A model generated the notes under the pieces. The model was not told the DNA's origin and did not search any database. It worked only from the letters and a program-made list of their open reading frames with translations. This document shows positions 1 through 64,000 of a stretch of DNA of 64,000 bases, one piece after another. The stretch spans positions 3,984,666-4,048,665 of the forward strand of contig KV440964.1 of NCBI GenBank assembly GCA_001636495.1, given 5' to 3'. The translations under genes were made by a program, and so were the position numbers. Source of the stretch: Sutcliffiella horikoshii (lineage in GTDB: Bacteria > Bacillota > Bacilli > Bacillales > Bacillaceae_I). Within the stretch, counting starts at the first letter, position 1; each line of letters opens with the position of its first letter.

Positions 1-613
1 GCTTTCCTATCTTATTGCCATACTTCTCTTGAAAAAAAGAGTATCCTTGGTTCAAACTCAAATAGAATCCACTCATGTCTGCTTTAAATAGATAAACAAC
101 ATAATAACCACGAGTAGCAGAATTAGTAACATTTCTCGAAAAGATACACAACCATGGTATTTCAGCCCACTGACCTTGGCCTACAGATCCTGTTACTTGA
201 TACTTAGATTCATTTAAAGGCACTCCCTTAATAAAGCTGCTTTTAAGATTCTCACGGATAAAACTTCCCATTGCATGCCCTTTAAACTGTTCTGTCTTAG
301 ATTTGAGATAATTACCAAGCACAAACTGCAAATGTTCAACTAGAATTAATTGATTTCTCCTCGGAAGTTTTTTGAGCTCTGACATTTCATTAGTTGTAAC
401 TGAATGGTTAAGCAATTGGTTTAGAGAAACTCCAAACAACTCGGCAAGTTTTATTAAAGTCTCTCCATCGACTCTTTGCTCACCGTTTTCTATTTTACCT
501 AACGATGTATACGGCACACCAATCTCACGGGATAATTCCCTTAAAGACAAACCTTTTGATTCCCTTTGACTACGGATACTTCTTCCAATGTATATTTTAT
601 CAATCCTTGACAC
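1..613 (-). CDS. XRE-type HTH regulator fused to McrB-type N-terminal domain (DUF3578), partial
   Basis: The gene is open at the left edge, so about 204 N-terminal residues are visible. The GTG start at 613 has AGGGGA nine bases upstream. Residues 8 to 62 form a Cro/CI-type helix-turn-helix (SIRSQRESKGLSLRELSREI, then a second helix with YTSLGKIENGE). From about residue 100 the protein matches the DUF3578/MrcB_N family: a G-S-x-G-x-G-x-W-A-x-x-P-W core followed by SATRGYYVVYLF and YLSLNQGYSFF. In McrB-type restriction proteins this domain is the N-terminal DNA-recognition module. The fusion suggests a sequence-specific regulator that may also sense modified DNA; that is inference. The operator dyads at 712 to 793 lie upstream. 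The C-terminal part, possibly a nuclease or NTPase, is outside the window. Confidence 0.82.
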   Translation of the reverse strand, partial: MSRIDKIYIGRSIRSQRESKGLSLRELSREIGVPYTSLGKIENGEQRVDGETLIKLAELFGVSLNQLLNHSVTTNEMSELKKLPRRNQLILVEHLQFVLGNYLKSKTEQFKGHAMGSFIRENLKSSFIKGVPLNESKYQVTGSVGQGQWAEIPWLCIFSRNVTNSATRGYYVVYLFKADMSGFYLSLNQGYSFFQEKYGNKIGK

Positions 614-641
614 AACTACATCTCCCCTATGTTTTTATGCT

Positions 642-670
642 TTAATATTAACATGAATATTTGAGTGCAA
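642..670 (-). promoter_or_regulatory. SigA-type promoter of the HTH-McrB_N gene
   Basis: Minus strand TTGCAC (670 to 665), 17 bp spacer, TATAA-like TATTAA (647 to 642), placed just before the GTG start at 613. A good match to the housekeeping consensus with ideal spacing. Confidence 0.6.
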
Positions 671-711
671 GCAATTTTTTCAACCTTTCCCAGTCGTTTT
701 TTTATTATTCA

Positions 712-793
712 ATGTTTCTAAAAAAGAAACATATATAAAATTATTTTTGTTTCTATATAAGAAACACGGATATATTTCTAAACAAATAGAAAC
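712..793. promoter_or_regulatory. Three operator-like dyads (TTTCT...AGAAA)
   Basis: Dyad 1 (712-732) is ATGTTTCT-N5-AGAAACAT, perfect over 8 bp arms. Dyad 2 (748-766) is TGTTTCT-N5-AGAAACA, perfect over 7 bp arms. Dyad 3 (773-793) repeats TTTCT and AGAAA with an 8 bp spacer. The arrangement fits binding by the dimeric HTH protein encoded just to the left. A possible rightward promoter (TTGTTT at 747, 18 bp spacer, TATATT at 771) overlaps dyad 2. Confidence 0.6.
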
Positions 794-1181
794 TGCTTTG
801 CGTCTTAACCAAGCAGTTCCATAACCTTTTTGATTTTTATTATCTTAAATTTTTTATTAATTACAAAAACTCCCAACAACTACATGCTTTGAGAATACTA
901 TTCTTCTTGCAACTCAATAGAATAATACAAATGATTTTTTGAATTATTTCCGTGCTTTTAGTTAAAGTGAAATCACATCTATTTTAGAATACAGTGGATA
1001 CCCAATTTCGATTTTAGTATTAATTAAAATATGTCCTGTCTATACAATAAGAACTGCTTACAAATTCTCCACCATCTTAAAGTAAAAACATAATTAAAAA
1101 AGAAAATATTGGATATATACCTTTCACTGATAAAAAAAGAATATATAATGTAACTAGCTTGCTTTTTAGGAGGGAATAAAT
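794..1181. other. AT-rich intergenic stretch, no gene seen
   Basis: Very AT-rich spacer. A hairpin with arms AACTGCTT and AAGCAGTT lies at about 791 to 822 and could stop transcription in either direction. No reading frame with a ribosome binding site was found before the gene starting at 1182. Confidence 0.5.
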
Positions 1182-1811
1182 ATTAAAAAACTATTATTCT
1201 TTATTATATTTTTAGGTGTTTTATATTTTATTGTAGGCTTTTTAGCAGTTAAATTAGGTTGGCTTGACAATAATACTTATCATTCTTATGCAACAGTTGT
1301 CGGTGGGATTGCAACATTATGCGGTTTAATAACTTTCACTTTACCTAATTTAACAGCAGATGATTTAGAAAAACTTGAAATCAAATCCCTAGAAAGAGTA
1401 ACAAAAATAGCAGAAGATTTAAATTTAAAAAAAGGCGAGCTTTACATTAAGGAATCTGAAATAAGTAGGCTAGACCAACAAAAAAAAGAAATGGAATTTC
1501 TAGTTAGAAAAGCAAGTTTAAGTCTTTTCTTACAAGATCAAGTAGAAAGAAATGAGACCAGAGTTTTAAAATTAATTAGCGAGGATAAAGAACTCATCCG
1601 TTCACTAGAAGAAATAATGGCGAACAGGGAAAAATTAGCTGCACTAGATGAAGAAATCAAAGTGAGTGAACAAGTGGAATTATTAGAGGAGATCATCAAA
1701 AGGGCCAAAGGAAATGAAAATAGCTCTATTACATTTATGGGCATAGGTACTATTCCTATTCCTATTACTCCTTTTATAGAAAGGTTGATTCAAGTATTCC
1801 GTCTTAAATAA
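1182..1811 (+). CDS. Membrane-anchored coiled-coil protein with apparent ATT start
   Basis: Unrecognised protein of 209 residues. The frame opens with ATT-AAA-AAA eight bases after a perfect AGGAGG (1169-1174). No ATG, GTG or TTG occurs in frame before codon 104 (ATG at 1491), and that ATG has no good ribosome binding site. Reading from ATT gives a sensible protein: a first membrane segment (about residues 4 to 21), a short loop with GWLDNNTYHSYA, a second membrane segment (about 36 to 51), then a long charged helical region (about 60 to 180, many E, K and L) predicted as cytoplasmic coiled coil, and a hydrophobic tail rich in I and P. ATT initiation is rare but known (infC). The alternative is a recently lost ATG. 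It belongs to the mobile element; function unknown. Confidence 0.62.
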   Translation: MKKLLFFIIFLGVLYFIVGFLAVKLGWLDNNTYHSYATVVGGIATLCGLITFTLPNLTADDLEKLEIKSLERVTKIAEDLNLKKGELYIKESEISRLDQQKKEMEFLVRKASLSLFLQDQVERNETRVLKLISEDKELIRSLEEIMANREKLAALDEEIKVSEQVELLEEIIKRAKGNENSSITFMGIGTIPIPITPFIERLIQVFRLK

Positions 1812-2413
1812 AATAATTTCCTGGATATCGAAAAAAGAAAGTGTTTTATTTCTTAGCATGGGTTCTCCATTTTACCCATTGAGTACAAAAATATATTAAG
1901 TAAATCCTGTATGTAAGCCGTACCCCCGTCTCTATATGGCTTGGGGGTACGCAATCTACACATACCTCTACTGCGGACGTATTAACTAGGTTCCTTAATT
2001 CTTAGAATAATAGAGTTTTCTTCTTTAACGAGCGAGTAGCTCTAAGAAAAGAAATTTATACACGGTGAGGACTCTCTCTTTCCTATTTCCCCTTCGTTCT
2101 TTGTTTCGTTTTTTCTTCAATTTACTTTTAGCCGCTATTATTTCTTACTATTTCTTTGCGTAGAGTAACTATATAATACTTAACAGTTAAATGCTGTGAT
2201 ATATAATATAGCCTATCTTCAAACAGTTATGTAATTACGCAGCGAACAAACAAGACTTCTTACTTCGGTTTACTTGTTTAAGGGGTAGAAAATTAATTTA
2301 TAGACCATAGCAGCGAGTAACCTTTAAATATGTTATACCTGGAGTTTCCCTATACCGTAACAGTGCGTAGTCCTATTATCTAAGCCTTTTAAGCTGCCGC
2401 CCTTCGCGTACAC
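1812..2413. other. Intergenic stretch of the element with hairpins
   Basis: No credible coding frame. It holds a perfect 9 bp inverted repeat (CGTACCCCC at 1919-1927 with GGGGGTACG at 1943-1951), probably the end of the upstream transcription unit although it lacks a clear T-run, and a second dyad with arms AAACAAG and CTTGTTT at about 2246 to 2281. Confidence 0.4.
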
Positions 2414-2527
2414 TCAATAGAGCGATCTACTAACGCCCCGTTGGTCTGCTTCATGTACTATCTGGGCTAGTTCCTGCTGTGGCATCACGTTATACTCTCC
2501 GTCATTATTAACTATTTTATATTCCAC
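2414..2527 (-). CDS. Small unknown protein (37 aa)
   Basis: Minus-strand frame of 37 residues starting at GTG 2527, seven bases after AGGAGG, which is as good a ribosome binding site as any in the element. The peptide is polar and probably soluble (starts MEYKIVNNDGEYNVMPQQEL, ends in RSLY). I do not recognise it. Two 24 bp direct repeats at 2615-2670 lie just upstream and may control it. Small size is the main reason for doubt. Confidence 0.45.
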   Translation of the reverse strand: MEYKIVNNDGEYNVMPQQELAQIVHEADQRGVSRSLY

Positions 2528-2614
2528 TTGTTCCCCTCCTTTCTATTTTCGGACGAAAAAACCCTCTCGTATAGATAGGCACTCTCATGATATACGTTTC
2601 GTATTTTGTTTACA

Positions 2615-2670
2615 CACTTTGAAAATATCGTACCTTTTTGCCATTTCACTTTGAAAATATCGCATCTTTT
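2615..2670. repeat. Pair of 24 bp direct repeats, iteron- or operator-like
   Basis: CACTTTGAAAATATCG followed by TACCTTTT (2615-2638) recurs at 2647-2670 as CACTTTGAAAATATCG followed by CATCTTTT. Start-to-start spacing is 32 bp, about three helical turns, so a protein could bind both on one face. They lie 88 to 143 bp upstream of the small minus-strand gene. Confidence 0.6.
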
Positions 2671-2797
2671 CTAGATCCATTAATACCTTGCGGCAGTAAG
2701 GATAGGCGGTGTTTTTAAGGCGAATAGCTCTCTTACTCTTATAGTTATACTTCGCAAGCATCTTCGCATATTATAGAGTTTTTGTTTGCGTTTTATG

Positions 2798-2921
2798 CGG
2801 GCTACGCCCCTGCTCGCCTGCGGCTCTCATATTAGCGATTAAAATATCCAATATAACTAATATATTTTCGCAAGAAATATTAATAGTTTGAGCTATTGCG
2901 AAAAACTACAGGCGTAGCCCG
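2798..2921. other. Nested inverted repeats (124 bp structured segment)
   Basis: An outer 11 bp perfect inverted repeat (CGGGCTACGCC 2798-2808, GGCGTAGCCCG 2911-2921) encloses an inner 9 bp one (TTTTCGCAA 2865-2873, TTGCGAAAA 2896-2904). It precedes the DUF4160 gene. It could be a structured RNA leader, or an origin-like DNA element of the mobile element; the sequence alone does not decide. Confidence 0.5.
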
Positions 2922-3007
2922 TTAATAAATCGGTGTTGGTTGTTGTCAAAAAGAAAGGATTAGTAAAACTATTGTCGAAATAATTGATTTAGAAAGGAGG
3001 AGATTTT

Positions 3008-3406
3008 TTGAATGAAAATCTGGAGTTAGCTGTAGTAGAGTTATTACATGATTTAAACGAAGGACGCATAAAACGAATAAAGGTTAGAAGTATAAAGCCA
3101 TATACAGGATATAGACGAGTTTATAAGCCGCATAGATATCAATTACTAGTGGATAGAGTACATAATATAGAAATAAGAATTTGGAATAATGACCACCCAC
3201 CACCGCATTTTCACGCAATCTTAAACAGTCATTTTGATGTAAGAGTAGATATTGAAACATCTACAGTACTATCAGTAAAAGACGGAAAAATCCGGAGTAA
3301 ACATAAGAAAATGATTGAATCTTGGGCTGAGGATAATAAACATCTGTTACGTACAAAGTGGGAAGAAACTAGACCAACTGAAATTTACGCAACTGCTAAT
3401 CGATAA
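3008..3406 (+). CDS. DUF4160 domain protein
   Basis: Protein of 132 residues starting at TTG, seven bases after AAAGGAGG. Residues 55 to 125 match the DUF4160 family: an IRIWNNDHPPPHFHA core with conserved D-H-P-P-P-H-F-H, followed by a basic segment and W-x-x-x-N (SWAEDNKHLL). In bacteria this family is often paired with small DUF2442 proteins and has been linked to toxin-antitoxin loci. No DUF2442 partner is visible here; instead the protein has an unusual 50-residue basic N-terminal extension (KRIKVRSIKPYTGYRRVYKP). It could act on nucleic acid, but this is unproven. A stem-loop with T-run follows. Confidence 0.75.
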   Translation: MNENLELAVVELLHDLNEGRIKRIKVRSIKPYTGYRRVYKPHRYQLLVDRVHNIEIRIWNNDHPPPHFHAILNSHFDVRVDIETSTVLSVKDGKIRSKHKKMIESWAEDNKHLLRTKWEETRPTEIYATANR

Positions 3407-3456
3407 CCCCTCGTATTTAAAAGTATATTGCGTAATCTAGATACAGCAGTCGATCG

Positions 3457-3489
3457 CTCTCCCCCTTACGGCTTGGGGGGATTGCTTTT
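3457..3489 (+). terminator. Terminator after the DUF4160 gene
   Basis: CCCCC/GGGGGG stem (3461-3480) with a nine-base loop followed by ATTGCTTTT. The T-run is weak. Confidence 0.5.
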
Positions 3490-3792
3490 GCTTCCCTGTT
3501 ACTGCTTATTTCCTTCTTTTGCTATTTTCTTAATGCAAAGAGTAGCTCAGTAGCTCTTTACTGCAAACAGCGAAGACGCTTCTACAGCCATTTAAAAGTC
3601 TTCTTTCCCCTGCTATCCTTCGATAGTCCTTTTGACTAATCGGACTGCTTCTCTAGAACGTTCTGACATAGCTAACTTTTTCACTGTGTACTCTTCTACC
3701 TATCATTTCGCTACACAGTTTTATGTATAGTGGTAACGCTCTATGTATCGCAAAGGCTCGACAAGCATATGCGGACATAAAAAAAGAGCGAC
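3490..3792. other. Intergenic stretch, nothing recognised
   Basis: About 300 bp between convergent genes, with no frame carrying a ribosome binding site and no strong hairpin. Confidence 0.4.
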
Positions 3793-4416
3793 TTAACTGC
3801 GCCCTGCTTCGCTCTCTAATTGTTTGACTAGCTTGTAAAACGTCGTCTTCTTAACAGCCGCCCTCTTCATGGCTTCTACTGCGCTAATCTTGTCCGCCTT
3901 CCATTCCGCATAGGCTTCTTTAAATGCGTCCGTATATGCTGCCCTCGGTCTTCCTAAGTGCTTCCCTTGCGCTTTAGCTATTTTTATTCCTTCCGCTTGC
4001 CTAGTGCGTATCTTGTTGCGCTCCTGTTCGGCTATGTAGCTAAACAACGATAAGAATTGGTCTTCCATTACTTTCCCAACGTCGCCCATATCCCTAAATT
4101 TACGACTATTAAACAGGCTTTCATTCTCTAGTACGATTATGTCTGCACCTATTCCTCTAGTTATCTCTTTCCATTCGCTAATTATAGCGTCGTAATTTCT
4201 TCCTAGTCGGTCAAGTGCGTCTACATACATTAAGTCGCCTCTACGCAGCGTACTCTTTAACGCTTGATATTGCGGACGGTTAAAGTCCTTCCCGCTCGCT
4301 TTGTCTGTAAATATGTCACGTTCACATATACCTAATTCCGTCATTTTGTTTAGTTGTCGCTCTTCGTTTTGTTCCTGTGTTGATACTCGAATGTAGCCAA
4401 ACGTTTTCGCCTCCAT
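3793..4416 (-). CDS. Serine site-specific resolvase/invertase
   Basis: Protein of 207 residues of the small serine recombinase family (Tn3 resolvase, Hin/Pin type). The N-terminal catalytic domain shows FGYIRVST with the nucleophile Ser12, then GDLMYVDALDRLGRN with the conserved R-L-G-R active-site segment, and a long E helix (EQERNKIRTRQAEGI). The C-terminal helix-turn-helix covers about residues 165 to 200. I chose ATG 4416 (MEAKTFGYIRVS) because it has AGGGG seven bases upstream and matches the family start; ATG 4434 would add six residues. It probably resolves multimers or inverts a segment of the element. Repeated TACGTTCG motifs lie upstream at 4462-4529. Confidence 0.9.
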   Translation of the reverse strand: MEAKTFGYIRVSTQEQNEERQLNKMTELGICERDIFTDKASGKDFNRPQYQALKSTLRRGDLMYVDALDRLGRNYDAIISEWKEITRGIGADIIVLENESLFNSRKFRDMGDVGKVMEDQFLSLFSYIAEQERNKIRTRQAEGIKIAKAQGKHLGRPRAAYTDAFKEAYAEWKADKISAVEAMKRAAVKKTTFYKLVKQLESEAGRS

Positions 4417-4461
4417 GTTATCGCCCCTTGTCATAAATTCCCTATAACAAGTATACTGCTA

Positions 4462-4529
4462 TACGTTCGTAAAGGTCAATATCAATTTAGAACGTTCGCA
4501 AAATAAATAAATCTACCTATACGAACGTA
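4462..4529. promoter_or_regulatory. Res-like cluster upstream of the resolvase
   Basis: TACGTTCGTA (4462-4471) and its exact reverse complement TACGAACGTA (4520-4529) flank a related GAACGTTCGCA (4490-4500), with roughly 28 to 30 bp between sites. A fourth relative (GCGAACGTTT) is at 4601. Spacing and position fit recombination subsites or an operator of the resolvase. Confidence 0.4.
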
Positions 4530-4662
4530 TCAGATAGCTCTTTACCTATTCCGCAAAGGTATACCATTACGGACATACATTAAAAAGTCTTTTGCATAAC
4601 GCGAACGTTTCTTTTGTGATTTTTTTACTATTGCTATGATTTACGACGATAAAGGAATAGAA

Positions 4663-4818
4663 TTATAATTTCGGCTCAGTTTCATCTAGTAGGCGCAATA
4701 TATTTTTCAAGTCTATTACAGCCCTTTCCTTCGTGTAAGAATCGTCTTCTGATAGCATTCCGATAATTGGTATTAGCTGTGCCTTAATTACAACAATATC
4801 CTCTTTATAGTTCATCAT
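4663..4818 (-). CDS. Small unknown protein (51 aa)
   Basis: Minus-strand frame of 51 residues starting at ATG 4818, eight bases after AGGAGG. Sequence begins MMNYKEDIVVIKAQLIPIIG and ends LLDETEPKL. It looks like one or two amphipathic helices with an acidic end, no membrane segment. I do not recognise a family. It is separated from the resolvase by about 230 bp of non-coding DNA, and its strong ribosome binding site supports it as a real small gene of the element. Confidence 0.6.
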   Translation of the reverse strand: MMNYKEDIVVIKAQLIPIIGMLSEDDSYTKERAVIDLKNILRLLDETEPKL

Positions 4819-5140
4819 AGCTTTCACCTCCTATCGTATATAGATTAGATTAATATTGTCCTTTTTATTAATATACATCCCCCTGAGTTTGAAGCACCGT
4901 GTCCAACAGCGGAATGCAGCGCCTGAAATACGTAAACATTAGTAAAACTTACCTTTTGAATTTATGTATATCCACCAACGCTTTCATAAGGTAAAGTGAT
5001 AAAGTTATACTGTTTACATGACTTGCATCTATTTCATTTGCGACTTGGTTGACCAATTATGATATATAATTTAGTTATTAATAAAAACGTCCTCCGTAGT
5101 GCTAGTACGAAAAGACGTTTTATGAAAGGCAGGTGTCCTA
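4819..5140. other. Intergenic stretch with leader hairpin of the toxin-like gene
   Basis: No gene longer than a few codons. Near its end the dyad AAAACGTC (about 5085) with GACGTTTT (about 5114) would fold in the leader of the 25-codon gene at 5141, placing its weak ribosome binding site next to a stem. A TATAAT at about 5062 could be the -10 box. Confidence 0.4.
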
Positions 5141-5218
5141 ATGGACGCAAATACAGTTCTAGCGGTATGCTCGCTTTTATTGGTAGTTCTAGCTATCAAT
5201 GATAGGCGAAAACAATAA
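5141..5218 (+). CDS. Hydrophobic 25-residue peptide, possible type I toxin
   Basis: ATG at 5141 begins a 25-residue peptide: a four-residue polar start, one membrane helix (TVLAVCSLLLVVLAI), then a charged tail NDRRKQ. This layout (single helix, positive C-terminus, weak AGGTG ribosome binding site, 5' leader hairpin, strong terminator right behind) is that of the short type I toxins of Firmicutes prophages and plasmids (Fst/Ldr, TxpA/BsrG or Hol_Tox types). The antitoxin would be an antisense RNA from the minus strand across 5200-5280; I cannot locate its promoter with confidence. Family membership is inferred from layout, not from clear similarity. Confidence 0.5.
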   Translation: MDANTVLAVCSLLLVVLAINDRRKQ

Positions 5219-5231
5219 CATTACCTGCGCT

Positions 5232-5268
5232 AGCGTTCGAATGTTTGCCGACATTTCGAGCGCTTTTT
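5232..5268 (+). terminator. Terminator after the toxin-like gene
   Basis: Stem AGCGTTCGAATG (5232-5243) with CATTTCGAGCGCT (5252-5264), one bulge, then TTTT. Confidence 0.7.
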
Positions 5269-5581
5269 CATTATATATTATAGCAAGCCAATGGTAAAAC
5301 AGTGACGGTTTTTGGTACGCAATAGAACAGGTTTATGATTAGTATGGGACATTCTGACCAACTTATAATAGGCGTTCTTCCTTGTCACTTTCTACTTTCA
5401 AAAAAACGCAGTATATTCATTCAGCGAAAATACTATTCCATTTTTATCTAAATATGGTATTATATTAATTAGCTCGGAAACGTGGGGATGTCGGTCTAGG
5501 AAACCATCATTTAAATAACTGAGTAAAATCAATACCTCGTTAGCTGCGGCGCGCCGCAAAAATCTTATGAGGTGATTGGTT

Positions 5582-5779
5582 ATGAAAAAGAAAGTATTGT
5601 TGATTGTGACTATGGTAGTTTTGCTACTCCTTCTAGGGGTAAGTACAAAGTTGGTAGTGGTACAAATCGTACTAAACACAAACTCGCTGGCTTCATACTG
5701 GAATATTCTCTTAGTAGGTATGTTCGGTATAGTAGGTGGAGAACTCCTAAAGCTTGTCTTAAAAAGGGTGCCTGACTGA
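5582..5779 (+). CDS. Small two-helix membrane protein (65 aa)
   Basis: ATG 5582 preceded by GAGGTGAT seven bases away. The 65-residue protein has a lysine start (MKKK), one membrane helix (about residues 4 to 28), a polar loop with LNTNSLASYW, a second helix (about 42 to 60) and the tail KRVPD. Not recognised. A 14 bp palindrome TGCGGCGCGCCGCA (5545-5558) precedes the ribosome binding site. The following segment (5774-5960) is unusually rich in hairpins. Confidence 0.5.
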   Translation: MKKKVLLIVTMVVLLLLLGVSTKLVVVQIVLNTNSLASYWNILLVGMFGIVGGELLKLVLKRVPD

Positions 5780-5960
5780 GGTTCGCCTCTGTAGGAGGCA
5801 TCCTCACCTACTGAGGGTTCCCCCTAAATGCCGTTAAGGCATAGCTCGGGTGAACATAGTCACAAGTCGACACAGTGCTTTCCAATTGTAACAATCACAC
5901 GGCGTACAAGGACTCTTTTCAAAAGCGAATGCCTAGATTCGTTATGAGGGAGTCCTTTGT
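5774..5960 (+). other. Hairpin-dense segment, possible structured RNA
   Basis: Successive dyads: GAGG-TTCG-CCTC (5778-5789), the competing GCCTC/GAGGC (5785-5799), CCTCA/TGAGG (5802-5816) whose CCTAC loop can pair with GTAGG at 5791, TGCC/GGCA (5829-5841), and a long outer stem AAGGACTC/GGAGTCCTT (5908-5957) with CGAAT/ATTCG inside. No gene was seen. The first hairpin may end the upstream gene; the rest suggests a folded transcript. Confidence 0.4.
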
Positions 5961-6007
5961 TGCGTTTTCTGAAGCTAAACTAGCTTTATTTACATTCACA
6001 TTATTTT

Positions 6008-6033
6008 AAAAAATGACGCTCGACAGTGAGCGC
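6008..6033 (-). terminator. Terminator after the 94-aa gene
   Basis: Minus strand stem CGCTC/GAGCG with loop ACTGTC followed by ATTTTTT. Confidence 0.75.
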
Positions 6034-6054
6034 CTTTATGGTTCTATTTACTTC

Positions 6055-6339
6055 CTACCGCTTCGTTACATGCCACTTTAGGATTGCCTCTTTATAACGC
6101 ATGTATTCGTTTGCTAGATGCGCCCTTGCTGCCTTGCATTCGTCTAGGTCTTCGCGACGTCCACGCATTTCATAGAATATACTTTGCGCTCGATTGTACA
6201 GCGCTCTAAATTCTTTTAGAGTAGGCGCAGCTAGGTTATACTCGCTCATTTCTGCGTTTTTGTAATTGGCTGTAACGTAGTTTGTTACGTTTTGGTCATT
6301 GATAATATTGAAGTAGTCAGTAGCTTTTATTATCCGCAT
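6055..6339 (-). CDS. Hypothetical protein of the element (94 aa)
   Basis: ATG 6339 has AGGAGG upstream. The 94-residue soluble protein is rich in charged residues and tyrosine (RALYNRAQSIFYEMRGRRED, then EYMRYKEAILKWHVTKR) and is probably mostly helical. No family recognised. It lies immediately downstream (about 100 bp) of the recombinase gene on the same strand, but a strong terminator at 6413-6440 separates them, so it is probably transcribed on its own. Could be a recombination directionality factor or a DNA-binding accessory protein; this is only suggested by position. Confidence 0.6.
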   Translation of the reverse strand: MRIIKATDYFNIINDQNVTNYVTANYKNAEMSEYNLAAPTLKEFRALYNRAQSIFYEMRGRREDLDECKAARAHLANEYMRYKEAILKWHVTKR

Positions 6340-6412
6340 ATGATTTCCCTCCTTTCGTTTCTGTACATTTGTATAGGCGCTCTAGTTCGGGCTAATTGGT
6401 TAGCGTAATGAC

Positions 6413-6440
6413 AAAAAAAACGCTCGTATAAGCGAGCGCC
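6413..6440 (-). terminator. Terminator after the large serine recombinase
   Basis: Minus strand stem CGCTCG/CGAGCG with a short loop followed by eight T. It overlaps the stop region of the recombinase gene. Confidence 0.85.
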
Positions 6441-7954
6441 TAATTATACTCTATTAATATTTCAAAAGGTTTTTCTCCTCCGACGTCGTTTTTCTCCTTC
6501 CAGTAGTAAACTTTGTCGATAACTTCGCTTAGGAGTTTGTTAGTCTTTGTTTGGTTAGAAGTGTCTCTAGATAGTAGATGTTCTATTTTCTCTTTTGTTT
6601 CCTGAATGCGGTCTACTTCTGCTTTTACTGTTGCGCCTTCTAAGGTCTTTAGTTCTTGCTTAATCGTACCCTGCTGCCTTCTAATTGATTCGATCTCTTC
6701 CGCAGCTTCCTCGTCATTATAGATACCGTTCTTATATCCATTTTGCACCCGCTTCTTTTGTTCGTCCAACGCAGAAAGTCTATTTGATAACGACATCTGC
6801 TTTTGTTCGACTTCGTTAATATAACTATTGTCTCCTCTTATTATAGTCTCTATTTCATTGTCTATCATATCTAGCTTGAGCTTTAGCTGTGCAAATATTG
6901 CTGCCTCTACTCTGCTAGCCTTTACTCCGTAATTAGTACACTTAACAGCTGTCTCACGCTTTCCCTTAGTAGATTTGGACGCAAAACAATTTAATACGTA
7001 TAACTCTCGTTCATCTTTAATTAGCGATTTTCTAGCGCTTCTTTTATTGTATTTCATACAGAAAGACAAAGTTTGATTACATTTAGGGCAGACTAGTAAC
7101 CTTGATAGTGAATAAACACCTCTTTGGCAGGTTTGCGGTACTTTCCTGTTCTGAGCTAGATTCAATTGCGCCTTATTGAAAGTATCTTCGTCTATTAGAG
7201 CAGGGTGTGCGTCTATTACGTGTATAGGCTCTTCGTTCTCTAGTTCGTAACGTACAATCCCTATGTAAGCTACGTTTCTTAGAATGATTGATGTAGAGCG
7301 TGTCGTAAACGGTTTCCCTTCATTTGTCGTATATCCTAGTAGGTTTAGATGTTCACATATCTCCGTCTGATTGTAACCTTTGTTTACGTATAAGTCGTAA
7401 ATAGAACGTACAACGGCTGCTCTTTTTTCGTTAGGTACTAGCTTCTTTGTAAACTCGTCTTTTTCGTAACCAATAGGCGCAATAGAAAAGAAAGTACCCT
7501 TTTTAACTGATTGTATACGTCCTCGTAATAGCTTTCTTTTTGTCATACGCATAAAATGGTTATCCATTTCAGATTGAATACCTGTATAGAAAATGTCATC
7601 ATCATTTAAAAAATTATAAGTCTTGTTTAGTGTAAACAGCATTAAACTTTTCGCTTTCATAAATCTTACGAATAGTCCAAAATCTGTCCTATCCCTTGTT
7701 AGTCGGTCTTGGTCTGTAACCAGCACGCCGTCGTAGATACCTCTTTCTAGCTCACGTAACATTTCCTTTAATTTTGGTCTGTTCCAATCCTCTGAACTTC
7801 CTTCTTCCGAGAAAATAACGTATTCCATATTGTTACTATTGGCATAGTCAGTAAGCAATTCAATCTGTCTGTCAATTTCTATAGCGTCAACGTCCTTTAG
7901 TCTAGACTTTCTTACGTAAACAACCACCAATTTCTTTAGTTTTTTTGCTAACAT
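6440..7954 (-). CDS. Large serine recombinase (integrase) of the mobile element
   Basis: 504 residues with all parts of the large serine integrase family. Residues 8 to 150: resolvase catalytic domain with nucleophile Ser17 (YVRKSR) and the DQDRLTRDRTDF active-site segment. Residues about 170 to 270: recombinase domain (GTFFSIAPIGYEKD, NQTEICEHLNLLGYTT, TTRSTSIILRNVAYIGIVRY). About 285 to 345: zinc ribbon beginning LLVCPKCNQ and ending with Cys residues of CFAS and KCTNYG. About 370 to 450: coiled coil used for synapsis. ATG 7954 follows AAGGGGGAAGGATATT. Such enzymes integrate phages and conjugative elements without host factors. The gene sits about 130 bp from yfkAB, the apparent integration target. 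Confidence 0.95.
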   Translation of the reverse strand: MLAKKLKKLVVVYVRKSRLKDVDAIEIDRQIELLTDYANSNNMEYVIFSEEGSSEDWNRPKLKEMLRELERGIYDGVLVTDQDRLTRDRTDFGLFVRFMKAKSLMLFTLNKTYNFLNDDDIFYTGIQSEMDNHFMRMTKRKLLRGRIQSVKKGTFFSIAPIGYEKDEFTKKLVPNEKRAAVVRSIYDLYVNKGYNQTEICEHLNLLGYTTNEGKPFTTRSTSIILRNVAYIGIVRYELENEEPIHVIDAHPALIDEDTFNKAQLNLAQNRKVPQTCQRGVYSLSRLLVCPKCNQTLSFCMKYNKRSARKSLIKDERELYVLNCFASKSTKGKRETAVKCTNYGVKASRVEAAIFAQLKLKLDMIDNEIETIIRGDNSYINEVEQKQMSLSNRLSALDEQKKRVQNGYKNGIYNDEEAAEEIESIRRQQGTIKQELKTLEGATVKAEVDRIQETKEKIEHLLSRDTSNQTKTNKLLSEVIDKVYYWKEKNDVGGEKPFEILIEYN

Positions 7955-8081
7955 AATATCCTTCCCCCTTTATTAACTATAGGCGCAACGTAATTACTTT
8001 ATTGGTTGACGAAGAAGAATTGACATAGGTCACCTTAATTAATCATAATGAATAAGGATAAATTAGATTGGAGAATTAAAA

Positions 8082-9260
8082 ATGAAACAATTTACAACCA
8101 TTCCTAAAACTAAACAAACACCTCTTAATGATGCGTGGGAAGCTTATGCTGATATAGAGAAGTATGGTCTACCTACTCTTTCAAGTATTGAATTTACAAC
8201 AACAAACCTATGTAATATGAGATGTTCACATTGCGCTGTAGGTCATACGCTCTCTAACATAGACTCTCAAGCTCTTCCTTTGGAGCTATTACTGCAAAGG
8301 TTAGAGGAAATCCCAACACTAAGAACAATAAGCATTACAGGCGGAGAGCCTATGTTGAGTATGAAGTCAGTAAAGAATTATGTAGTGCCTTTATTGAAAT
8401 ATGCACACGAGAGAGGTATATACACTCAAATAAATTCAAATCTAACATTAGACTTAGAGAGGTATAAACTCATAACACCTTATCTTGATGTACTACATAT
8501 TTCTCATAATTGGGTTACAGCAGATGAGTTTATAGATGTTGGTTTTGCTATGAGTGAGAGAAAGCCAACAAGAGAGCAACGCAAAGCATTATTTGACAGA
8601 ATGATTAGCAACTCTAGAGCGTTATCCGAAATGGGAGTTCTAGTCTCTGCCGAAACAATGCTAAACAAGAGAACAACACCTCATATAGAAAAAATTCATA
8701 AGCAGGTCGTAGAAGAAATGGGCTGTAAAAGGCACGAGATTCACCCTATGTATGATTCAGGCTTCGTTAAGTCGCAAAATACGCTACATACTATGTACCC
8801 AAGCGATTTCGCTAGTGGCATGGAGGTTCTGACGCTTGAGGAGATGCGAGATGCCATACACCGCCTGCTTGATATGCGTGACGAAAATACATGGATGCTT
8901 TTTGGTACCCTGCCTTTCTATCCTTGCAGTGATAATCCTGAAGACAGAGCATTACTTGAACGAGTGTATAAGGCGAAGAATGTGACAGTCCGTAATGACC
9001 CGGACGGCCGCTCGCGTTTAAATGTGAACATTTTTAACGGGGACATCATTGTGACAGACTTTGGTGATACGCCTCCTCTTGGAAATATCCAGACAACAGA
9101 CCTGCCGACTGCATACGAGAGATGGAAAGAGACCTCCATTGCAAAAGAGTTGGAATGCCATTGTCCTACGGTTGCCTGCCTGGGGCCAAATATTTTGGTG
9201 AAGAGTGCGTACTATCCGGAGATGGATTTCACGGTGCGTGAAGCGAAGATAACGAAATAA
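8082..9260 (+). CDS. yfkAB: YfkAB-like radical SAM protein, chimeric by integration
   Basis: 392 residues, recognised as Bacillus YfkAB. The radical SAM cluster motif C-x3-C-x2-C is at Cys44, Cys48 and Cys51 (TNLCNMRCSHC), followed by a SAM-binding GGEP (ITGGEPMLS). The C-terminal half has further Cys residues (HCPTVACLGPN) fitting an auxiliary cluster. Substrate unknown. Codon use changes midway: 11 of 12 Arg codons before about 8730 are AGA or AGG, while 8 of 10 after about 8845 are CGN, and the 5' half is more AT-rich. With an integrase gene just upstream, I infer that the element ends inside this gene and supplies its 5' half. A strong terminator follows at once. Confidence 0.88.
   Translation: MKQFTTIPKTKQTPLNDAWEAYADIEKYGLPTLSSIEFTTTNLCNMRCSHCAVGHTLSNIDSQALPLELLLQRLEEIPTLRTISITGGEPMLSMKSVKNYVVPLLKYAHERGIYTQINSNLTLDLERYKLITPYLDVLHISHNWVTADEFIDVGFAMSERKPTREQRKALFDRMISNSRALSEMGVLVSAETMLNKRTTPHIEKIHKQVVEEMGCKRHEIHPMYDSGFVKSQNTLHTMYPSDFASGMEVLTLEEMRDAIHRLLDMRDENTWMLFGTLPFYPCSDNPEDRALLERVYKAKNVTVRNDPDGRSRLNVNIFNGDIIVTDFGDTPPLGNIQTTDLPTAYERWKETSIAKELECHCPTVACLGPNILVKSAYYPEMDFTVREAKITK
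8730..8845. other. Inferred attachment-site junction inside yfkAB
   Basis: The interval in which codon use and base composition switch from element-like to host-like. The crossover of the large serine recombinase should lie here. The exact core cannot be read without the left junction or an empty site from a relative. Confidence 0.45.
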
Positions 9261-9261
9261 G

Positions 9262-9298
9262 AAAACGCCTGGGACACGTACGGTCTCCAGGCGTTTTT
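9262..9298 (+). terminator. Terminator after yfkAB
   Basis: AAAACGCCTGG (9262-9272) pairs with CCAGGCGTTTTT (9287-9298). Symmetric, so it also works leftward. Confidence 0.9.
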
Positions 9299-9302
9299 AT
9301 AT

Positions 9303-9490
9303 TGGCTCTTTTCTCAAAGATTGTTGCCATTCCCTTGTAAAAAGTCGGCAATTGGACTTTTTACCGCATATAAACTCTAAGGTAGGCATAAAACCTATCG
9401 TGATAGCCGGGAAAAGAGCACGATAACAAGGAAAATTACGGTTGGTTTAAAAATACGAAAAAGCAACAAAGTTTACGAAACAGCCTTTAT
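9303..9490 (+). repeat. Dispersed repeat R1, copy 1 (about 190 bp)
   Basis: Shares an ordered series of blocks with the inverted copy at 39770-39968: TCTTTTCTCAAAGATTGTTG, then TAAAAAGTCGGCAATTGG with CTTTTTAC, then GGAAAAGAGC, and a tail of AATACGAAAAAGCAACAAAG type. No coding frame. Between the blocks similarity is low, suggesting an old non-coding mobile sequence. Confidence 0.75.
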
Positions 9491-9491
9491 A

Positions 9492-9815
9492 TTAGATAGA
9501 TGGCACTTGCGCTTTCATTCTTTTCCCTTTGATTGTGCAATAAGAACCAAAAAAAATAAGCACACTTCCCATTAGACTTGAACCCATAATCAGTGCTCCA
9601 TCCCATCCTCGGGAGCTTCCTGCAAGCTGCCATGCTTGATATGGAATGAATAATAGTAGAAACATAATCCCTATCCCCCAGAGTAGAAGGATAGCATTGT
9701 GTTTTTCCTCATCAGATATATTCGATGGCCTTTGCCTCATTTCAACAGTAACCATTTTCCGTACAATAATTAGTAAAACCGACAAACTTAAGACAAGTAA
9801 AATCAGGTGCATCAT
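9492..9815 (-). CDS. Small integral membrane protein (107 aa)
   Basis: 107 residues with three predicted membrane helices (about 2 to 18, 42 to 62 and 72 to 92), separated by a polar segment with QRPSNISDEEKHN and a loop AGSSRGWDGA. ATG 9815 is preceded by AAAGGAGG at a longish 11 bases; the second Met would not help. No family recognised. It stands alone between repeat R1 and a long non-coding spacer, and its third helix ends in a basic tail (KGKRMKAQ) placing the C-terminus inside. Confidence 0.65.
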   Translation of the reverse strand: MMHLILLVLSLSVLLIIVRKMVTVEMRQRPSNISDEEKHNAILLLWGIGIMFLLLFIPYQAWQLAGSSRGWDGALIMGSSLMGSVLIFFGSYCTIKGKRMKAQVPSI

Positions 9816-10145
9816 GGTGTTGATGACCTCCTTTTCATTCTCATTAATTAAGACGCTTGAAGCTGGAAAAAGTTACGGTCGGCAGTAGATTTTTCCTTCG
9901 ACAAGTGGGAGGACGTTAGATGGACATAGCTCCTGATGACGGCATAACTTCAAGTAATTTATAGATACCCTCTTTTTAGGAGAGGTGAAACTGGTAAAAT
10001 AGGCACGTTTTTTTGTTTGTGGATTTTGAGGGCTGTTTTTTGTGGCTTTAGAGGCACTTTTGTTTAGCTTTTAATTTCATCCCTCCACTTAAAACCTCTT
10101 TCTCCCCATTGAGCACGGTTGTTCCCCCCACTACTCCATAGCGCG
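9816..10145. other. Intergenic stretch, no gene seen
   Basis: About 330 bp with T-rich plus strand after 10000. No frame with ribosome binding site and no convincing structure was found. Confidence 0.4.
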
Positions 10146-10182
10146 AAAAAAAACACCAGCCCCCATTGAATAGGGCTGATGC
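10146..10182 (-). terminator. Terminator after yfkD
   Basis: Minus strand ATCAGCCC/GGGGGCTGGT stem followed by eight T. Confidence 0.85.
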
Positions 10183-10199
10183 CAAATAAATCCTAATTT

Positions 10200-11009
10200 C
10201 TATCTTGGACGATCAGACGCCGCAAAAATAAAGCTCACATGGTCCTGAACAGGAATCCACGCCCCTATTCCTTGCGATGTCACATTCTTCACGACAATCT
10301 TCATTTCTTTCCCTTTTAGCACCAAATACACTTCTCCATACGTAATCTTCCCTTTTTCACTAACAGCCGGGGAGTATGCGTATAGGTAGCCAAGCTTTTT
10401 AACCGGGATGTTATATACCTGGTCTTTTTTTGTTCCAGCTCCGACAATGGTCTGGAAGGATAAAGGAAGCTTCGTTTTGTCCATCGCTTTTAGCATCATC
10501 ATTTCTTTGACATCCTCAGCGGCCTCCACTTTTGAAGTAAGTCCGCCCTTGACGCTTTTTTGTGCTTCCTGGCGATAGTGAAGCAGTTGCGGTACTTTTC
10601 CGCCACGGTTATCGGTATAGTTCGTGTTGATCTTTTGATATTCCCAATTCACACTTGTTTCCGATGATTCATAGGAAAGCGGCCATTGCCCCAGGTAGAT
10701 GGTGGCACGGTAGCCGATTGCGACAGGTGATGGAGAAATGTTGGACTCATTCAAAATTTTGATGAGCTTCGGATTTTCAATTTTCACATTGGAAGAATCA
10801 ATCAGTTCTTGGGACAGCTCACTCGGCTGCAGGTAGGGCACATCCTGGGACGGGTTTGGGTATGTGTTGTCCTTGGAGATATCTAGAACCGAATTCGGCA
10901 CCTCCAGTTTTTTATTATCGGCTTTCACTTTTGTTTCCTCGGCTTGGACGCTATTCATCGTAAAGCCAAATGCAAGAAAGGCTACCAAAAGGATTTGAAG
11001 TATGCGCAT
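10200..11009 (-). CDS. yfkD: YfkD-like secreted protein
   Basis: 269 residues with a cleavable signal peptide (MRILQILLVAFLAFGFTMNS, cleavage likely after VQA, before EETK). The mature protein contains PSVLDISKDNTYPNPSQDVP-type and YRATIYLGQWPLSYESSETSV-type segments typical of the Bacillus YfkD family, whose function is unknown. Length matches the family. ATG 11009 is preceded by AAGGAG. It keeps company with yfkAB, yfkE and yfkF homologues as in B. subtilis, supporting the assignment. Ends at a strong terminator. Confidence 0.85.
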   Translation of the reverse strand: MRILQILLVAFLAFGFTMNSVQAEETKVKADNKKLEVPNSVLDISKDNTYPNPSQDVPYLQPSELSQELIDSSNVKIENPKLIKILNESNISPSPVAIGYRATIYLGQWPLSYESSETSVNWEYQKINTNYTDNRGGKVPQLLHYRQEAQKSVKGGLTSKVEAAEDVKEMMMLKAMDKTKLPLSFQTIVGAGTKKDQVYNIPVKKLGYLYAYSPAVSEKGKITYGEVYLVLKGKEMKIVVKNVTSQGIGAWIPVQDHVSFIFAASDRPR

Positions 11010-11143
11010 GCTGTAATACTCCTTTCACTCAACTTAAGATCTATGTACTGTTATCTTTTTCGAAGCGATTTGAGATTATCCATGAAAGGTGAAACTTTTT
11101 TCCAGTACGGGAAAATGAGCTATAAAAAACACGAAAGCTGAAC

Positions 11144-11752
11144 TTAGCTCTCGTGTCGTAATTTCCTATATAGATTTTCTAAACGCGGGTAGAATATCTG
11201 AATCAGTGGTCCGATGCCAAATGTAATGATGAATGTACCGATCCCGATCGGCCCTTTGAAAATAAGGGCAAAAACAAGGGCACACACTTCCCCTATCGTC
11301 TTTGCAGTCATCATTTTAACCTTTAAACGATTCTGGATGCCAAGCATTAGGTTATCAATCGGAATAACCGGGAATTTGGCTTGCAGATACGCGGAGATTC
11401 CCACAGCCATAATCACCATTCCAGCTAAAAGCACGATGAAACGGAAAACCATACCTACTGGAATCCACGCCCCAAACACCTGTATCAACCAAAAGTCGAT
11501 AAAGACCCCCACAAGGAAAATCGTAATAACCGCTAAATAGTCAGGCTTGCTTTTATGCAACCAAGCATTGATGGCAATGAGAATTATCCCCACAATGAAC
11601 ACCCAGCTTCCGACCGTCAGCCCGAAGGATGTGGATAATCCAACATTCAGTGCATCCCACGCACCAGCTCCAAGATCTGATTTTATCGTCAAACTGATCC
11701 CAAAGGATAAGACAAAAAGTCCAATTAAATAAAATAAAGACCGTATAACCAA
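11144..11752 (-). CDS. YczE/YitT-type integral membrane protein
   Basis: About 202 residues with five or six membrane helices and the YczE-family landmarks SDLGAGAWDALNVGLS near the N-terminus and PVIPIDNLMLGIQNR in the second half, where a similar motif recurs. Members are predicted membrane proteins of unknown transport role; B. subtilis YczE influences surfactin-family antibiotic production. I prefer the TTG start at 11752 because AGGAG lies eight bases upstream and the first helix then begins at once; ATG 11818 would add 22 polar residues absent from the family. Confidence 0.8.
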   Translation of the reverse strand: MVIRSLFYLIGLFVLSFGISLTIKSDLGAGAWDALNVGLSTSFGLTVGSWVFIVGIILIAINAWLHKSKPDYLAVITIFLVGVFIDFWLIQVFGAWIPVGMVFRFIVLLAGMVIMAVGISAYLQAKFPVIPIDNLMLGIQNRLKVKMMTAKTIGEVCALVFALIFKGPIGIGTFIITFGIGPLIQIFYPRLENLYRKLRHES

Positions 11753-11854
11753 CGTGATAACTCCTCTACATTTTACTGTCACTTGTCCTACATTACCATT
11801 GTAAGCGTGAAACATCAAAATATGAAAAAGAAAAAAAGATTAAATAAATTAGAA

Positions 11855-12075
11855 TATTTACAACATTCCGCTTATATACTATGAATACCTTAAAACGAAG
11901 GAGGGAATGAAAGCTCACCATCAGCTTAGAGTGAAGGAGTGATTCAACCTACACAGTGCACATATAAAGCTTTTTATTCCTTAGTTCAAAGCTTTACGTC
12001 CTCTTGGTACTTAAATTATTGGTTGGCCCTACATGCTCTGGGACTCTGTGCTGCCTACCGCACAGAGTCTTTTTT
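11855..12075 (+). ncRNA. Possible small RNA with own terminator
   Basis: The space between two minus-strand genes ends in a textbook rightward terminator (12042-12075) although no plus-strand gene precedes it. A TATACT box at 11875, the dyad-like pair AAAGCTTT (11968 and 11992) and the terminator outline a transcript of up to about 190 nt. A GTG-started 56-codon frame (11941) crosses the terminator and its AAGGA abuts the start, so I favour RNA over protein. Confidence 0.4.
12042..12075 (+). terminator. Rightward terminator of the possible small RNA
   Basis: GACTCTGTGC/GCACAGAGTC perfect 10 bp stem, loop TGCCTACC, then six T. The T-run is only on the plus strand. Confidence 0.85.
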
Positions 12076-12080
12076 GTATT

Positions 12081-13145
12081 CTATAAAAGGAAGAACCCAA
12101 TCCCCATGATTAGATAAGCCGCAAGTATTGTCGCCCCTTCAAACCAGTTGGTCTCTCCGTCGTTGGAGATGGCGATGGCTAAGAGGACAGCTGTGACCAT
12201 AGCAATTAGTTCTGGTACAGTGAACACTAGTGCCATCTGCTGTTCAAAAAAGATAGAAATAAGCACTAAAATCGGTGCAACAAACATCGCAATCTGCAAC
12301 GTTGATCCCACAGCAATCTCAACCGCGATGTCCATCTTATTTTTGTATGCCATTATAATCGCAGATGCATGCTCTGCAGCATTCCCGACAATCGCTACAA
12401 CAATGACCCCAATGAATAATTCCGACCAACCGAATGCTTCCCCTACTTCTTCAAAGGTGTGAACAAGACTTTCGGATACATAGGCTACGGCAAGTGTCGC
12501 AACCAACAGAATAAGAATTGCCTTCTTCTTCCCCCACTCCGCGGTTTCATGCTCCTCCTGGGAATGTCCGCCGCCTGCTTTAGTGGATTGGTACACCCCT
12601 CGATGGGTGACAAGCTTAAAGAAAAGAGCTGCCAAGTATAAAAGAATAAGGATAATAGAAATTCCGACACTCAGTGCAAAAGTTTTTGTGTCGTTCATCT
12701 CCTGTGCAAAAACTTCCGGAATAACAAACGCCACCAAGACCGCAAAGACTAACAGCCCCGAATTATGCCGCGCATCAAATACATTAAATTTTTGTCGTTT
12801 GAATTTCAATCCCCCTACAAAAAACGAAAGCCCCATGACAAGTAACAGATTCCCGAGCACAGAACCGGTAAGTGAAGCAAGAACTACCGTAATCAGGCCG
12901 GCCTTTAGCGCGAAAAAAGCAATGATTAATTCCACCGCATTTCCGAAGGTAGCATTAATCAAGCCGCCCACCCTCGGCCCCGTATGTACCGCAATACTTT
13001 CCGTAGCACGACCCATATAACTTGCCAGTGCCACTATCGTCAAGCTGTATATGATAAACATCATTACAACCGGCCAATGCATCAACGACCCAAGAACTGA
13101 TAAAGGGAATCCAATCGCAATCATGATAAGGAAAAATTTATACAT
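12081..13145 (-). CDS. chaA: Calcium/proton antiporter (ChaA/CaX family)
   Basis: 354 residues, close to B. subtilis YfkE, the CaX-family Ca2+/H+ exchanger whose structure is known. Eleven membrane helices with the two duplicated alpha-repeat signatures GGLINATFGNAVELIIAFFA and VAIVGNAAEHASAIIMA, whose Glu residues bind calcium. A histidine-acid-rich loop (GGGHSQEEHETAEW) lies between the halves. It exports calcium from the cytoplasm using the proton gradient. ATG 13145 (MYKFFLI) has AGAGGG seven bases upstream and fits the family start; an upstream ATG at 13166 would add seven residues. Stands alone and divergent from the next gene. Confidence 0.93.
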   Translation of the reverse strand: MYKFFLIMIAIGFPLSVLGSLMHWPVVMMFIIYSLTIVALASYMGRATESIAVHTGPRVGGLINATFGNAVELIIAFFALKAGLITVVLASLTGSVLGNLLLVMGLSFFVGGLKFKRQKFNVFDARHNSGLLVFAVLVAFVIPEVFAQEMNDTKTFALSVGISIILILLYLAALFFKLVTHRGVYQSTKAGGGHSQEEHETAEWGKKKAILILLVATLAVAYVSESLVHTFEEVGEAFGWSELFIGVIVVAIVGNAAEHASAIIMAYKNKMDIAVEIAVGSTLQIAMFVAPILVLISIFFEQQMALVFTVPELIAMVTAVLLAIAISNDGETNWFEGATILAAYLIMGIGFFLL

Positions 13146-13294
13146 ACCTCCACCCTCTTTCCACATTTACCATTATGATATCCTTCCCCCCTCCTTTTTA
13201 TCTTAAAAATCAACCGACATCCGTGTTTAAAATTCCGCCAAACATGCCACATTAACGGGGAGAACTTTATAAACGAAAGGTGTAGAGGAAAACC

Positions 13295-13714
13295 ATGAAT
13301 ACCGATTTGAAAAACAAGGTAACTTCGATGTTCAGCAACCATAAAATCGGCACACTTGCCACGATCAGAGGCAACCGTCCTTACTCCCGTTTTATGCTAT
13401 TTTTCCATGATGAATTGGTGTTGTATTGTGCAACAAACGAGCACACACATAAAATTGAGGACATTAAGTCGAACCCCCATGTACATATACTTTTAGGCAT
13501 GGAAGGTGCAAGTTGGAAGGAGCCTTACGCGGAAATTGAGGCAGAAGCAAGCTTCGAGGATAGTGCGGAACTGAAAAAGAAATTCTGGGACGAGAAACTG
13601 TCAGAATGGATTAAGAGCCCAGATGATCCTGAATACTTACTTCTTAAACTGACCCCGTCCGTTATTCGCTATTATGAGAAGGCGGGCAGTGAGGCTGAGG
13701 TGTGGAGAGAATAG
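13295..13714 (+). CDS. General stress protein 26-like (PNPOx fold)
   Basis: 139 residues of the pyridoxamine-5'-phosphate-oxidase-like split-barrel family, closest in layout to the B. subtilis YdaG/GSP26 type. It shows KIGTLATIRGNRPYSRFM, the flavin-contacting strand region, and LYCATNEHTHKIEDIKSNPH. Such proteins bind FMN or similar cofactors; the real substrate is generally unknown. ATG 13295 follows AGAGG eight bases upstream. No SigB promoter could be recognised, so stress control is not shown here. Confidence 0.8.
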   Translation: MNTDLKNKVTSMFSNHKIGTLATIRGNRPYSRFMLFFHDELVLYCATNEHTHKIEDIKSNPHVHILLGMEGASWKEPYAEIEAEASFEDSAELKKKFWDEKLSEWIKSPDDPEYLLLKLTPSVIRYYEKAGSEAEVWRE

Positions 13715-13737
13715 GGAAGGTATTTTTAAAAAAATAG

Positions 13738-13797
13738 GGACGGTTCCTTTTGCTTCTTCAGCACCATCACCTGTAGAAAAAGAAGCAGTAGAACCGT
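13738..13797. repeat. Imperfect palindrome between convergent genes
   Basis: GGGACGGTTC (about 13738) pairs with GAACCGTCC (about 13789), with a second inner pair CTTCTT/AGAAG. Hairpins of this type are common extragenic repeats in Bacillus and may serve as terminator between the convergent genes. Confidence 0.5.
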
Positions 13798-13835
13798 CCT
13801 TCAATTACATCCTTTGCTTTTGAGGATTCATGAGA

Positions 13836-14963
13836 TTAGAGGGTAGTATTGTATAAGAGTATCTTTGCCCCTACTAATGATGCATTTAATACGAAATAAT
13901 AATTAGAGGCCGTGTCTAAAACTAATGGACCAGACCAAGTAATATTACTGAATTGACTGCTGAATATCCCTGTAGGTCGTACATCTGAAGAAGCTCCTCC
14001 CACTGTAACATTTCCATTAATAAACGAATTAGTTATATTGGAATAAACTGCTATGTTCATAAACCCATCTGTCCGGCTATCGACCAATCTCTGTAACCTT
14101 AACCCATTATGAATTACACTTCCTGAGAGCCTACTGTTATATACATACGTATTAAGTTGACCTTGGTGACCGGCTTGAACAATATTTCCTACTACATTTG
14201 TGTTTAATAATTGAAATTCTATAGTTGTAAAAGGGTCACCTACTGCCACATTCTGAAATGTAATATTCCCGCTAACAATTGCCCCATCTGTATAATTTGT
14301 ATGGGTACTAACCGATGTACCATTATCAAACGTGCCAATAACGGTAACTGGCCTGGCACGAAACGCATCCCCTTGACTAGTATAAAATGCTTCAGCAGCA
14401 GGATTTGTTTGTATAGTTACGTTTCTTGGAATTGTTGAACTAAAATCTACACCTTGTGCATTTCCGAGCACCCACGGACCTAACCCAAGAAGTTGCACAT
14501 GTCTAGCAGGGGGAATTATAATGTCCTCGTCAAATGCAGAATTGGCTGCGATTAAAATAAGCAACCTTGCTCTCATTCCAAAAGTTACCGCCAAAGGACT
14601 GCTAGTTGCTGCGGTAATAGCTGCTTGCAAAGAGTTAAATGGATCCATCGGGGAACCTGTCCCTGGACCAGGAGCACTCGAATCCGCCCAAAAAACAGTT
14701 TCTTCTCCCCAAAGAAAGACTTCAGGGCCAGGAGGACCTGGGGGACCCTGAGGCCCAGTTGCTCCTGGTGAACCTGGTGGTCCCTGAGGGCCCGTTGCTC
14801 CTGGTGAACCTGGTGGTCCCTGAGGGCCCGTTGCCCCTGTTGCTCCTGGTTGGCCAGGAGGACCCGGTGGGCCTGGGGGACCTGGAAACCCCCTACTTGA
14901 AAAGGAACAAATACAAATCTTTTTACAACATCGTGAACAAAAGCTCTCATTTTTATATGTCAT
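13836..14963 (-). CDS. Collagen-like spore-surface protein with beta-helix-like C-terminus
   Basis: 375 residues. The N-terminus is Cys-rich ([15 protein letters not shown]). Residues 29 to 80 are perfect Gly-x-y collagen triplets (GPPGPPG, then repeated [12 protein letters not shown] units). The remaining 290 residues are rich in N, T, V, I and G with repeated short strands ([16 protein letters not shown]), as in right-handed beta-helix or pectate-lyase-like folds. Collagen-like proteins of this kind (BclA, ExsJ) form exosporium nap in related spore formers. ATG 14963 follows AAAGGAG. A SigK-like -10 box lies upstream (14993-15001), fitting late mother-cell expression. The DNA repeats of the collagen part are GC-rich. 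Confidence 0.82.
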
Positions 14964-14992
14964 AATTCTACTCCTTTTTACTAGATTTCTTA

Positions 14993-15001
14993 TACAATAT
15001 G
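14993..15001 (-). promoter_or_regulatory. SigK-like -10 box
   Basis: Minus strand CATATTGTA matches the SigK -10 pattern CATA-N3-TA, 30 bp before the collagen-like gene. The -35 AC dinucleotide is too short to judge. Confidence 0.4.
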
Positions 15002-15222
15002 TTTTTATACAATAACTGGAACGGCGTTTATCTAGATGTGAAAGGCCAATATTGAATTAATGATAGTTTTATAGATTCATGCAAGGAAGTTATGGCTTTA
15101 ATCTAATATATGGTAAGTTATATAGGAATTGTTACTCTATCTGTACCACCAAAAATATAAGGTTTAATATCGAATTTGTTCTTCTACTATAAACTACTAT
15201 CTTTTTAATAGGAGGTATTGCC

Positions 15223-16344
15223 TTGCTATCAACGTCCCTTGCTAAGAAGATAATCAGGGAAGTGAAAAGCTTCATTAACGAGGATTTAATAATGGTGGAT
15301 ACAGCCGGTACCATCATTGCAAGCACAGTCCCCTCGAGGTTGGGTCATTTTCACGAAGGCGCTCTACTAGTAGCAAATGAAAAACAAGCTCGCGTGATCA
15401 CCAAAGCTGATGAATCCACAATTCAAGGGGTAAAAGCCGGCATCAACCTTCCTCTCTTCCATCACAACAAAGTCGTGGGGATCATTGGCATTACCGGAAC
15501 TCCAGAAACAGTTCTGCCTTATGGGGAACTCATCAAAAAAATGACCGAACTGCTCATTCAGGAGAGCCATTACCAAGCTCAGTTTGAATGGGAAGCTAGA
15601 TCACTTGAGACCTTTGTATTCGATTGGATTCTGATGAATGAAGTCTCCACTTCTCTTAGAAAGAGGGCGGAGGTGCTTGAGGTCAACATGGAAATTCCCA
15701 GGCAAGTGGTGTTGATGGAAATTCAGGGAGAGACTTCCCTTTTTAAAATAAAAAGATGGACACTTCCTGAGCATGAGATGGAGCTGAAAAAAGAAGACAT
15801 TCTCGTTCAATGGGGACAAAATCGGATGATTCTGCTGCTAGCAAACGATAGTAGAGAGGAAGGAAAAGCTTCTATCTCCCCTCTTCCCTATATTAAAAGA
15901 ATTCAGCAACATCTTGAAGGCTATTTCGATGTCCCGATTTTCATAGGAATTGGAAAACTGCACACCAACGCTTTAATAAAGAAATCATACCAGGAAGCAG
16001 ACCGGGCACTTAAGGCTTGCACTCCCGACATGCCACTTGTGTTGGAAGAAGAGCTCCGACTAGAAATGGTGATCCAAGCCATTCCAAGCTACATTAAAGA
16101 GGAGTTCTCGTACCGCCTCCTGTACAGAATTTTGAAGGAAAACGGGTTGCAAGAGACCATACAGGTCTATTTTGCCAATCACTTATCCTTAAAGGAAACT
16201 GCTGTTCAATTAAACATACACATCAATACCCTGCATTACCGTCTCAGGAAAGTGGAGTCTTTAACAAATCTTCAGCTAAAAAGTGTACATGACCTCACCA
16301 CCCTCTACCTTGCTTTGTTATTTTTGGAGGAAACTACAAAGTAA
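15223..16344 (+). CDS. CdaR-family transcriptional regulator
   Basis: 373 residues. N-terminal sugar-diacid recognition domain (about residues 5 to 130, with LIMVDTAGTIIAST and GINLPLFHHNKVVGIIGITG), a middle linker domain, and a C-terminal PucR/CdaR-type HTH (LSLKETAVQLNIHINTLHYR, then RLRKVESLT) at about 315 to 365. TTG 15223 is seven bases after AGGAGG. It lies directly before glcD and glcF in the same direction, as B. subtilis YsfB before YsfC-YsfD, so it probably activates glycolate use. A palindrome at 16372-16391 between it and glcD may be its operator. Confidence 0.85.
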   Translation: MLSTSLAKKIIREVKSFINEDLIMVDTAGTIIASTVPSRLGHFHEGALLVANEKQARVITKADESTIQGVKAGINLPLFHHNKVVGIIGITGTPETVLPYGELIKKMTELLIQESHYQAQFEWEARSLETFVFDWILMNEVSTSLRKRAEVLEVNMEIPRQVVLMEIQGETSLFKIKRWTLPEHEMELKKEDILVQWGQNRMILLLANDSREEGKASISPLPYIKRIQQHLEGYFDVPIFIGIGKLHTNALIKKSYQEADRALKACTPDMPLVLEEELRLEMVIQAIPSYIKEEFSYRLLYRILKENGLQETIQVYFANHLSLKETAVQLNIHINTLHYRLRKVESLTNLQLKSVHDLTTLYLALLFLEETTK

Positions 16345-16371
16345 AAGCGGGAACCCCCCCCTCCTTTTAGA

Positions 16372-16391
16372 GGAATCCACGTGGAGTTTCC
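16372..16391. promoter_or_regulatory. Palindrome upstream of glcD
   Basis: TCCACGTGGA (16376-16385) is a perfect 10 bp palindrome within a larger GGAA...TTCC dyad, 57 bp before the glcD start. Candidate CdaR-type operator; function inferred from position only. Confidence 0.35.
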
Positions 16392-16447
16392 ATCTTTCTT
16401 TTTATAAAATAAAGAAAAGGTACTTGTAGATCAAGGAGGTTTTACGC

Positions 16448-17860
16448 ATGATCAGTGAACTTATGAAAAAGAGATTCCTAAAGATTGTCGGACCCGAAAA
16501 TTATCGGGACAGCCAAGCTGAAAAGCTTGTCTATTCCTACGACGCCACACCTAATTTCCAAGCGATGCCGGATGCTGTCATCGTTCCACGAAATACTGAA
16601 GAAGTCTCTAAGATTGTAAAGTTGTGTAACGAGCACCGCATTCCGCTTGTTCCTAGGGGATCTGGCACCAACCTTTGTGCGGGAACCTGTCCGACAGAAG
16701 GCGGGATTGTGCTTTTGTTCACCCATATGAACAAGCTGCTCGAGTTAGATGAGGAGAACCTGACCGTCACTGTACAGCCAGGTCTTGTGACGCTTGATAT
16801 GATTAACGCTGTCGAGGCGAAAGGGTTATTTTACCCGCCGGATCCGAGTTCTATGAAGATTTCAACCATCGGAGGTAATATTAACGAAAACTCCGGCGGT
16901 CTTCGTGGGTTGAAATATGGGGTGACGCGTGATTATGTCTTGGCACTTGAAGCGGTTATGCCGAACGGTGACATCATCCGCACCGGCGGAAAGCTTGCCA
17001 AGGATGTTGCAGGCTATGATTTGACCAGACTGTTTGTCGGTTCGGAAGGGACACTTTGCATCATTACAGAAGCGACATTAAAGCTTGTGCCGATGCCAGA
17101 GACGAAGCAAACGATGCTTGCCTTGTATCAGGATATCGAGGCGGCAGCGAAAACCGTTTCCACCATCATCTCTAATAAAATCATTCCTGCCACATTGGAG
17201 TTCCTTGATCAACCTACACTCGAGGTGGTCGAGGATTTTGCAAAAATTGGGCTGCCAACAGACGTTCAGGCGGTTCTTCTAATTGAGCAGGACGGACCAC
17301 TTGAAGTCGTGGCAAGGGATATGGCAAAAATCCAAGAAATCTGTATGGCGGAGCAGGCTGTTTCCGTTCAGGTAGCGCAGACCGAAATCGAAGCGGAAGC
17401 TCTGCGTACCGCTCGCCGCTCCGCACTCTCCGCTCTTGCAAGGCTCAAGCCGACGACCATTCTCGAGGATGCAACGGTCCCTCGCTCAGAAATTGCCACG
17501 ATGGTTAAAGCCATCAATGAGATTGCGGTTAAACACCAGGTAAAAATCTGTACATTCGGTCATGCTGGGGACGGGAATCTCCACCCAACAGTTGCGACGG
17601 ATGCTCGGGACCACGAGGAGATGGAACGGGTCGAGGCGGCATTTGAGGACATTTTCGCAAAAGCGATCGAGCTTGGCGGAACGATAACCGGAGAACACGG
17701 AGTCGGTGTCATGAAGGCGCCATACCTGGAGTGGAAGCTTGGGGCAGAAGGAATAGCAGCCATGAAAGCTATTAAACTGGCGTTTGACCCGAACAACATC
17801 ATGAATCCCGGAAAAGTATTTGCGAAAGAATCAAGAAAACGGGTGGTGGTTTCCAGATGA
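16448..17860 (+). CDS. glcD: Glycolate oxidase subunit GlcD (FAD)
   Basis: 470 residues of the FAD-linked oxidase family (glycolate/D-lactate dehydrogenases). The PCMH-type FAD domain covers about 40 to 220 (VPRGSGTNLCAGTCPTEGGI, YPPDPSSMKISTIGGNINEN with conserved Gly-rich turns), and the C-terminal substrate domain ends with the family signatures GHAGDGNLHP and GEHGVGVMKAPYL. It oxidises glycolate to glyoxylate. ATG 16448 follows AAGGAGG. The stop overlaps the next start (ATGA at 17857), so it is translationally coupled to glcF. Confidence 0.92.
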   Translation: MISELMKKRFLKIVGPENYRDSQAEKLVYSYDATPNFQAMPDAVIVPRNTEEVSKIVKLCNEHRIPLVPRGSGTNLCAGTCPTEGGIVLLFTHMNKLLELDEENLTVTVQPGLVTLDMINAVEAKGLFYPPDPSSMKISTIGGNINENSGGLRGLKYGVTRDYVLALEAVMPNGDIIRTGGKLAKDVAGYDLTRLFVGSEGTLCIITEATLKLVPMPETKQTMLALYQDIEAAAKTVSTIISNKIIPATLEFLDQPTLEVVEDFAKIGLPTDVQAVLLIEQDGPLEVVARDMAKIQEICMAEQAVSVQVAQTEIEAEALRTARRSALSALARLKPTTILEDATVPRSEIATMVKAINEIAVKHQVKICTFGHAGDGNLHPTVATDARDHEEMERVEAAFEDIFAKAIELGGTITGEHGVGVMKAPYLEWKLGAEGIAAMKAIKLAFDPNNIMNPGKVFAKESRKRVVVSR

Positions 17861-19179
17861 CGTCAGTAAAAGAAAAACAAGTCATTCAAGAGGAATTCAA
17901 GAATCGCATGGATGAGGATGAGCTGCTGAACTGCATGCGCTGTGGCTTCTGTCTCCCTTCCTGTCCTACCTATGTGGAGTCAGGATTTAAAGAATCCCAC
18001 TCCCCCCGTGGACGAATAGCGCTTATGAAAGCAGTTGTGGATGGAGTGATTGAGCCGGACGAAGATGTGGAGCGAACACTTGACCTCTGCCTGGGCTGCA
18101 GGGCTTGTGAACCTGTTTGTCCGTCTGGTGTGAAGTATGGTCATCTGCTTGAAGAGGCACGCGACATCATCAACCAGAATAAAAAGCATTCGCTGCCTGT
18201 AAGGGTGCTGAGGAAAACTGCGTTTGATGGGCTCTTCCCTCATCAAAATCGCATGCGGGTGATGACAAACTTTCTAGGAATCTATCAACGTTCCGGATTA
18301 CAAACTGCCGTTCATCATACTGGATTGCTAAGACTGTTACCGGAAAGCATGGCAAGCATGGAGCGAGTGCTGCCGAAAGTTCCTACCATGAAGAACATGA
18401 AGAACCGCCCTTCCCATCTACCAGCGCTTAAAGTTCAGAAAATACGAGTGGCCTTCTTTTCCGGCTGCCTGATGGATACGATGTTCCTAGAGACCAATAA
18501 TGCCACAATGAAACTGCTCCAGCATGCCGGCTGCGAGATTGTGATACCGAAAGCACAAAATTGTTGTGGTGCCCTTCATGGACATAGCGGGGAAAAAGAT
18601 AGCGCCAAGGAGCTTGCCAAACGGAACATTGTTGCGTTTGAGGACTTAGAAGTCGACTATATCATCACCAATGCTGGTGGTTGCGGAGCCTTCCTAGTCG
18701 ACTATGACCATCTATTGAAAGATGATCCCGATTGGTTTGAGAGGGCGGTTACATTTAAAGAGAAAATCAAGGATATGTCGGCTATTTTGGTAGAATTGGA
18801 GTTTCATAAAAAAGACCTGCAGGTGCGTCCACAACGGGTGACCTACCAGGACTCCTGCCATCTTCGCAATGTACAGGGGACCTTCCTTCAGCCACGTATT
18901 CTGCTGCAATCGGTAGCAGGCGCAGAATTTCACGAGATGAAAGACGGAGACCGCTGCTGTGGCTCTGCTGGCATCTACAACATCGTGGAGTCCGAAATGT
19001 CGATGCAGATATTGGACCACAAAATGGAGAAAGTTGCTGAAAGCGAGGCAACGACCATCGTGACCGCAAACCCTGGGTGTTTATTGCAGATGAAGCTTGG
19101 AATTGAGCGGGAAGGGTTGACGGGAGTAATACGGGCCGTTCATATTGCGGACTTTTTGTTGGAGGGGCTGAAGGAATAG
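17857..19179 (+). CDS. glcF: Glycolate oxidase iron-sulfur subunit GlcF
   Basis: 440 residues. Two 4Fe-4S ferredoxin motifs near the N-terminus (CMRCGFCLPSCP and CLGCRACEPVCP), then two CCG domains typical of heterodisulfide-reductase-like electron carriers (FFSGCLMDTM...NCCGALHGHSG and SCHLRN...RCCGSAG). It passes electrons from the GlcD flavin to the respiratory chain at the membrane. Its start overlaps the glcD stop by four bases. Homologue of B. subtilis YsfD. Transcription ends at the terminator just downstream. Confidence 0.92.
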   Translation: MTSVKEKQVIQEEFKNRMDEDELLNCMRCGFCLPSCPTYVESGFKESHSPRGRIALMKAVVDGVIEPDEDVERTLDLCLGCRACEPVCPSGVKYGHLLEEARDIINQNKKHSLPVRVLRKTAFDGLFPHQNRMRVMTNFLGIYQRSGLQTAVHHTGLLRLLPESMASMERVLPKVPTMKNMKNRPSHLPALKVQKIRVAFFSGCLMDTMFLETNNATMKLLQHAGCEIVIPKAQNCCGALHGHSGEKDSAKELAKRNIVAFEDLEVDYIITNAGGCGAFLVDYDHLLKDDPDWFERAVTFKEKIKDMSAILVELEFHKKDLQVRPQRVTYQDSCHLRNVQGTFLQPRILLQSVAGAEFHEMKDGDRCCGSAGIYNIVESEMSMQILDHKMEKVAESEATTIVTANPGCLLQMKLGIEREGLTGVIRAVHIADFLLEGLKE

Positions 19180-19203
19180 GCGGAAAGATGATTTTGAGTG
19201 ATC

Positions 19204-19248
19204 AAAAAGACAGCAACGGTTAGCTACCATTGCTGTCTTTCTTTTCTT
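19204..19248 (+). terminator. Terminator after glcF
   Basis: AAAGACAGCAA pairs with TTGCTGTCTTT, followed by CTTTTCTTTC. Confidence 0.85.
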
Positions 19249-19249
19249 T

Positions 19250-20224
19250 CTAGTTATGAAAATACCCCTCAAACCTACTAATAAAATCGTCAGACGCCTT
19301 TTCGCCACTCACCCGTAAAGCCGCATACACTGTCCCCACAATCGGAGGAAGTGCTGCCCTACTAAACGAAAATGGCAAGCCCGCAACCTGAGCCTCGCTA
19401 TGTAAATAATCCTTCATTACTTTCGCATGCTGACCGATCCCACCAGTCAAAATGATCGGAACCGTATCTTGACCCACAGTATCCTTCATCAACTTTTCAT
19501 ATAACACGTGGATATCCTTCAACATCGCCTGTGCCGCACCTTCAATGAACGATGTACACAAATCATCCCCCTGATTGGACCTGACAACGGCAACTCTGGC
19601 CAAAGAAGCAATCCTGTCCCGTGTTTTCCCCAATTCATACACGAGTGGCACTAGCTCGGACATTTCTTTCACCTGAAAATGATTCAATACTTCCTCTGTC
19701 AACCGACAAGGTTCGTGGCCACCTGCATCGTATTTCTCAAAAACGAACTCCAGCACGTTCTTTCCGATTGTAAATCCACTGTATCCATCATTGATCAGAT
19801 AGCCCCAACCGCCGACTCTTCCACGCTCTAGCTTTTCATTCACTCCAAACGCAATGGACCCTGTTCCGCTGATACAGACGATTCCAGGCTCCCCCTTTGT
19901 TTCGGAATAGAGCGCTGTAATGGCGTCGTTGTCCACGGTGATGGTCGGTTTATCTCCCAATAAACTTGCCAACAGCTCTTTAAACCATTCCTTCTTGCCC
20001 CCACTTTCCGCTCCGGAAATACCCGCAAATACCAAATCCTTTTCCGAAAGCTCCTCCCCTTGAAGCAATTCGGAAAAGAGATTTTGCAATTCCATCTTAA
20101 TGCTCTCGTAATGAGAGCTGTTTGGGTTGGTCGGACCGACTGTAGCCATTTTTAATACCGTTCCCTGTGCGTCCACCATTACCCCAGTTGTCTTCGTTCC
20201 TCCACCATCAATGCCTATGATCAT
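19250..20224 (-). CDS. N-acetylglucosamine kinase-like sugar kinase (BadF/BadG family)
   Basis: 324 residues of the ASKHA superfamily. Phosphate-1 loop IGIDGGGTKT at the N-terminus, NDAITAL near residue 100, the adenosine segment CISGTGSIAFG, and LTGGIGQHAKV near the C-terminus. This is the layout of GlcNAc or MurNAc kinases (BadF/BadG/BcrA/BcrD domain) used in cell-wall sugar recycling. ATG 20224 (MIIGIDGGG) is the family start. It is transcribed leftward with the methionine aminopeptidase gene about 130 bp upstream, possibly as one unit. Exact sugar unknown. Confidence 0.82.
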   Translation of the reverse strand: MIIGIDGGGTKTTGVMVDAQGTVLKMATVGPTNPNSSHYESIKMELQNLFSELLQGEELSEKDLVFAGISGAESGGKKEWFKELLASLLGDKPTITVDNDAITALYSETKGEPGIVCISGTGSIAFGVNEKLERGRVGGWGYLINDGYSGFTIGKNVLEFVFEKYDAGGHEPCRLTEEVLNHFQVKEMSELVPLVYELGKTRDRIASLARVAVVRSNQGDDLCTSFIEGAAQAMLKDIHVLYEKLMKDTVGQDTVPIILTGGIGQHAKVMKDYLHSEAQVAGLPFSFSRAALPPIVGTVYAALRVSGEKASDDFISRFEGYFHN

Positions 20225-20352
20225 ATGCTACTCCCCTTGTTGTTTGTGTATGAATTTAATAGTCTATCTAACTCATTCTGCATTTCTCATGAAAGTCCTT
20301 TTTTATGGAGATGGTCTCAGCTTTTTCACCATCTCCTCCGCTCCCTTGCTCT

Positions 20353-21099
20353 CTACTGCTTTGTCAAAATAACCGGTCCATCCTTCGTTATCGCAATGGT
20401 ATGCTCATATTGCGCAGAGAGCTTACCATCCACTGTCCTTGCCGTCCAGCCGTTGTCATCCATTATACTGTGCCAGGTGCCTTCGTTCACCATCGGTTCA
20501 ATAGTGATGACCATCCCCTCCCTAAGCCTTACACCTCTTCCAGGTGAACCGAAATGCAACACTTGCGGCTCCTCATGGATCGCCCTGCCAATTCCGTGCC
20601 CGGTGAAATCCCGGACAACCGAATAGCCTTCCCCCTCCACATAGGTCTGGATGGCATGCCCGATATCGCCTAGACGGTTACCTGGAACTGCCTGTTCAAT
20701 GCCTATATACAAGGAGTTTTTGCTGACCTCCATTATCTTCCCTGCAGCCTCACTCACTTCTCCCACCGCATATGTCCAAGCTGAATCAGCAAGCGCCCCA
20801 TTTAAGTTAACCACCATATCAATGGTCACAATATCCCCTTTTCTTAACGGAGACTTCCGCGGAAAGCCATGGCAGATTTCATCGTTGATAGAAGCACATG
20901 TTGCATACTGATATCCCTTGTACCCATACTGTTCCGACTTACCGCCATTCTTTTTTAGAAAAGCATCCACATAGCGGTCTATGTCCATCGTGGTGATTCC
21001 GGGTTTTATCATTTTTGCTAAACGTTTGTGACAGGCAGCTAGAAGCTTCCCTGCCTCGGCCATCTGCTGTATTTCTCTTTCGGATTTTAAAATGATCAT
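20353..21099 (-). CDS. map: Methionine aminopeptidase, type I
   Basis: 248 residues of the M24 family. The five metal ligands can be placed: Asp in TIDMVVNLNG, Asp in ALADSAWTYA, His in FTGHGIGRAIHEEP, Glu in ITIEPMVNEG and Glu in YEHTIAI. It removes the initiator Met from new proteins. ATG 21099 (MIILKSEREIQQM) has AGGGGG seven bases upstream and is the family start; ATG 21162 would add 21 unrelated residues. Probably the YflG-type second Map of Bacillus, since the housekeeping map normally sits in the ribosomal protein cluster. Confidence 0.92.
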   Translation of the reverse strand: MIILKSEREIQQMAEAGKLLAACHKRLAKMIKPGITTMDIDRYVDAFLKKNGGKSEQYGYKGYQYATCASINDEICHGFPRKSPLRKGDIVTIDMVVNLNGALADSAWTYAVGEVSEAAGKIMEVSKNSLYIGIEQAVPGNRLGDIGHAIQTYVEGEGYSVVRDFTGHGIGRAIHEEPQVLHFGSPGRGVRLREGMVITIEPMVNEGTWHSIMDDNGWTARTVDGKLSAQYEHTIAITKDGPVILTKQ

Positions 21100-21189
21100 A
21101 GATCTGCCCCCTGTTTGAGCAATAATTTCATGAATATTTTTATCTAATAACATACTATTCAAGACTATTCCAATGGTCTCTTACACATC

Positions 21190-21220
21190 AAACGCCATCC
21201 CTCATTCGGAATGGCGTTTT
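21190..21220. terminator. Short bidirectional hairpin after the OsmC gene
   Basis: AACGCCAT/ATGGCGTT with a 12-base loop; weak T-runs both ways. Confidence 0.5.
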
Positions 21221-21226
21221 AAATGA

Positions 21227-21610
21227 TCAATTATCTAATTCAAATGTCTCTTCAATCTCAATACTTCCCTTTACAGACTGGACCATCGGGCAGTTTTTGC
21301 TAGCAAGCTCGATAGCCGACTCAATCTTGCCTTCTGCCAGATCCTTACCTTTGATGGTGTAATGAATATGTATTTTCTCAATACGGTTGGCTTCTTTTTC
21401 ATTACGGGTTACATCCGCCTTGATTGCAATATCTTCAATCTCCATACGTTTTTTCTTGAGGATACTTTTCAACACACCTCCACTGCAGACTGCAATGGAA
21501 GATACCATCAGCTGATAAGGGCGGAAACCGTATTGCTCGTCCCCTGCAACATGCAGTTCGCCGTATTCCAGATCGGTTGTGAATCCTACTTCTTTCATTT
21601 TAAATTCCAT
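21227..21610 (-). CDS. OsmC/Ohr family protein
   Basis: 127 residues of the OsmC family. It has the conserved first half (GFRPYQLMVSSIAVCSGGVLKS) with one Cys in the usual position and the second redox Cys in ASKNCPMVQSVKGS. Two-Cys OsmC proteins reduce organic hydroperoxides in the cytoplasm. ATG 21610 follows AAGGAGATG about ten bases upstream. It lies just upstream of the map gene, same strand, with a weak hairpin between. Closest in type to Bacillus YmaD/YhfA-like OsmC proteins rather than Ohr. Confidence 0.85.
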   Translation of the reverse strand: MEFKMKEVGFTTDLEYGELHVAGDEQYGFRPYQLMVSSIAVCSGGVLKSILKKKRMEIEDIAIKADVTRNEKEANRIEKIHIHYTIKGKDLAEGKIESAIELASKNCPMVQSVKGSIEIEETFELDN

Positions 21611-21760
21611 GTGACGTCATCTCCTTCTTACCTTTAGAATAGCAAATCCCGAAATAGTCCTGCCAGTTTTTTGTCTGCTTCGTATTATCCATTCCAAATT
21701 GGTCATAAATTATGTAGAATTAGGGATGGTCAAAATACTAAATTTTAGAGGTTGCATCTT

Positions 21761-22924
21761 ATGAATCGTTTTCGTTTTTGGATCCTCGTATCCATTGTCG
21801 CAGTTTCCGGCTTCAGCCAAGGAATGCTGCTTCCTTTAATCGCTGTCATTTTTGAAAATAGTGGCGTATCCTCCACCCTGAATGGATTGAACGCTACTGC
21901 CTTATATATTGGGATTCTACTCGCCTCCCCTTTTATGGAACAGCCGTTGCGAAAATATGGCTATAGACCAGTCATATTGGTTGGTGGGTTTTTAGTCGTC
22001 GTTTCCTTGGCACTTTTCCCACTATGGCAGAGCTTCTGGTTCTGGTTTTTTCTACGGTTACTGATTGGGATCGGCGACCATGCCCTGCACTTTGCCACCC
22101 AAACTTGGATCACATCCTTTTCCGCTGAAAATGTACGCGGACGAAACATCTCCCTTTACGGAGTATTTTTCGGAATCGGATTTGCCACTGGTCCGTTGAT
22201 GACACCGCTTGTGGAGATCAACCAGGCGCTGCCATTCATCGTATCTTCCCTACTTTGTTTAGTGGGCTGGGTGTTCCTTTTCTTCTTGAAAAATGAACAT
22301 CCTGAGCAAGAAATAGGCGTAAACTCCTTTATCGAAACCATCAAACGCTTCCGTAAGGCCTGGAAGTACGGTTGGATCGCCTTTCTTCCTCCACTTGGAT
22401 ACGGATTTTTGGAAGCTTCCTTGAATGGAAGTTTCCCGATTTATGCGTTGCGCAACGGAATTGAGGTAGGAAGTGTCTCCATTTTACTTGCTTCCTTTGC
22501 TATCGGAGGGATTGTGTTTCAGCTTCCCCTCGGGATACTAAGTGACAGGTTTGGACGCCGGAATATTCTGCTCGTTATCCTCTCCCTCGGCTGCTTGAGT
22601 TTCGTGACTGCGAGCTTCTTAGAAGGAACCTTTGTGGCCCTGGCAGTATGCATTTTTATCGCAGGAATGCTTGTCGGGTCCACCTTTTCACTCGGTATCA
22701 GCTATATGACGGATCTGATGCCGAAGAACCTGCTACCGACAGGCAACCTGATGTGCGGGATCGCCTTCAGTATCGGTAGTTTGGGCGGCCCATTCTTTGG
22801 CGGGTTGTTCATCCAGTTCTTTTCCGATATCAGCTTTTTCCACATCATCAGCTTTTTGTTGTTCGTGATCTTCCTGTTGACCTATTCGTTTGGAGAACGA
22901 GGATTGGTTTCGGTAAAGAGTTAA
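21761..22924 (+). CDS. yfkF: MFS efflux transporter (YfkF-like)
   Basis: 387 residues with twelve membrane helices. The MFS signature between helices 8 and 9 is clear (GILSDRFGRRNIL), and helix 4 has RLLIGIGDHALHFATQTW. It is a drug/proton antiporter-like exporter of unknown substrate, of the length and context of B. subtilis YfkF. ATG 21761 is preceded by AGAGGT; a TTG nine bases earlier is less likely. Monocistronic, with its own terminator. Confidence 0.85.
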   Translation: MNRFRFWILVSIVAVSGFSQGMLLPLIAVIFENSGVSSTLNGLNATALYIGILLASPFMEQPLRKYGYRPVILVGGFLVVVSLALFPLWQSFWFWFFLRLLIGIGDHALHFATQTWITSFSAENVRGRNISLYGVFFGIGFATGPLMTPLVEINQALPFIVSSLLCLVGWVFLFFLKNEHPEQEIGVNSFIETIKRFRKAWKYGWIAFLPPLGYGFLEASLNGSFPIYALRNGIEVGSVSILLASFAIGGIVFQLPLGILSDRFGRRNILLVILSLGCLSFVTASFLEGTFVALAVCIFIAGMLVGSTFSLGISYMTDLMPKNLLPTGNLMCGIAFSIGSLGGPFFGGLFIQFFSDISFFHIISFLLFVIFLLTYSFGERGLVSVKS

Positions 22925-22933
22925 ATTAGGATA

Positions 22934-22977
22934 AGAAAGAAGCGGATTCCTTATGGAGTCGGCTTCTTTCTCTTTAT
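22934..22977 (+). terminator. Terminator after yfkF
   Basis: AGAAAGAAGC/GCTTCTTTCT outer stem with GATTCC/GGAGTC inside, then TTTATAT. Confidence 0.85.
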
Positions 22978-22981
22978 ATAT

Positions 22982-23998
22982 TTAACGATACTCTTCCGGA
23001 ATCCATTCATCTAAAGGTCCATAAATTAGTTTACTTGTTGAAGCATAAACTGCTTCAACAGATGGACCATTTTCTAATTTATACACATAAATCTTCTCCC
23101 CATTATGTGTAACTTCTTCAAGAAATACGAAATCACTTCCCCATGTTTCCCTTGAAGCCTTGAATTCTTCCAACGTAATATGAAGTGGCTCCTCCTCAGT
23201 TCCTATACGTCTCCAGTCATCCAATACCCACTTATCATCTTCTTTAATTAAAGTGTAATACACTGTCTCAGCTTGACTGATGTAGTCCTCAAGCCCAATT
23301 GTAGTAATGACAATTTTATTAGGTGTATTCTCCTTAATGATATAGCGAATGTCAAAACCTCGAGCCGGGATAAAGGTGCCATCTCTTGGGGTGTAGAAAA
23401 ATGGAGTGATTTCCTTCAGTTTTCCTTCTGTCATTGATTCGGAAGCATATTTTCTCAATTCCGGTTTCAAAATTTCAAAATCTGCTGGATTGCCATTCAT
23501 ATTATTCCAATTATATTTTATTCCAAGATCATAATAGGTCTGAATAATATCCTCAATTATATTGTCCACCAACGCCGGAATCTCCACTTCAGGAACTACG
23601 GTTTCCTCTTCTTTCTCTTCTGGCACTTCAGGAGTTTCCTCTTCCACTTCCGGTGATTCTAACGTATCCTCTTCATCTTCGACCACTTCTGGAGTTTCCT
23701 CCATCACTTCTGGTGTTTCTGCAGGTTCCTTGTCCTCCGGCACAACCAGTGGGGTAGAATCATCCGACATTCCTGGTTCATTTTTTTGCAAGAAGTCCAG
23801 CTGAGAAAGAGTGATTAGACAGACAAGGGCAGCTGCAGTAACAAGGGCAGCATAGTACCTTAGAGAATTTCTTTTTTTCCTTCCTTGAATACTTTGGAGG
23901 ATTTTATTTTTCTCTCCAGGAGACACCGTGATTTTAGCTAAAAGCATCCGATCCATATCCTTATTCAATTCTTTTAAGTTTTTTAATTTTTCCCCCAC
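22982..23998 (-). CDS. Probable anti-sigma factor with acidic repeat linker
   Basis: 338 residues. Cytoplasmic N-terminus (about 1 to 45, KLKNLKELNKDMDRMLLAKI), one membrane helix (about 47 to 68), an extracytoplasmic spacer of Glu/Pro/Val repeats (ETPEVMEETPEVVEDEED-like, about 85 to 140), then a folded C-terminal domain of about 195 residues (DNIIEDIIQTYYDLGIKYNW onward). Its start overlaps the end of the ECF sigma gene by 16 bases, so both are translationally coupled; this is the usual arrangement of a membrane anti-sigma factor with its sigma. No zinc-binding H-x3-C-x2-C motif is seen, so it is not a ZAS-type anti-sigma. The C-terminal domain is unrecognised and may be the sensor. Confidence 0.7.
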   Translation of the reverse strand: MGEKLKNLKELNKDMDRMLLAKITVSPGEKNKILQSIQGRKKRNSLRYYAALVTAAALVCLITLSQLDFLQKNEPGMSDDSTPLVVPEDKEPAETPEVMEETPEVVEDEEDTLESPEVEEETPEVPEEKEEETVVPEVEIPALVDNIIEDIIQTYYDLGIKYNWNNMNGNPADFEILKPELRKYASESMTEGKLKEITPFFYTPRDGTFIPARGFDIRYIIKENTPNKIVITTIGLEDYISQAETVYYTLIKEDDKWVLDDWRRIGTEEEPLHITLEEFKASRETWGSDFVFLEEVTHNGEKIYVYKLENGPSVEAVYASTSKLIYGPLDEWIPEEYR

Positions 23999-24540
23999 GT
24001 GTTCTCACTCCTTTCCAGATTAAGCTTTAACTTTTCACGTGCTCTGAAAAGCCTGGACTTAATTGTATTTTCATTTAATTGGAGAACATCCACGATTTCC
24101 CCTACAGATAAGTCCTTGTAATAAAATAAAATAATAACCTCCCGGAGCTTGATAGGAAGTTTCAATACTTCTTGAATAAGCTCTTTCTTTTCCATTTCCG
24201 AGACCGTATCCGATTCAGGTGTATTCGTATCAAAAAGCTGAAGACCTACATCCGCTTTAAAAATGAAATTACGAAAACTCCATGACTTCAAAGCATCTTT
24301 AGACTTATTAACTGTTATCCTAATCAACCATGTCTTATAGGAACTCTCCCCCCGAAAAGAATCTAGGTGTTGATAACAGCTGATAAAGACTTCCTGAATA
24401 ATATCCTCAGCAAGCACCTGATCTTTAACGTAAAGAAATGCAATGCGCTTCAGCTCTGTTCCATATTCATCTATAAGACTTTCAAGTAAATCTTCCTTTG
24501 AATAACTAACTTCAATTTCATTTTCCGCCATATAATCCAT
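23983..24540 (-). CDS. ECF RNA polymerase sigma factor
   Basis: 185 residues. Region 2 (about 25 to 90) with DQVLAEDIIQEVFISCYQHL and YKTWLIRITVNKSKD, and region 4 (about 120 to 172) with REVIILFYYKDLSVGEIVDV and ENTIKSRLFRAREKLK. This is the SigM/SigV/SigW-like class controlling envelope stress genes. ATG 24540 follows AGGGGAGGGGG. A matching ECF-type promoter lies upstream (24563-24589), suggesting autoregulation. The coupled downstream gene is its likely anti-sigma factor. Confidence 0.92.
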   Translation of the reverse strand: MDYMAENEIEVSYSKEDLLESLIDEYGTELKRIAFLYVKDQVLAEDIIQEVFISCYQHLDSFRGESSYKTWLIRITVNKSKDALKSWSFRNFIFKADVGLQLFDTNTPESDTVSEMEKKELIQEVLKLPIKLREVIILFYYKDLSVGEIVDVLQLNENTIKSRLFRAREKLKLNLERSENTWGKN

Positions 24541-24562
24541 ATTCCCCCTCCCTTCCCATATA

Positions 24563-24589
24563 GACGACGCTGAGTGTCAGGGAGTTTCT
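24563..24589 (-). promoter_or_regulatory. ECF-type promoter of the sigma operon
   Basis: Minus strand AGAAAC (24589-24584), 17 bp spacer, CGTC (24566-24563). The B. subtilis ECF consensus is TGAAAC-N16/17-CGTC. It lies 23 bp before the sigma gene start. Confidence 0.55.
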
Positions 24590-24631
24590 TATTTTGTAAA
24601 AACTAGTTTCAATAATTATCTCGAATAAAAC

Positions 24632-24676
24632 AAAACACCAGTTGATCTCTTTAAAAAGAGCTTAACCGGTGTTTTT
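24632..24676. terminator. Bidirectional terminator
   Basis: AAAACACC...GGTGTTTTT with inner TCTCTTT/AAAGAGC stem. T-runs on both strands. It would end the small minus-strand gene at 24723. Confidence 0.75.
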
Positions 24677-24722
24677 GGTCCACTTCTCTAAAAACACTAG
24701 AAGAGTAATAGTGCAGATACAT

Positions 24723-24863
24723 TTATTTATATGGTACAAACGCTCTTCTATCAGCATAGGTTTTGCAAAGAGAACAACAGTAAATCTTTTTGTTTCTTTC
24801 TTTATAAACAAAATAAGTTCTTACTTTTTTCTTAAAAAAATAACAAGTCTTTCTGAATAACAT
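24723..24863 (-). CDS. Small basic Cys-containing protein (46 aa)
   Basis: Minus-strand frame of 46 residues starting at ATG 24863, with AAGGTGG six bases upstream. Very basic and aromatic first half (MLFRKTCYFFKKKVRTYFVY), then KIYCCSLCKTYADRR containing C-C-x2-C, which could hold half of a metal site, and the tail AFVPYK. Not recognised. Surrounding DNA is very AT-rich, so chance cannot be excluded, but a terminator follows in the right direction. Confidence 0.4.
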   Translation of the reverse strand: MLFRKTCYFFKKKVRTYFVYKERNKKIYCCSLCKTYADRRAFVPYK

Positions 24864-24997
24864 TTTCAGCCACCTTTTTTCCTTTCACACCAAATCTCAA
24901 AAGATTCTATTTATGATTAATTCTACAACAAAAACAACATCCAAAAAGCTTTTTGTACAAGTAAGTTCTTTATCCCATCACCTCATTACCGCGACAC

Positions 24998-25017
24998 AAA
25001 GGGGTCTGACCCTTTTT
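24998..25017. repeat. Short palindromic element around GGGTCTGACCC
   Basis: AAAGGGGTC/GACCCTTT palindrome followed by T-rich sequence. The same core, GGGGTCTGACCCC, occurs in the terminator at 39068, so it is a recurrent extragenic hairpin. Confidence 0.5.
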
Positions 25018-25126
25018 TAGCCTTTTTTTAAAAATTTTCAAAAAATTGTTCCATTTTTAAATATTCTGTTATATAATAATATCAAATCAACATACACTGT
25101 ACTAATACAAAGGAGGAGGAAGAAAC

Positions 25127-25276
25127 ATGAGCAGACAGGAACGTAAAAACATGATTAATTTTATTGAAGTGATGAAGAAGGCGGATCGTGAGTCCTTGGC
25201 ATTTATGACAGATGCGGATATTGAGCACTTATACAATAATGTGTACGAACAGATGATGATCCACCAAAGTTTATAA
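25127..25276 (+). CDS. BH0509-type small protein (49 aa)
   Basis: 49 residues starting at ATG 25127 after AAAGGAGGAGG. Pattern MSRQERKNMINFIEVMKKAD...MTDADIEHLYNNVYE matches the short Bacillaceae family known as BH0509: S-R-x-E-R at the start, then M-T-D-x-x-x-E-x-L-Y. Soluble, helical, function unknown. A related protein occurs at 32853. The upstream region is AT-rich with several possible promoters. It ends about 35 bp before a bidirectional terminator. Confidence 0.8.
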   Translation: MSRQERKNMINFIEVMKKADRESLAFMTDADIEHLYNNVYEQMMIHQSL

Positions 25277-25312
25277 GGTAGTCTACCCTAACCTTTTCAA
25301 CAAGCAACGAAC

Positions 25313-25363
25313 AAAAAAACTGCCATCCCCACACTTTAAGCGGAGGATGGCAGTTTTTCTTTT
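25313..25363. terminator. Bidirectional terminator between convergent genes
   Basis: AAACTGCCATCC/GGATGGCAGTTTTT stem, T-runs on both strands. It overlaps the last codons of the EamA-transporter gene. Confidence 0.9.
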
Positions 25364-26286
25364 TGCCCTGTAACTGTCTTTTGTTTGTTTACTATGATGA
25401 TCCCTAACACCACTAACATCAGTCCAATTAGTATTGTATAGTGCATCACTTCATCCAGGAACACGGCTGAGAGCATAACGCCGAACACCGGTACCAGGAA
25501 CAGGTACATCGAGACCTTCCCGACCTTGTTGTACTTCATCACATTGTTCCATAACACAAAGCCCGCAGCTGACAAAAACGCCAGATAGACCACAAGCCCA
25601 ATTGTGTACAGATCAAATGCAAATGGGAAAAACCCTGCACTCACGCCTCCGACCACAATCAACCCTACCGAACCGAACAGCATCTGATATGCCGTCAAAT
25701 AGGAAACATCCATCGTCGCTGCGCGTTCCCGGGCCATAATGTTCCCGTAAGCCGATGCCATCATCGCAAGCAGAAGCAACAGCTCCCCTATACCAAACTG
25801 AAAATCAGCTCCCGCTTTTGGCAGATTTACCACTAACACTCCAGCAAATCCGAGCGCAATGCCTAGCCATTTTCTCACCGACAACGAGTCATCCGCATAT
25901 AAAAAATGAGCAAAGAGGATTTGGAAGAACGAAGCCGTTCCCGCAATCACCGCCCCTTGCATTCCCGTTGAGTAGCTTAACCCAAAATAGAACAGCAGGT
26001 ACTGTAAAAAAGTCTGCATAAATCCAAGCTGTACCAAAGGAACAATGGTCGACCGTCTTAGTTTTAGCGATTGCTTAAATAGGGTAAAAAATAAAAAGAT
26101 CATCAATCCCGCCAGCAGGAACCGATAACCGGCAAACAGAAGCTGTTTATCGTAATCGTTCGAACCTATGTCTAAAGCAGTATAGCTCAGCTTAATTGCA
26201 GGAAAGGCACTTCCCCATAAGAATGTCGCAAACATCGCCGCTGCAATGATACCAAGCTTGCTTGTAAAAAATTTTTCAGCCGTCAA
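25336..26286 (-). CDS. EamA/DMT-family exporter
   Basis: 316 residues with ten membrane helices and two EamA repeats: the first with FLWGSAFPAIKLSY and YRFLLAGLMIFLFF, ending GIALGFAGVLVVN; the second with VVYLAFLSAAGFVLWN and GLMLVVLGIIIVNK. Drug/metabolite transporter superfamily; members export amino acids and other metabolites, substrate here unknown. I prefer TTG 26286 with AAGGTGG six bases upstream; the longer TTG start at 26307 would add seven residues without a good ribosome binding site. Confidence 0.85.
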   Translation of the reverse strand: MTAEKFFTSKLGIIAAAMFATFLWGSAFPAIKLSYTALDIGSNDYDKQLLFAGYRFLLAGLMIFLFFTLFKQSLKLRRSTIVPLVQLGFMQTFLQYLLFYFGLSYSTGMQGAVIAGTASFFQILFAHFLYADDSLSVRKWLGIALGFAGVLVVNLPKAGADFQFGIGELLLLLAMMASAYGNIMARERAATMDVSYLTAYQMLFGSVGLIVVGGVSAGFFPFAFDLYTIGLVVYLAFLSAAGFVLWNNVMKYNKVGKVSMYLFLVPVFGVMLSAVFLDEVMHYTILIGLMLVVLGIIIVNKQKTVTGQKEKLPSSA

Positions 26287-26428
26287 GGCCCTCCACCTTC
26301 TCTCCAAGCTACATTATACACAGAATATCCACAACCTACATACTGTATAGTCTCGAAGAAGAAAAAATAGTGGATATCTTTGAGAATATAATCTATAATA
26401 AGCATTAGATAATAATTAATATAATTTA

Positions 26429-26456
26429 TTGATAACTACTCTCAACAAGGTGTAAT
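26429..26456 (+). promoter_or_regulatory. Candidate promoter of the metal ATPase gene
   Basis: TTGATA (26429-26434), 16 bp spacer, TGTAAT (26451-26456). An AT-rich dyad-like stretch (26405-26428) lies directly upstream; a PerR-type box was considered there, but the match is poor. Confidence 0.4.
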
Positions 26457-26470
26457 CCTCATAAAGTATT

Positions 26471-26492
26471 GCTGCTATCGCATTGATGGCAG
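26471..26492 (+). other. Leader hairpin of the metal ATPase gene
   Basis: GCTGCTATC/GATGGCAGC, nine pairs including one G-U, loop GCATT, about 65 bp before the ATG. No T-run follows, so it may protect the mRNA or act as regulator target. Confidence 0.4.
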
Positions 26493-26554
26493 CTTTCGTC
26501 ATTTATTAAGAGTATTGATGTTGATTATTTTTCTCAATTAGGAGGTTCGATAAA

Positions 26555-28456
26555 ATGAAAGAAATGACAGCAGGCGCAAAAAAAGATTCATTTATAAACA
26601 AATTCACCACCCACATTGAACTTATTTTTGCCATTATCTCAGGAATCCTTATCCTTACCGGTTGGTTTTTGCTCAGGATGGACATTAACACTGCTGCCAT
26701 CCCCATCTTTATTCTCGCCTTTTTGATAGGTGGATATTTTAAAGCAAAGGAAGGCATACAGGATACAATCGAGGAAAAAGAGCTCAATGTGGAAATGCTG
26801 ATGATCATTGCCGCCATTGGTGCAGCAATCATAGGCTATTGGATGGAAGGCGCCATCCTCATCTTTATTTTCGCATTGAGTGGAGCACTTGAAACCTACA
26901 CCATGAACCGAAGTCAGAAAGAAATTTCTGCCCTCATGGACATACAGCCTGAAGAAGCGTTAAGAATTACCGATGATTCAGAAGAAAGAGTCCACATTTC
27001 CAAGCTAGCAATTGGGGATCGTGTCCTTGTAAAGCCAGGGGAACGGATACCAACAGATGGTACGATTGTCAGTGGAGAATCCGCCATTGATGAAGCGGCC
27101 ATCACAGGAGAATCTATTCCATTGGAGAAAAAAGTCGAAGATGGAGTGTATGCAGGAACGATGAATATCAACGGGTCTATTGTAGTGGAAGTGACAAAAC
27201 TATCCACAGAAACCCTGTTTCAGAAAATCATCAACCTTGTTCAAAACGCACAAAGTGAGAAGTCACCATCTCAGCAGTTTCTCGAGCGCTTTGAAGGTCC
27301 ATATGTAAAAATAGTGCTTGGGGTAGTGGCGGTCATGATGGTTCTCCCCTACTTCCTGTTAGGTTGGAGCTGGAATGAAACATTTTACCGTGCCATGATC
27401 TTGTTGGTGGTCGCTTCACCATGTGCGCTAGTCGCATCGATAATGCCAGCAACCTTATCAGCAATTTCCAATGGAGCGCGCAAGGGAATTTTATTTAAAG
27501 GCGGTGTTCATCTAGAGAACCTAAGCCACCTTCAAGCTATTGCTTTTGATAAAACAGGCACGCTCACAAAGGGCAAGCCGGAAGTAACAGATATTGCCGT
27601 ACGTGAGGGAATGTCAAATGAAGAGTTCCTGCACATCGTCGGCTCCATTGAAAGCTACTCCAATCATCCATTAGCACAGGCCATTACGGCATATGCAAAG
27701 AAAAACAGTACAAAAGCTTTGCAACGTCCAGATCAGTTGGATGATAAAGCTGGCTGGGGTGTAAAAGGTCGTCTTCAAGATACAGAATACTATGTCGGAA
27801 AAGCTGATTTCGTTGGTGCCGATAGCGCTCATTCTTTCCAAGACGGAATCGCGAATACACTCAATAAATCGGGTAAAACCGTGGTCTATGTGAAAGATGG
27901 CGAGGGGATTGTCGGAATTCTTGCATTGAAGGATGTCATCCGAAAAGAAACAGTGAAAGCTATTCAGCAATTACAGGCACTTCACGTCCAATCAATCATG
28001 ATAACAGGAGACAGCAAGCTTACAGCAGAGGCCATCTCCAAAGAAGCAGCTATCCAGAAATTCGTAGCGGAATGCCTACCCGAAACTAAGGTAGAAACGA
28101 TTAAAAACCTGAAAGACGAGTACAAAATCGTTGGCATGGTCGGCGATGGAATCAACGATGCTCCCGCTTTGGCTACCGCAAACGTCGGTATTGCCATGGG
28201 AGAAGGAACCGATGTGGCCTTGGAAACAGCAGATGTGGTACTGATGAAAAACGACCTGGAGAAGATAGCAGAAGCCATCAAACTTTCCAAGCGTATGAAC
28301 CGAATCATCAAGCAAAATGTCATTTTCTCCATTGTGGTCATCATGCTTCTGATCAGTTCCAATTTCCTTCAAATCATTGACCTGCCGTTTGGTGTCATCG
28401 GTCATGAAGGAAGTACGATATTGGTTATTTTGAACGGACTGCGATTATTGAGGTAG
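26555..28456 (+). CDS. zosA: ZosA-like heavy-metal P-type ATPase
   Basis: 633 residues of the P1B ATPase family without an N-terminal metal-binding domain. A-domain with AITGESIPLEKK, membrane metal site VASPCALVAS (an SPC motif where most members have CPC), phosphorylation site AFDKTGTLTKG, and hinge MVGDGINDAPALATANVGIAMG. The SPC motif and length match B. subtilis ZosA (YkvW), which imports zinc under peroxide stress under PerR control. ATG 26555 follows TTAGGAGG. Ends at a strong terminator. Metal specificity is inferred from similarity of the membrane motif only. Confidence 0.85.
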   Translation: MKEMTAGAKKDSFINKFTTHIELIFAIISGILILTGWFLLRMDINTAAIPIFILAFLIGGYFKAKEGIQDTIEEKELNVEMLMIIAAIGAAIIGYWMEGAILIFIFALSGALETYTMNRSQKEISALMDIQPEEALRITDDSEERVHISKLAIGDRVLVKPGERIPTDGTIVSGESAIDEAAITGESIPLEKKVEDGVYAGTMNINGSIVVEVTKLSTETLFQKIINLVQNAQSEKSPSQQFLERFEGPYVKIVLGVVAVMMVLPYFLLGWSWNETFYRAMILLVVASPCALVASIMPATLSAISNGARKGILFKGGVHLENLSHLQAIAFDKTGTLTKGKPEVTDIAVREGMSNEEFLHIVGSIESYSNHPLAQAITAYAKKNSTKALQRPDQLDDKAGWGVKGRLQDTEYYVGKADFVGADSAHSFQDGIANTLNKSGKTVVYVKDGEGIVGILALKDVIRKETVKAIQQLQALHVQSIMITGDSKLTAEAISKEAAIQKFVAECLPETKVETIKNLKDEYKIVGMVGDGINDAPALATANVGIAMGEGTDVALETADVVLMKNDLEKIAEAIKLSKRMNRIIKQNVIFSIVVIMLLISSNFLQIIDLPFGVIGHEGSTILVILNGLRLLR

Positions 28457-28467
28457 GGACAAAATTG

Positions 28468-28501
28468 AAAAAGCAGCGGGCATCATGCCTCGCTGCTTTT
28501 T
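28468..28501. terminator. Bidirectional terminator after zosA
   Basis: AAAAAGCAGCG/CGCTGCTTTTT with inner GGCA/TGCC. Works on both strands and also ends the small gene at 28510. Confidence 0.9.
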
Positions 28502-28509
28502 CATGCTAT

Positions 28510-28614
28510 CTAGTGGTAGCCGTTCTGTCCATTCGCACTCCCTGAAGTCTTATTCTTCGGTTTGTGCTTGGAGTTTTGCTTCGTACCGCCATCTTTTTTC
28601 GTGTGCTTTGTCAT
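28510..28614 (-). CDS. Small basic, Lys/Asn/Gly-rich protein (34 aa)
   Basis: Minus-strand frame of 34 residues, ATG 28614, with GGGAGGGAAC upstream. Sequence MTKHTKKDGGTKQNSKHKPK continuing with NKTSGSANGQNGYH: no hydrophobic core, highly basic. The composition recalls the minor small acid-soluble spore proteins (SspJ to SspP types), but I cannot assign a family. A terminator follows directly. Confidence 0.55.
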   Translation of the reverse strand: MTKHTKKDGGTKQNSKHKPKNKTSGSANGQNGYH

Positions 28615-28734
28615 GAAAGTTCCCTCCCAAATTGTTAGAGTATCTTTCAATCATAGAATTCCCGATTTAGACAGAAAAGACATCTGGGAAAATTTTATCT
28701 TTTATAAACAAAAGTTTTGATTCGGAAACCTTAG

Positions 28735-28866
28735 CTGTTGATTGTAGCACAGGGCGAAGACTCCGGCGGGAGGTAGCGCTTAGGGGAGACCCCGCAGGCT
28801 TGCCGAGGAGGCTCCACAAGTGCCCCGCGGAAAGCGAAGCCCGGTGCGGAAATCAACTGCGGTGTT
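28735..28866 (+). repeat. Dispersed GC-rich repeat R2, copy a
   Basis: About 130 bp beginning TGTTGATTG and ending AAATCAACTGCGGTGTT, with inner blocks GGCGAAGACTCCGGCGGGAG, GAGACCCCGCAG, GAGGAGGCTC and CCCCGCGGAAAGCGAAGC. GTTGATT at one end and AATCAAC at the other form terminal inverted repeats. Non-coding. Other copies at 31052, 32614, 56488 (inverted) and 56686. Confidence 0.85.
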
Positions 28867-28878
28867 CAACGGAATCTT

Positions 28879-29703
28879 TTATGAAACAAAGCTCTTCTTC
28901 CACTGCAGCAAGATGGCATTAATCTCTCCGCCAATAATAATCATAAGCCCAGAAATATAAAACCATACCAGCAACACAATGATTCCTCCAAGGCTTCCAT
29001 ACATTGCCGTATAGTTCCCGAAGTTACTTACATAGTACGAAAATAATAAAGACGCCGACATCCAGCCGACCGTAGCAAACAATGAACCGGCTAGCACATC
29101 CTTTAAGCGCAGATGGATATTTGGTGCAGACAAGTAAAGACAACTGAATACAAAAAACAATATCACAAAGCTTACTCCCCAACGGATTGTATTCCAGATG
29201 GTAAGAAACTCCTCTGATAAACCATAGGAAGAAAAAATAAATAATCCAATTTCCCGTCCAAATACAGGCAATAATAATGCCACAATAATAACGAATACCA
29301 TGGCCAATGTGAGCAGGATAGCTGTTCCCCTCACAATGAAGAAGTGCCTATTTTCATTAACATCAAAGGCACGGTTGAAGGCACGGACAATTGCATTGAT
29401 TCCGTTGGATGCAAACCAGATGGTCGCAATGATACCGAAAGAAAGCAAATCGCCGCGTTGTTCATTCAAAATCCTGACCACATTGGTCTCAATTAGCTTC
29501 ATCGTATCACCAGGTGCGTATTGTCTGATTACCCCGAGTACATCTTCCTGTGTAATGGGTACATAGGCTATCAGGGTGAGTAAAAAAATAAGAAATGGAA
29601 AAAGAGACAATAAGAAAAAGTACGCTAACTCTGCTGACATTCCCAATGCTTCATTCCTGTCCAGGCGTTGAAACAGCTGCTTTACAAAACGTATTATTCC
29701 CAT
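28879..29703 (-). CDS. yfkH: YihY/BrkB-family membrane protein (YfkH-like)
   Basis: 274 residues with six membrane helices. Family marks: ALGMSAELAYFFLLSLFPFLIF near the N-terminus, FASNGINAIVRAFNRAFDV in the middle, and LLVWFYISGLMIIIGGEINA at the end. Once called ribonuclease BN, the family is now regarded as membrane proteins of unknown, perhaps transport, role. ATG 29703 follows GGAGGATAGTGA. It is the last gene of a three-gene operon with the YfkI- and YfkJ-like genes, as in B. subtilis. Confidence 0.88.
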   Translation of the reverse strand: MGIIRFVKQLFQRLDRNEALGMSAELAYFFLLSLFPFLIFLLTLIAYVPITQEDVLGVIRQYAPGDTMKLIETNVVRILNEQRGDLLSFGIIATIWFASNGINAIVRAFNRAFDVNENRHFFIVRGTAILLTLAMVFVIIVALLLPVFGREIGLFIFSSYGLSEEFLTIWNTIRWGVSFVILFFVFSCLYLSAPNIHLRLKDVLAGSLFATVGWMSASLLFSYYVSNFGNYTAMYGSLGGIIVLLVWFYISGLMIIIGGEINAILLQWKKSFVS

Positions 29704-29759
29704 TCACTATCCTCCAGCACTTATCTTTTACTCTCTATTCTATTGTGAGCAAGTCCTGT

Positions 29760-30116
29760 TTAAGACAGGTTTTTACTTTTATGCTCAGCAGAATCCAAAT
29801 GTTTTGAGATAACTTCTTTTGTTTCGTTCATAATTTCCAACACTTGTGGTGTCGTTTCCTTTAATTGATTCACTTTCAATCTTAAATAGTCGATATCTTT
29901 GGATACATCATCCACTGTCGTCTTTACCGTCTCAATGCGCATACGCACTGCATCTGCAATCTCTTGTGGGTGTTGCACCGCATACTTTAATTTTCCACCA
30001 ACACACTTGCCATTATGTATGACAGTAGTCCTTGTATTTTTATCTAATAAAGAAATCGCACCCCCAATAAGCGCTCCAATCAGCATTCCGTCCACCAATC
30101 TATTTCTGTTCCCCAT
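29760..30116 (-). CDS. YtxH-like small protein (YfkI position)
   Basis: 118 residues. One short hydrophobic Gly-rich segment near the N-terminus (GMLIGALIGGAISLLDKNTR), then a long amphipathic helix with heptad-like spacing (about 55 to 110, VKTTVDDVSKDIDYLRLKVN). This is the layout of YtxH-type general stress proteins: membrane-inserted start and coiled-coil tail. It begins 14 bp after the phosphatase gene and precedes yfkH by 57 bp, matching the position of yfkI in B. subtilis. Function unknown. Confidence 0.7.
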   Translation of the reverse strand: MGNRNRLVDGMLIGALIGGAISLLDKNTRTTVIHNGKCVGGKLKYAVQHPQEIADAVRMRIETVKTTVDDVSKDIDYLRLKVNQLKETTPQVLEIMNETKEVISKHLDSAEHKSKNLS

Positions 30117-30129
30117 GTTAGCCTCTCTC

Positions 30130-30603
30130 CTATCCGTTTAATTTTTCTTTTTTAATCGTTTCCAGCAAGTTTTCACAACCTGCTTGAACCATTTCGTACA
30201 CTTCGTCAAAATTCCCTGTAAAATAAGGGTCCGGTACATCACTGACTTTGCTTTTCGGGACAAAATCAAGCAGCCTTCCGATATAACCTGTTTTACTGTA
30301 GCCTGCCATTCTCCTCAAATTCCCAAGGTTATCGGCATCCATCGCAATAATATAGTCAAATTCGCTCAGGTCCTGTTCTTTCACCTGCCGGGCTTTCATT
30401 CCCTTGTAGCTTATTTTCTTATCATCCAGCAGGTTCCTTGTCCCTTCATGAGGAGCATGTCCGATATGCCAATCACCTGTCCCGGCAGAATCCACTTCTA
30501 TTCTTTCCGACAGACCTTGCCTTTCCACCTCATGCCGAAACACCGCTTCCGCCATGGGAGATCTGCATATGTTGCCTAAGCATACAAATAGCACCCGTAT
30601 CAT
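30130..30603 (-). CDS. yfkJ: Low-molecular-weight protein tyrosine phosphatase
   Basis: 157 residues of the LMW-PTP family. P-loop CLGNICRS directly at the N-terminus (nucleophile Cys8, Arg14) and the general-acid loop DVPDPYFTG near residue 125. B. subtilis YfkJ, of nearly the same length, dephosphorylates tyrosine and arginine phosphate and affects ethanol stress resistance. ATG 30603 has GGGAG upstream and gives the family start MIRVLFVCLGN; an earlier ATG at 30654 would add 17 unrelated residues. First gene of the yfkJ-I-H operon. Confidence 0.92.
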   Translation of the reverse strand: MIRVLFVCLGNICRSPMAEAVFRHEVERQGLSERIEVDSAGTGDWHIGHAPHEGTRNLLDDKKISYKGMKARQVKEQDLSEFDYIIAMDADNLGNLRRMAGYSKTGYIGRLLDFVPKSKVSDVPDPYFTGNFDEVYEMVQAGCENLLETIKKEKLNG

Positions 30604-30764
30604 ATAACCTCTCCCTTCCAAGCATCTTACCCTTATTATAAACATATTTCGCAACTTTCACGAATCTTCTAATGGTTTAATACCCGAGTTCCAAGAAGAA
30701 GATACTGTTTTTCATCAATTCATGATAAAATAAGAAAAAGCTTCTGTACGAAAGGACGGTTTCC

Positions 30765-30989
30765 ATGAACTTAACAGAAAAATCAACCGAAAATGTAGAA
30801 TATATGATTGAAGCCATCAAAGGTAAACTGAAGGTCTTAAACATAGGTGCCATCAAGCCTTCTCACTTCGATGAAGAAATGTACGAAGAGCTTAAAGATA
30901 TTTACGAGCTTGTCATGAGAAAGCCTTCCTTCAGCCCGAACGAAATGCAAGCAATCGCAGAAGAACTCGGCAGCCTGCGAAAACAATAA
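30765..30989 (+). CDS. yfkK: YfkK-like DUF1128 protein
   Basis: 74 residues of the UPF0435/DUF1128 family (YfkK). Recognisable pattern: [22 protein letters not shown], then DLYELV-like [20 protein letters not shown] and a C-terminal ELGSLRK. Small soluble helical protein, function unknown. Divergent from yfkJ, as in B. subtilis. ATG 30765 is preceded by AAAGGACGG. Followed at once by a strong terminator. Confidence 0.9.
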
Positions 30990-30999
30990 TTTGATCCCA

Positions 31000-31029
31000 A
31001 AAAAACACTTACTTCGGTAGGTGTTTTTA
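31000..31029 (+). terminator. Terminator after yfkK
   Basis: AAAAACACTTAC-TTCG-GTAGGTGTTTTT, a UUCG tetraloop hairpin with T-run. Confidence 0.9.
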
Positions 31030-31051
31030 TTTAGATTTAATGCAATAACTC

Positions 31052-31186
31052 AGTTGATTGGAGCAATAGGCGAAGACTCCAGCGGGGGAATAGCGACAAT
31101 CTTGAGACCCCGCAGGGCGTAGCCCGAGGAGGCTCAAGGTCGCCCCGCGGAAAGCGAAGCCGTTTGCGGAAATCAACAGCGGTGTT
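31052..31186 (+). repeat. Dispersed GC-rich repeat R2, copy b
   Basis: Same blocks as copy a: AGTTGATTGGAG start, GGCGAAGACTCCAGCGGGGG, TTGAGACCCCGCAG, GAGGAGGCTCAAGG, CCCCGCGGAAAGCGAAGC, and end AAATCAACAGCGGTGTT. Partial fragments of the same family follow at 31220-31262 and 31501-31540. Confidence 0.85.
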
Positions 31187-31219
31187 AATCAGATTATTAT
31201 AGTTCGTTACTTTTCCAGT

Positions 31220-31262
31220 GGCCTCGGCTAAGCCGAGCGAAGCGCCTGGAACGGAGATTCAC
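31220..31262 (+). repeat. R2 fragment
   Basis: Only the right end of R2 (GCGAAGCGCCTGGAACGGAG, then ATTCAC), preceded by a CTCGGCTAAGCCGAG palindrome. Confidence 0.5.
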
Positions 31263-31329
31263 TAGTGAAACGAAACATAGTACTAGCCCCACCTCCTTAC
31301 GCATATAAGTGTACAGAGGGGGGATACAC

Positions 31330-31494
31330 ATGTTTTTTCTATATGCTGCAACCATTGGATTTGTCTTATTACTATTTTTATTAATGGGAATCTTTCTTTA
31401 CAATGTCTCACTGGGCTTAAATAAAAAAGATGCCATCGAAATCGATCCTCTGCCTCCAGAACCGACAGAAGAAGAAACTAAAGCGATACATTAA
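31330..31494 (+). CDS. Small single-pass membrane protein (54 aa)
   Basis: ATG 31330 after AGAGGGGGG. The 54 residues comprise one membrane helix (about 2 to 27, FFLYAATIGFVLLLFLLMGI), a short cytoplasmic linker NVSLGLNKKDAIEID and an acidic Pro-rich tail (PLPPEPTEEETKAIH). Common layout among small Bacillus envelope proteins; no family name is certain. R2 fragments flank it on both sides. Confidence 0.65.
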   Translation: MFFLYAATIGFVLLLFLLMGIFLYNVSLGLNKKDAIEIDPLPPEPTEEETKAIH

Positions 31495-31500
31495 TAGTAC

Positions 31501-31540
31501 TGGGAAGCGAAGCGTCTGCAATAGAAATCAACAGTATATG
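31501..31540 (+). repeat. R2 fragment
   Basis: Contains GGAAGCGAAGCG and AGAAATCAACAG, the right end of R2 with a short internal loss. Confidence 0.45.
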
Positions 31541-31656
31541 CAACATAAATATACGCTGAAACAGCCTCTAGAAGGTTGTTTCTTTTTTTATTTCCTCCAT
31601 TTAAGGTAAAATGAATCCTAGATAACAATTGGACGCAAGACAAGGGGGATTTTGCC

Positions 31657-32523
31657 ATGGATACGATTACGCATACACTTTTTGGCATGACCATATATGG
31701 GGCAGTGGATAAACGTCAGGATGATAAAAAAACTAAAATAGCGATGTTTGTCTCCGCAGTAGGAGCAAGCCAGATACCGGATAGCGACGTAATTTCAAGC
31801 CTTTGGGATACAGAAGGGATGTACCAGATGTGGCACAGGGGAATAACCCATTCGCTGTTCATGGTGCCGGTATGGGCGCTGCTTTTCTTTTTAGTCAGCA
31901 TCTGGTTTTTAAAAAGAAAAGATTGGCGATTTTTATGGGTTCCGCTTATAGCCGTATTCATACATAACACAGCCGACCTGTTCAATGCATGGGGAACGGG
32001 ATATTTAGAACCCTTTTCCTCGATAAGAATTACCTTTGGCACCATCCCGATTATCGATTTTGTCATCTGGACCATTATTGCCATTGCCTTCTTCGCAAGA
32101 AAGCTTTGGAATAAGGAACGACATCTCCTTTATCGACTCGTCTGGATTTTAATTATCGCACACGTTGCCATTCAAACAAGCCAGGGATACCTGCTGCACA
32201 AACAGTATGAAGGAAAATACGAGCAGGTTGCCTTATCAGCCAGCTTTCTTCCATGGCATTTTACTATTATCGGAAAAAACGAACAAACGGTCGAGATTAT
32301 TGATGATGCCCTGTTCACTTCACCGAAGTTGCAATACACATTGGAGTCTGCGGAAGAAGCCGACCTTAACGAGCTCTTTGCGCAAGTACCTGAAGCCAAA
32401 ACACTCTATGAATGGTCTCCCTTCGTTGTCATTGTGGACGACGACCAAAGACTCGGCATTTACGACCCAAGGTTTTATCGAAATGAACAATCATTTTTAT
32501 TTGAGTATATGGAAAAACAGTAA
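31657..32523 (+). CDS. YfhP-like membrane-bound metal-dependent hydrolase
   Basis: 288 residues of the YdjM/PF04307 family. N-terminal metal-site motif DTITHTLFGM, then MWHRGITHSLFMVPVWALLF and HNTADLFNAWGT with conserved His and Asp residues, spread over four membrane helices. The C-terminal 110 residues are extracytoplasmic or soluble (FLPWHFTIIGKN, then DDDQRLGIYDPRFYR). B. subtilis YfhP has the same layout; its true substrate is unknown. ATG 31657 follows AAGGGGG. Monocistronic; repeat R2 copy c lies downstream. Confidence 0.85.
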   Translation: MDTITHTLFGMTIYGAVDKRQDDKKTKIAMFVSAVGASQIPDSDVISSLWDTEGMYQMWHRGITHSLFMVPVWALLFFLVSIWFLKRKDWRFLWVPLIAVFIHNTADLFNAWGTGYLEPFSSIRITFGTIPIIDFVIWTIIAIAFFARKLWNKERHLLYRLVWILIIAHVAIQTSQGYLLHKQYEGKYEQVALSASFLPWHFTIIGKNEQTVEIIDDALFTSPKLQYTLESAEEADLNELFAQVPEAKTLYEWSPFVVIVDDDQRLGIYDPRFYRNEQSFLFEYMEKQ

Positions 32524-32613
32524 TAATGATCCTAGATAGAGTCAGTTAGTCAGCTCTATTTGGGTTTGTTTTACCATTAGAAAGAAAATCCTTTTGCATC
32601 CAAGTACCACCTT

Positions 32614-32738
32614 GTTGATTGAAGTGGAAGGTATGAGACTCCGGCGGGAGGTAGCGGTAGACTTGAGACCCCGCAGACAAAGTCGAGGAGGCTCAAGCAC
32701 CGCCCCGCGGAAAGCGAACACCTGGAACGGAAATCAAC
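32614..32738 (+). repeat. Dispersed GC-rich repeat R2, copy c
   Basis: GTTGATTGAAGTGGAAGG start, ACTCCGGCGGGAGGTAGCGG, TTGAGACCCCGCAG, GAGGAGGCTCAAGC, CCCCGCGGAAAGCGAACACC, end GGAAATCAAC. Terminal GTTGATT/AATCAAC inverted repeats intact. Confidence 0.85.
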
Positions 32739-32852
32739 AAAAGGTTGAACGGAAAGAAATCCTTTAAATTTTTTTTATATTTAAGGTATATTATTCTACT
32801 AAACTGGGAATAGTATAATTAAATACTAAAAAAACAAACGAGGTGCTAGAGG

Positions 32853-33017
32853 ATGCTAGTTTCAAAGAGATACTTTTTAACGGACATGGAACGTGAAAGT
32901 GTAGAACAAACTTTAACAAACAAAGGCCACCTGCGTGAAGAAGTATTAGGCATGGATGATGAAGAAATCATTCATATCTATCAAAAATACATGGTACAAG
33001 AGTTAATTACGAAATAG
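32853..33017 (+). CDS. BH0509-like small protein (54 aa)
   Basis: 54 residues starting at ATG 32853 with GAGGTG upstream. Pattern DMERESVEQTLTNKG...LGMDDEEIIHIYQKYM resembles the protein at 25127: E-R near the start, then M-D-x-E-x-I-x-H-x-Y. I take them as distant members of one family of small soluble helical proteins of unknown role. A terminator follows 20 bp after the stop. Confidence 0.65.
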   Translation: MLVSKRYFLTDMERESVEQTLTNKGHLREEVLGMDDEEIIHIYQKYMVQELITK

Positions 33018-33036
33018 CATAGATTCCCCCTAATGG

Positions 33037-33063
33037 AAAACCGTGACGAATGTCCGGTTTTTT
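33037..33063 (+). terminator. Terminator after the BH0509-like gene
   Basis: AAAACCG/CGGTTTT stem with an 11-base loop and six T. Confidence 0.8.
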
Positions 33064-33078
33064 AATTTGTTTACATAC

Positions 33079-33119
33079 AAAAAAACGACCTAGCCTTCAT
33101 TATGCTTCAGGTCGTTTTT
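33079..33119. terminator. Bidirectional terminator
   Basis: AAAACGACCT/AGGTCGTTTTT stem with T-runs on both strands; serves the minus-strand small gene at 33144. Confidence 0.85.
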
Positions 33120-33143
33120 GTATGAATAAGGGGGAGTGACTAA

Positions 33144-33278
33144 TTATTGTGGGCTTAACCCTTTAATCAGGTCCAATCGCGGCTTAACAACATCAACTTT
33201 AATGCCTTTGGCTTTATACTTATCTACAATCTTCCTGACATCGAGCCCCTTTTTCGTTTTCTCCACTGTTTTTTGCAT
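33144..33278 (-). CDS. Small basic protein (44 aa) downstream of htrA
   Basis: Minus-strand frame of 44 residues, ATG 33278, with AGAGGCGATTG about nine bases upstream. Sequence MQKTVEKTKKGLDVRKIVDK, continuing YKAKGIKVDVVKPRLDLIKG: basic, soluble, probably two short helices around an I-K-V-D-V strand. It begins 60 bp after the htrA stop on the same strand and may be co-transcribed. Not recognised. The terminator at 33079-33119 ends this unit. Confidence 0.6.
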   Translation of the reverse strand: MQKTVEKTKKGLDVRKIVDKYKAKGIKVDVVKPRLDLIKGLSPQ

Positions 33279-33338
33279 GTTTCAATCGCCTCTATTCATT
33301 AGATTTTTGGACTTAGATCACATACATTTCTATATACT

Positions 33339-34577
33339 TTAGAACATTTGTTTAACAAGTGTCATTTCTGCCTCTTCTAGCTTTCCATCTCGATAGTAGG
33401 AAACTTTCATTTTATCGCCGATATTCTTTTGACTATAAAGGAATTTTCTTAAACCAAGTGCATCCTTAATTTCCTGATCATCCAATTTTACAATGACATC
33501 ATATTCTTTCAGGCCGGCTTTATCGGCTGGAGACATGGATTCGACCCCTGTTACGACAATTCCATTTTTTACGTCTTCCGGTAGTTTCAATGTCGATCTT
33601 TGCGCTTCAAGTGGTACATCGGACAATGATGCCAGTCCTACACCCATGAATGGGCGTTGTACTTCTTTATGCTGTTCAAGATCCTCTATAATCGGTATTA
33701 CAGATGAAATTGGTATCGCAAAACCAATGCCTTCCACTCTGGATTGCGCAATTTTCATGGAGTTGATGCCGATGACTTCCCCGCGAAGATTGACAAGCGC
33801 ACCTCCACTATTACCGGGATTAATCGCTGCATCTGTCTGGATGACATCCGCTTCCCAGTCCGGCTGACCATTCTGATCTATGTCAACGGGTATGATCCGT
33901 TCTTTTCCACTGATGATACCTTGAGTGACAGAACCGAAAAATTCTAGTCCAAGAGGATTTCCAATTGCAATAACCGGTTCACCCAATGTGATAGAATCTG
34001 AGTCACCGAATGTTGCCACTTGCTTGATGTTTGCATCATCCACTGTCAATACAGCAAGGTCTGTTAATGCATCACTTCCAACCACTTCGGCTTCCACCCT
34101 GGTTCCATCCACCAGGCTAACCTCCACTTTGGAGGCTCCATCAATGACATGGGCGTTAGTTACAATGAACGCTTTCCCGTTCTCTTTCTTGTAAACCACT
34201 CCTGATCCTGTACCTGCCTCCTGATCCCCTTGTCCACCACGGGGATCAAACAGGGAATTTCCGCCTCTTTGTATATTAACTACCCCAACTACAGCTTCGG
34301 AAACGTTATCTACTGCACTTGTTATATTTGTTTGTATTTTTTCATATTCCACCTGGTCAGTCTGCACTACAGAGTTGGTTTCCACACTCATTGGGGGGTC
34401 TGCAGAAGCTTCCCCATTACGGTCCATGTAAAAGCCCCAATCGAGTAAGACCGGCAGCATTGCCACAACTCCAAGCGCACCAATTATTCCTCCTGTTATG
34501 GAAGCGAATAAGAGTTTTCCAAATGTTTTTTCCTTACGGGTTCTTTTTTGAGTGACATGATCATCATAATAACCCAA
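33339..34577 (-). CDS. htrA: HtrA/DegP-family membrane serine protease
   Basis: 412 residues. Short cytoplasmic start, one membrane anchor (about 21 to 47), then a trypsin-like domain with the catalytic triad His143 (VTNAHVID), Asp173 (LTDLAVL) and Ser257 (NPGNSGGALV), and one C-terminal PDZ domain (about 305 to 400). Extracytoplasmic quality-control protease for misfolded exported proteins, like B. subtilis HtrA/HtrB. TTG 34577 is preceded by GAGGTG at seven bases. It follows the response regulator and kinase genes on the same strand (gap 117 bp); secretion-stress control by them, as by CssRS in B. subtilis, is plausible but not shown. Confidence 0.92.
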   Translation of the reverse strand: MGYYDDHVTQKRTRKEKTFGKLLFASITGGIIGALGVVAMLPVLLDWGFYMDRNGEASADPPMSVETNSVVQTDQVEYEKIQTNITSAVDNVSEAVVGVVNIQRGGNSLFDPRGGQGDQEAGTGSGVVYKKENGKAFIVTNAHVIDGASKVEVSLVDGTRVEAEVVGSDALTDLAVLTVDDANIKQVATFGDSDSITLGEPVIAIGNPLGLEFFGSVTQGIISGKERIIPVDIDQNGQPDWEADVIQTDAAINPGNSGGALVNLRGEVIGINSMKIAQSRVEGIGFAIPISSVIPIIEDLEQHKEVQRPFMGVGLASLSDVPLEAQRSTLKLPEDVKNGIVVTGVESMSPADKAGLKEYDVIVKLDDQEIKDALGLRKFLYSQKNIGDKMKVSYYRDGKLEEAEMTLVKQMF

Positions 34578-34694
34578 ATTCCTTCACCTCATCATGAGAA
34601 TGTTTTTTACCTACTTCTATTAAACCCTTATAGGATGAAAGTAATCTTAAAGAAAAATGAGAATACGATGAGAAATTCAAGAACGTTTCTGCAG

Positions 34695-36113
34695 CTATAT
34701 TTCCTTATCAAAGACTCCGTTCAACGTCACTGTAATGATGGTCCACTCACCCTCCATACTTTCGGCAACGATGGAACCGTTATAGTTATCCACCATTCTT
34801 TTGGCGATGGACAGTCCGAGTCCCTGACCGCCTTTTTCCCTGCTTCTTGCTTTGTCCACTCTGTAGAAACGGTCAAAAATTTTCTGCAAATCCTCTTGTG
34901 GGATTCCGATACCATAATCTTTAATGGAGATAGTAAACTGATTGTTGTTTTTATCCGTTGTAACCTCCACTGTCTTGGATTCATTGGAATATTTCACTGC
35001 ATTATCAATCAGTATGATGAGTACCTGTTCAAGGTGCCTTTCTGCTATGGCGACCTTTACAGGCTCTTTCAGATTGTCTATAAACTTAATGGTGAAATTG
35101 GGATGAAGTAAGGTGAACTTTTTGATAACATCTTCCACGACACATACGGGCTCTATCAGATCCTCCACCACTTCCAATCGGTCGGATTCCAGACGGGTCA
35201 GTTCCAATAGCTCATACACGAGCATTTTCAATCTTTCTACTTCTTGCTCGGACGCTTTCAATGACTCCTCCAGCACTTCGGGGTCATTCTTGCCCCAACG
35301 GTTCAACAGTTTCAGATGCCCCTCCAAAATGGAGATTGGCGTGCGCAGTTCATGAGAGGCATCCTCCACAAATTGCTTCTGCTTCTGAAACGACATTTCC
35401 ACATCATCCATCATCTCATTGAATACGTTGGACAGATCAGCGATTTCGTCCTTTTGATTTTTATCTTGGGGGACTCGTTCTTTAAAGCCTCGCTTTTTAA
35501 TACGTTTCATGGTATCGGTGAGAGCTTGGATCGGGGCAAGCAGTTGTTTGGCAATGAGCATGCCGCCAACGCCGCTCAAGAGAATGGCACCTGCTCCGGC
35601 AGACCATGTCACTAGAAAAATCAATCCTTGCAACCGCTCATAGTTTTTTAAGTCTCGTATAATTTCTATGTACCCAATAAATCCATTTGTTATCACCGGT
35701 TCACGATGAATTAAATAATGTTTTCCGTTTACCTTCACATGTTCCAAGTTTTCACTCTCAACAGGTGTGATAAGCAGTTCCCTCGGTAGATTGGTGGCCA
35801 CTGCAACAATAAGGGCCCCCTCCTTATCAATCACCCTGATCAGTTCATTGGTTTCATTCACTTTTTCAATAAAACCGCTGCTATTGATGATTTCCGAGCG
35901 TCCGACAAAAAAAGGCTGCTCCGAGAAATAAGCCTGAATCTCTTTCATCTTCTCCTGGATATTACGTTCTTCCTGCTCAATCATCCATGTTCTCATCACA
36001 TAATATTGAACAGAATTGTAGGCTACGAAAAGGACGAATAAAACCAAGGAAGACCATATGGTTATTTTCCACCTGATCGGCAGCTGCTTCATGTACCTTT
36101 GAAATCGATTCAT
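34695..36113 (-). CDS. Sensor histidine kinase
   Basis: 472 residues. Membrane helices at about 19-40 and 165-188 bracket an extracytoplasmic sensor of about 125 residues; HAMP follows (about 189-243), then the HisKA domain with phosphorylated His254 (EDASHELRTPI), and the ATPase domain with N box (LIDNAVKYS), G1 (DYGIGIP), F box (FDRFYRVD) and G2 (GGQGLGLSI). Overlaps the end of the regulator gene by four bases (ATGA at 36110-36113), so the pair is translationally coupled. The sensor domain is unassigned. Overall type resembles YkoH-class kinases. Confidence 0.93.
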   Translation of the reverse strand: MNRFQRYMKQLPIRWKITIWSSLVLFVLFVAYNSVQYYVMRTWMIEQEERNIQEKMKEIQAYFSEQPFFVGRSEIINSSGFIEKVNETNELIRVIDKEGALIVAVATNLPRELLITPVESENLEHVKVNGKHYLIHREPVITNGFIGYIEIIRDLKNYERLQGLIFLVTWSAGAGAILLSGVGGMLIAKQLLAPIQALTDTMKRIKKRGFKERVPQDKNQKDEIADLSNVFNEMMDDVEMSFQKQKQFVEDASHELRTPISILEGHLKLLNRWGKNDPEVLEESLKASEQEVERLKMLVYELLELTRLESDRLEVVEDLIEPVCVVEDVIKKFTLLHPNFTIKFIDNLKEPVKVAIAERHLEQVLIILIDNAVKYSNESKTVEVTTDKNNNQFTISIKDYGIGIPQEDLQKIFDRFYRVDKARSREKGGQGLGLSIAKRMVDNYNGSIVAESMEGEWTIITVTLNGVFDKEI

Positions 36114-36787
36114 TTTCTCATCACATAACCCGTCCCGCGCACTGTTTGTATGTAGCTTTCTTCATCCGGTTTATCAATTTTGTTCCGTAAATAGCGGACA
36201 TAAACATCCACGACATTTGTCTCGGCATAGGAACCGAGCTCCCACACCTTATCCAAAAGAAGCTCCCTTGTTAATACTCTGTTGACATTTGTCATGAATA
36301 CTACCAGTAGGTCGAACTCCCTTTTGGTCAGTTCAATCTGCTCCTCTGACCTTGTTACCGTTCTTGCATCTAGATCCACCTTTAGCTCGCGGAAGGTCAA
36401 AACATTGTTCTCGACTTCCTTTTTCCCTTCCATTCGGCGCATAAGCGCTCGAATTCTTGCCAAAAGCTCTTCAATTGCAAATGGCTTTGACATATAATCG
36501 TCAGCACCGCTATCAAGTCCTGACACCTTATCCATCACACTATCGCGGGCTGTTAGCATGATGATGGGGGTTTCTTTTGCCGCACGAATTCTCCGGCATA
36601 CCTCCATCCCACTAAGCCCTGGCAGCATCAAGTCAAGCAGGATAATATCCCACTCTTCTTTTAATGCAAGCTCAAGCCCCGCTCTCCCATCATAGGAGGT
36701 GGACACTTCAAAACCTTCATATTGTAATTCAAGCTCAATAAAACGAGCAAGATTTTTTTCGTCTTCTATTATAAGAACTCTACACAT
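36110..36787 (-). CDS. OmpR-family response regulator
   Basis: 225 residues. Receiver domain with acidic pocket EDE at 8-10, phosphorylation site Asp52 (ILLDLMLPG), Thr in MLTARDS and Lys in YMSKPF; winged-helix DNA-binding domain at about 125-223 (LTKREFDLL, then VDVYVRYLRNKID and TVRGTGYVM). ATG 36787 follows AGGTGGAGGTG. Six 20 bp repeats (36941-37060) lie 150 to 270 bp upstream and could be its own binding array. First gene of a regulator-kinase operon followed by htrA. Confidence 0.94.
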   Translation of the reverse strand: MCRVLIIEDEKNLARFIELELQYEGFEVSTSYDGRAGLELALKEEWDIILLDLMLPGLSGMEVCRRIRAAKETPIIMLTARDSVMDKVSGLDSGADDYMSKPFAIEELLARIRALMRRMEGKKEVENNVLTFRELKVDLDARTVTRSEEQIELTKREFDLLVVFMTNVNRVLTRELLLDKVWELGSYAETNVVDVYVRYLRNKIDKPDEESYIQTVRGTGYVMRK

Positions 36788-36940
36788 GGTTGCACCTCCA
36801 CCTTTAAAGTGGCTTCTTGGTAATATTTTTGACGTATCCCTTGATTTTAAGTCACTCTTTAATACTACCTAATAATTGGTGGAGTTGGGATGAGAATTTG
36901 ATGAGAATTCAAAGTGTAATGTTCGTGTAACTTCTGTGTA

Positions 36941-37060
36941 AAATTGGATATAAACTTTTTACAATGGATATATCATTCTTCCAATGGATAAAATGCTTTT
37001 ACAATGGATATATCAGTTTTACAATGGATAAAACTCTTTTACAATGGATATCCCAATTGG
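36941..37060. repeat. Six exact 20 bp-phased tandem repeats
   Basis: The core (A/C)AATGGATA with upstream TTTTA recurs at 36941 (as AAATTGGATA), 36961, 36981, 37001, 37021 and 37041, each exactly 20 bp apart. Alternate linkers are TATCANTTTT-like and AAANNCTTTT-like, giving a 40 bp super-period. Located between the response regulator gene and the next gene. Confidence 0.85.
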
Positions 37061-37087
37061 CGGAATGAATTAATCCAAAATGCACAC

Positions 37088-37136
37088 AAAAAAAAGGACA
37101 GATTCCTTATTCTGTGAGGGTTTCCTGTCCTTTTCT
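37088..37136 (-). terminator. Terminator after the DUF1992 gene
   Basis: Minus strand AAAAGGACAG/CTGTCCTTTTTTTT with a 23-base loop. Confidence 0.8.
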
Positions 37137-37143
37137 CTTATAT

Positions 37144-37521
37144 TTAATCAAATCTATTCATAATCTGATTCTGATAGTCTTTGAAAACTGCGGAATTCGC
37201 ATCTTTTTTCTTTTTTTGAATAAGTTGCTGAAGCCGAAGCTGCTTTTCCGTCAACCTCTGGTTCAAACGCGCTTCTTCAACATCACTGCGCGCTCCTTCA
37301 ATAAGGTCCTCGAGGTATTCAATCTCGGTTCTTACTTGTTGTTCTTCCATCATCCCGGCATTTTTCATCATTTTGTAGGCCATTCTCATTTCCGGGGGGA
37401 CATGTGACAAATCATCGAATTCCAACCGCATCCCGTACCCTGGCAAATTCTCAAACTCTCCATCCTCATAAGCCTTTCTAATCTTTTCATCCGTCAATCG
37501 AAAAAAGTCCACCGCACTCAC
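37144..37521 (-). CDS. DUF1992 (DnaJ-homologue subfamily C member 28 type) protein
   Basis: 125 residues. The conserved DUF1992 block covers about residues 4 to 70: a helix with IRKAYEDGEFENLPGYGMRLEF followed by PPEMRMAYKMMKNAG. The second half is a charged helix (EEARLNQRLTEKQLRLQQLI). Small cytoplasmic protein of unknown function, found in bacteria and as part of a eukaryotic J-protein. No J domain here. ATG 37521; single-gene unit with its own terminator. Confidence 0.85.
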   Translation of the reverse strand: MSAVDFFRLTDEKIRKAYEDGEFENLPGYGMRLEFDDLSHVPPEMRMAYKMMKNAGMMEEQQVRTEIEYLEDLIEGARSDVEEARLNQRLTEKQLRLQQLIQKKKKDANSAVFKDYQNQIMNRFD

Positions 37522-37631
37522 CCTTTTCTTTTTCGTTACTAACAGTGTACCCCAATTCTTTCAAAAAGAATGTGTATTTTTTCTGAACATTCTAACAAAT
37601 ATACTATAGTCTTCGTCCTATTAAATTTCTA

Positions 37632-37660
37632 TTGTCGGATGTTTGTCTGAGCGTTATAAT
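37632..37660 (+). promoter_or_regulatory. SigA promoter of the purine permease gene
   Basis: TTGTCG (37632-37637), 17 bp spacer, TATAAT (37655-37660). A CTGAACATT (about 37575) resembles one PurR box half, but a second box is not convincing. No purine riboswitch core was found. Confidence 0.6.
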
Positions 37661-37720
37661 ACTTGTTTGTGGGTCCTGTGCGACCGGGTGGGAGAGGGAA
37701 ACTGAATAAGGTGTTTTATT

Positions 37721-39016
37721 ATGTGTCAATGGATGAAGAATTCATTTGATCTGGCTGGTCATGAGACGACTCTAAAGCGTGAAATGATGGCCGGAATGAT
37801 CTCTTTCTTTACCATTGTGTACATTATTGCTGTTAATGCAACGATTCTTGCAGAAGCAGGTATTCCGATTGAGGCCGGAATCATTGCCACCATCCTCACT
37901 TGTGTAGTGGGCTGTTGGCTAATGGGATTTTGGGCGAATGCGCCAATCATCCTCGTTCCGGGTATGGGAATCAACGCGATGTTTACGTATACGTTGGTTC
38001 ACTCTATGGGATTAACCTGGCAAGAAGCATTGGGCGTCGTAGTGGTTTCTGGTGTAATTGTGACGATCATTTCGTTTACAAAGCTTGCACAAGTACTACT
38101 TGAGGCGATTCCAAGTTCTCTGAAGCATGCAATTACGGTTGGTTTAGGGTTATTCTTGACCCTGATCGGGTTGGAAAAAGGCGGTCTTATCGTAAAGGGT
38201 GAAAATTCTCTGTTATCACTGGGAGATGTTTCTAGTCCTTATGTGATTGGCACGATTCTGACTGTGATTATTGCTATCGTATTGTTTATGCGAAATGTCC
38301 CAGCCAACTTTTTAATCAGTATTGTTGCTGGTACTGTTATCGCAGCTGCTTTGGGAGTGGTAAACTTCTCTGATGTTGGAGGAAGTGCTTTACCGTTGGA
38401 TAGCTACCTTTCCTTATTTGGTGCCGTTTCATTTGCAAAGATTGGAGAGTTCACGTTTTTAGTGGCTGTCTTCTCTTTAACGATGGTTCTCTTGTTTGAG
38501 AACATCGGGCTTATCAACGGACACCTGGGAATGATCAACCGCCCTGAAAAGTTCAAGCGTTCCTTCCAGGCAAACGGAATCTCCATTTTAACAAGTGGAC
38601 TTTTCGGTACCAGTCCTACCGTTTCGACGGTGGAAACGGCTGCAGGTATTGCCGCTGGCGGAAGAACCGGTGTAACAGCAATTACGACAGGAAGCCTATT
38701 TTTGCTTTCCATATTTGCGATTCCCTTTATTAAAATAATTCCTGGCAGTGCGATTGCGCCAATCTTAATCATCATTGGTGTATTGATGCTTCAATCTGTG
38801 AAGCAGATCGACTTCCAAGACCTATCAGAAGGATTCCCTGCGTTCTTAGTAATTGTAATGATTCCATTCTCTTACTCTATCGCAGACGGAATTGCATTTG
38901 GATTCATTGCCTACCCGCTCATGAAGCTGGCACTAGGTAAAGCAAAAGAAGTCTCCGCTCCACTATATGTGATCGCGGCACTCTTCTTCCTGACGTATCT
39001 GACAAATGTGCATTGA
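37721..39016 (+). CDS. AzgA/PbuG-type purine permease (NCS2 family)
   Basis: 431 residues with 12 to 14 membrane helices. Family marks: AGMISFFTIVYIIAVNATIL near the N-terminus, APIILVPGMGINAMFTY, and GTSPTVSTVETAAGIAAGGRTG, the substrate-site region of AzgA-like hypoxanthine/guanine/adenine transporters (PbuG and PbuO of B. subtilis). It takes up purine bases with protons. ATG 37721 has AAGGTG seven bases upstream. Monocistronic between a good SigA promoter and a long perfect terminator. Which purine is preferred cannot be told. Confidence 0.9.
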   Translation: MCQWMKNSFDLAGHETTLKREMMAGMISFFTIVYIIAVNATILAEAGIPIEAGIIATILTCVVGCWLMGFWANAPIILVPGMGINAMFTYTLVHSMGLTWQEALGVVVVSGVIVTIISFTKLAQVLLEAIPSSLKHAITVGLGLFLTLIGLEKGGLIVKGENSLLSLGDVSSPYVIGTILTVIIAIVLFMRNVPANFLISIVAGTVIAAALGVVNFSDVGGSALPLDSYLSLFGAVSFAKIGEFTFLVAVFSLTMVLLFENIGLINGHLGMINRPEKFKRSFQANGISILTSGLFGTSPTVSTVETAAGIAAGGRTGVTAITTGSLFLLSIFAIPFIKIIPGSAIAPILIIIGVLMLQSVKQIDFQDLSEGFPAFLVIVMIPFSYSIADGIAFGFIAYPLMKLALGKAKEVSAPLYVIAALFFLTYLTNVH

Positions 39017-39067
39017 TGGTTCAAAGATTGATTTTAAAGATTGATTGATATATAGAAGTAAAAGTTC

Positions 39068-39109
39068 AAAAAAAATCCTTGAGGGGTCTGACCCCTCAAG
39101 GATTTTTTT
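39068..39109. terminator. Near-perfect long bidirectional terminator
   Basis: AAATCCTTGAGGGGTC/GACCCCTCAAGGATTT around a single central T, with A- and T-runs on each side. Contains the GGGGTCTGACCCC core also seen at 24998. Confidence 0.9.
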
Positions 39110-39162
39110 GATTTATGGCGAATAGTAAATGGTTGAGATCCTTTATCCTATTCTCTCCGGCT

Positions 39163-39609
39163 TCATCGTACAAATGCTTCTCGGCGGTCGGAGAATGCAT
39201 CGACCAGCCACCTTGGATGCATTGGCAAGAGGTCGTGCGGCAATTTGTTTGGGGCAAAGTACTTGAGCTCGATCAGTGCGGGGTCCTTTTTTGATGTAGT
39301 CCCCCCTGTAATTTCCGCCTCGAAATAGGATGTCACAAACTGCACCAAGCGCCCATCCGGGTATTCGAAAGTTTGCGACTCGGGATCAGAGTAAACTCCA
39401 ATCAGGCGATGTGGATCAACAACCAATCCTGTATCTTGATAAACCTCGCGCACAGCTGCTTCTTCCACCGTCTCCCCCGGCTCAACGTGTCCGGCGGGAA
39501 TGGTCCATAAGCCCACGTCCGCTCTCTTTTGTAATAAAATCCTTTTCTGCTCGTCAAAGATGATCACTGCCACTGCAGGATACATGCTAATAGGTTTTTG
39601 CTTATTCAT
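39163..39609 (-). CDS. NUDIX hydrolase
   Basis: 148 residues. NUDIX box GHVEPGETVEEAAVREVYQD followed by TGL, at about residues 43 to 66, fits G-x5-E-x7-R-E-U-x-E-E-x-G-U except that the first Glu of the E-E pair is Gln and the second Asp. The metal site may thus be weaker or altered. C-terminal half has YFAPNKLPHDLLPMHPRW. Hydrolyses nucleoside diphosphate-linked compounds; substrate unknown. ATG 39609 lies after an AGGAGTACTCCT palindrome that includes the ribosome binding site. Confidence 0.85.
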   Translation of the reverse strand: MNKQKPISMYPAVAVIIFDEQKRILLQKRADVGLWTIPAGHVEPGETVEEAAVREVYQDTGLVVDPHRLIGVYSDPESQTFEYPDGRLVQFVTSYFEAEITGGTTSKKDPALIELKYFAPNKLPHDLLPMHPRWLVDAFSDRREAFVR

Positions 39610-39769
39610 AATAGGAGTACTCCTAACACTACTTTTTTACCTAGTCTAACGCGCTCGTACGCTACTTTCAACGGAAAGCCCTGGCCCCCGATAAAAATAG
39701 GTCTTTTCTCCAGATGAAATATTCCATAATGTACATATTTCGTGGTCAGAAGCTACCAATCTGCCAAGA

Positions 39770-39968
39770 TACCCCCATAAAATAAGTATGTTTTCGTAGG
39801 TTTTTTTGCTTTCGTAGTTTTATACAAACCGTTATACTCCTTGCTGTCGGGCTCTTTTCCTAGTTGTACAGAATAAACTGCACACCTATTTTAGAGTAGG
39901 TAACCAGTAAAAAGTCCAATTGCCGACTTTTTACTAGCTTATAGCAACAATCTTTGAGAAAAGAGTAT
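39770..39968 (-). repeat. Dispersed repeat R1, copy 2 (inverted)
   Basis: Reverse complement of copy 1 at 9303-9490: blocks AAAGTCCAATTGCCGACTTT (39912 on), GCAACAATCTTTGAGAAAAG (39947 on) and GCTCTTTTCC (39850) all occur in inverted order. Non-coding; the intervening sequence differs. Confidence 0.75.
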
Positions 39969-40000
39969 AAAAAAACCAGCGTATCTTATACACGCTGGTT
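39969..40000 (-). terminator. Terminator overlapping the stop codon
   Basis: Minus strand AACCAGCG/CGCTGGTT stem followed by seven T. The stop codon of the gene at 39986 lies in the hairpin loop. Confidence 0.85.
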
Positions 40001-40303
40001 CAACCCATTCATTGTACGTATTTCCTCTTTTGTCACTTCTGTACCCAACTCATAAATGGCTACAAAAATTTTGTCCAGAATCAACTGTTGTTTATCCCGA
40101 TGCTCCTGAGTTTTCTTCTCATTAAGGGGACTGGTGTAGGCATCTGGGCTGTATTCTGTGTTGTGAAGCTGTTCAAACAGCCTCTCAATCTCGTGGATCT
40201 CAGGTTCCGAAGCCAACACTTCATAGTACTTGACTTGGTCATCGAATGGTTCCCGATGTATCTGACCTGTTTCCATCGTTACATAGTACGTATATCTTTC
40301 CAT
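39986..40303 (-). CDS. Hypothetical cytosolic protein (105 aa)
   Basis: 105 residues, acidic and helical. First strand pair MERYTYYVTMETGQIHREPF, then KYYEVLASEPEIHEIERLFE and a helix with QEHRDKQQLILDKIFVAIYE. No known motif or membrane segment. ATG 40303 follows AGGAACTCC-type purine stretch. The last codons form one arm of the terminator hairpin. Its own neighbours on that strand are a 39-residue gene upstream at 40336. Confidence 0.65.
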   Translation of the reverse strand: MERYTYYVTMETGQIHREPFDDQVKYYEVLASEPEIHEIERLFEQLHNTEYSPDAYTSPLNEKKTQEHRDKQQLILDKIFVAIYELGTEVTKEEIRTMNGLNQRV

Positions 40304-40335
40304 GTGGAGTTCCTCCCATCACAAATCACATGTCG

Positions 40336-40455
40336 TTATGCGCTTTTCGTGTCAGTGCTAGTGGATGTGCTTTTTCTTTCTTTATAATATTTGAAGCCTT
40401 CTTTTACTAAGATAGGTAATACAGCAATAAACACTCTTCTGAATAGTTTTCCCAT
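40336..40455 (-). CDS. Small basic protein (39 aa)
   Basis: Minus-strand frame of 39 residues, ATG 40455, eight bases after AAGGAGG. Amphipathic start MGKLFRRVFIAVLPILVKEG, then FKYYKERK and a Ser/Thr tail STSTSTDTKSA. Could insert in or lie along the membrane. Not recognised, but the strong ribosome binding site and clean ends support it. It precedes the 105-residue gene by about 30 bp, so both may form one operon. Confidence 0.6.
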   Translation of the reverse strand: MGKLFRRVFIAVLPILVKEGFKYYKERKSTSTSTDTKSA

Positions 40456-40642
40456 ACTATCGCCTCCTTGTTTTTATAATGTTGTAATACCCGCACTTCT
40501 CTCCAATAAAACAAATACATTTTTCAATAGAGCACATTCACGAGCATATTATTAGTTTCAATTCAAGATATCGTGGTATATATTAGTTATACAGGAGGTG
40601 CGCATTTCCTGTACATAAATTATACAAAAGGGAGAGATTTGA

Positions 40643-41443
40643 TTGAAAAAGTTACGTTTATTGATTGCAGGTATCGCAAGTATTTTGGCATTCTCGGTAT
40701 TAGGAAGCTTTGCAAGCGCTGATGATCACGCAATGGTCCGTATCATTCACGCTTCCCCAGATGCTCCAGCAGTTGATGTTTATGTAAATGGCGAAGCAAC
40801 AGTCGAAAATGCAGAATTTAAAGCAGCTACTGATTACATGAACCTGCCAGCAGGAACGCACAAAGTGGAAATCTATGCAGCTGGAACAATGGGCGAAGCA
40901 GATCCTGTCATCGCTACTTATCTAACAATCGAAGCTGGAATGTCTTATACCGTTGCAGCAATTAACACATTGGAAAACCTTGAATTGTCTGTTACTACTG
41001 ACGACAACATGGTAGCTGAAGGCCAAGCGAAAATTCGTGTAGGTCACTTCTCACCTGACGCACCTGCAGTAAACGTAGGATTAATTGATGGAGATGACGT
41101 ATTCTCCGGAGCTGAATTCAAAGCAGTAACAGATTACATGACACTTGACGCCGGAACATATGATTTGGAAGTTCGTACAGCTGAAGGTGGAGATCAAGTA
41201 TTAGATCTATCTGGTACAATGCTTGAAGAAAATAAAGTTTACTCTGTATACGCTATTAATACAGTGGACAGCATCGAAATATTATTATTAGAAGATAACA
41301 CAATGATGCCAAGTGAAATGCCTCAAACAGGTATGGGTGGTGCATCTCAATCTAATGGAATGAACACTTGGGCATTGATTGCCGGACTTCTAGTGGTTGG
41401 AGCAGCGATTGTTGGAGTGCTTCGCTTTGCGGTTCAAAAATAA
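40643..41443 (+). CDS. DUF4397 surface protein with sortase-type C-terminus
   Basis: 266 residues. Signal peptide (KKLRLLIAGIASILAFSVLG, cleavage near FASA-DDHA), then two DUF4397 repeats: AMVRIIHASPDAPAVDVYVN (about 29-125) and AKIRVGHFSPDAPAVNVGLI (about 130-220). The C-terminus has MPQTGMGG, a variant of the LPxTG sorting signal, then a hydrophobic helix and a short positive tail (RFAVQK). The protein is thus probably anchored to peptidoglycan by the sortase encoded next, which overlaps it. TTG 40643 is preceded by GGGAGAG. Ligand of DUF4397 domains is unknown. Confidence 0.88.
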   Translation: MKKLRLLIAGIASILAFSVLGSFASADDHAMVRIIHASPDAPAVDVYVNGEATVENAEFKAATDYMNLPAGTHKVEIYAAGTMGEADPVIATYLTIEAGMSYTVAAINTLENLELSVTTDDNMVAEGQAKIRVGHFSPDAPAVNVGLIDGDDVFSGAEFKAVTDYMTLDAGTYDLEVRTAEGGDQVLDLSGTMLEENKVYSVYAINTVDSIEILLLEDNTMMPSEMPQTGMGGASQSNGMNTWALIAGLLVVGAAIVGVLRFAVQK

Positions 41444-42092
41444 TAGTAAACTATTAGGATTAGTTGGGGGTATTCTCCTTCTTTCTACAGCTTGTACAAC
41501 TAATGTACAAGAAGAAGCAACAAATCATCTTCCGGCGGAGTCTATCCATGCTCCGGCGGAAGAGATTGCTTCTCAAACGGAAACTTCCGAACTATCGGAA
41601 GAAAATGAGCAACTCGCTGAAAGCACGGATTCCAGCCCTGCCTTTACAGCTATAATCCCTACCCGCGTCACCATACCTGCCATCTCCGTTGATGCTGAAG
41701 TGAAGCCTCATGGCCTGGATGAAAAAGGTGCCATGGCGGTTCCCGAAGACGGAGAAACAGTGGCATGGTTTGAACCGGGCACAAAGCCGGGAGCGCGTGG
41801 AAATGCCGTTTTGGCAGCACATGTAGATGATTATACGGGGCCTGCCATTTTTTTTGATTTGAAAGACTTAAAGGTTGGCGACGAAATCCATGTGGAGGAC
41901 GGAGAGGAGACCTTGACCTTTGTGGTCACCCGAAAGGAAGCCTATCCCTATAACGAAGCGCCTATAAGATCCATTTTTGGACCTACCAACAACAGACAGT
42001 TGAATTTGATTACATGCACAGGGCTTTATGACCGCAAAACAAACAATCACCAGGAACGCCTTGTCATCTATTCAGAACTAAAAGAAACCTGA
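41427..42092 (+). CDS. Class F-type sortase, probable lipoprotein
   Basis: 221 residues from the TTG at 41427, which has GGAG nine bases upstream and gives a perfect lipoprotein signal: MRFKNNSKLL, hydrophobic stretch, lipobox LSTAC with Cys23. A polar linker (about 25-75) leads to the sortase domain: catalytic His in VLAAHVDDYTG, Cys in LNLITCTGLY and Arg in QERLVIYSEL. An upstream TTG at 41397 is possible but lacks a ribosome binding site. The gene overlaps the DUF4397 gene by 17 bp, so substrate and enzyme are coupled. Anchoring by a lipid rather than a transmembrane helix is unusual for sortases. Confidence 0.85.
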   Translation: MRFKNNSKLLGLVGGILLLSTACTTNVQEEATNHLPAESIHAPAEEIASQTETSELSEENEQLAESTDSSPAFTAIIPTRVTIPAISVDAEVKPHGLDEKGAMAVPEDGETVAWFEPGTKPGARGNAVLAAHVDDYTGPAIFFDLKDLKVGDEIHVEDGEETLTFVVTRKEAYPYNEAPIRSIFGPTNNRQLNLITCTGLYDRKTNNHQERLVIYSELKET

Positions 42093-42126
42093 ATTTCTCT
42101 TATCCTCATGAGAAATTCAGGTTTTT
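42085..42126. terminator. Bidirectional terminator
   Basis: AAACCTGAATTTCTC/GAGAAATTCAGGTTTTT, 15 bp stem; ends the sortase gene and the convergent minus-strand gene. Confidence 0.9.
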
Positions 42127-42697
42127 AGTATGTTTTAATAGAAAAAGTAATTTTCCCCTCTTCTGTTTCCCGAAAAGGGATGCCAGAAGACTCAAAGGAA
42201 GATAGCAGTACTTCTTTCTCTTTATTTTCCAACGTATTCAGCCTTGACGAATTATTTTCTAGTTCTTTCTCCCCTAATCGCAGTCCATGAAAATAGTGAT
42301 AAAAGAACATATACCTTGCAGATATAAGCTCGGCTGCTGCTTCTTTATGCTCTTCCCACCCTGTTGGGGCATCCAATTGACCGGCAGCCGTCATAATGGC
42401 ACGGAACTCCTGTTCATCATACATCGAAAATGTAGAAGCGTTTCCGTTTTCCAACCTATCTTTAATAGAATCAGAGTATTGCTCACTTCTTCTCAGAAGG
42501 TCATTTATTTCTTCTATATAGACCGCAACCCTTTCCTGCTTTTTCACCTGAATTCCATCATAGAAGCTAAGACCTGTAATGACTCCCACAATTAAGGTCA
42601 GCATGCATAAGAAAAAAGTAACCGTTTTTGTGTTCAATTCCCAAAAGCTTTCCTCTTCCAATTCTTCTAAGTCTTTATTATTATTCCAATTTTTCAT
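42125..42697 (-). CDS. Hypothetical single-pass membrane protein (190 aa)
   Basis: 190 residues. Acidic cytoplasmic start (NNNKDLEELEEESFWELNTK), one membrane helix (about 25-46, TVTFFLCMLTLIVGVITGLS), then an extracytoplasmic helical region (about 50-165) with QVKKQERVAVYIEEINDLLR and ARYMFFYHYFHGLRLGEKEL, ending in a short strand GKITFSIKTY. No family recognised. Convergent with the sortase gene; the spacer of 214 bp on its 5' side holds promoters for it and the divergent mreBH gene. Confidence 0.65.
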   Translation of the reverse strand: MKNWNNNKDLEELEEESFWELNTKTVTFFLCMLTLIVGVITGLSFYDGIQVKKQERVAVYIEEINDLLRRSEQYSDSIKDRLENGNASTFSMYDEQEFRAIMTAAGQLDAPTGWEEHKEAAAELISARYMFFYHYFHGLRLGEKELENNSSRLNTLENKEKEVLLSSFESSGIPFRETEEGKITFSIKTY

Positions 42698-42832
42698 AGG
42701 CTGTGTTTCCCCGTTTTTTTTCTAAAATATAACATAACCATCCAACAAAATCCATCGGTTGAAAATTGTTGAATGGGGAAGAAGGCTCTACTGTCCCCTC
42801 TATTTATATTACCATATTATTCTTGTATTTTT

Positions 42833-42838
42833 ACCCCC
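42833..42838 (+). promoter_or_regulatory. ACCCCC element, possible SigI -35 of mreBH
   Basis: ACCCCC 74 bp before the mreBH start. In B. subtilis mreBH is in the SigI regulon and ACCCCC is the reported SigI -35 element. A CGTA at about 42862 could serve as -10, but spacing is uncertain. Confidence 0.35.
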
Positions 42839-42911
42839 ACAAAACGACATTCTTCTTAGAACGTATATAAGAGACCTAAACTAACTAACTAAATGATTGG
42901 GTGAATTGACT

Positions 42912-43919
42912 ATGTTTTCAACAACTGAAATTGGGATCGACTTAGGTACAGCGAATACGCTGGTATATAGTAAAAGTAAAGGGATTGTGTTCAATGAACC
43001 GTCCGTAGTAGCAATTGATTTAGAAACAAAGGCCGTGCTTGCTGTTGGTACAGAAGCTAAAAACATGATCGGGAAGACACCTGGAAGAATCGTGGCCGTT
43101 CGACCATTGAAGGATGGCGTTATCGCAGATTTCGACATCACCACAAGCATGTTAAAACAAATCATGAAAAAAGCGAGCAAAACGATGGGCTTCTCCATCC
43201 GTAAGCCAAGTGTGGTAGTTTGTACTCCATCAGGTTCCACATCTGTGGAGCGTCGCGCAATTCAAGACGCTGTAAAAAACTGTGGCGCAAAGCATGTTCA
43301 CTTGATTGAAGAGCCTGTTGCAGCTGCAATCGGGGCAGATCTTCCGGTAGACGAACCGGTAGCAAACGTGGTAGTGGACATCGGTGGCGGTACAACAGAG
43401 GTTGCCATCATCTCTTACGGCGGAGTGGTTTCTTGTAACTCCATCCGTGTAGGTGGAGACCAATTCGATGACGATATCGTGCATTACGTACGGAAAAACT
43501 ACAACCTGTTGATTGGTGAGCGTACTGCTGAACAAATCAAAATGACAATCGGTTATGCTTTAGTGGACCACGAAGACCTTACGATGGATATCCGCGGACG
43601 TGACCTTGTAACAGGATTGCCAAAAACCATTGAACTGCACTCTTCCGAAATCCAAAAAGCGATCAAGGAATCTCTTCTTCACATCCTGGAAGCAATCCGT
43701 GCAACACTTGAAGATTGCCCACCCGAACTAAGTGGGGACATCGTGGATAGAGGGGTTATCATCACTGGTGGAGGAGCGCTCATGAACGGCATGCAAGAAT
43801 GGCTAAGCAACGAAATCGTTGTTCCTGTGTATGTTGCTCCAAACCCATTGGAATCTGTTGCGATCGGTACAGGTAAATCCCTGTCTGTCATTCATAAGTT
43901 GCAAAAGGCTGCTACTTAA
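42912..43919 (+). CDS. mreBH: MreB-like cell-shape protein MreBH
   Basis: 335 residues, exactly the length of B. subtilis MreBH and closer to it than to MreB or Mbl. Actin-fold motifs: phosphate-1 [15 protein letters not shown], connect-1 [20 protein letters not shown], phosphate-2 [13 protein letters not shown], adenosine [12 protein letters not shown]. It forms membrane-bound filaments guiding lateral wall synthesis and, in B. subtilis, the LytE hydrolase. ATG 42912 gives the family start [12 protein letters not shown]; a TTG 15 bases upstream is less likely. Single gene with terminator. Confidence 0.95.
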
Positions 43920-43940
43920 TTTTAAGTTTATATGTATGGA

Positions 43941-43972
43941 AACCGGGCTCCTTAGTGGGGGTTCGGTTTTTT
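43941..43972 (+). terminator. Terminator after mreBH
   Basis: AACCG and GCTCC arms pair with GGGG and CGGTT, followed by TTTTTT. Confidence 0.75.
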
Positions 43973-44035
43973 GTTGCGCCAAACAAAAAAAGCCCCTTCC
44001 CATACACTCATAGGAAGAGACCTTCAACACTCCAT

Positions 44036-45127
44036 TTAATACAATTTATCCTGATAAAAGTAGTTGGGCAACACGATTTTATTTTCGTAGGATTTGTGGA
44101 AAATATGAGTGGCTGCCGGAGACACAGGTGGAATCAGCCAGGCCCATTCGCCAGTCACATGTCGACAACTTTCCGCCTCGCGTTCCTCGAAGTGCTTGAA
44201 TTGCATCGCGGCAGTATGGTGGTCGACAATGCTGACTCCTTTTTCCTTGAACGAGTGAACCACTGCGAGATTCAGCTCAATCAACGCTTTATCCTTCCAC
44301 ATCGTCGCGTTCGTGCTGGTATCAAGCCCCATCAACGAAGCCACTTTCGGAATCATGTTATATCTGTCGGTATCGGCAAGATTTCTCGCACCAATCTCCG
44401 TTTCCATATACCATCCGTTAAACGGTGCGGCCGTGTAATGGATTCCACCAATCTCTAAGCGCATATCAGATATCAGCGGAGTTCCATACCATTTCAACCC
44501 AAGATCGCGGAACGCAGGTAAAGCAGGATGCTCAATCGGAACCTCCAGCACCCTCTCCTCTGGAATAGGAAACAGCTTCGGCTCCACTCCATCCATCTGC
44601 ACGACCAAAGGCAGAATATCAAAATGGGTGCGGGCTCCTTCCCAGCCTAGCTCCTCACACTTCCTCGTGAAATCAACGGATGCCGGATCGCCGATGACAC
44701 CATACTCCGTTTCATAGCCTGCATAGCGAAGAAGCTGATGGTTCCAAATCCGCAACTGCTTCTCCGCCTCTTTTTGCTGGCGAAAGATGGTAATGGTCGG
44801 CTTTATTTTCCCGTGGTTGGTGGCGAAATCAATGTGATGCAGCAACGCATCCGCTATGTCCTCTTCGGTGTTCAAGTGGCGCCGATCTATCACATGAAGC
44901 GAATTCCAGAAAAGCCTACCGATGCAACGATTGCTGTTGCGCCAAGCCATCTTGGCTCCATGTGCCAATTCCTCGTATGTATGCTCGTAAAATCCGTAAA
45001 GATCTATCTCATCTTTAATGGTCTGCAGTCTTACAGCCATTTCATCCTCAGGCTTTCCCAATTCGGGATAGCATTGCAGAATGAATTCCTTTGCTTTATT
45101 TAAAAGAATTTCCTTCGATTCTAACAA
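44036..45127 (-). CDS. nos: Nitric oxide synthase oxygenase
   Basis: 363 residues, the same length as B. subtilis YflM. Heme-thiolate Cys in [16 protein letters not shown], substrate region with [20 protein letters not shown] and [18 protein letters not shown], and the pterin-side end [18 protein letters not shown]-like segment. It makes NO from arginine using host reductases; in Bacillus NO protects against oxidative stress and antibiotics. I prefer TTG 45127, eight bases after GAGGTG; a GTG nine bases earlier overlaps that ribosome binding site. Monocistronic. Confidence 0.95.
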
Positions 45128-45211
45128 TTTGTCCACCTCAAATAAATGTCCCTTCTTCCATTGTAAACTTTTTCAGTCAGGAAAAGAAACTTTTGAATCC
45201 TGGAAATTAAT

Positions 45212-45258
45212 AGGGACAGGCCCCTCCACCACATATAGGTCGAGGGACCTGTCCCTTT
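45212..45258. terminator. Terminator/extragenic hairpin after the YitT gene
   Basis: AGGGACAGG/CCTGTCCCT outer stem with inner CCCTC/GAGGG. Of the GGGACAGG hairpin class common in Bacillus spacers. Confidence 0.6.
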
Positions 45259-45261
45259 CAC

Positions 45262-46116
45262 TCACTTCGTCACCAATTGTTTAAAGTTTTGTCCTAATAT
45301 CTCTTTCATATTGTGAACAGTGATGAATGCCTGTTCGTCCGTTGCACCGATGAATTTTTTCAATTTGGAGAAATCCTTTTTGTTCAGGATGGTCGTAATT
45401 ACTTCTTTTTCATCTGAGGTAAATGCACCTCTTGCATAGTGAATGGTCGCCCCACGACCCAATTGCCCCACAATATAGGAGCGGATTTTGTCGCTTTCAC
45501 TGCTGATGATAACCACTTCACGCATTTCGTTTACTTGCTGAAGGACATAATCAATAACCAATCCGTTCAGAATAACGCCGAATACGGCATACATCCCCAC
45601 TTCCGGACCGAATACAAGAATGGATGATAGGGCAATGAAAATATCCGCCAATAAAACTCCACGCCCCATATCCACGGAAAAATATTTATTTAAAATCAAA
45701 GCAATAATATCGGTTCCTCCTGTGGAAGCGCGTTGATTGAATACAAGCGCCATACCGAGTGCCGCAATACATTGCCCGATGATCAACTGAATCAGGATGT
45801 CGTCGCTGATTGGCCCGCTGATCGGGAAGAGAGCCTCAAGCAACCATACCATCACAGATAGCATGACACTCGCATAAATAGTTTTTGCCCCAAATCCGAA
45901 TCCAAGCAGCAAAAAGCCCACAAAAAATAAAACTATATTAACTATTAGCATCAACACACCAATAGACAGCATCGGGAAAACATCGTTCAAGATAATGGAA
46001 AGTCCACTTACTCCCCCAGTCGCCAAACTATTGGGTGATAGGAAAAAATGTACATGTATCGCAACAAAAAGAGGACCTACGTGCAAGAATAAAAGTGTTT
46101 TCAAGTGTTTGTTCAT
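45262..46116 (-). CDS. YitT-family membrane protein (DUF161/DUF2179)
   Basis: 284 residues. Five membrane helices in the first 190 residues with family marks LSPNSLATGGVSGLSIIL and FNQRASTGGTDIIALILNKY, then a C-terminal cytoplasmic DUF2179 domain (about 205-278) with GRGATIHYARGAFTSDEKEV. Function of YitT proteins is unknown; Bacillus genomes have several. ATG 46116 follows AGGGAGGC-type sequence. It lies alone, 120 bp from the flippase gene upstream. Confidence 0.88.
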   Translation of the reverse strand: MNKHLKTLLFLHVGPLFVAIHVHFFLSPNSLATGGVSGLSIILNDVFPMLSIGVLMLIVNIVLFFVGFLLLGFGFGAKTIYASVMLSVMVWLLEALFPISGPISDDILIQLIIGQCIAALGMALVFNQRASTGGTDIIALILNKYFSVDMGRGVLLADIFIALSSILVFGPEVGMYAVFGVILNGLVIDYVLQQVNEMREVVIISSESDKIRSYIVGQLGRGATIHYARGAFTSDEKEVITTILNKKDFSKLKKFIGATDEQAFITVHNMKEILGQNFKQLVTK

Positions 46117-46235
46117 ACCGGTCAGCCTCCCTCTAAATTTTACAGTCTAGTTGGGATTATAAAGACCTAGGACAGGCATGTAAACACATAAGCAAGAAGT
46201 TGCACAATTGAAAGCGGATTAATTAATTACATTTC

Positions 46236-47564
46236 TCAAGCAGCCTTTGTATCGGTCTTTTTCAACCAAAGGGTTAGCTTGATTTTATTGCAAACGGTGA
46301 AGTAATGCATCAATGTCAGGAGGACCATCCCTGTATTCATACCCAGGATGACCCCGTTCATCTGCAGGTTTGGCAGTGATCCCAGAAGAAACATCAATAG
46401 GAAGGAAATGCACGTAGACCAGATGGAATGTAAAAAGGCATCCTTAATCAACCCCAATCCTATTAGATATGCCTGTAATGGCGAGACAAAAAGATGAAAA
46501 AGGAAAAACGGCCACAATAGCTGTACATAGGATGCCGCATGGGAATTTTCAAAAAAGATGTTGGTCAGCGGAATCGCAAAGTGATAAAACACCATGACAA
46601 CCGGGATGCCGTAGAAAAAGGTGATGATCATCACTTGCTTTAACAGCTTCTGCATTTTCTCATAATCGTGATTGGCATGTGCTTCGGAAACAGTAGGAAT
46701 CAATACAATCAAAAGTGAATGGGCGATAAATCCAGGGAAAAATCCGATGGTAAGGGCCACTCCCGCGAGCAGGCCAAACTCCTCCAGCGCAATCGTGTGG
46801 CTGAGTCCTGCCTTTACGAGAGCTATTTTTATCAAAAAAGGCTGAATGGCATTGGTTAACGCATGGAAAATTCTCATGCCTGTGGTGGGGATGGACACCT
46901 CCAAAAGGCTTTTTCTTACCGTTCTTCCATCCATGCGGGCAGCGGCTTTCGTTTTCAGCTCAATGTATTGGAGCCTATACATATAGAGAAGGTAGAGGCA
47001 GACAATCAACTCAGTTGCTACCAAAGTACAGAGCGCAATCAGAAGGGATACTTCCAATGAAAAATGAAAGAAGTGATAGACAAGGACAAGCAGGCTCAAT
47101 TGCACAATTTTCCTTAAAAAGTTAGAAATCGCGATCTTTCCCATATGCTGCAGCCCCATAAAATAGCCCCTGGCAATGGAGGAAAAGGAAATGACCGGGA
47201 TCATGATAAGAATCAACCATTTTACAAGTGGATGGTAGTGCTCGAAAACCGGAATGAACGGCAAGATGATTGCTGCGACGATAAGAACCATGATGGTAAA
47301 AACAATCGTCAGCCTCATGGCATGATGCAGCATGCTTTGATGATATTTTTCCTCCTTCGCCGCGACAAACTTGGATATGGAAATCGGCAGCTCAAGACTT
47401 GAAATGACCACTACGAGAAAGATAACAGGCAAGACGGACATATACAGCCCCATGCCTTCTTCCCCAAGATTCTTTGCAAGTACCATATTCACGATAAACT
47501 CTATGCTCTCTCCCAAAAAGGCAGCGACCGCCAGGAGTAATGTTCCTTTGAAGAATTTATTCAT
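46236..47564 (-). CDS. SpoVB/YkvU-type flippase (MOP superfamily)
   Basis: 442 residues with twelve to fourteen membrane helices. Conserved N-terminal motif KGTLLLAVAAFLGESIEFIV, then AKNLGEEGMGLYMSVLPV, and FSSIARGYFMGLQHMGKIAI, as in polysaccharide or lipid-linked precursor exporters of sporulation (SpoVB, YkvU). The length fits YkvU (about 445) better than SpoVB (about 518). Probable role in the forespore membrane or spore envelope; inferred. I prefer ATG 47564 (MNKFFKG) over ATG 47624, since the extra 20 residues are polar and the family begins here. Confidence 0.82.
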   Translation of the reverse strand: MNKFFKGTLLLAVAAFLGESIEFIVNMVLAKNLGEEGMGLYMSVLPVIFLVVVISSLELPISISKFVAAKEEKYHQSMLHHAMRLTIVFTIMVLIVAAIILPFIPVFEHYHPLVKWLILIMIPVISFSSIARGYFMGLQHMGKIAISNFLRKIVQLSLLVLVYHFFHFSLEVSLLIALCTLVATELIVCLYLLYMYRLQYIELKTKAAARMDGRTVRKSLLEVSIPTTGMRIFHALTNAIQPFLIKIALVKAGLSHTIALEEFGLLAGVALTIGFFPGFIAHSLLIVLIPTVSEAHANHDYEKMQKLLKQVMIITFFYGIPVVMVFYHFAIPLTNIFFENSHAASYVQLLWPFFLFHLFVSPLQAYLIGLGLIKDAFLHSIWSTCISFLLMFLLGSLPNLQMNGVILGMNTGMVLLTLMHYFTVCNKIKLTLWLKKTDTKAA

Positions 47565-47749
47565 TGCCTGTATGTCCCCTCTCTCCCACTCTTCACGAAA
47601 TCCATTTCCTATTTTATGAGACAAGTTGTGAAAATATGGCTGGATTCTCGTACGACCTTCTACTCATTCTCTTCTTTTTGCACACCGGGATGGTTATGTC
47701 CTCTTGATGAAAGGAATAGTAATAGTAAGGAAGAAAGGAGCTGTTTCTT

Positions 47750-48478
47750 ATGTGGAGGCTTTTACTTAATATCGCTGCATTTATACTGGTTTTAATTGTG
47801 AACTACCTCGCAAATGCCCTGCCGCTAAACGGTTTGACGACCGGGGACATCGCAAACCGCATTACCGTTCTTTTTCAACCGGCAGGCTATGTATTTTCGA
47901 TCTGGAGCCTCATCTACCTATTGCTTGGTATCTGGATTATCCGCCAGTTCCCTAAGTCACGTAGAGATCTGCCCATCTATGTCAATACAAGTGGACTTTT
48001 CGTCTTAAGCTGTCTGTTAAATAGTTCCTGGGTGGTCCTGTGGCATTACGGTTTCTGGGTGACGACGGTGGTGGTCATGATCAGTTTGTTGTTGACTCTC
48101 ATTGCACTTTATTTAAAAATGCGGGAATCAACCCCTGGCAAACTGGACTTTGCGACCTTCTCCATCTATCTTGGCTGGATCAGCGTTGCCACTATCGCTA
48201 ATATCAGTTATGTGCTTGTGGAAAAAGGCTGGGACGGTTTCGGGCTCTCAGATGTAACATGGACCATCATCATGCTGGTGGTCGCAACACTTTTGGCTGT
48301 CTGGTTCCGGATTTTCCAGGATGACTGGATCTACCCGCTCGTGTTTGTGTGGGCGTTCATTGGGATCGGAGTGAAGAATATGGCGGATTACAGCAATATC
48401 GCCTACGTTGCGTATGCGCTTGCCGCCGTCATTTTGGTGATGACGTTCCTTGGGGGGAAAATTGCGAAGAAAGCGTAA
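47750..48478 (+). CDS. TspO/MBR-like tryptophan-rich membrane protein
   Basis: 242 residues with seven or eight membrane helices. TspO-type features: LANALPLNGLTTGDIANRIT, FQPAGYVFSIWSLIYLLLGI (the P-x-x-x-F-x-x-x-W segment) and many Trp residues. This is the longer tryptophan-rich sensory branch rather than the five-helix 160-residue TspO. Ligands of such proteins include porphyrins in true TspO; unknown here. ATG 47750 has AAGGAG upstream. The 52 bp tandem array starts shortly after the stop. Confidence 0.82.
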   Translation: MWRLLLNIAAFILVLIVNYLANALPLNGLTTGDIANRITVLFQPAGYVFSIWSLIYLLLGIWIIRQFPKSRRDLPIYVNTSGLFVLSCLLNSSWVVLWHYGFWVTTVVVMISLLLTLIALYLKMRESTPGKLDFATFSIYLGWISVATIANISYVLVEKGWDGFGLSDVTWTIIMLVVATLLAVWFRIFQDDWIYPLVFVWAFIGIGVKNMADYSNIAYVAYALAAVILVMTFLGGKIAKKA

Positions 48479-48617
48479 GTTACTGTTATAAAAGTAGGAA
48501 ACATTGCGTCGGAGTTGTATGAGGACAATGTTTCCTGCTTTTTATTTGCTCCGGGAGTCATACGGCCTGTATGGGGACAATGTTTCCTGCTTTTCCGCGC
48601 CTCCGGGAGTCATACGG

Positions 48618-50117
48618 AGTCAAGTCCATATTAATGTGTAAAAATAGTTACAATGAGATCTAATGCTAAATGTGTTAAGGGGTTAGGTTTTTAAGTATTG
48701 GTCTTAAAGGTTTAGGGTGTATTCCTTACCCCCTAGGGGGTAAAATTTTTCCTTTTTATAGCCCAGTCAATGTAAACGCTTTTTTATTTAAGTAACAATC
48801 ATTAATGTGACAGTTCACATAATTCCATTTAGGGAATTAAAAAACTATTTTATTTAGATATGGTGTATATACTTTGACTTACTCCATTCTTCCTCCATTT
48901 TCATCAGTACAGATCCAATTATACGTATTGCAGATTGATCGTTGGGGAAAATCTGAATTACCCTTTCTCTTCTCCTTATTTCCCTATTTACTCTTTCTAG
49001 CATATTGGTTGTACGTAAGTGTTTATGAAGTTCAGCTTTTTGAGAATGAAACTGCATTGCATCTTCAAACCCAGCATCCAACGTTTCAATTACCTTAGTA
49101 AACCCTTTTACTTCGTAATACTTCTCAATAAAGTCGCTCTTCAGTTCTCGGCTCAATTTAATGTTGGATGTTCTAAAGATTTCCTTGAGTTCTGTTTTTG
49201 CTTCTGAAGAGTTTTTCTTAGGAAAGGAGTCCATTATATTCCTAAGAAAATGAACACAACACCTTTGCCAAGAGGTTCCTAAAAAGGATTCTTTTATAGC
49301 AGCCACTAATCCTGCATGTGCATCAGAAATCACCATCTTAGGTGATTGTATCCCCCTTGACTTTAAGTGATCAAAGAAATTAGACCAACTATCTTCTGAT
49401 TCCCCATGGGTAACCCTTAACCCAATAATCTCTCTATGTCCTTCTTCGTTTACACCGCAAGCTATAAGTACTCCTTTTGAAACAACCCTATCGTTCTCAC
49501 GAACTTTTATATACATTGCATCAACATATATGTATGGATAATAATGGGTGTTTAATGGACGGTTTCTCCACTCATTAACTATTGGATCCAATGATTTAGT
49601 GAGATTAGATACTAGTGATTTAGATACACTTTTTCCGCACAGTTCTTCTACAATCTTGGTAACTTTACGAGTTGAGACTCCATTTACAACCATCTCAATC
49701 ATAGAAAGAATTAGAGCTTGTTCGCATCGCTCATACTTTTGAAAAACAGAAGTTGAAAATTCACCATCACGAGTTCGGGGAACCTTTAATGTGAGTGAGC
49801 CCGTGCCAGTAATTAATTCACGTTCATAGTAGCCATTCCGATATCCTCTGCGGTCATCCGTTCTCTCGTGAGAGAGAGCATTAATATATTCATCCCTTTC
49901 TTTCTCCATAAGCGAATTCAATACAAGGGCTAAAGATGCTTTTACCGGCGATCCTAAAGAACTTTTTTCTACCTCGGCTTTAAGTTGTTCCAAATTTATA
50001 GTAATATTAATGTTGGTCATTATCATTGCCTCCGTGTGTGGTTGTTTTTCGTCGAACACATTGTAACACGGACATTGATAATGGCCTTTCTTTTTACACA
50101 ATTATATAGACTTAATC
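48618..50117 (-). mobile_element. IS256-family insertion sequence, complete
   Basis: 1500 bp. Imperfect terminal inverted repeats: left AGTCAAGTCCATATTAATGT then GTAAAAA; right (reverse complement) GATTAAGTCTATATAATTGT then GTAAAAA, 21 of 27 positions equal. A 9 bp target duplication GTCATACGG flanks it (48609-48617 and 50118-50126); IS256 members make 8 or 9 bp duplications. The transposase is intact. It sits inside the 52 bp tandem array. Confidence 0.9.
48854..50020 (-). CDS. IS256-family transposase
   Basis: 388 residues (Transposase_mut family). Catalytic triad: Asp in YIYVDAMYIKV, Asp in MVISDAHAG and Glu in NMLERVNREIRRR; the C/D-H motif CCVHFLRN lies between. N-terminal region with RDEYINALSHERTDDRRGYRN and GYYEREL is the family marker for DNA binding. 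ATG 50020 has GGAGG at eight bases; a longer frame to 50101 lacks a ribosome binding site. No internal stop or frameshift, so probably active. Confidence 0.95.
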   Translation of the reverse strand: MTNINITINLEQLKAEVEKSSLGSPVKASLALVLNSLMEKERDEYINALSHERTDDRRGYRNGYYERELITGTGSLTLKVPRTRDGEFSTSVFQKYERCEQALILSMIEMVVNGVSTRKVTKIVEELCGKSVSKSLVSNLTKSLDPIVNEWRNRPLNTHYYPYIYVDAMYIKVRENDRVVSKGVLIACGVNEEGHREIIGLRVTHGESEDSWSNFFDHLKSRGIQSPKMVISDAHAGLVAAIKESFLGTSWQRCCVHFLRNIMDSFPKKNSSEAKTELKEIFRTSNIKLSRELKSDFIEKYYEVKGFTKVIETLDAGFEDAMQFHSQKAELHKHLRTTNMLERVNREIRRRERVIQIFPNDQSAIRIIGSVLMKMEEEWSKSKYIHHI

Positions 50118-50276
50118 GTCATACGGCCTGTATGGGGACAATGTTTCCTGCTTTTCCGTGCCTCCGGGAGTCATACGGCCTGTATGGGGACAATGTTTCC
50201 TGCTTTTCCGTGCCTCCGGGAGTCATACAACCCATATGAGGACAACGCTACCCGCAAATGAAAAGTTCTCCGCAAA

Positions 50277-51041
50277 TTAGCCCTTCCTCTTCCGATAAAT
50301 CTCCTTCGCCCGCTCATACACTTCGTAGTCAGCGCCGAACTTTTCCTCAATCCAATAACGCATCTGCTCATTGGTCAGTTCTTCCTCCACGTACGATTGA
50401 TCCCTAAATTTGCGAATGGCGTTCTCCCTCAACTGGTACGGGACTCCATCAATATAGCCAAACATTCTCAAACTGTGAAAAGAAAAGCCCTCCTCCCAAT
50501 CATGGGAATCAAGCAAAGGCCCCTTTACTTCTTCAAATGAAACAGGCTTCAGGCCCAAGGATTTTGTCGGCCCCGGGTTACGTTCCACCAACGCTTCATC
50601 CCCATTTACTTGATAACTGAAAATCTCCATCTCTGTTTTCACAACAAATGAATTTCGCAGCGGAAAAGCCTTGAAAAACGGGGCACAATACCCCACATCC
50701 ACATAGTATGGTTGATCCAGTTCCACCTGCAAGCAAAGATGCCCAGGTGTCATATACAGATAATCCACCTTAAAACCAAGCTCTTTCAATAAATAATGAA
50801 AGCCGATTGCCAAGGTCCAGCATGTGCCACCGGTGCCAGTTTGGATGACTCGGTCCACATACTCCTCGATGCTCGGAAGGTAAAGGTCCTTCTTCTCCCT
50901 CTCCTCAAAATCCAGAAACTTTGTCCACGTCTCCCATCTCACTACCTTCTGATGGGCTGCAATCAATTCATTCAAAAATGCTAAATTTGGCTCTTTCTTC
51001 TCTACTCCCAAGTAGTGCAAGAATTTTTCTTTTGCATTCAT
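50277..51041 (-). CDS. nat: Arylamine N-acetyltransferase
   Basis: 254 residues of the NAT family. Catalytic triad Cys74 (GTGGTCWTLA), His101 (TPGHLCLQVEL) and Asp115 (YYVDVGYCAPF). Transfers acetyl from acetyl-CoA to arylamines or hydrazines in the cytoplasm; the natural substrate in Bacillus is unclear. ATG 51041 has GGGGGC at eight bases. Divergent from the NlpC/P60 gene. Length slightly below the usual 270 but with all core motifs. Confidence 0.9.
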   Translation of the reverse strand: MNAKEKFLHYLGVEKKEPNLAFLNELIAAHQKVVRWETWTKFLDFEEREKKDLYLPSIEEYVDRVIQTGTGGTCWTLAIGFHYLLKELGFKVDYLYMTPGHLCLQVELDQPYYVDVGYCAPFFKAFPLRNSFVVKTEMEIFSYQVNGDEALVERNPGPTKSLGLKPVSFEEVKGPLLDSHDWEEGFSFHSLRMFGYIDGVPYQLRENAIRKFRDQSYVEEELTNEQMRYWIEEKFGADYEVYERAKEIYRKRKG

Positions 51042-51144
51042 TTTCTAGCCCCCATTATTAAAATTCCACTAGAAGTGTCCAAGCATCTTTCTATCATTTT
51101 ACATCTACTAATATAGCAGGAAACAGAAAGAGGTGTCCCTTCAT

Positions 51145-51549
51145 ATGACCCGTAAAAAAGCAAAGCAAATTATTAAAACTGGCAAGGAGTACATTGGTAC
51201 GCCTTATGTATTCGGTGCGGAACCTGGCAGAGCGGACAAGTTTGATTGCAGTTCGTTTGTTCAATATGTATATGCAGCGCATGACATTCCCTTGCCCAGG
51301 ACCTCTAGGCAGCAATTTCAGATGGGGAAACCAGTACCCATCTCCTCTCTCAGACGCGGAGACCTCCTTTTCTTCACCACACCGAAGCGTGCAAAGTTAA
51401 AAAACATTCAAAGAATTGGTCATGTCGCCATCTTCATCGGCGGTAATTCCATCTTGCACACTTCTAGGGTGGAAAAGAAAGTGGCAATCACTTCCCTACA
51501 CCCCTATTGGAAAACAAAAATCATCGGAGCAAGACGCGTCCTTGATTAA
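51145..51549 (+). CDS. NlpC/P60-family cysteine peptidase domain protein
   Basis: 134 residues consisting of a single NlpC/P60 domain. Catalytic Cys in DKFDCSSFVQYVY and His in RIGHVAIFIGG, with a downstream His in ILHTSR and the SLHPYWKTKIIGARRV end. Domain members cut peptidoglycan stem peptides (D-Glu-DAP). No signal peptide or binding repeats are present, so it is cytoplasmic or released by another route, perhaps in the spore. ATG 51145 has AGAGGTG upstream. Confidence 0.88.
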   Translation: MTRKKAKQIIKTGKEYIGTPYVFGAEPGRADKFDCSSFVQYVYAAHDIPLPRTSRQQFQMGKPVPISSLRRGDLLFFTTPKRAKLKNIQRIGHVAIFIGGNSILHTSRVEKKVAITSLHPYWKTKIIGARRVLD

Positions 51550-51562
51550 GAGGCTGAAAGGA

Positions 51563-51599
51563 AAAGAGTCCTGGCACATTCTCCGCCAGGACCCTTTCC
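51563..51599. terminator. Bidirectional terminator between convergent genes
   Basis: GGTCCTGGC-type GTCCTGGC/GCCAGGAC stem with nine-base loop, purine/T-rich ends. Confidence 0.7.
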
Positions 51600-51605
51600 A
51601 TTCTA

Positions 51606-52736
51606 TTATTCCATACTCTCCCGTTTCTCCGAGAGAATCTTCATCTGATCATTTTCCAGCCCCAACTCAAAGGTTACCTTGAATTTTTTATAGGACACGC
51701 CCTTTTCTGAGCGTTCCTGTGCAGTAATGACCGTAATGACTTCAACGTTGTTACCGTTTTGTTTGGTGAGCAGGTCGTCCACTTCAATAGTAAGGAAATC
51801 CAGATAACCCGCACGGAAATCCTCATAGGAAGTCTTCGATTGCCAGCTGCTTCCAAGCAGCGAATAGGCCGTTACATAGTCGCGATAATTAATACTTTCG
51901 TAAAAATAGTTCACGAGGTATTCCGCAATATCCACATTCGTGGAGGTTTCCCCGGCACTGTTTCCTGATGTATTCGCACCAATTCGCGGCAGGGATTCCA
52001 TCGGTGAGTCCGACCAGCTCTTTACGAGAGGCATCACATTAACCAATGGTATACTGAACCCGATGACACCTTGATCCATGGTCGCAGAATTGATACCGAT
52101 CACTTCCCCTGTTTTTGTATCAATCAGAGGTCCTCCGCTATTCCCCGGAGCAATCGGTGCGGAAATTTGAAAAACATCTTCGTATTTGAACGAGTCGATT
52201 TCAAACTCCCTGCCTGTTCCGCTTATGATTCCAGTGGTCACCGTATTTTGCAGGCCCAATGGACTTCCAAGCGCAATGACATCGTCCCCCAGTTCCGCTT
52301 TCCTGCTATCAGCAATTCTGAATGGCTTTGTGCCTTCCAGTTCCGGAACTCGTACGACAGCCACATCCGTATCAATGCTGATACCAATCACTTCCCCTGA
52401 CAATTCTTTGGAATCAGCTGAGGTTACTTTGACTTCTTTCGCATTTGCAACGACATGGGCATTTGTCACAACATCACCCTTGTCATTGTATAAGAATCCG
52501 GATCCGAACGAGCCATCCGGCAACTCAATTTTCACGACTAGCTTTTGAGATTCAAAGATGATTTCTTTCAGCGCTTGAGGGACATTTTCCTTTTCCTTCA
52601 CTTCCGACTCCAGATAAAGCTTGGACGGTGCCGTCAGCTGGGCGGGGACGGTATTTTTTATATGAAAATAACCGATGATGCCTCCGCTTATCAAGATAAT
52701 GGTCATGATGATACTTACAAACCATTTTACATTCAT
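51606..52736 (-). CDS. Trypsin-like (HtrA-type) membrane protease without PDZ
   Basis: 376 residues. Membrane anchor (about 6-25), then a trypsin-like domain with catalytic His in DVVTNAHVVAN, Asp in DTDVAVVRV and Ser in APIAPGNSGGPLI. Instead of PDZ, the C-terminal 110 residues form another domain (VNYFYESINYRDYVTAYSLL, SSWQSKTSYEDFRAGYLDFL), NTF2-like in character. Faces the outside of the membrane. ATG 52736 has AAGGTG upstream; the ATG at 52814 would overlap the previous gene and add 26 basic residues. Follows the zinc-ribbon gene by 40 bp, so both are probably one operon. Confidence 0.85.
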   Translation of the reverse strand: MNVKWFVSIIMTIILISGGIIGYFHIKNTVPAQLTAPSKLYLESEVKEKENVPQALKEIIFESQKLVVKIELPDGSFGSGFLYNDKGDVVTNAHVVANAKEVKVTSADSKELSGEVIGISIDTDVAVVRVPELEGTKPFRIADSRKAELGDDVIALGSPLGLQNTVTTGIISGTGREFEIDSFKYEDVFQISAPIAPGNSGGPLIDTKTGEVIGINSATMDQGVIGFSIPLVNVMPLVKSWSDSPMESLPRIGANTSGNSAGETSTNVDIAEYLVNYFYESINYRDYVTAYSLLGSSWQSKTSYEDFRAGYLDFLTIEVDDLLTKQNGNNVEVITVITAQERSEKGVSYKKFKVTFELGLENDQMKILSEKRESME

Positions 52737-52776
52737 TCCTACACCTTCTTTATTCTTGGCTGCCTTCGCATAATGC

Positions 52777-53964
52777 TTACTCTTCAACAACCCATGTGAT
52801 GTTTTCGATCTCAACGGTTACATCTTCAAATACACCATAATAGTAATCTTCAAATTTTCCGTTTTTGCCTGGCTCGAGTTTGAACGGGTAGACCGTTGTA
52901 AAACCGGTATCTAAAACGTTCTTGTCCTTGCTCAGAATATTATAGTAGACGTTAATGGATGACACGGTTGCAGACACGACATTTTTCACTTCACCAGTGA
53001 TGGTCAGTCCCCCCACTTCATCCTCGTCCACTTTGAATTTCTCTATTTCCAAGGCAGCATTCTTGTTTTTCAAATCTTCCTTGGCCGCTGCTTCCATGGC
53101 CTTTTCAATTCTATCAAACTCCGCCTGTTCGAATTCCTGTCTGGACTGGTCAATCTTCTCTTTCAGTGACAGCAACCGTTTATCATTGACCGCGTATTGC
53201 AATCCCCTATCTGCGAGCGTCATGGCATTGGTAAACTGTTTTTGTTCAATTTTCGCTTCGGCGTCCTCCACAGTTAGCTGCACGATACGATTCAGGATCT
53301 GTTCCTTCACCGCTTTCCCTTCTTCTGAGGGGATGGAAGAGATGACGGCAAGCTTTCGTGATAGTTCATCCACCGTTTTAAGCTGATCGAGTTCACTATT
53401 GATCTTCCCGACCTTGATCATGACATCCTTTTCGGAGACATCCTCCTTCAACGGTTGAATCAACGGTCCATCCAGCCTGGTAAGCTTTTCGCGGAGCCTT
53501 GCAAGGTTCTTCTCCGCCTCCTCGAATTTCTTCGTTTTTATCTGTTCTTTCACTTGCTCTAGTTCCGTATTAACCTCTTCTGCAATTTTGACCACTTCAA
53601 GGTTATTCCTTAACACATGATACTCCGGCCGCATTTCCATGGCGGTAGCCAGTTCATCCTTGGCTTGTTGGTACTCTCCCTCTAATGCAAGCTCCTCTGC
53701 TTCCATTTTAATAGAAAGCACTTCTGCATTTACCTTGTGTTCATGGTTATAAAACCAACCTACTGAACCGGCAACAAGTACTAAACTGATTAAAGGTGGC
53801 AGGATGGGTATGTATGTTGAGCGTTTTTTCTTGTTTCTCGAACTCCCTCTACCCTCAACCAAACTATCTTCATTTTGTTCCACATCATCTCTCAACTCCG
53901 CTCCACAATTAAAGCAAAAATTGGCGTCAGATGTCACTTTCCTTCCACATTTGGGACAAAACAT
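52777..53964 (-). CDS. Zinc-ribbon membrane protein with helical repeats and FxLYD-like domain
   Basis: 395 residues. N-terminal zinc ribbon (FCPKCGRKV and FCFNCGAEL, two C-x2-C pairs), a Ser/Lys linker, one membrane helix (about 50-70), a long extracytoplasmic helical region with TPR-like units (QQAKDELATAMEMRPEYHVL; KKFEEAEKNLARLREKL; KQFTNAMTLADRGLQYAV), and a C-terminal beta domain (LTITGEVKNVVSATVSSINV) of FxLYD type. Co-transcribed with the protease gene downstream; likely a partner or sensor for it (inference). ATG 53964. Confidence 0.8.
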   Translation of the reverse strand: MFCPKCGRKVTSDANFCFNCGAELRDDVEQNEDSLVEGRGSSRNKKKRSTYIPILPPLISLVLVAGSVGWFYNHEHKVNAEVLSIKMEAEELALEGEYQQAKDELATAMEMRPEYHVLRNNLEVVKIAEEVNTELEQVKEQIKTKKFEEAEKNLARLREKLTRLDGPLIQPLKEDVSEKDVMIKVGKINSELDQLKTVDELSRKLAVISSIPSEEGKAVKEQILNRIVQLTVEDAEAKIEQKQFTNAMTLADRGLQYAVNDKRLLSLKEKIDQSRQEFEQAEFDRIEKAMEAAAKEDLKNKNAALEIEKFKVDEDEVGGLTITGEVKNVVSATVSSINVYYNILSKDKNVLDTGFTTVYPFKLEPGKNGKFEDYYYGVFEDVTVEIENITWVVEE

Positions 53965-54228
53965 TCTATATAGGCCTCCATCATTCTCTGTTATTCACAC
54001 TCGAAATTAAGATGAAAATTGGTATATCATGACGAACAGCAATTTACGATAATACCTATGCTTCTGTTCTTACACCATTTTACAATAGATTGCTAGAGAA
54101 GTGTCAAATGAGGTCAGTGTTTCTAGTGATAATAGGTAGAAAGTTTTTCCTATTTTGTAGAATCATCAAGGATTCTTCCTTTTTTTAGCGAATGATAAGA
54201 GAAAGAGATTTTTTAGGGGGACATAGCA

Positions 54229-55440
54229 GTGAGTGTTAAAACAGATCTTGCAAAAACATTTATCGAGAATCCATATGCCATTTTTAAACAAGCACATGAG
54301 GTCCATCCTGTTCAATGGTATAATTTCTTCAACTCAGAGGGATGGCTTGTAACGGGATATAAAGAAGTGGAATCCGTTTTAAAGGATCCCAGATTTATAA
54401 AAGAAATCAGAAACCTCGTACCTCAAGAGAAAATGCCTCCCATTCCACAGACATTGATGCCGGTCGTTCAGCTGAATCGCAATATGATGCTTTTCCGCGA
54501 TGCACCGAACCACACAAGACTGCGGGGTTTGGTAAACAAAGCATTTACACCAAGGATGACCGAGCGTTTGCGTCCAACCATTATAGAGATGGCACATTAT
54601 CTGTTGGATGCAAGAAAAGGTCGAACGGAGCATGAATTGATACGTGACTTTGCCTATTCCTTGCCTGTTATGGTTATCACTGAGCTGATCGGGGTGCCAA
54701 AAGAGGACAGGGAACGGTTCCGCGTCTGGTCAGACTCCTTTTTAACATTCATTGATTTCAACACAACACAGGCTGACTTAGAAGAGGTGGCGCCTTACTT
54801 GGAGGAAGCGGACCTTTACATGCGCAAGCTGATAGAGGCAAAGCGCGGGAAGCCTGGTGATGATTTATTAAGTGGGCTGATTTCCGTATCCGACGCCGGG
54901 GATAAATTGAATGAGGACGAGCTGGTCGCCACTTGTTTGTTGCTCTTGATTGCAGGACATGAAACGACGGTTAATCTGATTACAAATGGCTACCATCTTT
55001 TATTAACGCATCGCGAGGAAATGAAAAAACTATTTGCGGACCCTTCCTTGATTGGAAATGCAGTAGAAGAAATCCTTCGTTTCGATCCACCGGTTCTGCT
55101 AACCACAAGATGGGTTGGCGAGGACATGGAACTTTGCGGGCAACAGCTAAAAAAAGCCCAGGTAGCGATGGTGGCCCTGGGTGCAGCGAACCGTGATCCT
55201 GCTGTTTTTGAAGATCCGGATGTTTTCAATGTGTCCAGGGAGAATGTGAAACATCTTTCCTTTGCTTCAGGGCCGCATTTTTGCCTAGGTGCCCCACTAG
55301 CGAGGCTGGAAGCGGTGATAGCATTGGAGGTATTGCTGGAGCGTGTGCATGATGTGGAATTGCTGGAAGAACCAGTAAGACGAAATAATATTGTGTTTCG
55401 TGGGTTTGAGGCGTTGAGGTTTAGTGGAGAAGTTAGGTAG
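54229..55440 (+). CDS. Cytochrome P450
   Basis: 403 residues, soluble bacterial P450. I-helix oxygen-binding motif LLIAGHETTVNL, K-helix E-x-x-R in VEEILRFDPPV, heme-binding loop FASGPHFCLGAPLAR with the axial Cys at about residue 347. Similar in type to Bacillus CYP107/CYP109 enzymes (YjiB), which hydroxylate fatty acids, steroids or terpenes; substrate not known. No redox partner gene is nearby. GTG 54229 has AGGGGG at about nine bases. Own terminator follows. Confidence 0.93.
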   Translation: MSVKTDLAKTFIENPYAIFKQAHEVHPVQWYNFFNSEGWLVTGYKEVESVLKDPRFIKEIRNLVPQEKMPPIPQTLMPVVQLNRNMMLFRDAPNHTRLRGLVNKAFTPRMTERLRPTIIEMAHYLLDARKGRTEHELIRDFAYSLPVMVITELIGVPKEDRERFRVWSDSFLTFIDFNTTQADLEEVAPYLEEADLYMRKLIEAKRGKPGDDLLSGLISVSDAGDKLNEDELVATCLLLLIAGHETTVNLITNGYHLLLTHREEMKKLFADPSLIGNAVEEILRFDPPVLLTTRWVGEDMELCGQQLKKAQVAMVALGAANRDPAVFEDPDVFNVSRENVKHLSFASGPHFCLGAPLARLEAVIALEVLLERVHDVELLEEPVRRNNIVFRGFEALRFSGEVR

Positions 55441-55453
55441 TAGAAACCTTAAG

Positions 55454-55486
55454 AATGGCCCATGTTTTCATGGACCATTTTTTTTA
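55454..55486 (+). terminator. Terminator after the P450 gene
   Basis: AATGGCCCATG/CATGGACCATT stem around TTTT, followed by eight T. Confidence 0.85.
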
Positions 55487-55520
55487 CAACAAAAATTCTA
55501 TTGATGCTGACTCTACCCTT

Positions 55521-56333
55521 TTATCCAATGAATTCTTGTACTCTAGCAGCTGTCTCAAAGCGATTTCTTCCCGCAAGCAACGTAATGCGATCCGCTAGTA
55601 ATCCTTCTGCATTTCCGCCTACAACTAGCAATTCTTTGGCGACCTTTCCACTTTGCGCCACTCTTCTTGTATAAATAGGCGCTTTGACAAAATTAGCTAA
55701 CAACTCCGCAACTGGGAAATCTGCAAAGCTGTTAATAACAATCGCTCTTTCTAACACGAAGTCTTCCTCCTTCAATTTCAAGTTATACGTTTCAATCAGA
55801 CCTTCCACAATGGACTGTGCACAAAGTTTTCTATAAGCTTCAGACTTTAACAACGTTGCCTCTTCCTGGTTCGTCATAAATCCGCATTCTACTAATATGG
55901 AAACAGCCCTTGTTTCTCTAAGCATATGAAAATTTTCTGCCTTAACCCCTCTATCCGGCCTTCTAGTGTTTGCAATCAACCTTTTCTGAACGTTTGTTGC
56001 CAATGCAACATCTCTTGGTGGTCTGGTGGTATAGACGAAAGTTTCAATTCCTTGCACCGCATTCCACCCGCCATTTCCAAAAGCATTTGCATGTACATCA
56101 ATATGCACATCAGCATTCCAGCTATTAGAACGGTTGGACCTCTCTTGAAGAGGCACATCTCTTTGTCCAGTTGGGTCATCAAGTCTTAATTGCAAAACGT
56201 CTTGATATTGTTCAAGCAACCTTATCGCTTCTACCACTACAGCACTATTGAATTCCCATTCTCGCAATCCGTCAGGTGTCCTTTTGCCCGGTGTATTTAA
56301 ACCATGGCCCGCAGACCAAGATATCCTTACCAT
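55521..56333 (-). CDS. N-acetylmuramoyl-L-alanine amidase
   Basis: 270 residues. Amidase_3 domain (about 1-185): zinc ligands in ISWSAGHGLNTPG, a Glu in LREWEFN, and His in DVHIDVHANAFGNGG, with catalytic Glu in SILVECGFMTNQEE. The C-terminal 80 residues (AIVINSFADFPVAELLANFV, ADRITLLAGRNRFETA) look like a cell-wall-binding repeat type 2 region. No signal peptide, as in phage endolysins or spore-lysis amidases. ATG 56333 follows AAAGGAG. It cuts the amide bond between MurNAc and the stem peptide. Confidence 0.88.
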   Translation of the reverse strand: MVRISWSAGHGLNTPGKRTPDGLREWEFNSAVVVEAIRLLEQYQDVLQLRLDDPTGQRDVPLQERSNRSNSWNADVHIDVHANAFGNGGWNAVQGIETFVYTTRPPRDVALATNVQKRLIANTRRPDRGVKAENFHMLRETRAVSILVECGFMTNQEEATLLKSEAYRKLCAQSIVEGLIETYNLKLKEEDFVLERAIVINSFADFPVAELLANFVKAPIYTRRVAQSGKVAKELLVVGGNAEGLLADRITLLAGRNRFETAARVQEFIG

Positions 56334-56429
56334 AGATTACACTCCTTTCTATGGTTAGTTTATTCAAGCTCGTCTTAAAAGTTCTAGGCAAAGGATACGA
56401 GCAAAATCAACTGAACAAAGATCAACAAG

Positions 56430-56454
56430 AAAAAACCAGGCAAATACTGCCCGG
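56430..56454 (-). terminator. Leftward terminator upstream of the amidase
   Basis: Minus strand CCGGGCA/TGCCTGG stem followed by TTTTTTC. It insulates the amidase gene from transcription through the repeats. Confidence 0.7.
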
Positions 56455-56487
56455 TCCTTTTAAAGCTAAAAAACTCTAGTTGTTTGG

Positions 56488-56626
56488 TTAATCGCCGCTG
56501 TTCCTTTCCGCAAATAGCTGCGCTTTCCGCGGGGCGACCTTGAGCCTCCTCGGCAAGCCTGCGGGGTCTCAAGATTGTCGCTACTCCCCCGCTGGAGTCT
56601 ACGCCATTTGCTCCAATCCACAGCTA
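56488..56626 (-). repeat. Dispersed GC-rich repeat R2, copy d (inverted)
   Basis: Reverse orientation: GCTTTCCGCGGGGCGACCTT, GAGCCTCCTCGGCAAGCCTG, CGGGGTCTCAAG and CCCCCGCTGGAGTCTACGCC match the blocks of copy b. Forms a convergent pair with copy e. Confidence 0.85.
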
Positions 56627-56685
56627 GAAACCAGTCACCTCGTTTAGATAGTTTTTAGTTATCTTTTCGGTGAATGGTATCTCCT

Positions 56686-56808
56686 TGTTGATTGTAGTGG
56701 AAGGCGCGCAGACGCCCGCGGGAGGAAGGGACAGGTGAGACCCCGCACTGGAGGAGGAGGCTCACGGACCGCCCGCAGGCAAGCGAAGCGCCTGGAACGG
56801 AAATCAAC
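56686..56808 (+). repeat. Dispersed GC-rich repeat R2, copy e
   Basis: GTTGATTGTAGTGGAAGGCG start, GTGAGACCCCGCACTGGAGG, GAGGCTCACGG, AGCGAAGCGCCTGGAACGG, end AAATCAAC. Somewhat diverged (GCGCGCAGACGCCCGCGGGA in place of the usual block). Confidence 0.8.
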
Positions 56809-56830
56809 CGTATTACATGCTTTCTTATAC

Positions 56831-56870
56831 TTTATAAATACGATAAAGCAACAAAGTTTACGAAAACAGC
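56831..56870 (+). repeat. Dispersed repeat R1, tail only
   Basis: AATACGATAAAGCAACAAAG and TTTACGAAAACAGC match the tail of R1 copy 1 at 9448-9485 with two or three differences. The rest of R1 is absent. Confidence 0.7.
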
Positions 56871-56875
56871 TTACA

Positions 56876-56907
56876 AGAAAAAACCACTCCAAACTACGGA
56901 GTGGTTT
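56876..56907 (-). terminator. Terminator after the DEAD-box helicase gene
   Basis: Minus strand AACCACTCC/GGAGTGGTT stem followed by TTTTCTTG. Confidence 0.85.
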
Positions 56908-56916
56908 CTATCACAC

Positions 56917-58242
56917 TTACTTTTTCTTTCTTCCACCAACTGGCCCTTGCTTCTTGGACTTCCCTTTGGACTTTAACGCTCCATTAGCGGAAGTTTTCGT
57001 GCGTGCAGGTTTAGTTCCAGACTTCTTCTCCATAGAACCCTTTGCACCACGTCCCTGGCCAGGCGTCTTTCCTGGAGGCTTTCCACGTCCACCGCCAGAT
57101 TTTCCAGCCTTCAGGTCCTCTTCCTTCACAAGCTTCCCGCCGAACACGACACGCTTTTCAAGTGTCAGGCCAAGTTCTTTTGCAAACTGCTTCAGCTTAC
57201 GTTCCTCGCGTTCGCTGACAATAGAAATGACGGTCCCTTCCGCCCCTTGACGACCGGTACGACCAGAGCGGTGCACATAGTTTTCCACCTCTTCCGGCAG
57301 ATCATAGTGGATAACATGGCTTAATTCTTTGATGTCGAGGCCGCGGGCTGCCACATCTGTTGCAAGCAAGACCGAGTACTCGTCTTTTCGAAAATTCTTC
57401 ATCGCATTTTCTCGCTCCTGCTTAGAGGATTCCGAATGCAGGGAGCCGACGTTCAGCTGTTTATATAGAAGCTTTTCTGTTAGTACAGCCAGATTCCCGA
57501 TATCGCGTACAAACGCTAGTGCCTTGATCCCTGGCTCGCGAAGCAGGTTTGCCAGGACATTGGCTTTGTCGCGTTGGTCGACTACTGCATAGAGATGCTC
57601 CACCCTTACTGGTGGCAGGTCTTCCTTCGTTACCTTAATGATCAACGGCTCTTTCAACAAACCAATCGCCTGCTTTTCCGTCTCATCCCTTAACGTGGCC
57701 GAAAACAATAACAGCTGTCTTTCCTGCATGGAAGACTTGATGATGTTTTCGATTGTCTTTTTATGTTCAGGGACAAATAACTGATCTGCTTCATCCATGA
57801 CAATGGTCGCGACTTCATGCATTTTAATTTTCTTCATCTGGATGAGTTCTTGCAGTCGACCTGGGGTTCCCACAAGGATTTGCGGTCGCTTTTTCAATTT
57901 TTCAAGTTGTCGTTTGACATTCGCTCCACCGATAAAGGACGCCCCTGAGATTTCGGTTCCTTCTGTCCATTTCTGGATTTGCTCAAGAATCTGCATGGCA
58001 AGCTCCTTGGACGGTGCCACAATCAATGCTTGTGGATGCTGTTTAGTCAGATCGATGCGCTCAATGATCGGCAACAGATAGGCTAACGTTTTCCCTGTAC
58101 CTGTCGGCGATTCAACGAGAACATCCTTCCCTTCGAGGATGACCGGAATTGCTTGCTCCTGAACCGGGGTAGCAGCAACAAACTCACTATTTTCCCAAAG
58201 CTTTTGTATGAAAGGTTGTAATGTATTAATAGTAGTAGACAT
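56917..58242 (-). CDS. DEAD-box RNA helicase
   Basis: About 441 residues. Motifs in order: Q motif (ATPVQEQAIPVI), I (SPTGTGKT), Ia (APSKELA), Ib (GTPGRLQEL), II (VMDEADQL), III (FSATL), IV (ALAFVRDIG), V (ATDVAARGLDI), VI (HRSGRTGR). The last 70 residues are basic, Gly/Lys-rich and disordered (GGGRGKPPGKTPGQGRGAKG). Likely a YfmL- or CshB-type cold or ribosome-assembly helicase. The second of two adjacent ATG codons (58242) has AAGGAG six bases upstream. Single gene with terminator. Confidence 0.93.
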   Translation of the reverse strand: MSTTINTLQPFIQKLWENSEFVAATPVQEQAIPVILEGKDVLVESPTGTGKTLAYLLPIIERIDLTKQHPQALIVAPSKELAMQILEQIQKWTEGTEISGASFIGGANVKRQLEKLKKRPQILVGTPGRLQELIQMKKIKMHEVATIVMDEADQLFVPEHKKTIENIIKSSMQERQLLLFSATLRDETEKQAIGLLKEPLIIKVTKEDLPPVRVEHLYAVVDQRDKANVLANLLREPGIKALAFVRDIGNLAVLTEKLLYKQLNVGSLHSESSKQERENAMKNFRKDEYSVLLATDVAARGLDIKELSHVIHYDLPEEVENYVHRSGRTGRQGAEGTVISIVSEREERKLKQFAKELGLTLEKRVVFGGKLVKEEDLKAGKSGGGRGKPPGKTPGQGRGAKGSMEKKSGTKPARTKTSANGALKSKGKSKKQGPVGGRKKK

Positions 58243-58412
58243 CATTTTCTCCTTTTGACCCTCATGTGGGGTTGTACGCTATTCTCCATTCTACCCTTTT
58301 TCATAAGAGGTTCCAATAGAAATATCGTTATCATTTTCGTTAAAAAGATACATGTTTTACACCTATTTGGAAAAATTATGTATAGTTAGGTACAAAGAGG
58401 AGGAAATTCATC

Positions 58413-59939
58413 ATGGAAGCAAATCATTTCAACGAACTTCCAAAGTCGCCGGAACCTTATTGGAGAGAGTCCGCTAATCTTGGTTCTTTTCCGACATTGG
58501 ATGCAGACAAAAAGGCAGATGTATGTGTGGTCGGGGGCGGTATTACGGGTATCACGACTGCCTATCAGCTTGTTCAGGAAGGACTGAAGGTAATCTTGAT
58601 AGATGCCGATCAGCTTCTGAATGGCACGACCGGCCATACAACGGCAAAAGTGACAGCACAGCATGGCCTCATTTATGATGAGTTCATTCAACACTTGGGA
58701 CAGGAAAAGGCAAAACTTTATTATCAGGCAAACCAAGAAGCGCTTCATTATATAAGAGATCTGGTGGATCTTAAACGAATACAATGCGACTTCAGTGAAC
58801 AGAATGCCTATATCTATTCCCAGACAGAGCAGGATGACCAGAAGGTGTTAAAAGAATTTGAAGCCTATCAGAAGCTGGGGATTGATGGTGATTTAACGTA
58901 TGAGCTTCCATTCTCCATGGAAACCAAATCCGTCTTGGTGATGAAAAACCAGGCTCAATTCCATCCATTACAATATTTACAGGTGTTAATCGACGGAATC
59001 AAGGAAAAAGGCGGCGAAATCTTTGAGCATACGGTCGCAACGGACGTGGAGAAAACACGCGGTTTGGCTGTCGTCACAAAAAATGGCGCGAAAATTGAAT
59101 GCGACTACATTGTTGCAGGGTCTCATTTTCCTTTTTATGACGGGAAGGGGTTCTTTTTCACTAGAATGTATGCAGAAAGGTCTTATGTCATTGCAGCAAA
59201 AACAGAGAAAGAGCCACCTGAAGGAATGTATTACAGCGCTGGACAGCCTAGCAGATCTCTGCGTTATGTGAACATAAATGGTGAAAAGGTTGCGTTGATT
59301 GGCGGTGACGGCCATAAGACCGGAGAAGGGAAAGATACCTTAGAGCATTATGAGGCGCTGAAAAGCTTTGGCGAGGAAGTTCTCGGGATAAAAGAAATCT
59401 TGTATCGTTGGTCGGCACAGGATCTTTATACACTAGACAAGGTTCCATACATCGGTCGGATAACGTCCGGTCATCCGAATATCCTGATTGCAACTGGCTT
59501 TCGGAAATGGGGCATGACCAACGGAACCGCAGCGGCACTCCTTCTGCAGGATCTGATTGTTGGCAGGAACAATAAATATAAAGACTTGTTCTCTCCATCC
59601 CGCTTTGTCGCTGATCCTAGTCTGAAAAAATTCATCAGCTCCAATATGAATGTGGCGGGTCACTTGATTGAAGGAAAGCTCGACCGGCCTTCCAAAAAGC
59701 CTGAAGACCTAGGACTAGACGAAGGTGGAGTGGTTAGCATCAATGGTCGCCGTGCTGGAGCTTATAAAGATGATAAGGGGGAAGTCTTCTGCGTCGATAC
59801 AACCTGTACACATCTTGGCTGTGAAGTAGAATGGAATCACGGCGACAGAAGCTGGGACTGCCCTTGCCATGGATCACGCTTCTCCATTCACGGAGACGTA
59901 CTAGAAGGACCAGCAGACAAACCTTTGGAAAAGCTTTAA
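58413..59939 (+). CDS. FAD oxidoreductase with Rieske domain (YhfW-like)
   Basis: 508 residues. N-terminal DAO-type FAD domain with Rossmann motif VCVVGGGITGITTAYQLVQE and GTTGHTTAKVTAQHG; NAD/FAD contact GFRKWGMTNGTAAALL near residue 370. C-terminal Rieske [2Fe-2S] domain (about 430-505) with CTHLGCEVEW and CPCHGSRFS providing both Cys-His pairs. The fusion matches B. subtilis YhfW, of unknown substrate. ATG 58413 has AGAGGAGG upstream. Single gene between helicase (divergent) and kinase (convergent). Confidence 0.92.
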   Translation: MEANHFNELPKSPEPYWRESANLGSFPTLDADKKADVCVVGGGITGITTAYQLVQEGLKVILIDADQLLNGTTGHTTAKVTAQHGLIYDEFIQHLGQEKAKLYYQANQEALHYIRDLVDLKRIQCDFSEQNAYIYSQTEQDDQKVLKEFEAYQKLGIDGDLTYELPFSMETKSVLVMKNQAQFHPLQYLQVLIDGIKEKGGEIFEHTVATDVEKTRGLAVVTKNGAKIECDYIVAGSHFPFYDGKGFFFTRMYAERSYVIAAKTEKEPPEGMYYSAGQPSRSLRYVNINGEKVALIGGDGHKTGEGKDTLEHYEALKSFGEEVLGIKEILYRWSAQDLYTLDKVPYIGRITSGHPNILIATGFRKWGMTNGTAAALLLQDLIVGRNNKYKDLFSPSRFVADPSLKKFISSNMNVAGHLIEGKLDRPSKKPEDLGLDEGGVVSINGRRAGAYKDDKGEVFCVDTTCTHLGCEVEWNHGDRSWDCPCHGSRFSIHGDVLEGPADKPLEKL

Positions 59940-59960
59940 CATATCTAGTTTGCTTTGTTT

Positions 59961-59990
59961 AAGAGAGAAGGGATCCTCCCTTCTCTCTTA
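59961..59990. terminator. Perfect bidirectional hairpin
   Basis: AAGAGAGAAGGGA/TCCCTTCTCTCTT, 13 bp perfect stem with a TCC loop between convergent genes. T-runs short. Confidence 0.75.
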
Positions 59991-59994
59991 ATCA

Positions 59995-61287
59995 TTATCC
60001 AACCACTGAAGCTTCCCTCTCCCGCTCCTCCTGTCTGACAGGCGGAAAAGAAATCTTCACTTCCGTCCCCTTCCCCAGCTCACTCGAATACGCCACTTTC
60101 CCATTCATCGTATCAATGATTCGCATGGATACCGTGGTCCCAAGCCCAGTCCCCTTATCCTTTGTTGTATAGAACAATGTCCCGATTCGGGAAACCTGTT
60201 CCTTTGTCATCCCTTTTCCAGTATCCTTTATGACTATTTGGATACCTGACTCTTGGTTCGAAAGCAGTTTGATATACACCCTTCCGTCCTGAGGGGTCGC
60301 TTCAATCGCATTTTTTAAAATATTGACAAGTGCCTGCTTGAACTGATTTTTATCGGTTTCCATAAAGACATTTTTTTCGAGATAACTTTCCAGATGGATG
60401 CCATCTTTTATGGCAAGTGGATTCAGCAGCATCTTGACATCATGCAGCAATTCACCCAGGTCTACTTTTTCAATCTTCTTGAACTCCGGTTTAGCAAAGT
60501 TGAGGTAATCATTGATTATGGATTCCGCCCTGGCCAGCTCGCTTAGAATAAGTCCTGTGTACTGAAAGTTTTTTCCCTTATCGTCCCTGTGCATGAGCTG
60601 CAGGAACCCCTTCACAACCGTTAAAGGGTTTCGGACCTCATGAGCGATAGAAGCAGCAAGCTCCCCTAATGTATTCAGCTTTTCCGCTCTCCTTATCTCC
60701 TGTTTCATCAACTCGCGCTCCAACACCGCTTCATGCAGCATAGAAGCAAAGCCGACACCTACCACTTGAATGAGACCGAACAGGAGAATGTATAGGATAA
60801 GATTAGGCCCTTCACTCGCATTAGGCGGCTGCGTCAACAAATACGCAATCAGGATCGCTAACATGACAAAGTTAGGCCAGAGCCCCACCAATACGGCCAA
60901 CCCTATTCTCTTTTTCTTGGTTTCTATTCGATTGAAACGTCTTAGCAACAAAAACGGAACAGAAGCGGCAACCAATCCGCTGATATATCCGAAAGTCAGC
61001 GCATCCCCGCCAAGGTATGTCCTCGTTCCAAGAATCGCCGCAAGCACAATAATCCCAGCTTTCGGCCCACCATAAAGAATCGCCAACACAAGCGGAATAT
61101 AACGCAAATCCCAATAAAGACCATAATCATAAAAAGCAAACAATAAACAAAGGCTCGCGGAAAGTCCTTGAAGGATCCCAATAAAATAAGGGGATTGCCC
61201 AAATCTTCTATTTTCAGACACGACATAGTAGATTAGCACTGGTGCCAATATAATCAATACATGTAAAAGTAGCTTTTCCGCCAACAT
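59995..61287 (-). CDS. KinB-like sensor histidine kinase
   Basis: 430 residues. Five or six membrane helices (about 5-180) of the 5TM-LYT receptor type with YDYGLYWDLRYIPLVLAILY and LGTRTYLGGDALTFGYISG, then a cytoplasmic kinase: H box ELAASIAHEVRNPLTVVKGF with the phosphorylated His, N box LVNILKNAIEAT, G1 DTGKGM, G2 DKGTGLGTTVS. No response regulator is adjacent (orphan kinase). Layout and length match sporulation kinase KinB of B. subtilis, which feeds the Spo0F phosphorelay. ATG 61287. Confidence 0.85.
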   Translation of the reverse strand: MLAEKLLLHVLIILAPVLIYYVVSENRRFGQSPYFIGILQGLSASLCLLFAFYDYGLYWDLRYIPLVLAILYGGPKAGIIVLAAILGTRTYLGGDALTFGYISGLVAASVPFLLLRRFNRIETKKKRIGLAVLVGLWPNFVMLAILIAYLLTQPPNASEGPNLILYILLFGLIQVVGVGFASMLHEAVLERELMKQEIRRAEKLNTLGELAASIAHEVRNPLTVVKGFLQLMHRDDKGKNFQYTGLILSELARAESIINDYLNFAKPEFKKIEKVDLGELLHDVKMLLNPLAIKDGIHLESYLEKNVFMETDKNQFKQALVNILKNAIEATPQDGRVYIKLLSNQESGIQIVIKDTGKGMTKEQVSRIGTLFYTTKDKGTGLGTTVSMRIIDTMNGKVAYSSELGKGTEVKISFPPVRQEEREREASVVG

Positions 61288-61505
61288 TTCAGCCCGCTCC
61301 CAACTTCTTCAATAAGTGTATGTATATTATTGTTTCGACAACTATAGAGAAAACCCTTGTACGTTCGACTGAAAAATGTATATATTTTACCACTTTTTCT
61401 CCATTCACACCTTTTTTTCAACATTTCATGAAAGATTTTCCCTAAAACGCAGAATCAGTAGTAAAATTATCCTATAAAACTCAATCTCTAAAAGGGGGCG
61501 GAAAC

Positions 61506-62471
61506 ATGTATTGCACAGATTGCGGGGTACCTGACATCATTGAACAGTCAGGCACACTACTAGTAAAAGATGGAGAGCAGCAAGTGGAACGTGCCTATCA
61601 TTCCATAATAGAACTAGAACAGGAGATTCAAAGTCTTATACATAAAAAAGATTCTTCTGAGCTATTGGTAAGAACCTTGTCTATGCGAGGCTTTTATTCA
61701 CCGCAACATTTTTTGAAACTAGTTCAGAATAATGAGCTACTGGAACTGATTGCAAAAAAATCCTTCACCACACACTTCCAGCCAATCATAGATTTGCAGA
61801 ACAAAGATGAACTATTTGCCTACGAATGCCTACTGCGTCCCCAATGGCAAGGGAATTCCGTTCCACCATTTAAACTGTTCGAGTTTGCCCGTGAAACGAA
61901 CCTTCATAACTACCTTGATCAAAAAGCCCGGGAGAGTTCCATCGTTTCCGCTAGTCAGCAACAATTTCCTGAAGATATAAAGCTGTTCATCAATTTTCTA
62001 CCGTCTTCCATCTACAACCCGGAATTTTGCCTGCAGCATACCTTCAAGATTGTACGTAAAAATAGTATTGACCCTAGTCAGCTTGTCTTTGAAGTGGTCG
62101 AATCGGAAAAGATTCATGACATCGACCACCTCGAGTCTATCTTCAAAACCTACAAAAAATCGGGTATGCAGGTGGCACTTGATGACGTAGGGGCAGGCTA
62201 CGCCACTTTGGAAGTACTGGAAAAACTTCAACCAGACTATGTAAAAATAGACCGAGAGTATGTATCACACTGTGATTCCACCCTTGAGAAGCAGCTTTTC
62301 CTGAAAAGCGTTGTGAATATCGCAACCAAGCTCCACATCAAAGTGTTGGCGGAAGGAATTGAAAGAACAGAAGAACTTGAATTCTGCCGCAAGATTGGCA
62401 TCGACTATGGACAAGGGTATCTGATTGGAAAGCCCGGACCCGATATATTGACGCCAGCATTAGCCTTGTAG
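61506..62471 (+). CDS. EAL-domain c-di-GMP phosphodiesterase-like protein
   Basis: 321 residues. N-terminal 85 residues include a C-x2-C start (MYCTDCGVPD), maybe half a zinc site. EAL domain from about 85 to 318: substrate motif is ECLLRP (ECL in place of EAL, catalytic Glu kept), then Asn in FINFLPSSIYNP, Glu in VFEVVESEK, DD in VALDDVGAGYATL, Lys in YVKIDREY, Glu in LAEGIERTEE and Gln in YGQGYLIGKP. All metal and catalytic residues are present, so activity is plausible. Hydrolyses c-di-GMP. ATG 61506 follows AAGGGGGCGG. Divergent from the kinase gene. Confidence 0.9.
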   Translation: MYCTDCGVPDIIEQSGTLLVKDGEQQVERAYHSIIELEQEIQSLIHKKDSSELLVRTLSMRGFYSPQHFLKLVQNNELLELIAKKSFTTHFQPIIDLQNKDELFAYECLLRPQWQGNSVPPFKLFEFARETNLHNYLDQKARESSIVSASQQQFPEDIKLFINFLPSSIYNPEFCLQHTFKIVRKNSIDPSQLVFEVVESEKIHDIDHLESIFKTYKKSGMQVALDDVGAGYATLEVLEKLQPDYVKIDREYVSHCDSTLEKQLFLKSVVNIATKLHIKVLAEGIERTEELEFCRKIGIDYGQGYLIGKPGPDILTPALAL

Positions 62472-62482
62472 CTTGCAGGCAC

Positions 62483-62522
62483 AAAGAAATCCCTCACCAC
62501 CATTAGTGAGGGATTTCTTTTT
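62483..62522. terminator. Bidirectional terminator
   Basis: AAAGAAATCCCTCAC/GTGAGGGATTTCTTTTT, 15 bp stem between convergent genes. Confidence 0.9.
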
Positions 62523-62528
62523 CTTATT

Positions 62529-64000
62529 TTATGAAGCTCTGTCATCGTCCTTCTTGTATTCCTCCGTCCAGAACTCCGCGTTCTTGATTCCCAATTTTTC
62601 AGGATTGAACGTCGGATCCAGACCTTGCTTTCTTTGCTCGTCATAATCCTTCAATACTGCAAGCGCAGGTTTCGCCAACAAGAGGAGCGCGATAAGGTTG
62701 AGCCAAACCATGATTCCAAGTCCCACATCTCCAAGGTCCCAAGCAACTTGAGTCGTTCTTACCACTCCAAAGTAGGTGGCCATTAAAAGAACTACCTTCA
62801 AAATAAACATAGGAATCTTATTGCTTCGTCCACGCATCAAGTAGGCAACATTTGTTTCTGCAATGTAATAGTAGGCCATGATGGTTGTGAAGGCAAAGAA
62901 TAATAAAGCGATACCGACAAATCCGGCACCGAAGCCTGGAATCACAGATTCAACGGCAGCCTGAGTATAGGCAGGTCCCGCCTCTACCGCATCCCCAAGG
63001 TTGTTACGTAGGAACTGTCCTTCGTTTTCAGGGTCGACAACATTGTATGACCCTGTGAAAAGAATCATGAATGCTGTTGCAGAACATACTAAAATCGTAT
63101 CGATATAAACGGAGAACGCCTGAACCAAGCCTTGCTTGGCAGGATGGGATACCTCGGCTGCAGCTGCAGCATGCGGTCCTGTTCCTTGCCCTGCTTCATT
63201 TGAAAAGATTCCGCGTTTAACTCCCCATGCAATGGCTGCCCCGACAATTCCTCCAAATGCAGAATCAACTGCAAAGGCACTGCGGAAAATCAAACCGAAT
63301 ACAGCAGGCAGTTCCGTAATATTCAAAATGATGATAAATAATGAAACCAAGATATATGCCACTGCCATGAATGGTACGACAAACTGGGCAACAGAAGCGA
63401 TACGCTTCACTCCGCCAAAAATGATCAGCCCGATGACGATAACCAGCGTGACAGCGATAATTTGCTTATTAATTCCGAATGCATTGTTCAAACCGGATCC
63501 AATTGCATTTGCCTGTAGACCTGGCATCAAAAGACTCATTGCTAAAAGGGCTGCGAAAGCGAAGATGATTCCATACCATTTCCAGCCAATACCTTTTTCA
63601 ATATAATAAGCTGGCCCCCCGCGGTATTCACCTTCTTGTTTCGTTTTATAGACTTGAGCGAGTGTAGATTCAATAAACGCACTTGCCGATCCGATGAATG
63701 CAATCATCCACATCCAGAAAACCGCACCAGGACCTCCCATCGCGATTGCTGTAGCTGTACCAGCAATGTTACCTGTTCCTACACGTCCGGATAAGGAAAT
63801 AGATAATGCCTGAAACGAAGAAACCCCTGCGCTGGACGCTTTTCCGGAGAACAATTGTTTAATCATGTCTCCAAACAGTCTTACTTGTACAAATTTTGTC
63901 AAAATGGTAAATAACAATCCGACCCCCAGACAGAAAACTATCATAGGTGTACTCCACAGAAGATTTACTATCTCGCCAATCGGATTTTGTAAAAATGCCT
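62529..64000 (-). CDS. Alanine/glycine:cation symporter (AGCS family), 5' end missing
   Basis: About 490 C-terminal residues; the frame is open to the right edge, where AFLQNPIGEIVNLLWSTPMI continues upstream of the first internal Met at 63944, so the true start is outside the window. Eleven or so membrane helices with the family signature GTGNIAGTATAIAMGGPGAVFW and GVKRGIFSNEAGQGTGPHAA. Imports alanine or glycine with sodium, like B. subtilis AlsT. C-terminal soluble tail KLGIKNAEFWTEEYKKDDDR. Confidence 0.93.
   Translation of the reverse strand, partial: AFLQNPIGEIVNLLWSTPMIVFCLGVGLLFTILTKFVQVRLFGDMIKQLFSGKASSAGVSSFQALSISLSGRVGTGNIAGTATAIAMGGPGAVFWMWMIAFIGSASAFIESTLAQVYKTKQEGEYRGGPAYYIEKGIGWKWYGIIFAFAALLAMSLLMPGLQANAIGSGLNNAFGINKQIIAVTLVIVIGLIIFGGVKRIASVAQFVVPFMAVAYILVSLFIIILNITELPAVFGLIFRSAFAVDSAFGGIVGAAIAWGVKRGIFSNEAGQGTGPHAAAAAEVSHPAKQGLVQAFSVYIDTILVCSATAFMILFTGSYNVVDPENEGQFLRNNLGDAVEAGPAYTQAAVESVIPGFGAGFVGIALLFFAFTTIMAYYYIAETNVAYLMRGRSNKIPMFILKVVLLMATYFGVVRTTQVAWDLGDVGLGIMVWLNLIALLLLAKPALAVLKDYDEQRKQGLDPTFNPEKLGIKNAEFWTEEYKKDDDRAS

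Follow-up and report, generated by a model that had tools for sequence, protein, structure and literature searches.

Results

The yfkAB locus

The window, meaning the whole stretch of 64,000 nucleotides of Sutcliffiella horikoshii DNA that was analyzed (G000:C1:3984666-4048665, with window base 1 at genome position 3984666), begins within an integrated element that measures 15,248 bp from GT to GT and whose right-hand end falls inside yfkAB (Table 1). As the preliminary description had noted, a large serine recombinase gene lies before yfkAB; the two are divergent, with 127 bp separating their start codons (yfkAB start at 8082). The window YfkAB scored 624 bits with TIGR04478 rSAM_YfkAB (cut-off 250), and its reading frame is intact, again as first described. 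The Arg codon counts originally given for its two halves proved exact. With the gene split at the inferred crossover, the element-derived 5' part has 11 AGA/AGG codons and one CGN codon, as opposed to two AGA/AGG and eight CGN codons in the host 3' part (Fisher p = 0.0015), and base composition shifts alongside (GC3 of 0.295 vs 0.510). The displaced native half found to the left of the window resembles the host 3' part, with two AGA/AGG and 10 CGN codons and a GC3 of 0.543. The window yfkAB is confirmed, at the level of sequence, as a hybrid of an element 5' half, which makes up 237 of the 392 codons, and a host 3' remainder.

Table 1. Features of the locus, in window coordinates unless another coordinate system is named.
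Feature	Position	Strand	Remark
Integrated element, right-hand part	1..8795	.	begins outside the window at genome 3978212
Cargo, DUF4160 protein	3008..3406	+	
Small serine resolvase/invertase-like protein, 213 aa	3793..4434	-	
Large serine recombinase, 504 aa, motif YVRKSR	6440..7954	-	
Possible element-supplied promoter, TTGACA-18-CATAAT	8020..8049	+	
yfkAB	8082-9260	+	single open frame, 392 codons
Element-borne yfkAB 5' half: whole radical SAM domain and linker	8082..8795	+	
Codons HPMY	8742..8753	+	natives run straight on into PSDF here
Element-encoded linker up to the crossover	8754..8794	+	last ~28 bp read as attP left arm
attR core CTATGTA	8791..8797	.	spans Met-Tyr codons
Inferred crossover dinucleotide GT	8795-8796	.	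across Met-Tyr codons
Native host yfkAB 3' part (YfkB domain)	8797..9260	+	
Orphan native 5' half	L003:5553-6224 = genome 3977553-3978224	same direction as yfkAB	open frame; left of the window

The recombinase contains Resolvase and Recombinase domains above cut-off and a zinc ribbon just under its cut-off (23.4 vs 25.3 bits), and it met the domain-architecture test for large serine recombinases (Resolvase N-terminal, Recombinase, zinc ribbon, about 500 aa). Its YVRKSR motif is invariant in all nine aligned recombinase proteins, satisfying the test for a catalytic Ser motif; we take the Ser of this motif to be the catalytic residue. Scores of 99.7 and 59.7 bits against the CcrB and CcrC models were far below their cut-offs of 900 bits, and the best match among solved structures was SprA/YokA.

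Besides the DUF4160 protein, the cargo includes helix-turn-helix proteins and two others, one with MrcB_N and HNH matches that pass the cut-off and one resembling GmrSD_N whose score falls short of the threshold (26.1 vs 33.2 bits). The GmrSD_N-like and MrcB_N-HNH genes are convergent (L003:10601-12996). The pair is perhaps restriction or defence cargo; PADLOC gave a single weak match for the former (E 5e-4) and none for the latter. The small resolvase-like protein has weak relatives (28-31% identity) directly beside the recombinase in genomes G018, G020 and G023, and its gene could form a second module in such elements. The element proteins scanned, which did not cover all ORFs, included neither a relaxase nor a virion gene, and 10 proteins scanned with PHROGs included no structural or packaging gene (some small ORFs were not covered). 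At the far end of five elements (our own and those of G018, G020, G022 and G023), a protein of 50-56 aa is encoded that reads towards the orphan and is 45-57% identical to our own copy, its start not being clear in G018. From its position we infer a likely excision factor; it does not align with SprB and has no detectable likeness to it.

The promoter match before yfkAB is no better than chance, with about one such site expected by chance in the scanned stretch, and an Rfam search of window positions 6000-10200 returned no matches. Farther right, the window encodes a collagen-like repeat protein with GPPGPPG stretches (13836-14963).

Displaced native half and empty sites

It had been predicted that the native 5' half would lie at the left end of the element, and that is where it was located, outside the window. 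A search of the genome with YfkAB yielded two places, namely the window gene and, 15.2 kb to its left and in the same direction, an orphan fragment covering YfkAB residues 10-234 at 69% identity to the window protein. The orphan frame reaches HPMY and stops two codons past the core Tyr. It is 90-100% identical to the yfkAB 5' halves of all 15 same-genus genomes, as against 69-73% for the window 5' half and 80-91% for the window 3' part.

The proposed comparison with empty sites also bore out. In all 15 congeners yfkAB is uninterrupted, and when the element flanks are joined at GT, they encode 374 residues with no internal stop and 87-97% identity to the congener proteins; the actual hybrid, at 392 residues, is 75-80% identical to them. 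YfkAB is 374-375 residues long in 14 congeners and is read as 382 in one. A second match in the congener G014 is distant (31% identity), lies elsewhere and is a different protein. Gene order was compared in only four empty relatives (G005, G012, G262 and G362), and in these, as in G177 and G152, yfkAB is flanked by a fumarase gene and yfkD, a block that the element interrupts in the genome of the window. Fumarase, yfkD and acetyltransferase are presumed names for the neighbors of yfkAB.

A dispersed repeat of ~190 bp with an inner inverted repeat occurs at window positions 9305-9490 and 39792-39965 and at L003:5351-5538. At least 40 copies with 75-100% identity are present in this genome (40 scored of 72 candidates). 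The repeat was absent from the 19 congener and family stretches compared, and its window copy had no Rfam match.

Related elements and hybrids

A scan of genome contigs identified eight loci with a recombinase 60-68% identical to ours, in records of Bacillus sp., Fictibacillus, Peribacillus, Alkalihalobacillus, Niallia, Priestia, Halalkalibacter and Anaerobacillus. Searching 397 genomes of the order at E <= 1e-100 detected the recombinase in nine, our own included; five of these loci coincide by coordinates with those of the contig scan, giving 11 distinct other loci in all, whose recombinases are 52-68% identical to our own. Each of the 11 adjoins a yfkAB with the element-type 5' half. In a 398-genome sample of the phylum, the recombinase model matched at E <= 1e-80 only in our own genome. 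Three scans of viral contigs revealed no relative of the recombinase or of the half gene and no uninterrupted attP, and phages and plasmids contained recombinase relatives only below 60% identity (about 22-30% among the matches listed).

The window 5' half has matches at E <= 1e-40 in 336 of the 397 order genomes. The best 13 of the 336 (own included) are at least 79% identical, followed by matches of 77%, 74% and 73%, and they span eight family codes within one order. Together with G016, G020 and G022, these 13 constitute the 16 hybrids analyzed here. G177 and G152 (77% and 74% identity to the window 5' half) were considered as hybrids and rejected, because they have no linker and their 5' halves branch outside the clade of hybrids.

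In G016 (L050:1863-3607) recombinase and yfkAB share one orientation instead of being divergent, and a decayed orphan directly adjoins the recombinase, leaving a minimal element of ~2.7 kb. The ~4-kb element of G022 contains ORFs (L027:11657-12742) that, by our own assumption, resemble an IS3-type transposase.

Inferred crossover site and linker

The sequence CTATGTA is common to the left junction, the right junction and native sites. Natives read HPMYPSDF, as opposed to HPMY-DSGFVKSQNTLHTMY-PSDF in the window hybrid, such that the linker and the Met-Tyr codons across the crossover amount to 15 extra residues (DSGFVKSQNTLHTMY) that are absent from natives. HPMYP is present in all 63 natives examined and HPMYPSDF in 58. 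The junction considered first, a 12-bp CACCCTATGTAT core, was dropped because the native genes of congeners read HPMY straight into PSDF.

A linker ending in a second, crossover Met is found in 12 of 16 hybrids and in none of the 63 natives. Counted to the next Tyr, 15 residues are added in the window, versus 21 in each of the 11 remaining linker hybrids; G181 has Asn instead of Tyr after the linker, and its dinucleotide is GA, not GT. The crossover part is lost in G021 and G022, where the linker is shortened, and has diverged in G234; G108 has no linker. Both arms are readable only in our own element and in those of G016, G018 and G020. In all four, the 28-bp arms on either side of GT match as inverted repeats at 14-17 of 28 positions, and the symmetry is best at offset 0 among offsets -2 to +2 (shuffle p 0.0005-0.006). 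Arm length and register were picked after the sequences had been seen, and with this post hoc choice the large serine recombinase test of a short core with inverted-repeat arms around a dinucleotide was met.

Serine integrases require a P arm next to the crossover, and for this reason the element would encode its P arm in frame, as a linker. Of the linker peptide, QDSLxSMY is most readily interpreted as P-arm sequence in translation, and the DSGFVGMTA portion farther out may, by inference, be a protein spacer. A structure model of the hybrid was poor (mean pLDDT 59) and places residues 224-247 with low confidence between the two domains; its quality is too low for positioning the linker any further than that.

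Decay of elements

A long orphan is present in only four of the 16 hybrids (own, G018, G020 and G022). The G018 orphan carries a frameshift, and in two of the four genomes, G018 and G020, the orphan is on a separate contig from the hybrid. Weak relics occur in G016, G021 and G380 (E 3e-4 in the last), and none was seen in the other nine hybrids by whole-genome search (E <= 1e-3 or E <= 1e-40) or in the stretches examined. Twelve hybrids have a recombinase, in every case with an open frame, and the remaining four have none that is intact. Of these, G353 retains recombinase residues 475-503, and no recombinase pieces were found beside yfkAB in G380, G068 or G108. In G017, G019 and G234, recombinase and host neighbor are only some 0.5-1.4 kb apart, and the distance between hybrid and fumarase in G068 is about 0.55 kb. 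An element origin rests on tree and linker for G068 and on the tree alone for G108.

Because the orphan is unseen in nine hybrids and an intact recombinase is missing from four, hybrids appear to outlive the element, and our reading of G353, G380, G068 and G108 is that they have done so. Relatives lacking the element with the same 5' half had been named at the outset as a finding that would refute integration; such relatives do occur in these four genomes, and all 15 congeners differ from the window in this half.

Discussion

Proposed mechanism

We consider it very probable (roughly 0.93) that an element-supplied 5' half, joined by the recombinase at an attB within yfkAB, explains the locus. 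The element would carry a yfkAB 5' half that ends in attP next to the recombinase gene, probably with its own promoter, although a promoter is inferred only. The recombinase, whose role as the agent of attP x attB catalysis is likewise inferred, would join attP to attB, the 7-bp CTATGTA within the near-invariant HPMYPSDF codons of host yfkAB. At attR the radical SAM half of the element would become fused in frame to the host YfkB half, with the attP arm encoded as an in-frame linker between the two domains; at attL the host's own 5' half would be left as an orphan stopping two codons after the core Tyr. Excision remains an inference, as does the part that the 50-56 aa protein near attL would play in it as excision factor. 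Afterwards the orphan, the cargo and sometimes the recombinase would decay, in an order that we can only infer, and the hybrid would be fixed. The preliminary description had proposed that attP lies in an element-borne yfkAB fragment so that integration preserves the gene. Mosaic, orphan and junctions uphold that proposal; it is refined in that a linker precedes the crossover, and a working enzyme is still inferred. What recurs is an intact-looking hybrid enzyme, known from sequence alone, and in the window's genome the host's native front half lies 15 kb off.

Constraint on the hybrid

An ordinary disrupting integration, with the apparent hybrid a non-functional fusion kept by chance, would be in keeping with what the available portions of one report describe for S. 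aureus prophages, namely disruption of yfkAB (PMC11852059), so that the gene can evidently be lost. We nevertheless judge this improbable: CxxxCxxC is kept in all 79 hybrid and native YfkAB proteins compared, dN/dS values of about 0.05-0.15 in five pairs show purifying constraint on the element-borne 5' half, and the frame is open across the junction in 16 of 16 hybrids.

Half-gene trees and joint transfer

Separate trees of the two halves, as had been suggested, were built from 16 hybrids, 63 natives and four orphans by quick search, and many inner forks are weak. The 5' halves of the 16 hybrids form one clade (SH-aLRT 99, and again 99 with a corrected G018 row), and the orphan of the window is identical to two congeners over the tree columns used. 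In the 3'-half tree the hybrids need 13 changes, at least eight of them forced by starred branches, and a single grouping of hybrid 3' halves is rejected (AU p about 1e-41). The 3' halves of our own hybrid and of G017, G068, G181, G353, G019 and G189, which are all the hybrids that have sampled congeners, sit with those congeners.

As an alternative, homologous recombination, for example after transformation, could have swapped the yfkAB 5' half for foreign DNA, the recombinase being a bystander. G068 and G108 are compatible with this, each having a foreign-type half without adjoining recombinase or orphan, and some hybrids, once formed, may for that reason have spread by ordinary recombination. 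As an account of the window locus it is very unlikely. Homologous recombination would delete the native half, not move it 15 kb away with a short shared core at both ends, and 12 of 16 hybrids, from different hosts, have a similar junction and linker. Recombinase and 5' half moreover share dS in four of five element pairs, at 0.43/0.40, 0.27/0.23, 0.75/0.69 and 0.75/0.90, with 3'-half dS in the same order saturated, 1.42, saturated and 1.39; the fifth pair, own-G189, fits worse, with the recombinase saturated (pS 0.81) and the 5' half at 1.08 (pS 0.57). Across 12 elements, recombinase distances correlate with those of the 5' half (r 0.42, p 0.027) and not with those of the 3' half (r -0.07). 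The sequences thereby indicate that recombinase and half gene travel together.

The least credible alternative is that yfkAB was tandemly duplicated in the host, after which the copies diverged and one was partly deleted, and that the element arrived independently. It would account for two 5' halves in one direction 15 kb apart and for the ~190-bp repeat to the left of the orphan and to the right of the hybrid. However, a tree that puts the window 5' half among its genus is rejected (AU p = 0.0006), and this half groups with 15 further halves of the element type. The end of the orphan is the very core that it shares with the hybrid, and the repeat belongs to a dispersed family.

Significance

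Element-supplied integration at yfkAB thus remains the preferred reading, resting on a mosaic gene, orphan, junctions, arm symmetry and joint transfer that are all deduced from sequence. If correct, a complete catalytic domain of a conserved chromosomal gene can be exchanged horizontally by site-specific integration, here in eight family-level groups, and mosaic half-gene phylogenies can be explained without homologous recombination. A possible reason also emerges why elements of this kind might be difficult to lose. The target codons, which are nearly invariant, together with the attP/attB pairs deduced here, provide a testable integration system for many Bacillales species. Far more tentatively, and with doubts of our own, recombinase and half gene might be viewed as a selfish domain-swapping unit, in which one radical SAM lineage is grafted onto the C-terminal domains of hosts across the order, a DNA-binding site is printed into the enzyme as a linker, and the arrangement becomes locked in when the displaced half has decayed. 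Swapping the domain may benefit the element, either through host dependence or through altered enzyme behavior.

Comparison with known systems

SCC elements likewise use a serine recombinase, and they integrate at the 3' end of the conserved gene rlmH without destroying it. The test for SCC (CcrA/B/C, rlmH site) was not met, since the recombinase falls below the Ccr cut-offs and the site is in yfkAB. The integrases of dusA islands are of the tyrosine type, and the test for dusA islands proper (dusA site, own integrase family) was likewise not met by a serine recombinase with a yfkAB site. Tests for a gene-preserving element were met as regards both an in-frame replacement end and a displaced end persisting as a fragment (in the window and G022, and on separate contigs in G018 and G020).

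According to the available portions of the source, dusA islands and prophages replace the 5' end of a conserved enzyme gene with new sequence, the original end remains, putative promoters lie before and after, and the new sequence supplies a replacement beta strand (PMC4482086, Farrugia et al. 2015). On that partial account, the yfkAB element is alike in using a conserved enzyme gene as its site, replacing the 5' end and leaving the old end behind. It differs in extent: the replaced end of dusA holds one beta strand, whereas that of yfkAB comprises 60% of the protein, with the whole catalytic domain and a linker. SPbeta, as far as the accessible text describes it, encodes the 58-aa directionality factor SprB at its far end by the attachment site, has inverted repeats at its sites, and splits spsM, which is rebuilt on excision (PMC4191935). 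Within the same limits, the likeness to our element lies in a recombinase whose best match among solved structures is SprA/YokA, a small far-end protein and inverted repeats at the sites, and the difference in that the gene is rebuilt by excision in SPbeta and by integration itself in the yfkAB element. S. aureus prophages in yfkAB, e.g. phiSA169, have the same host gene as attB; the portions seen of these reports describe disruption of the gene and a new yfkAB start codon after integration, with no supplied 5' half (PMC11852059, PMC8638950).

No paper identified by title or abstract opening reports an element rebuilding yfkAB. The main text of a large serine recombinase survey (PMC10083194) contains neither 'yfk' nor 'radical SAM', its supplements being outside the search. 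Gene-preserving 5' replacement, in dusA islands, and yfkAB disruption, by S. aureus prophages, are already known; what sets the present element apart is its recombinase class, the swap of a whole catalytic domain and an in-frame linker made of attP.
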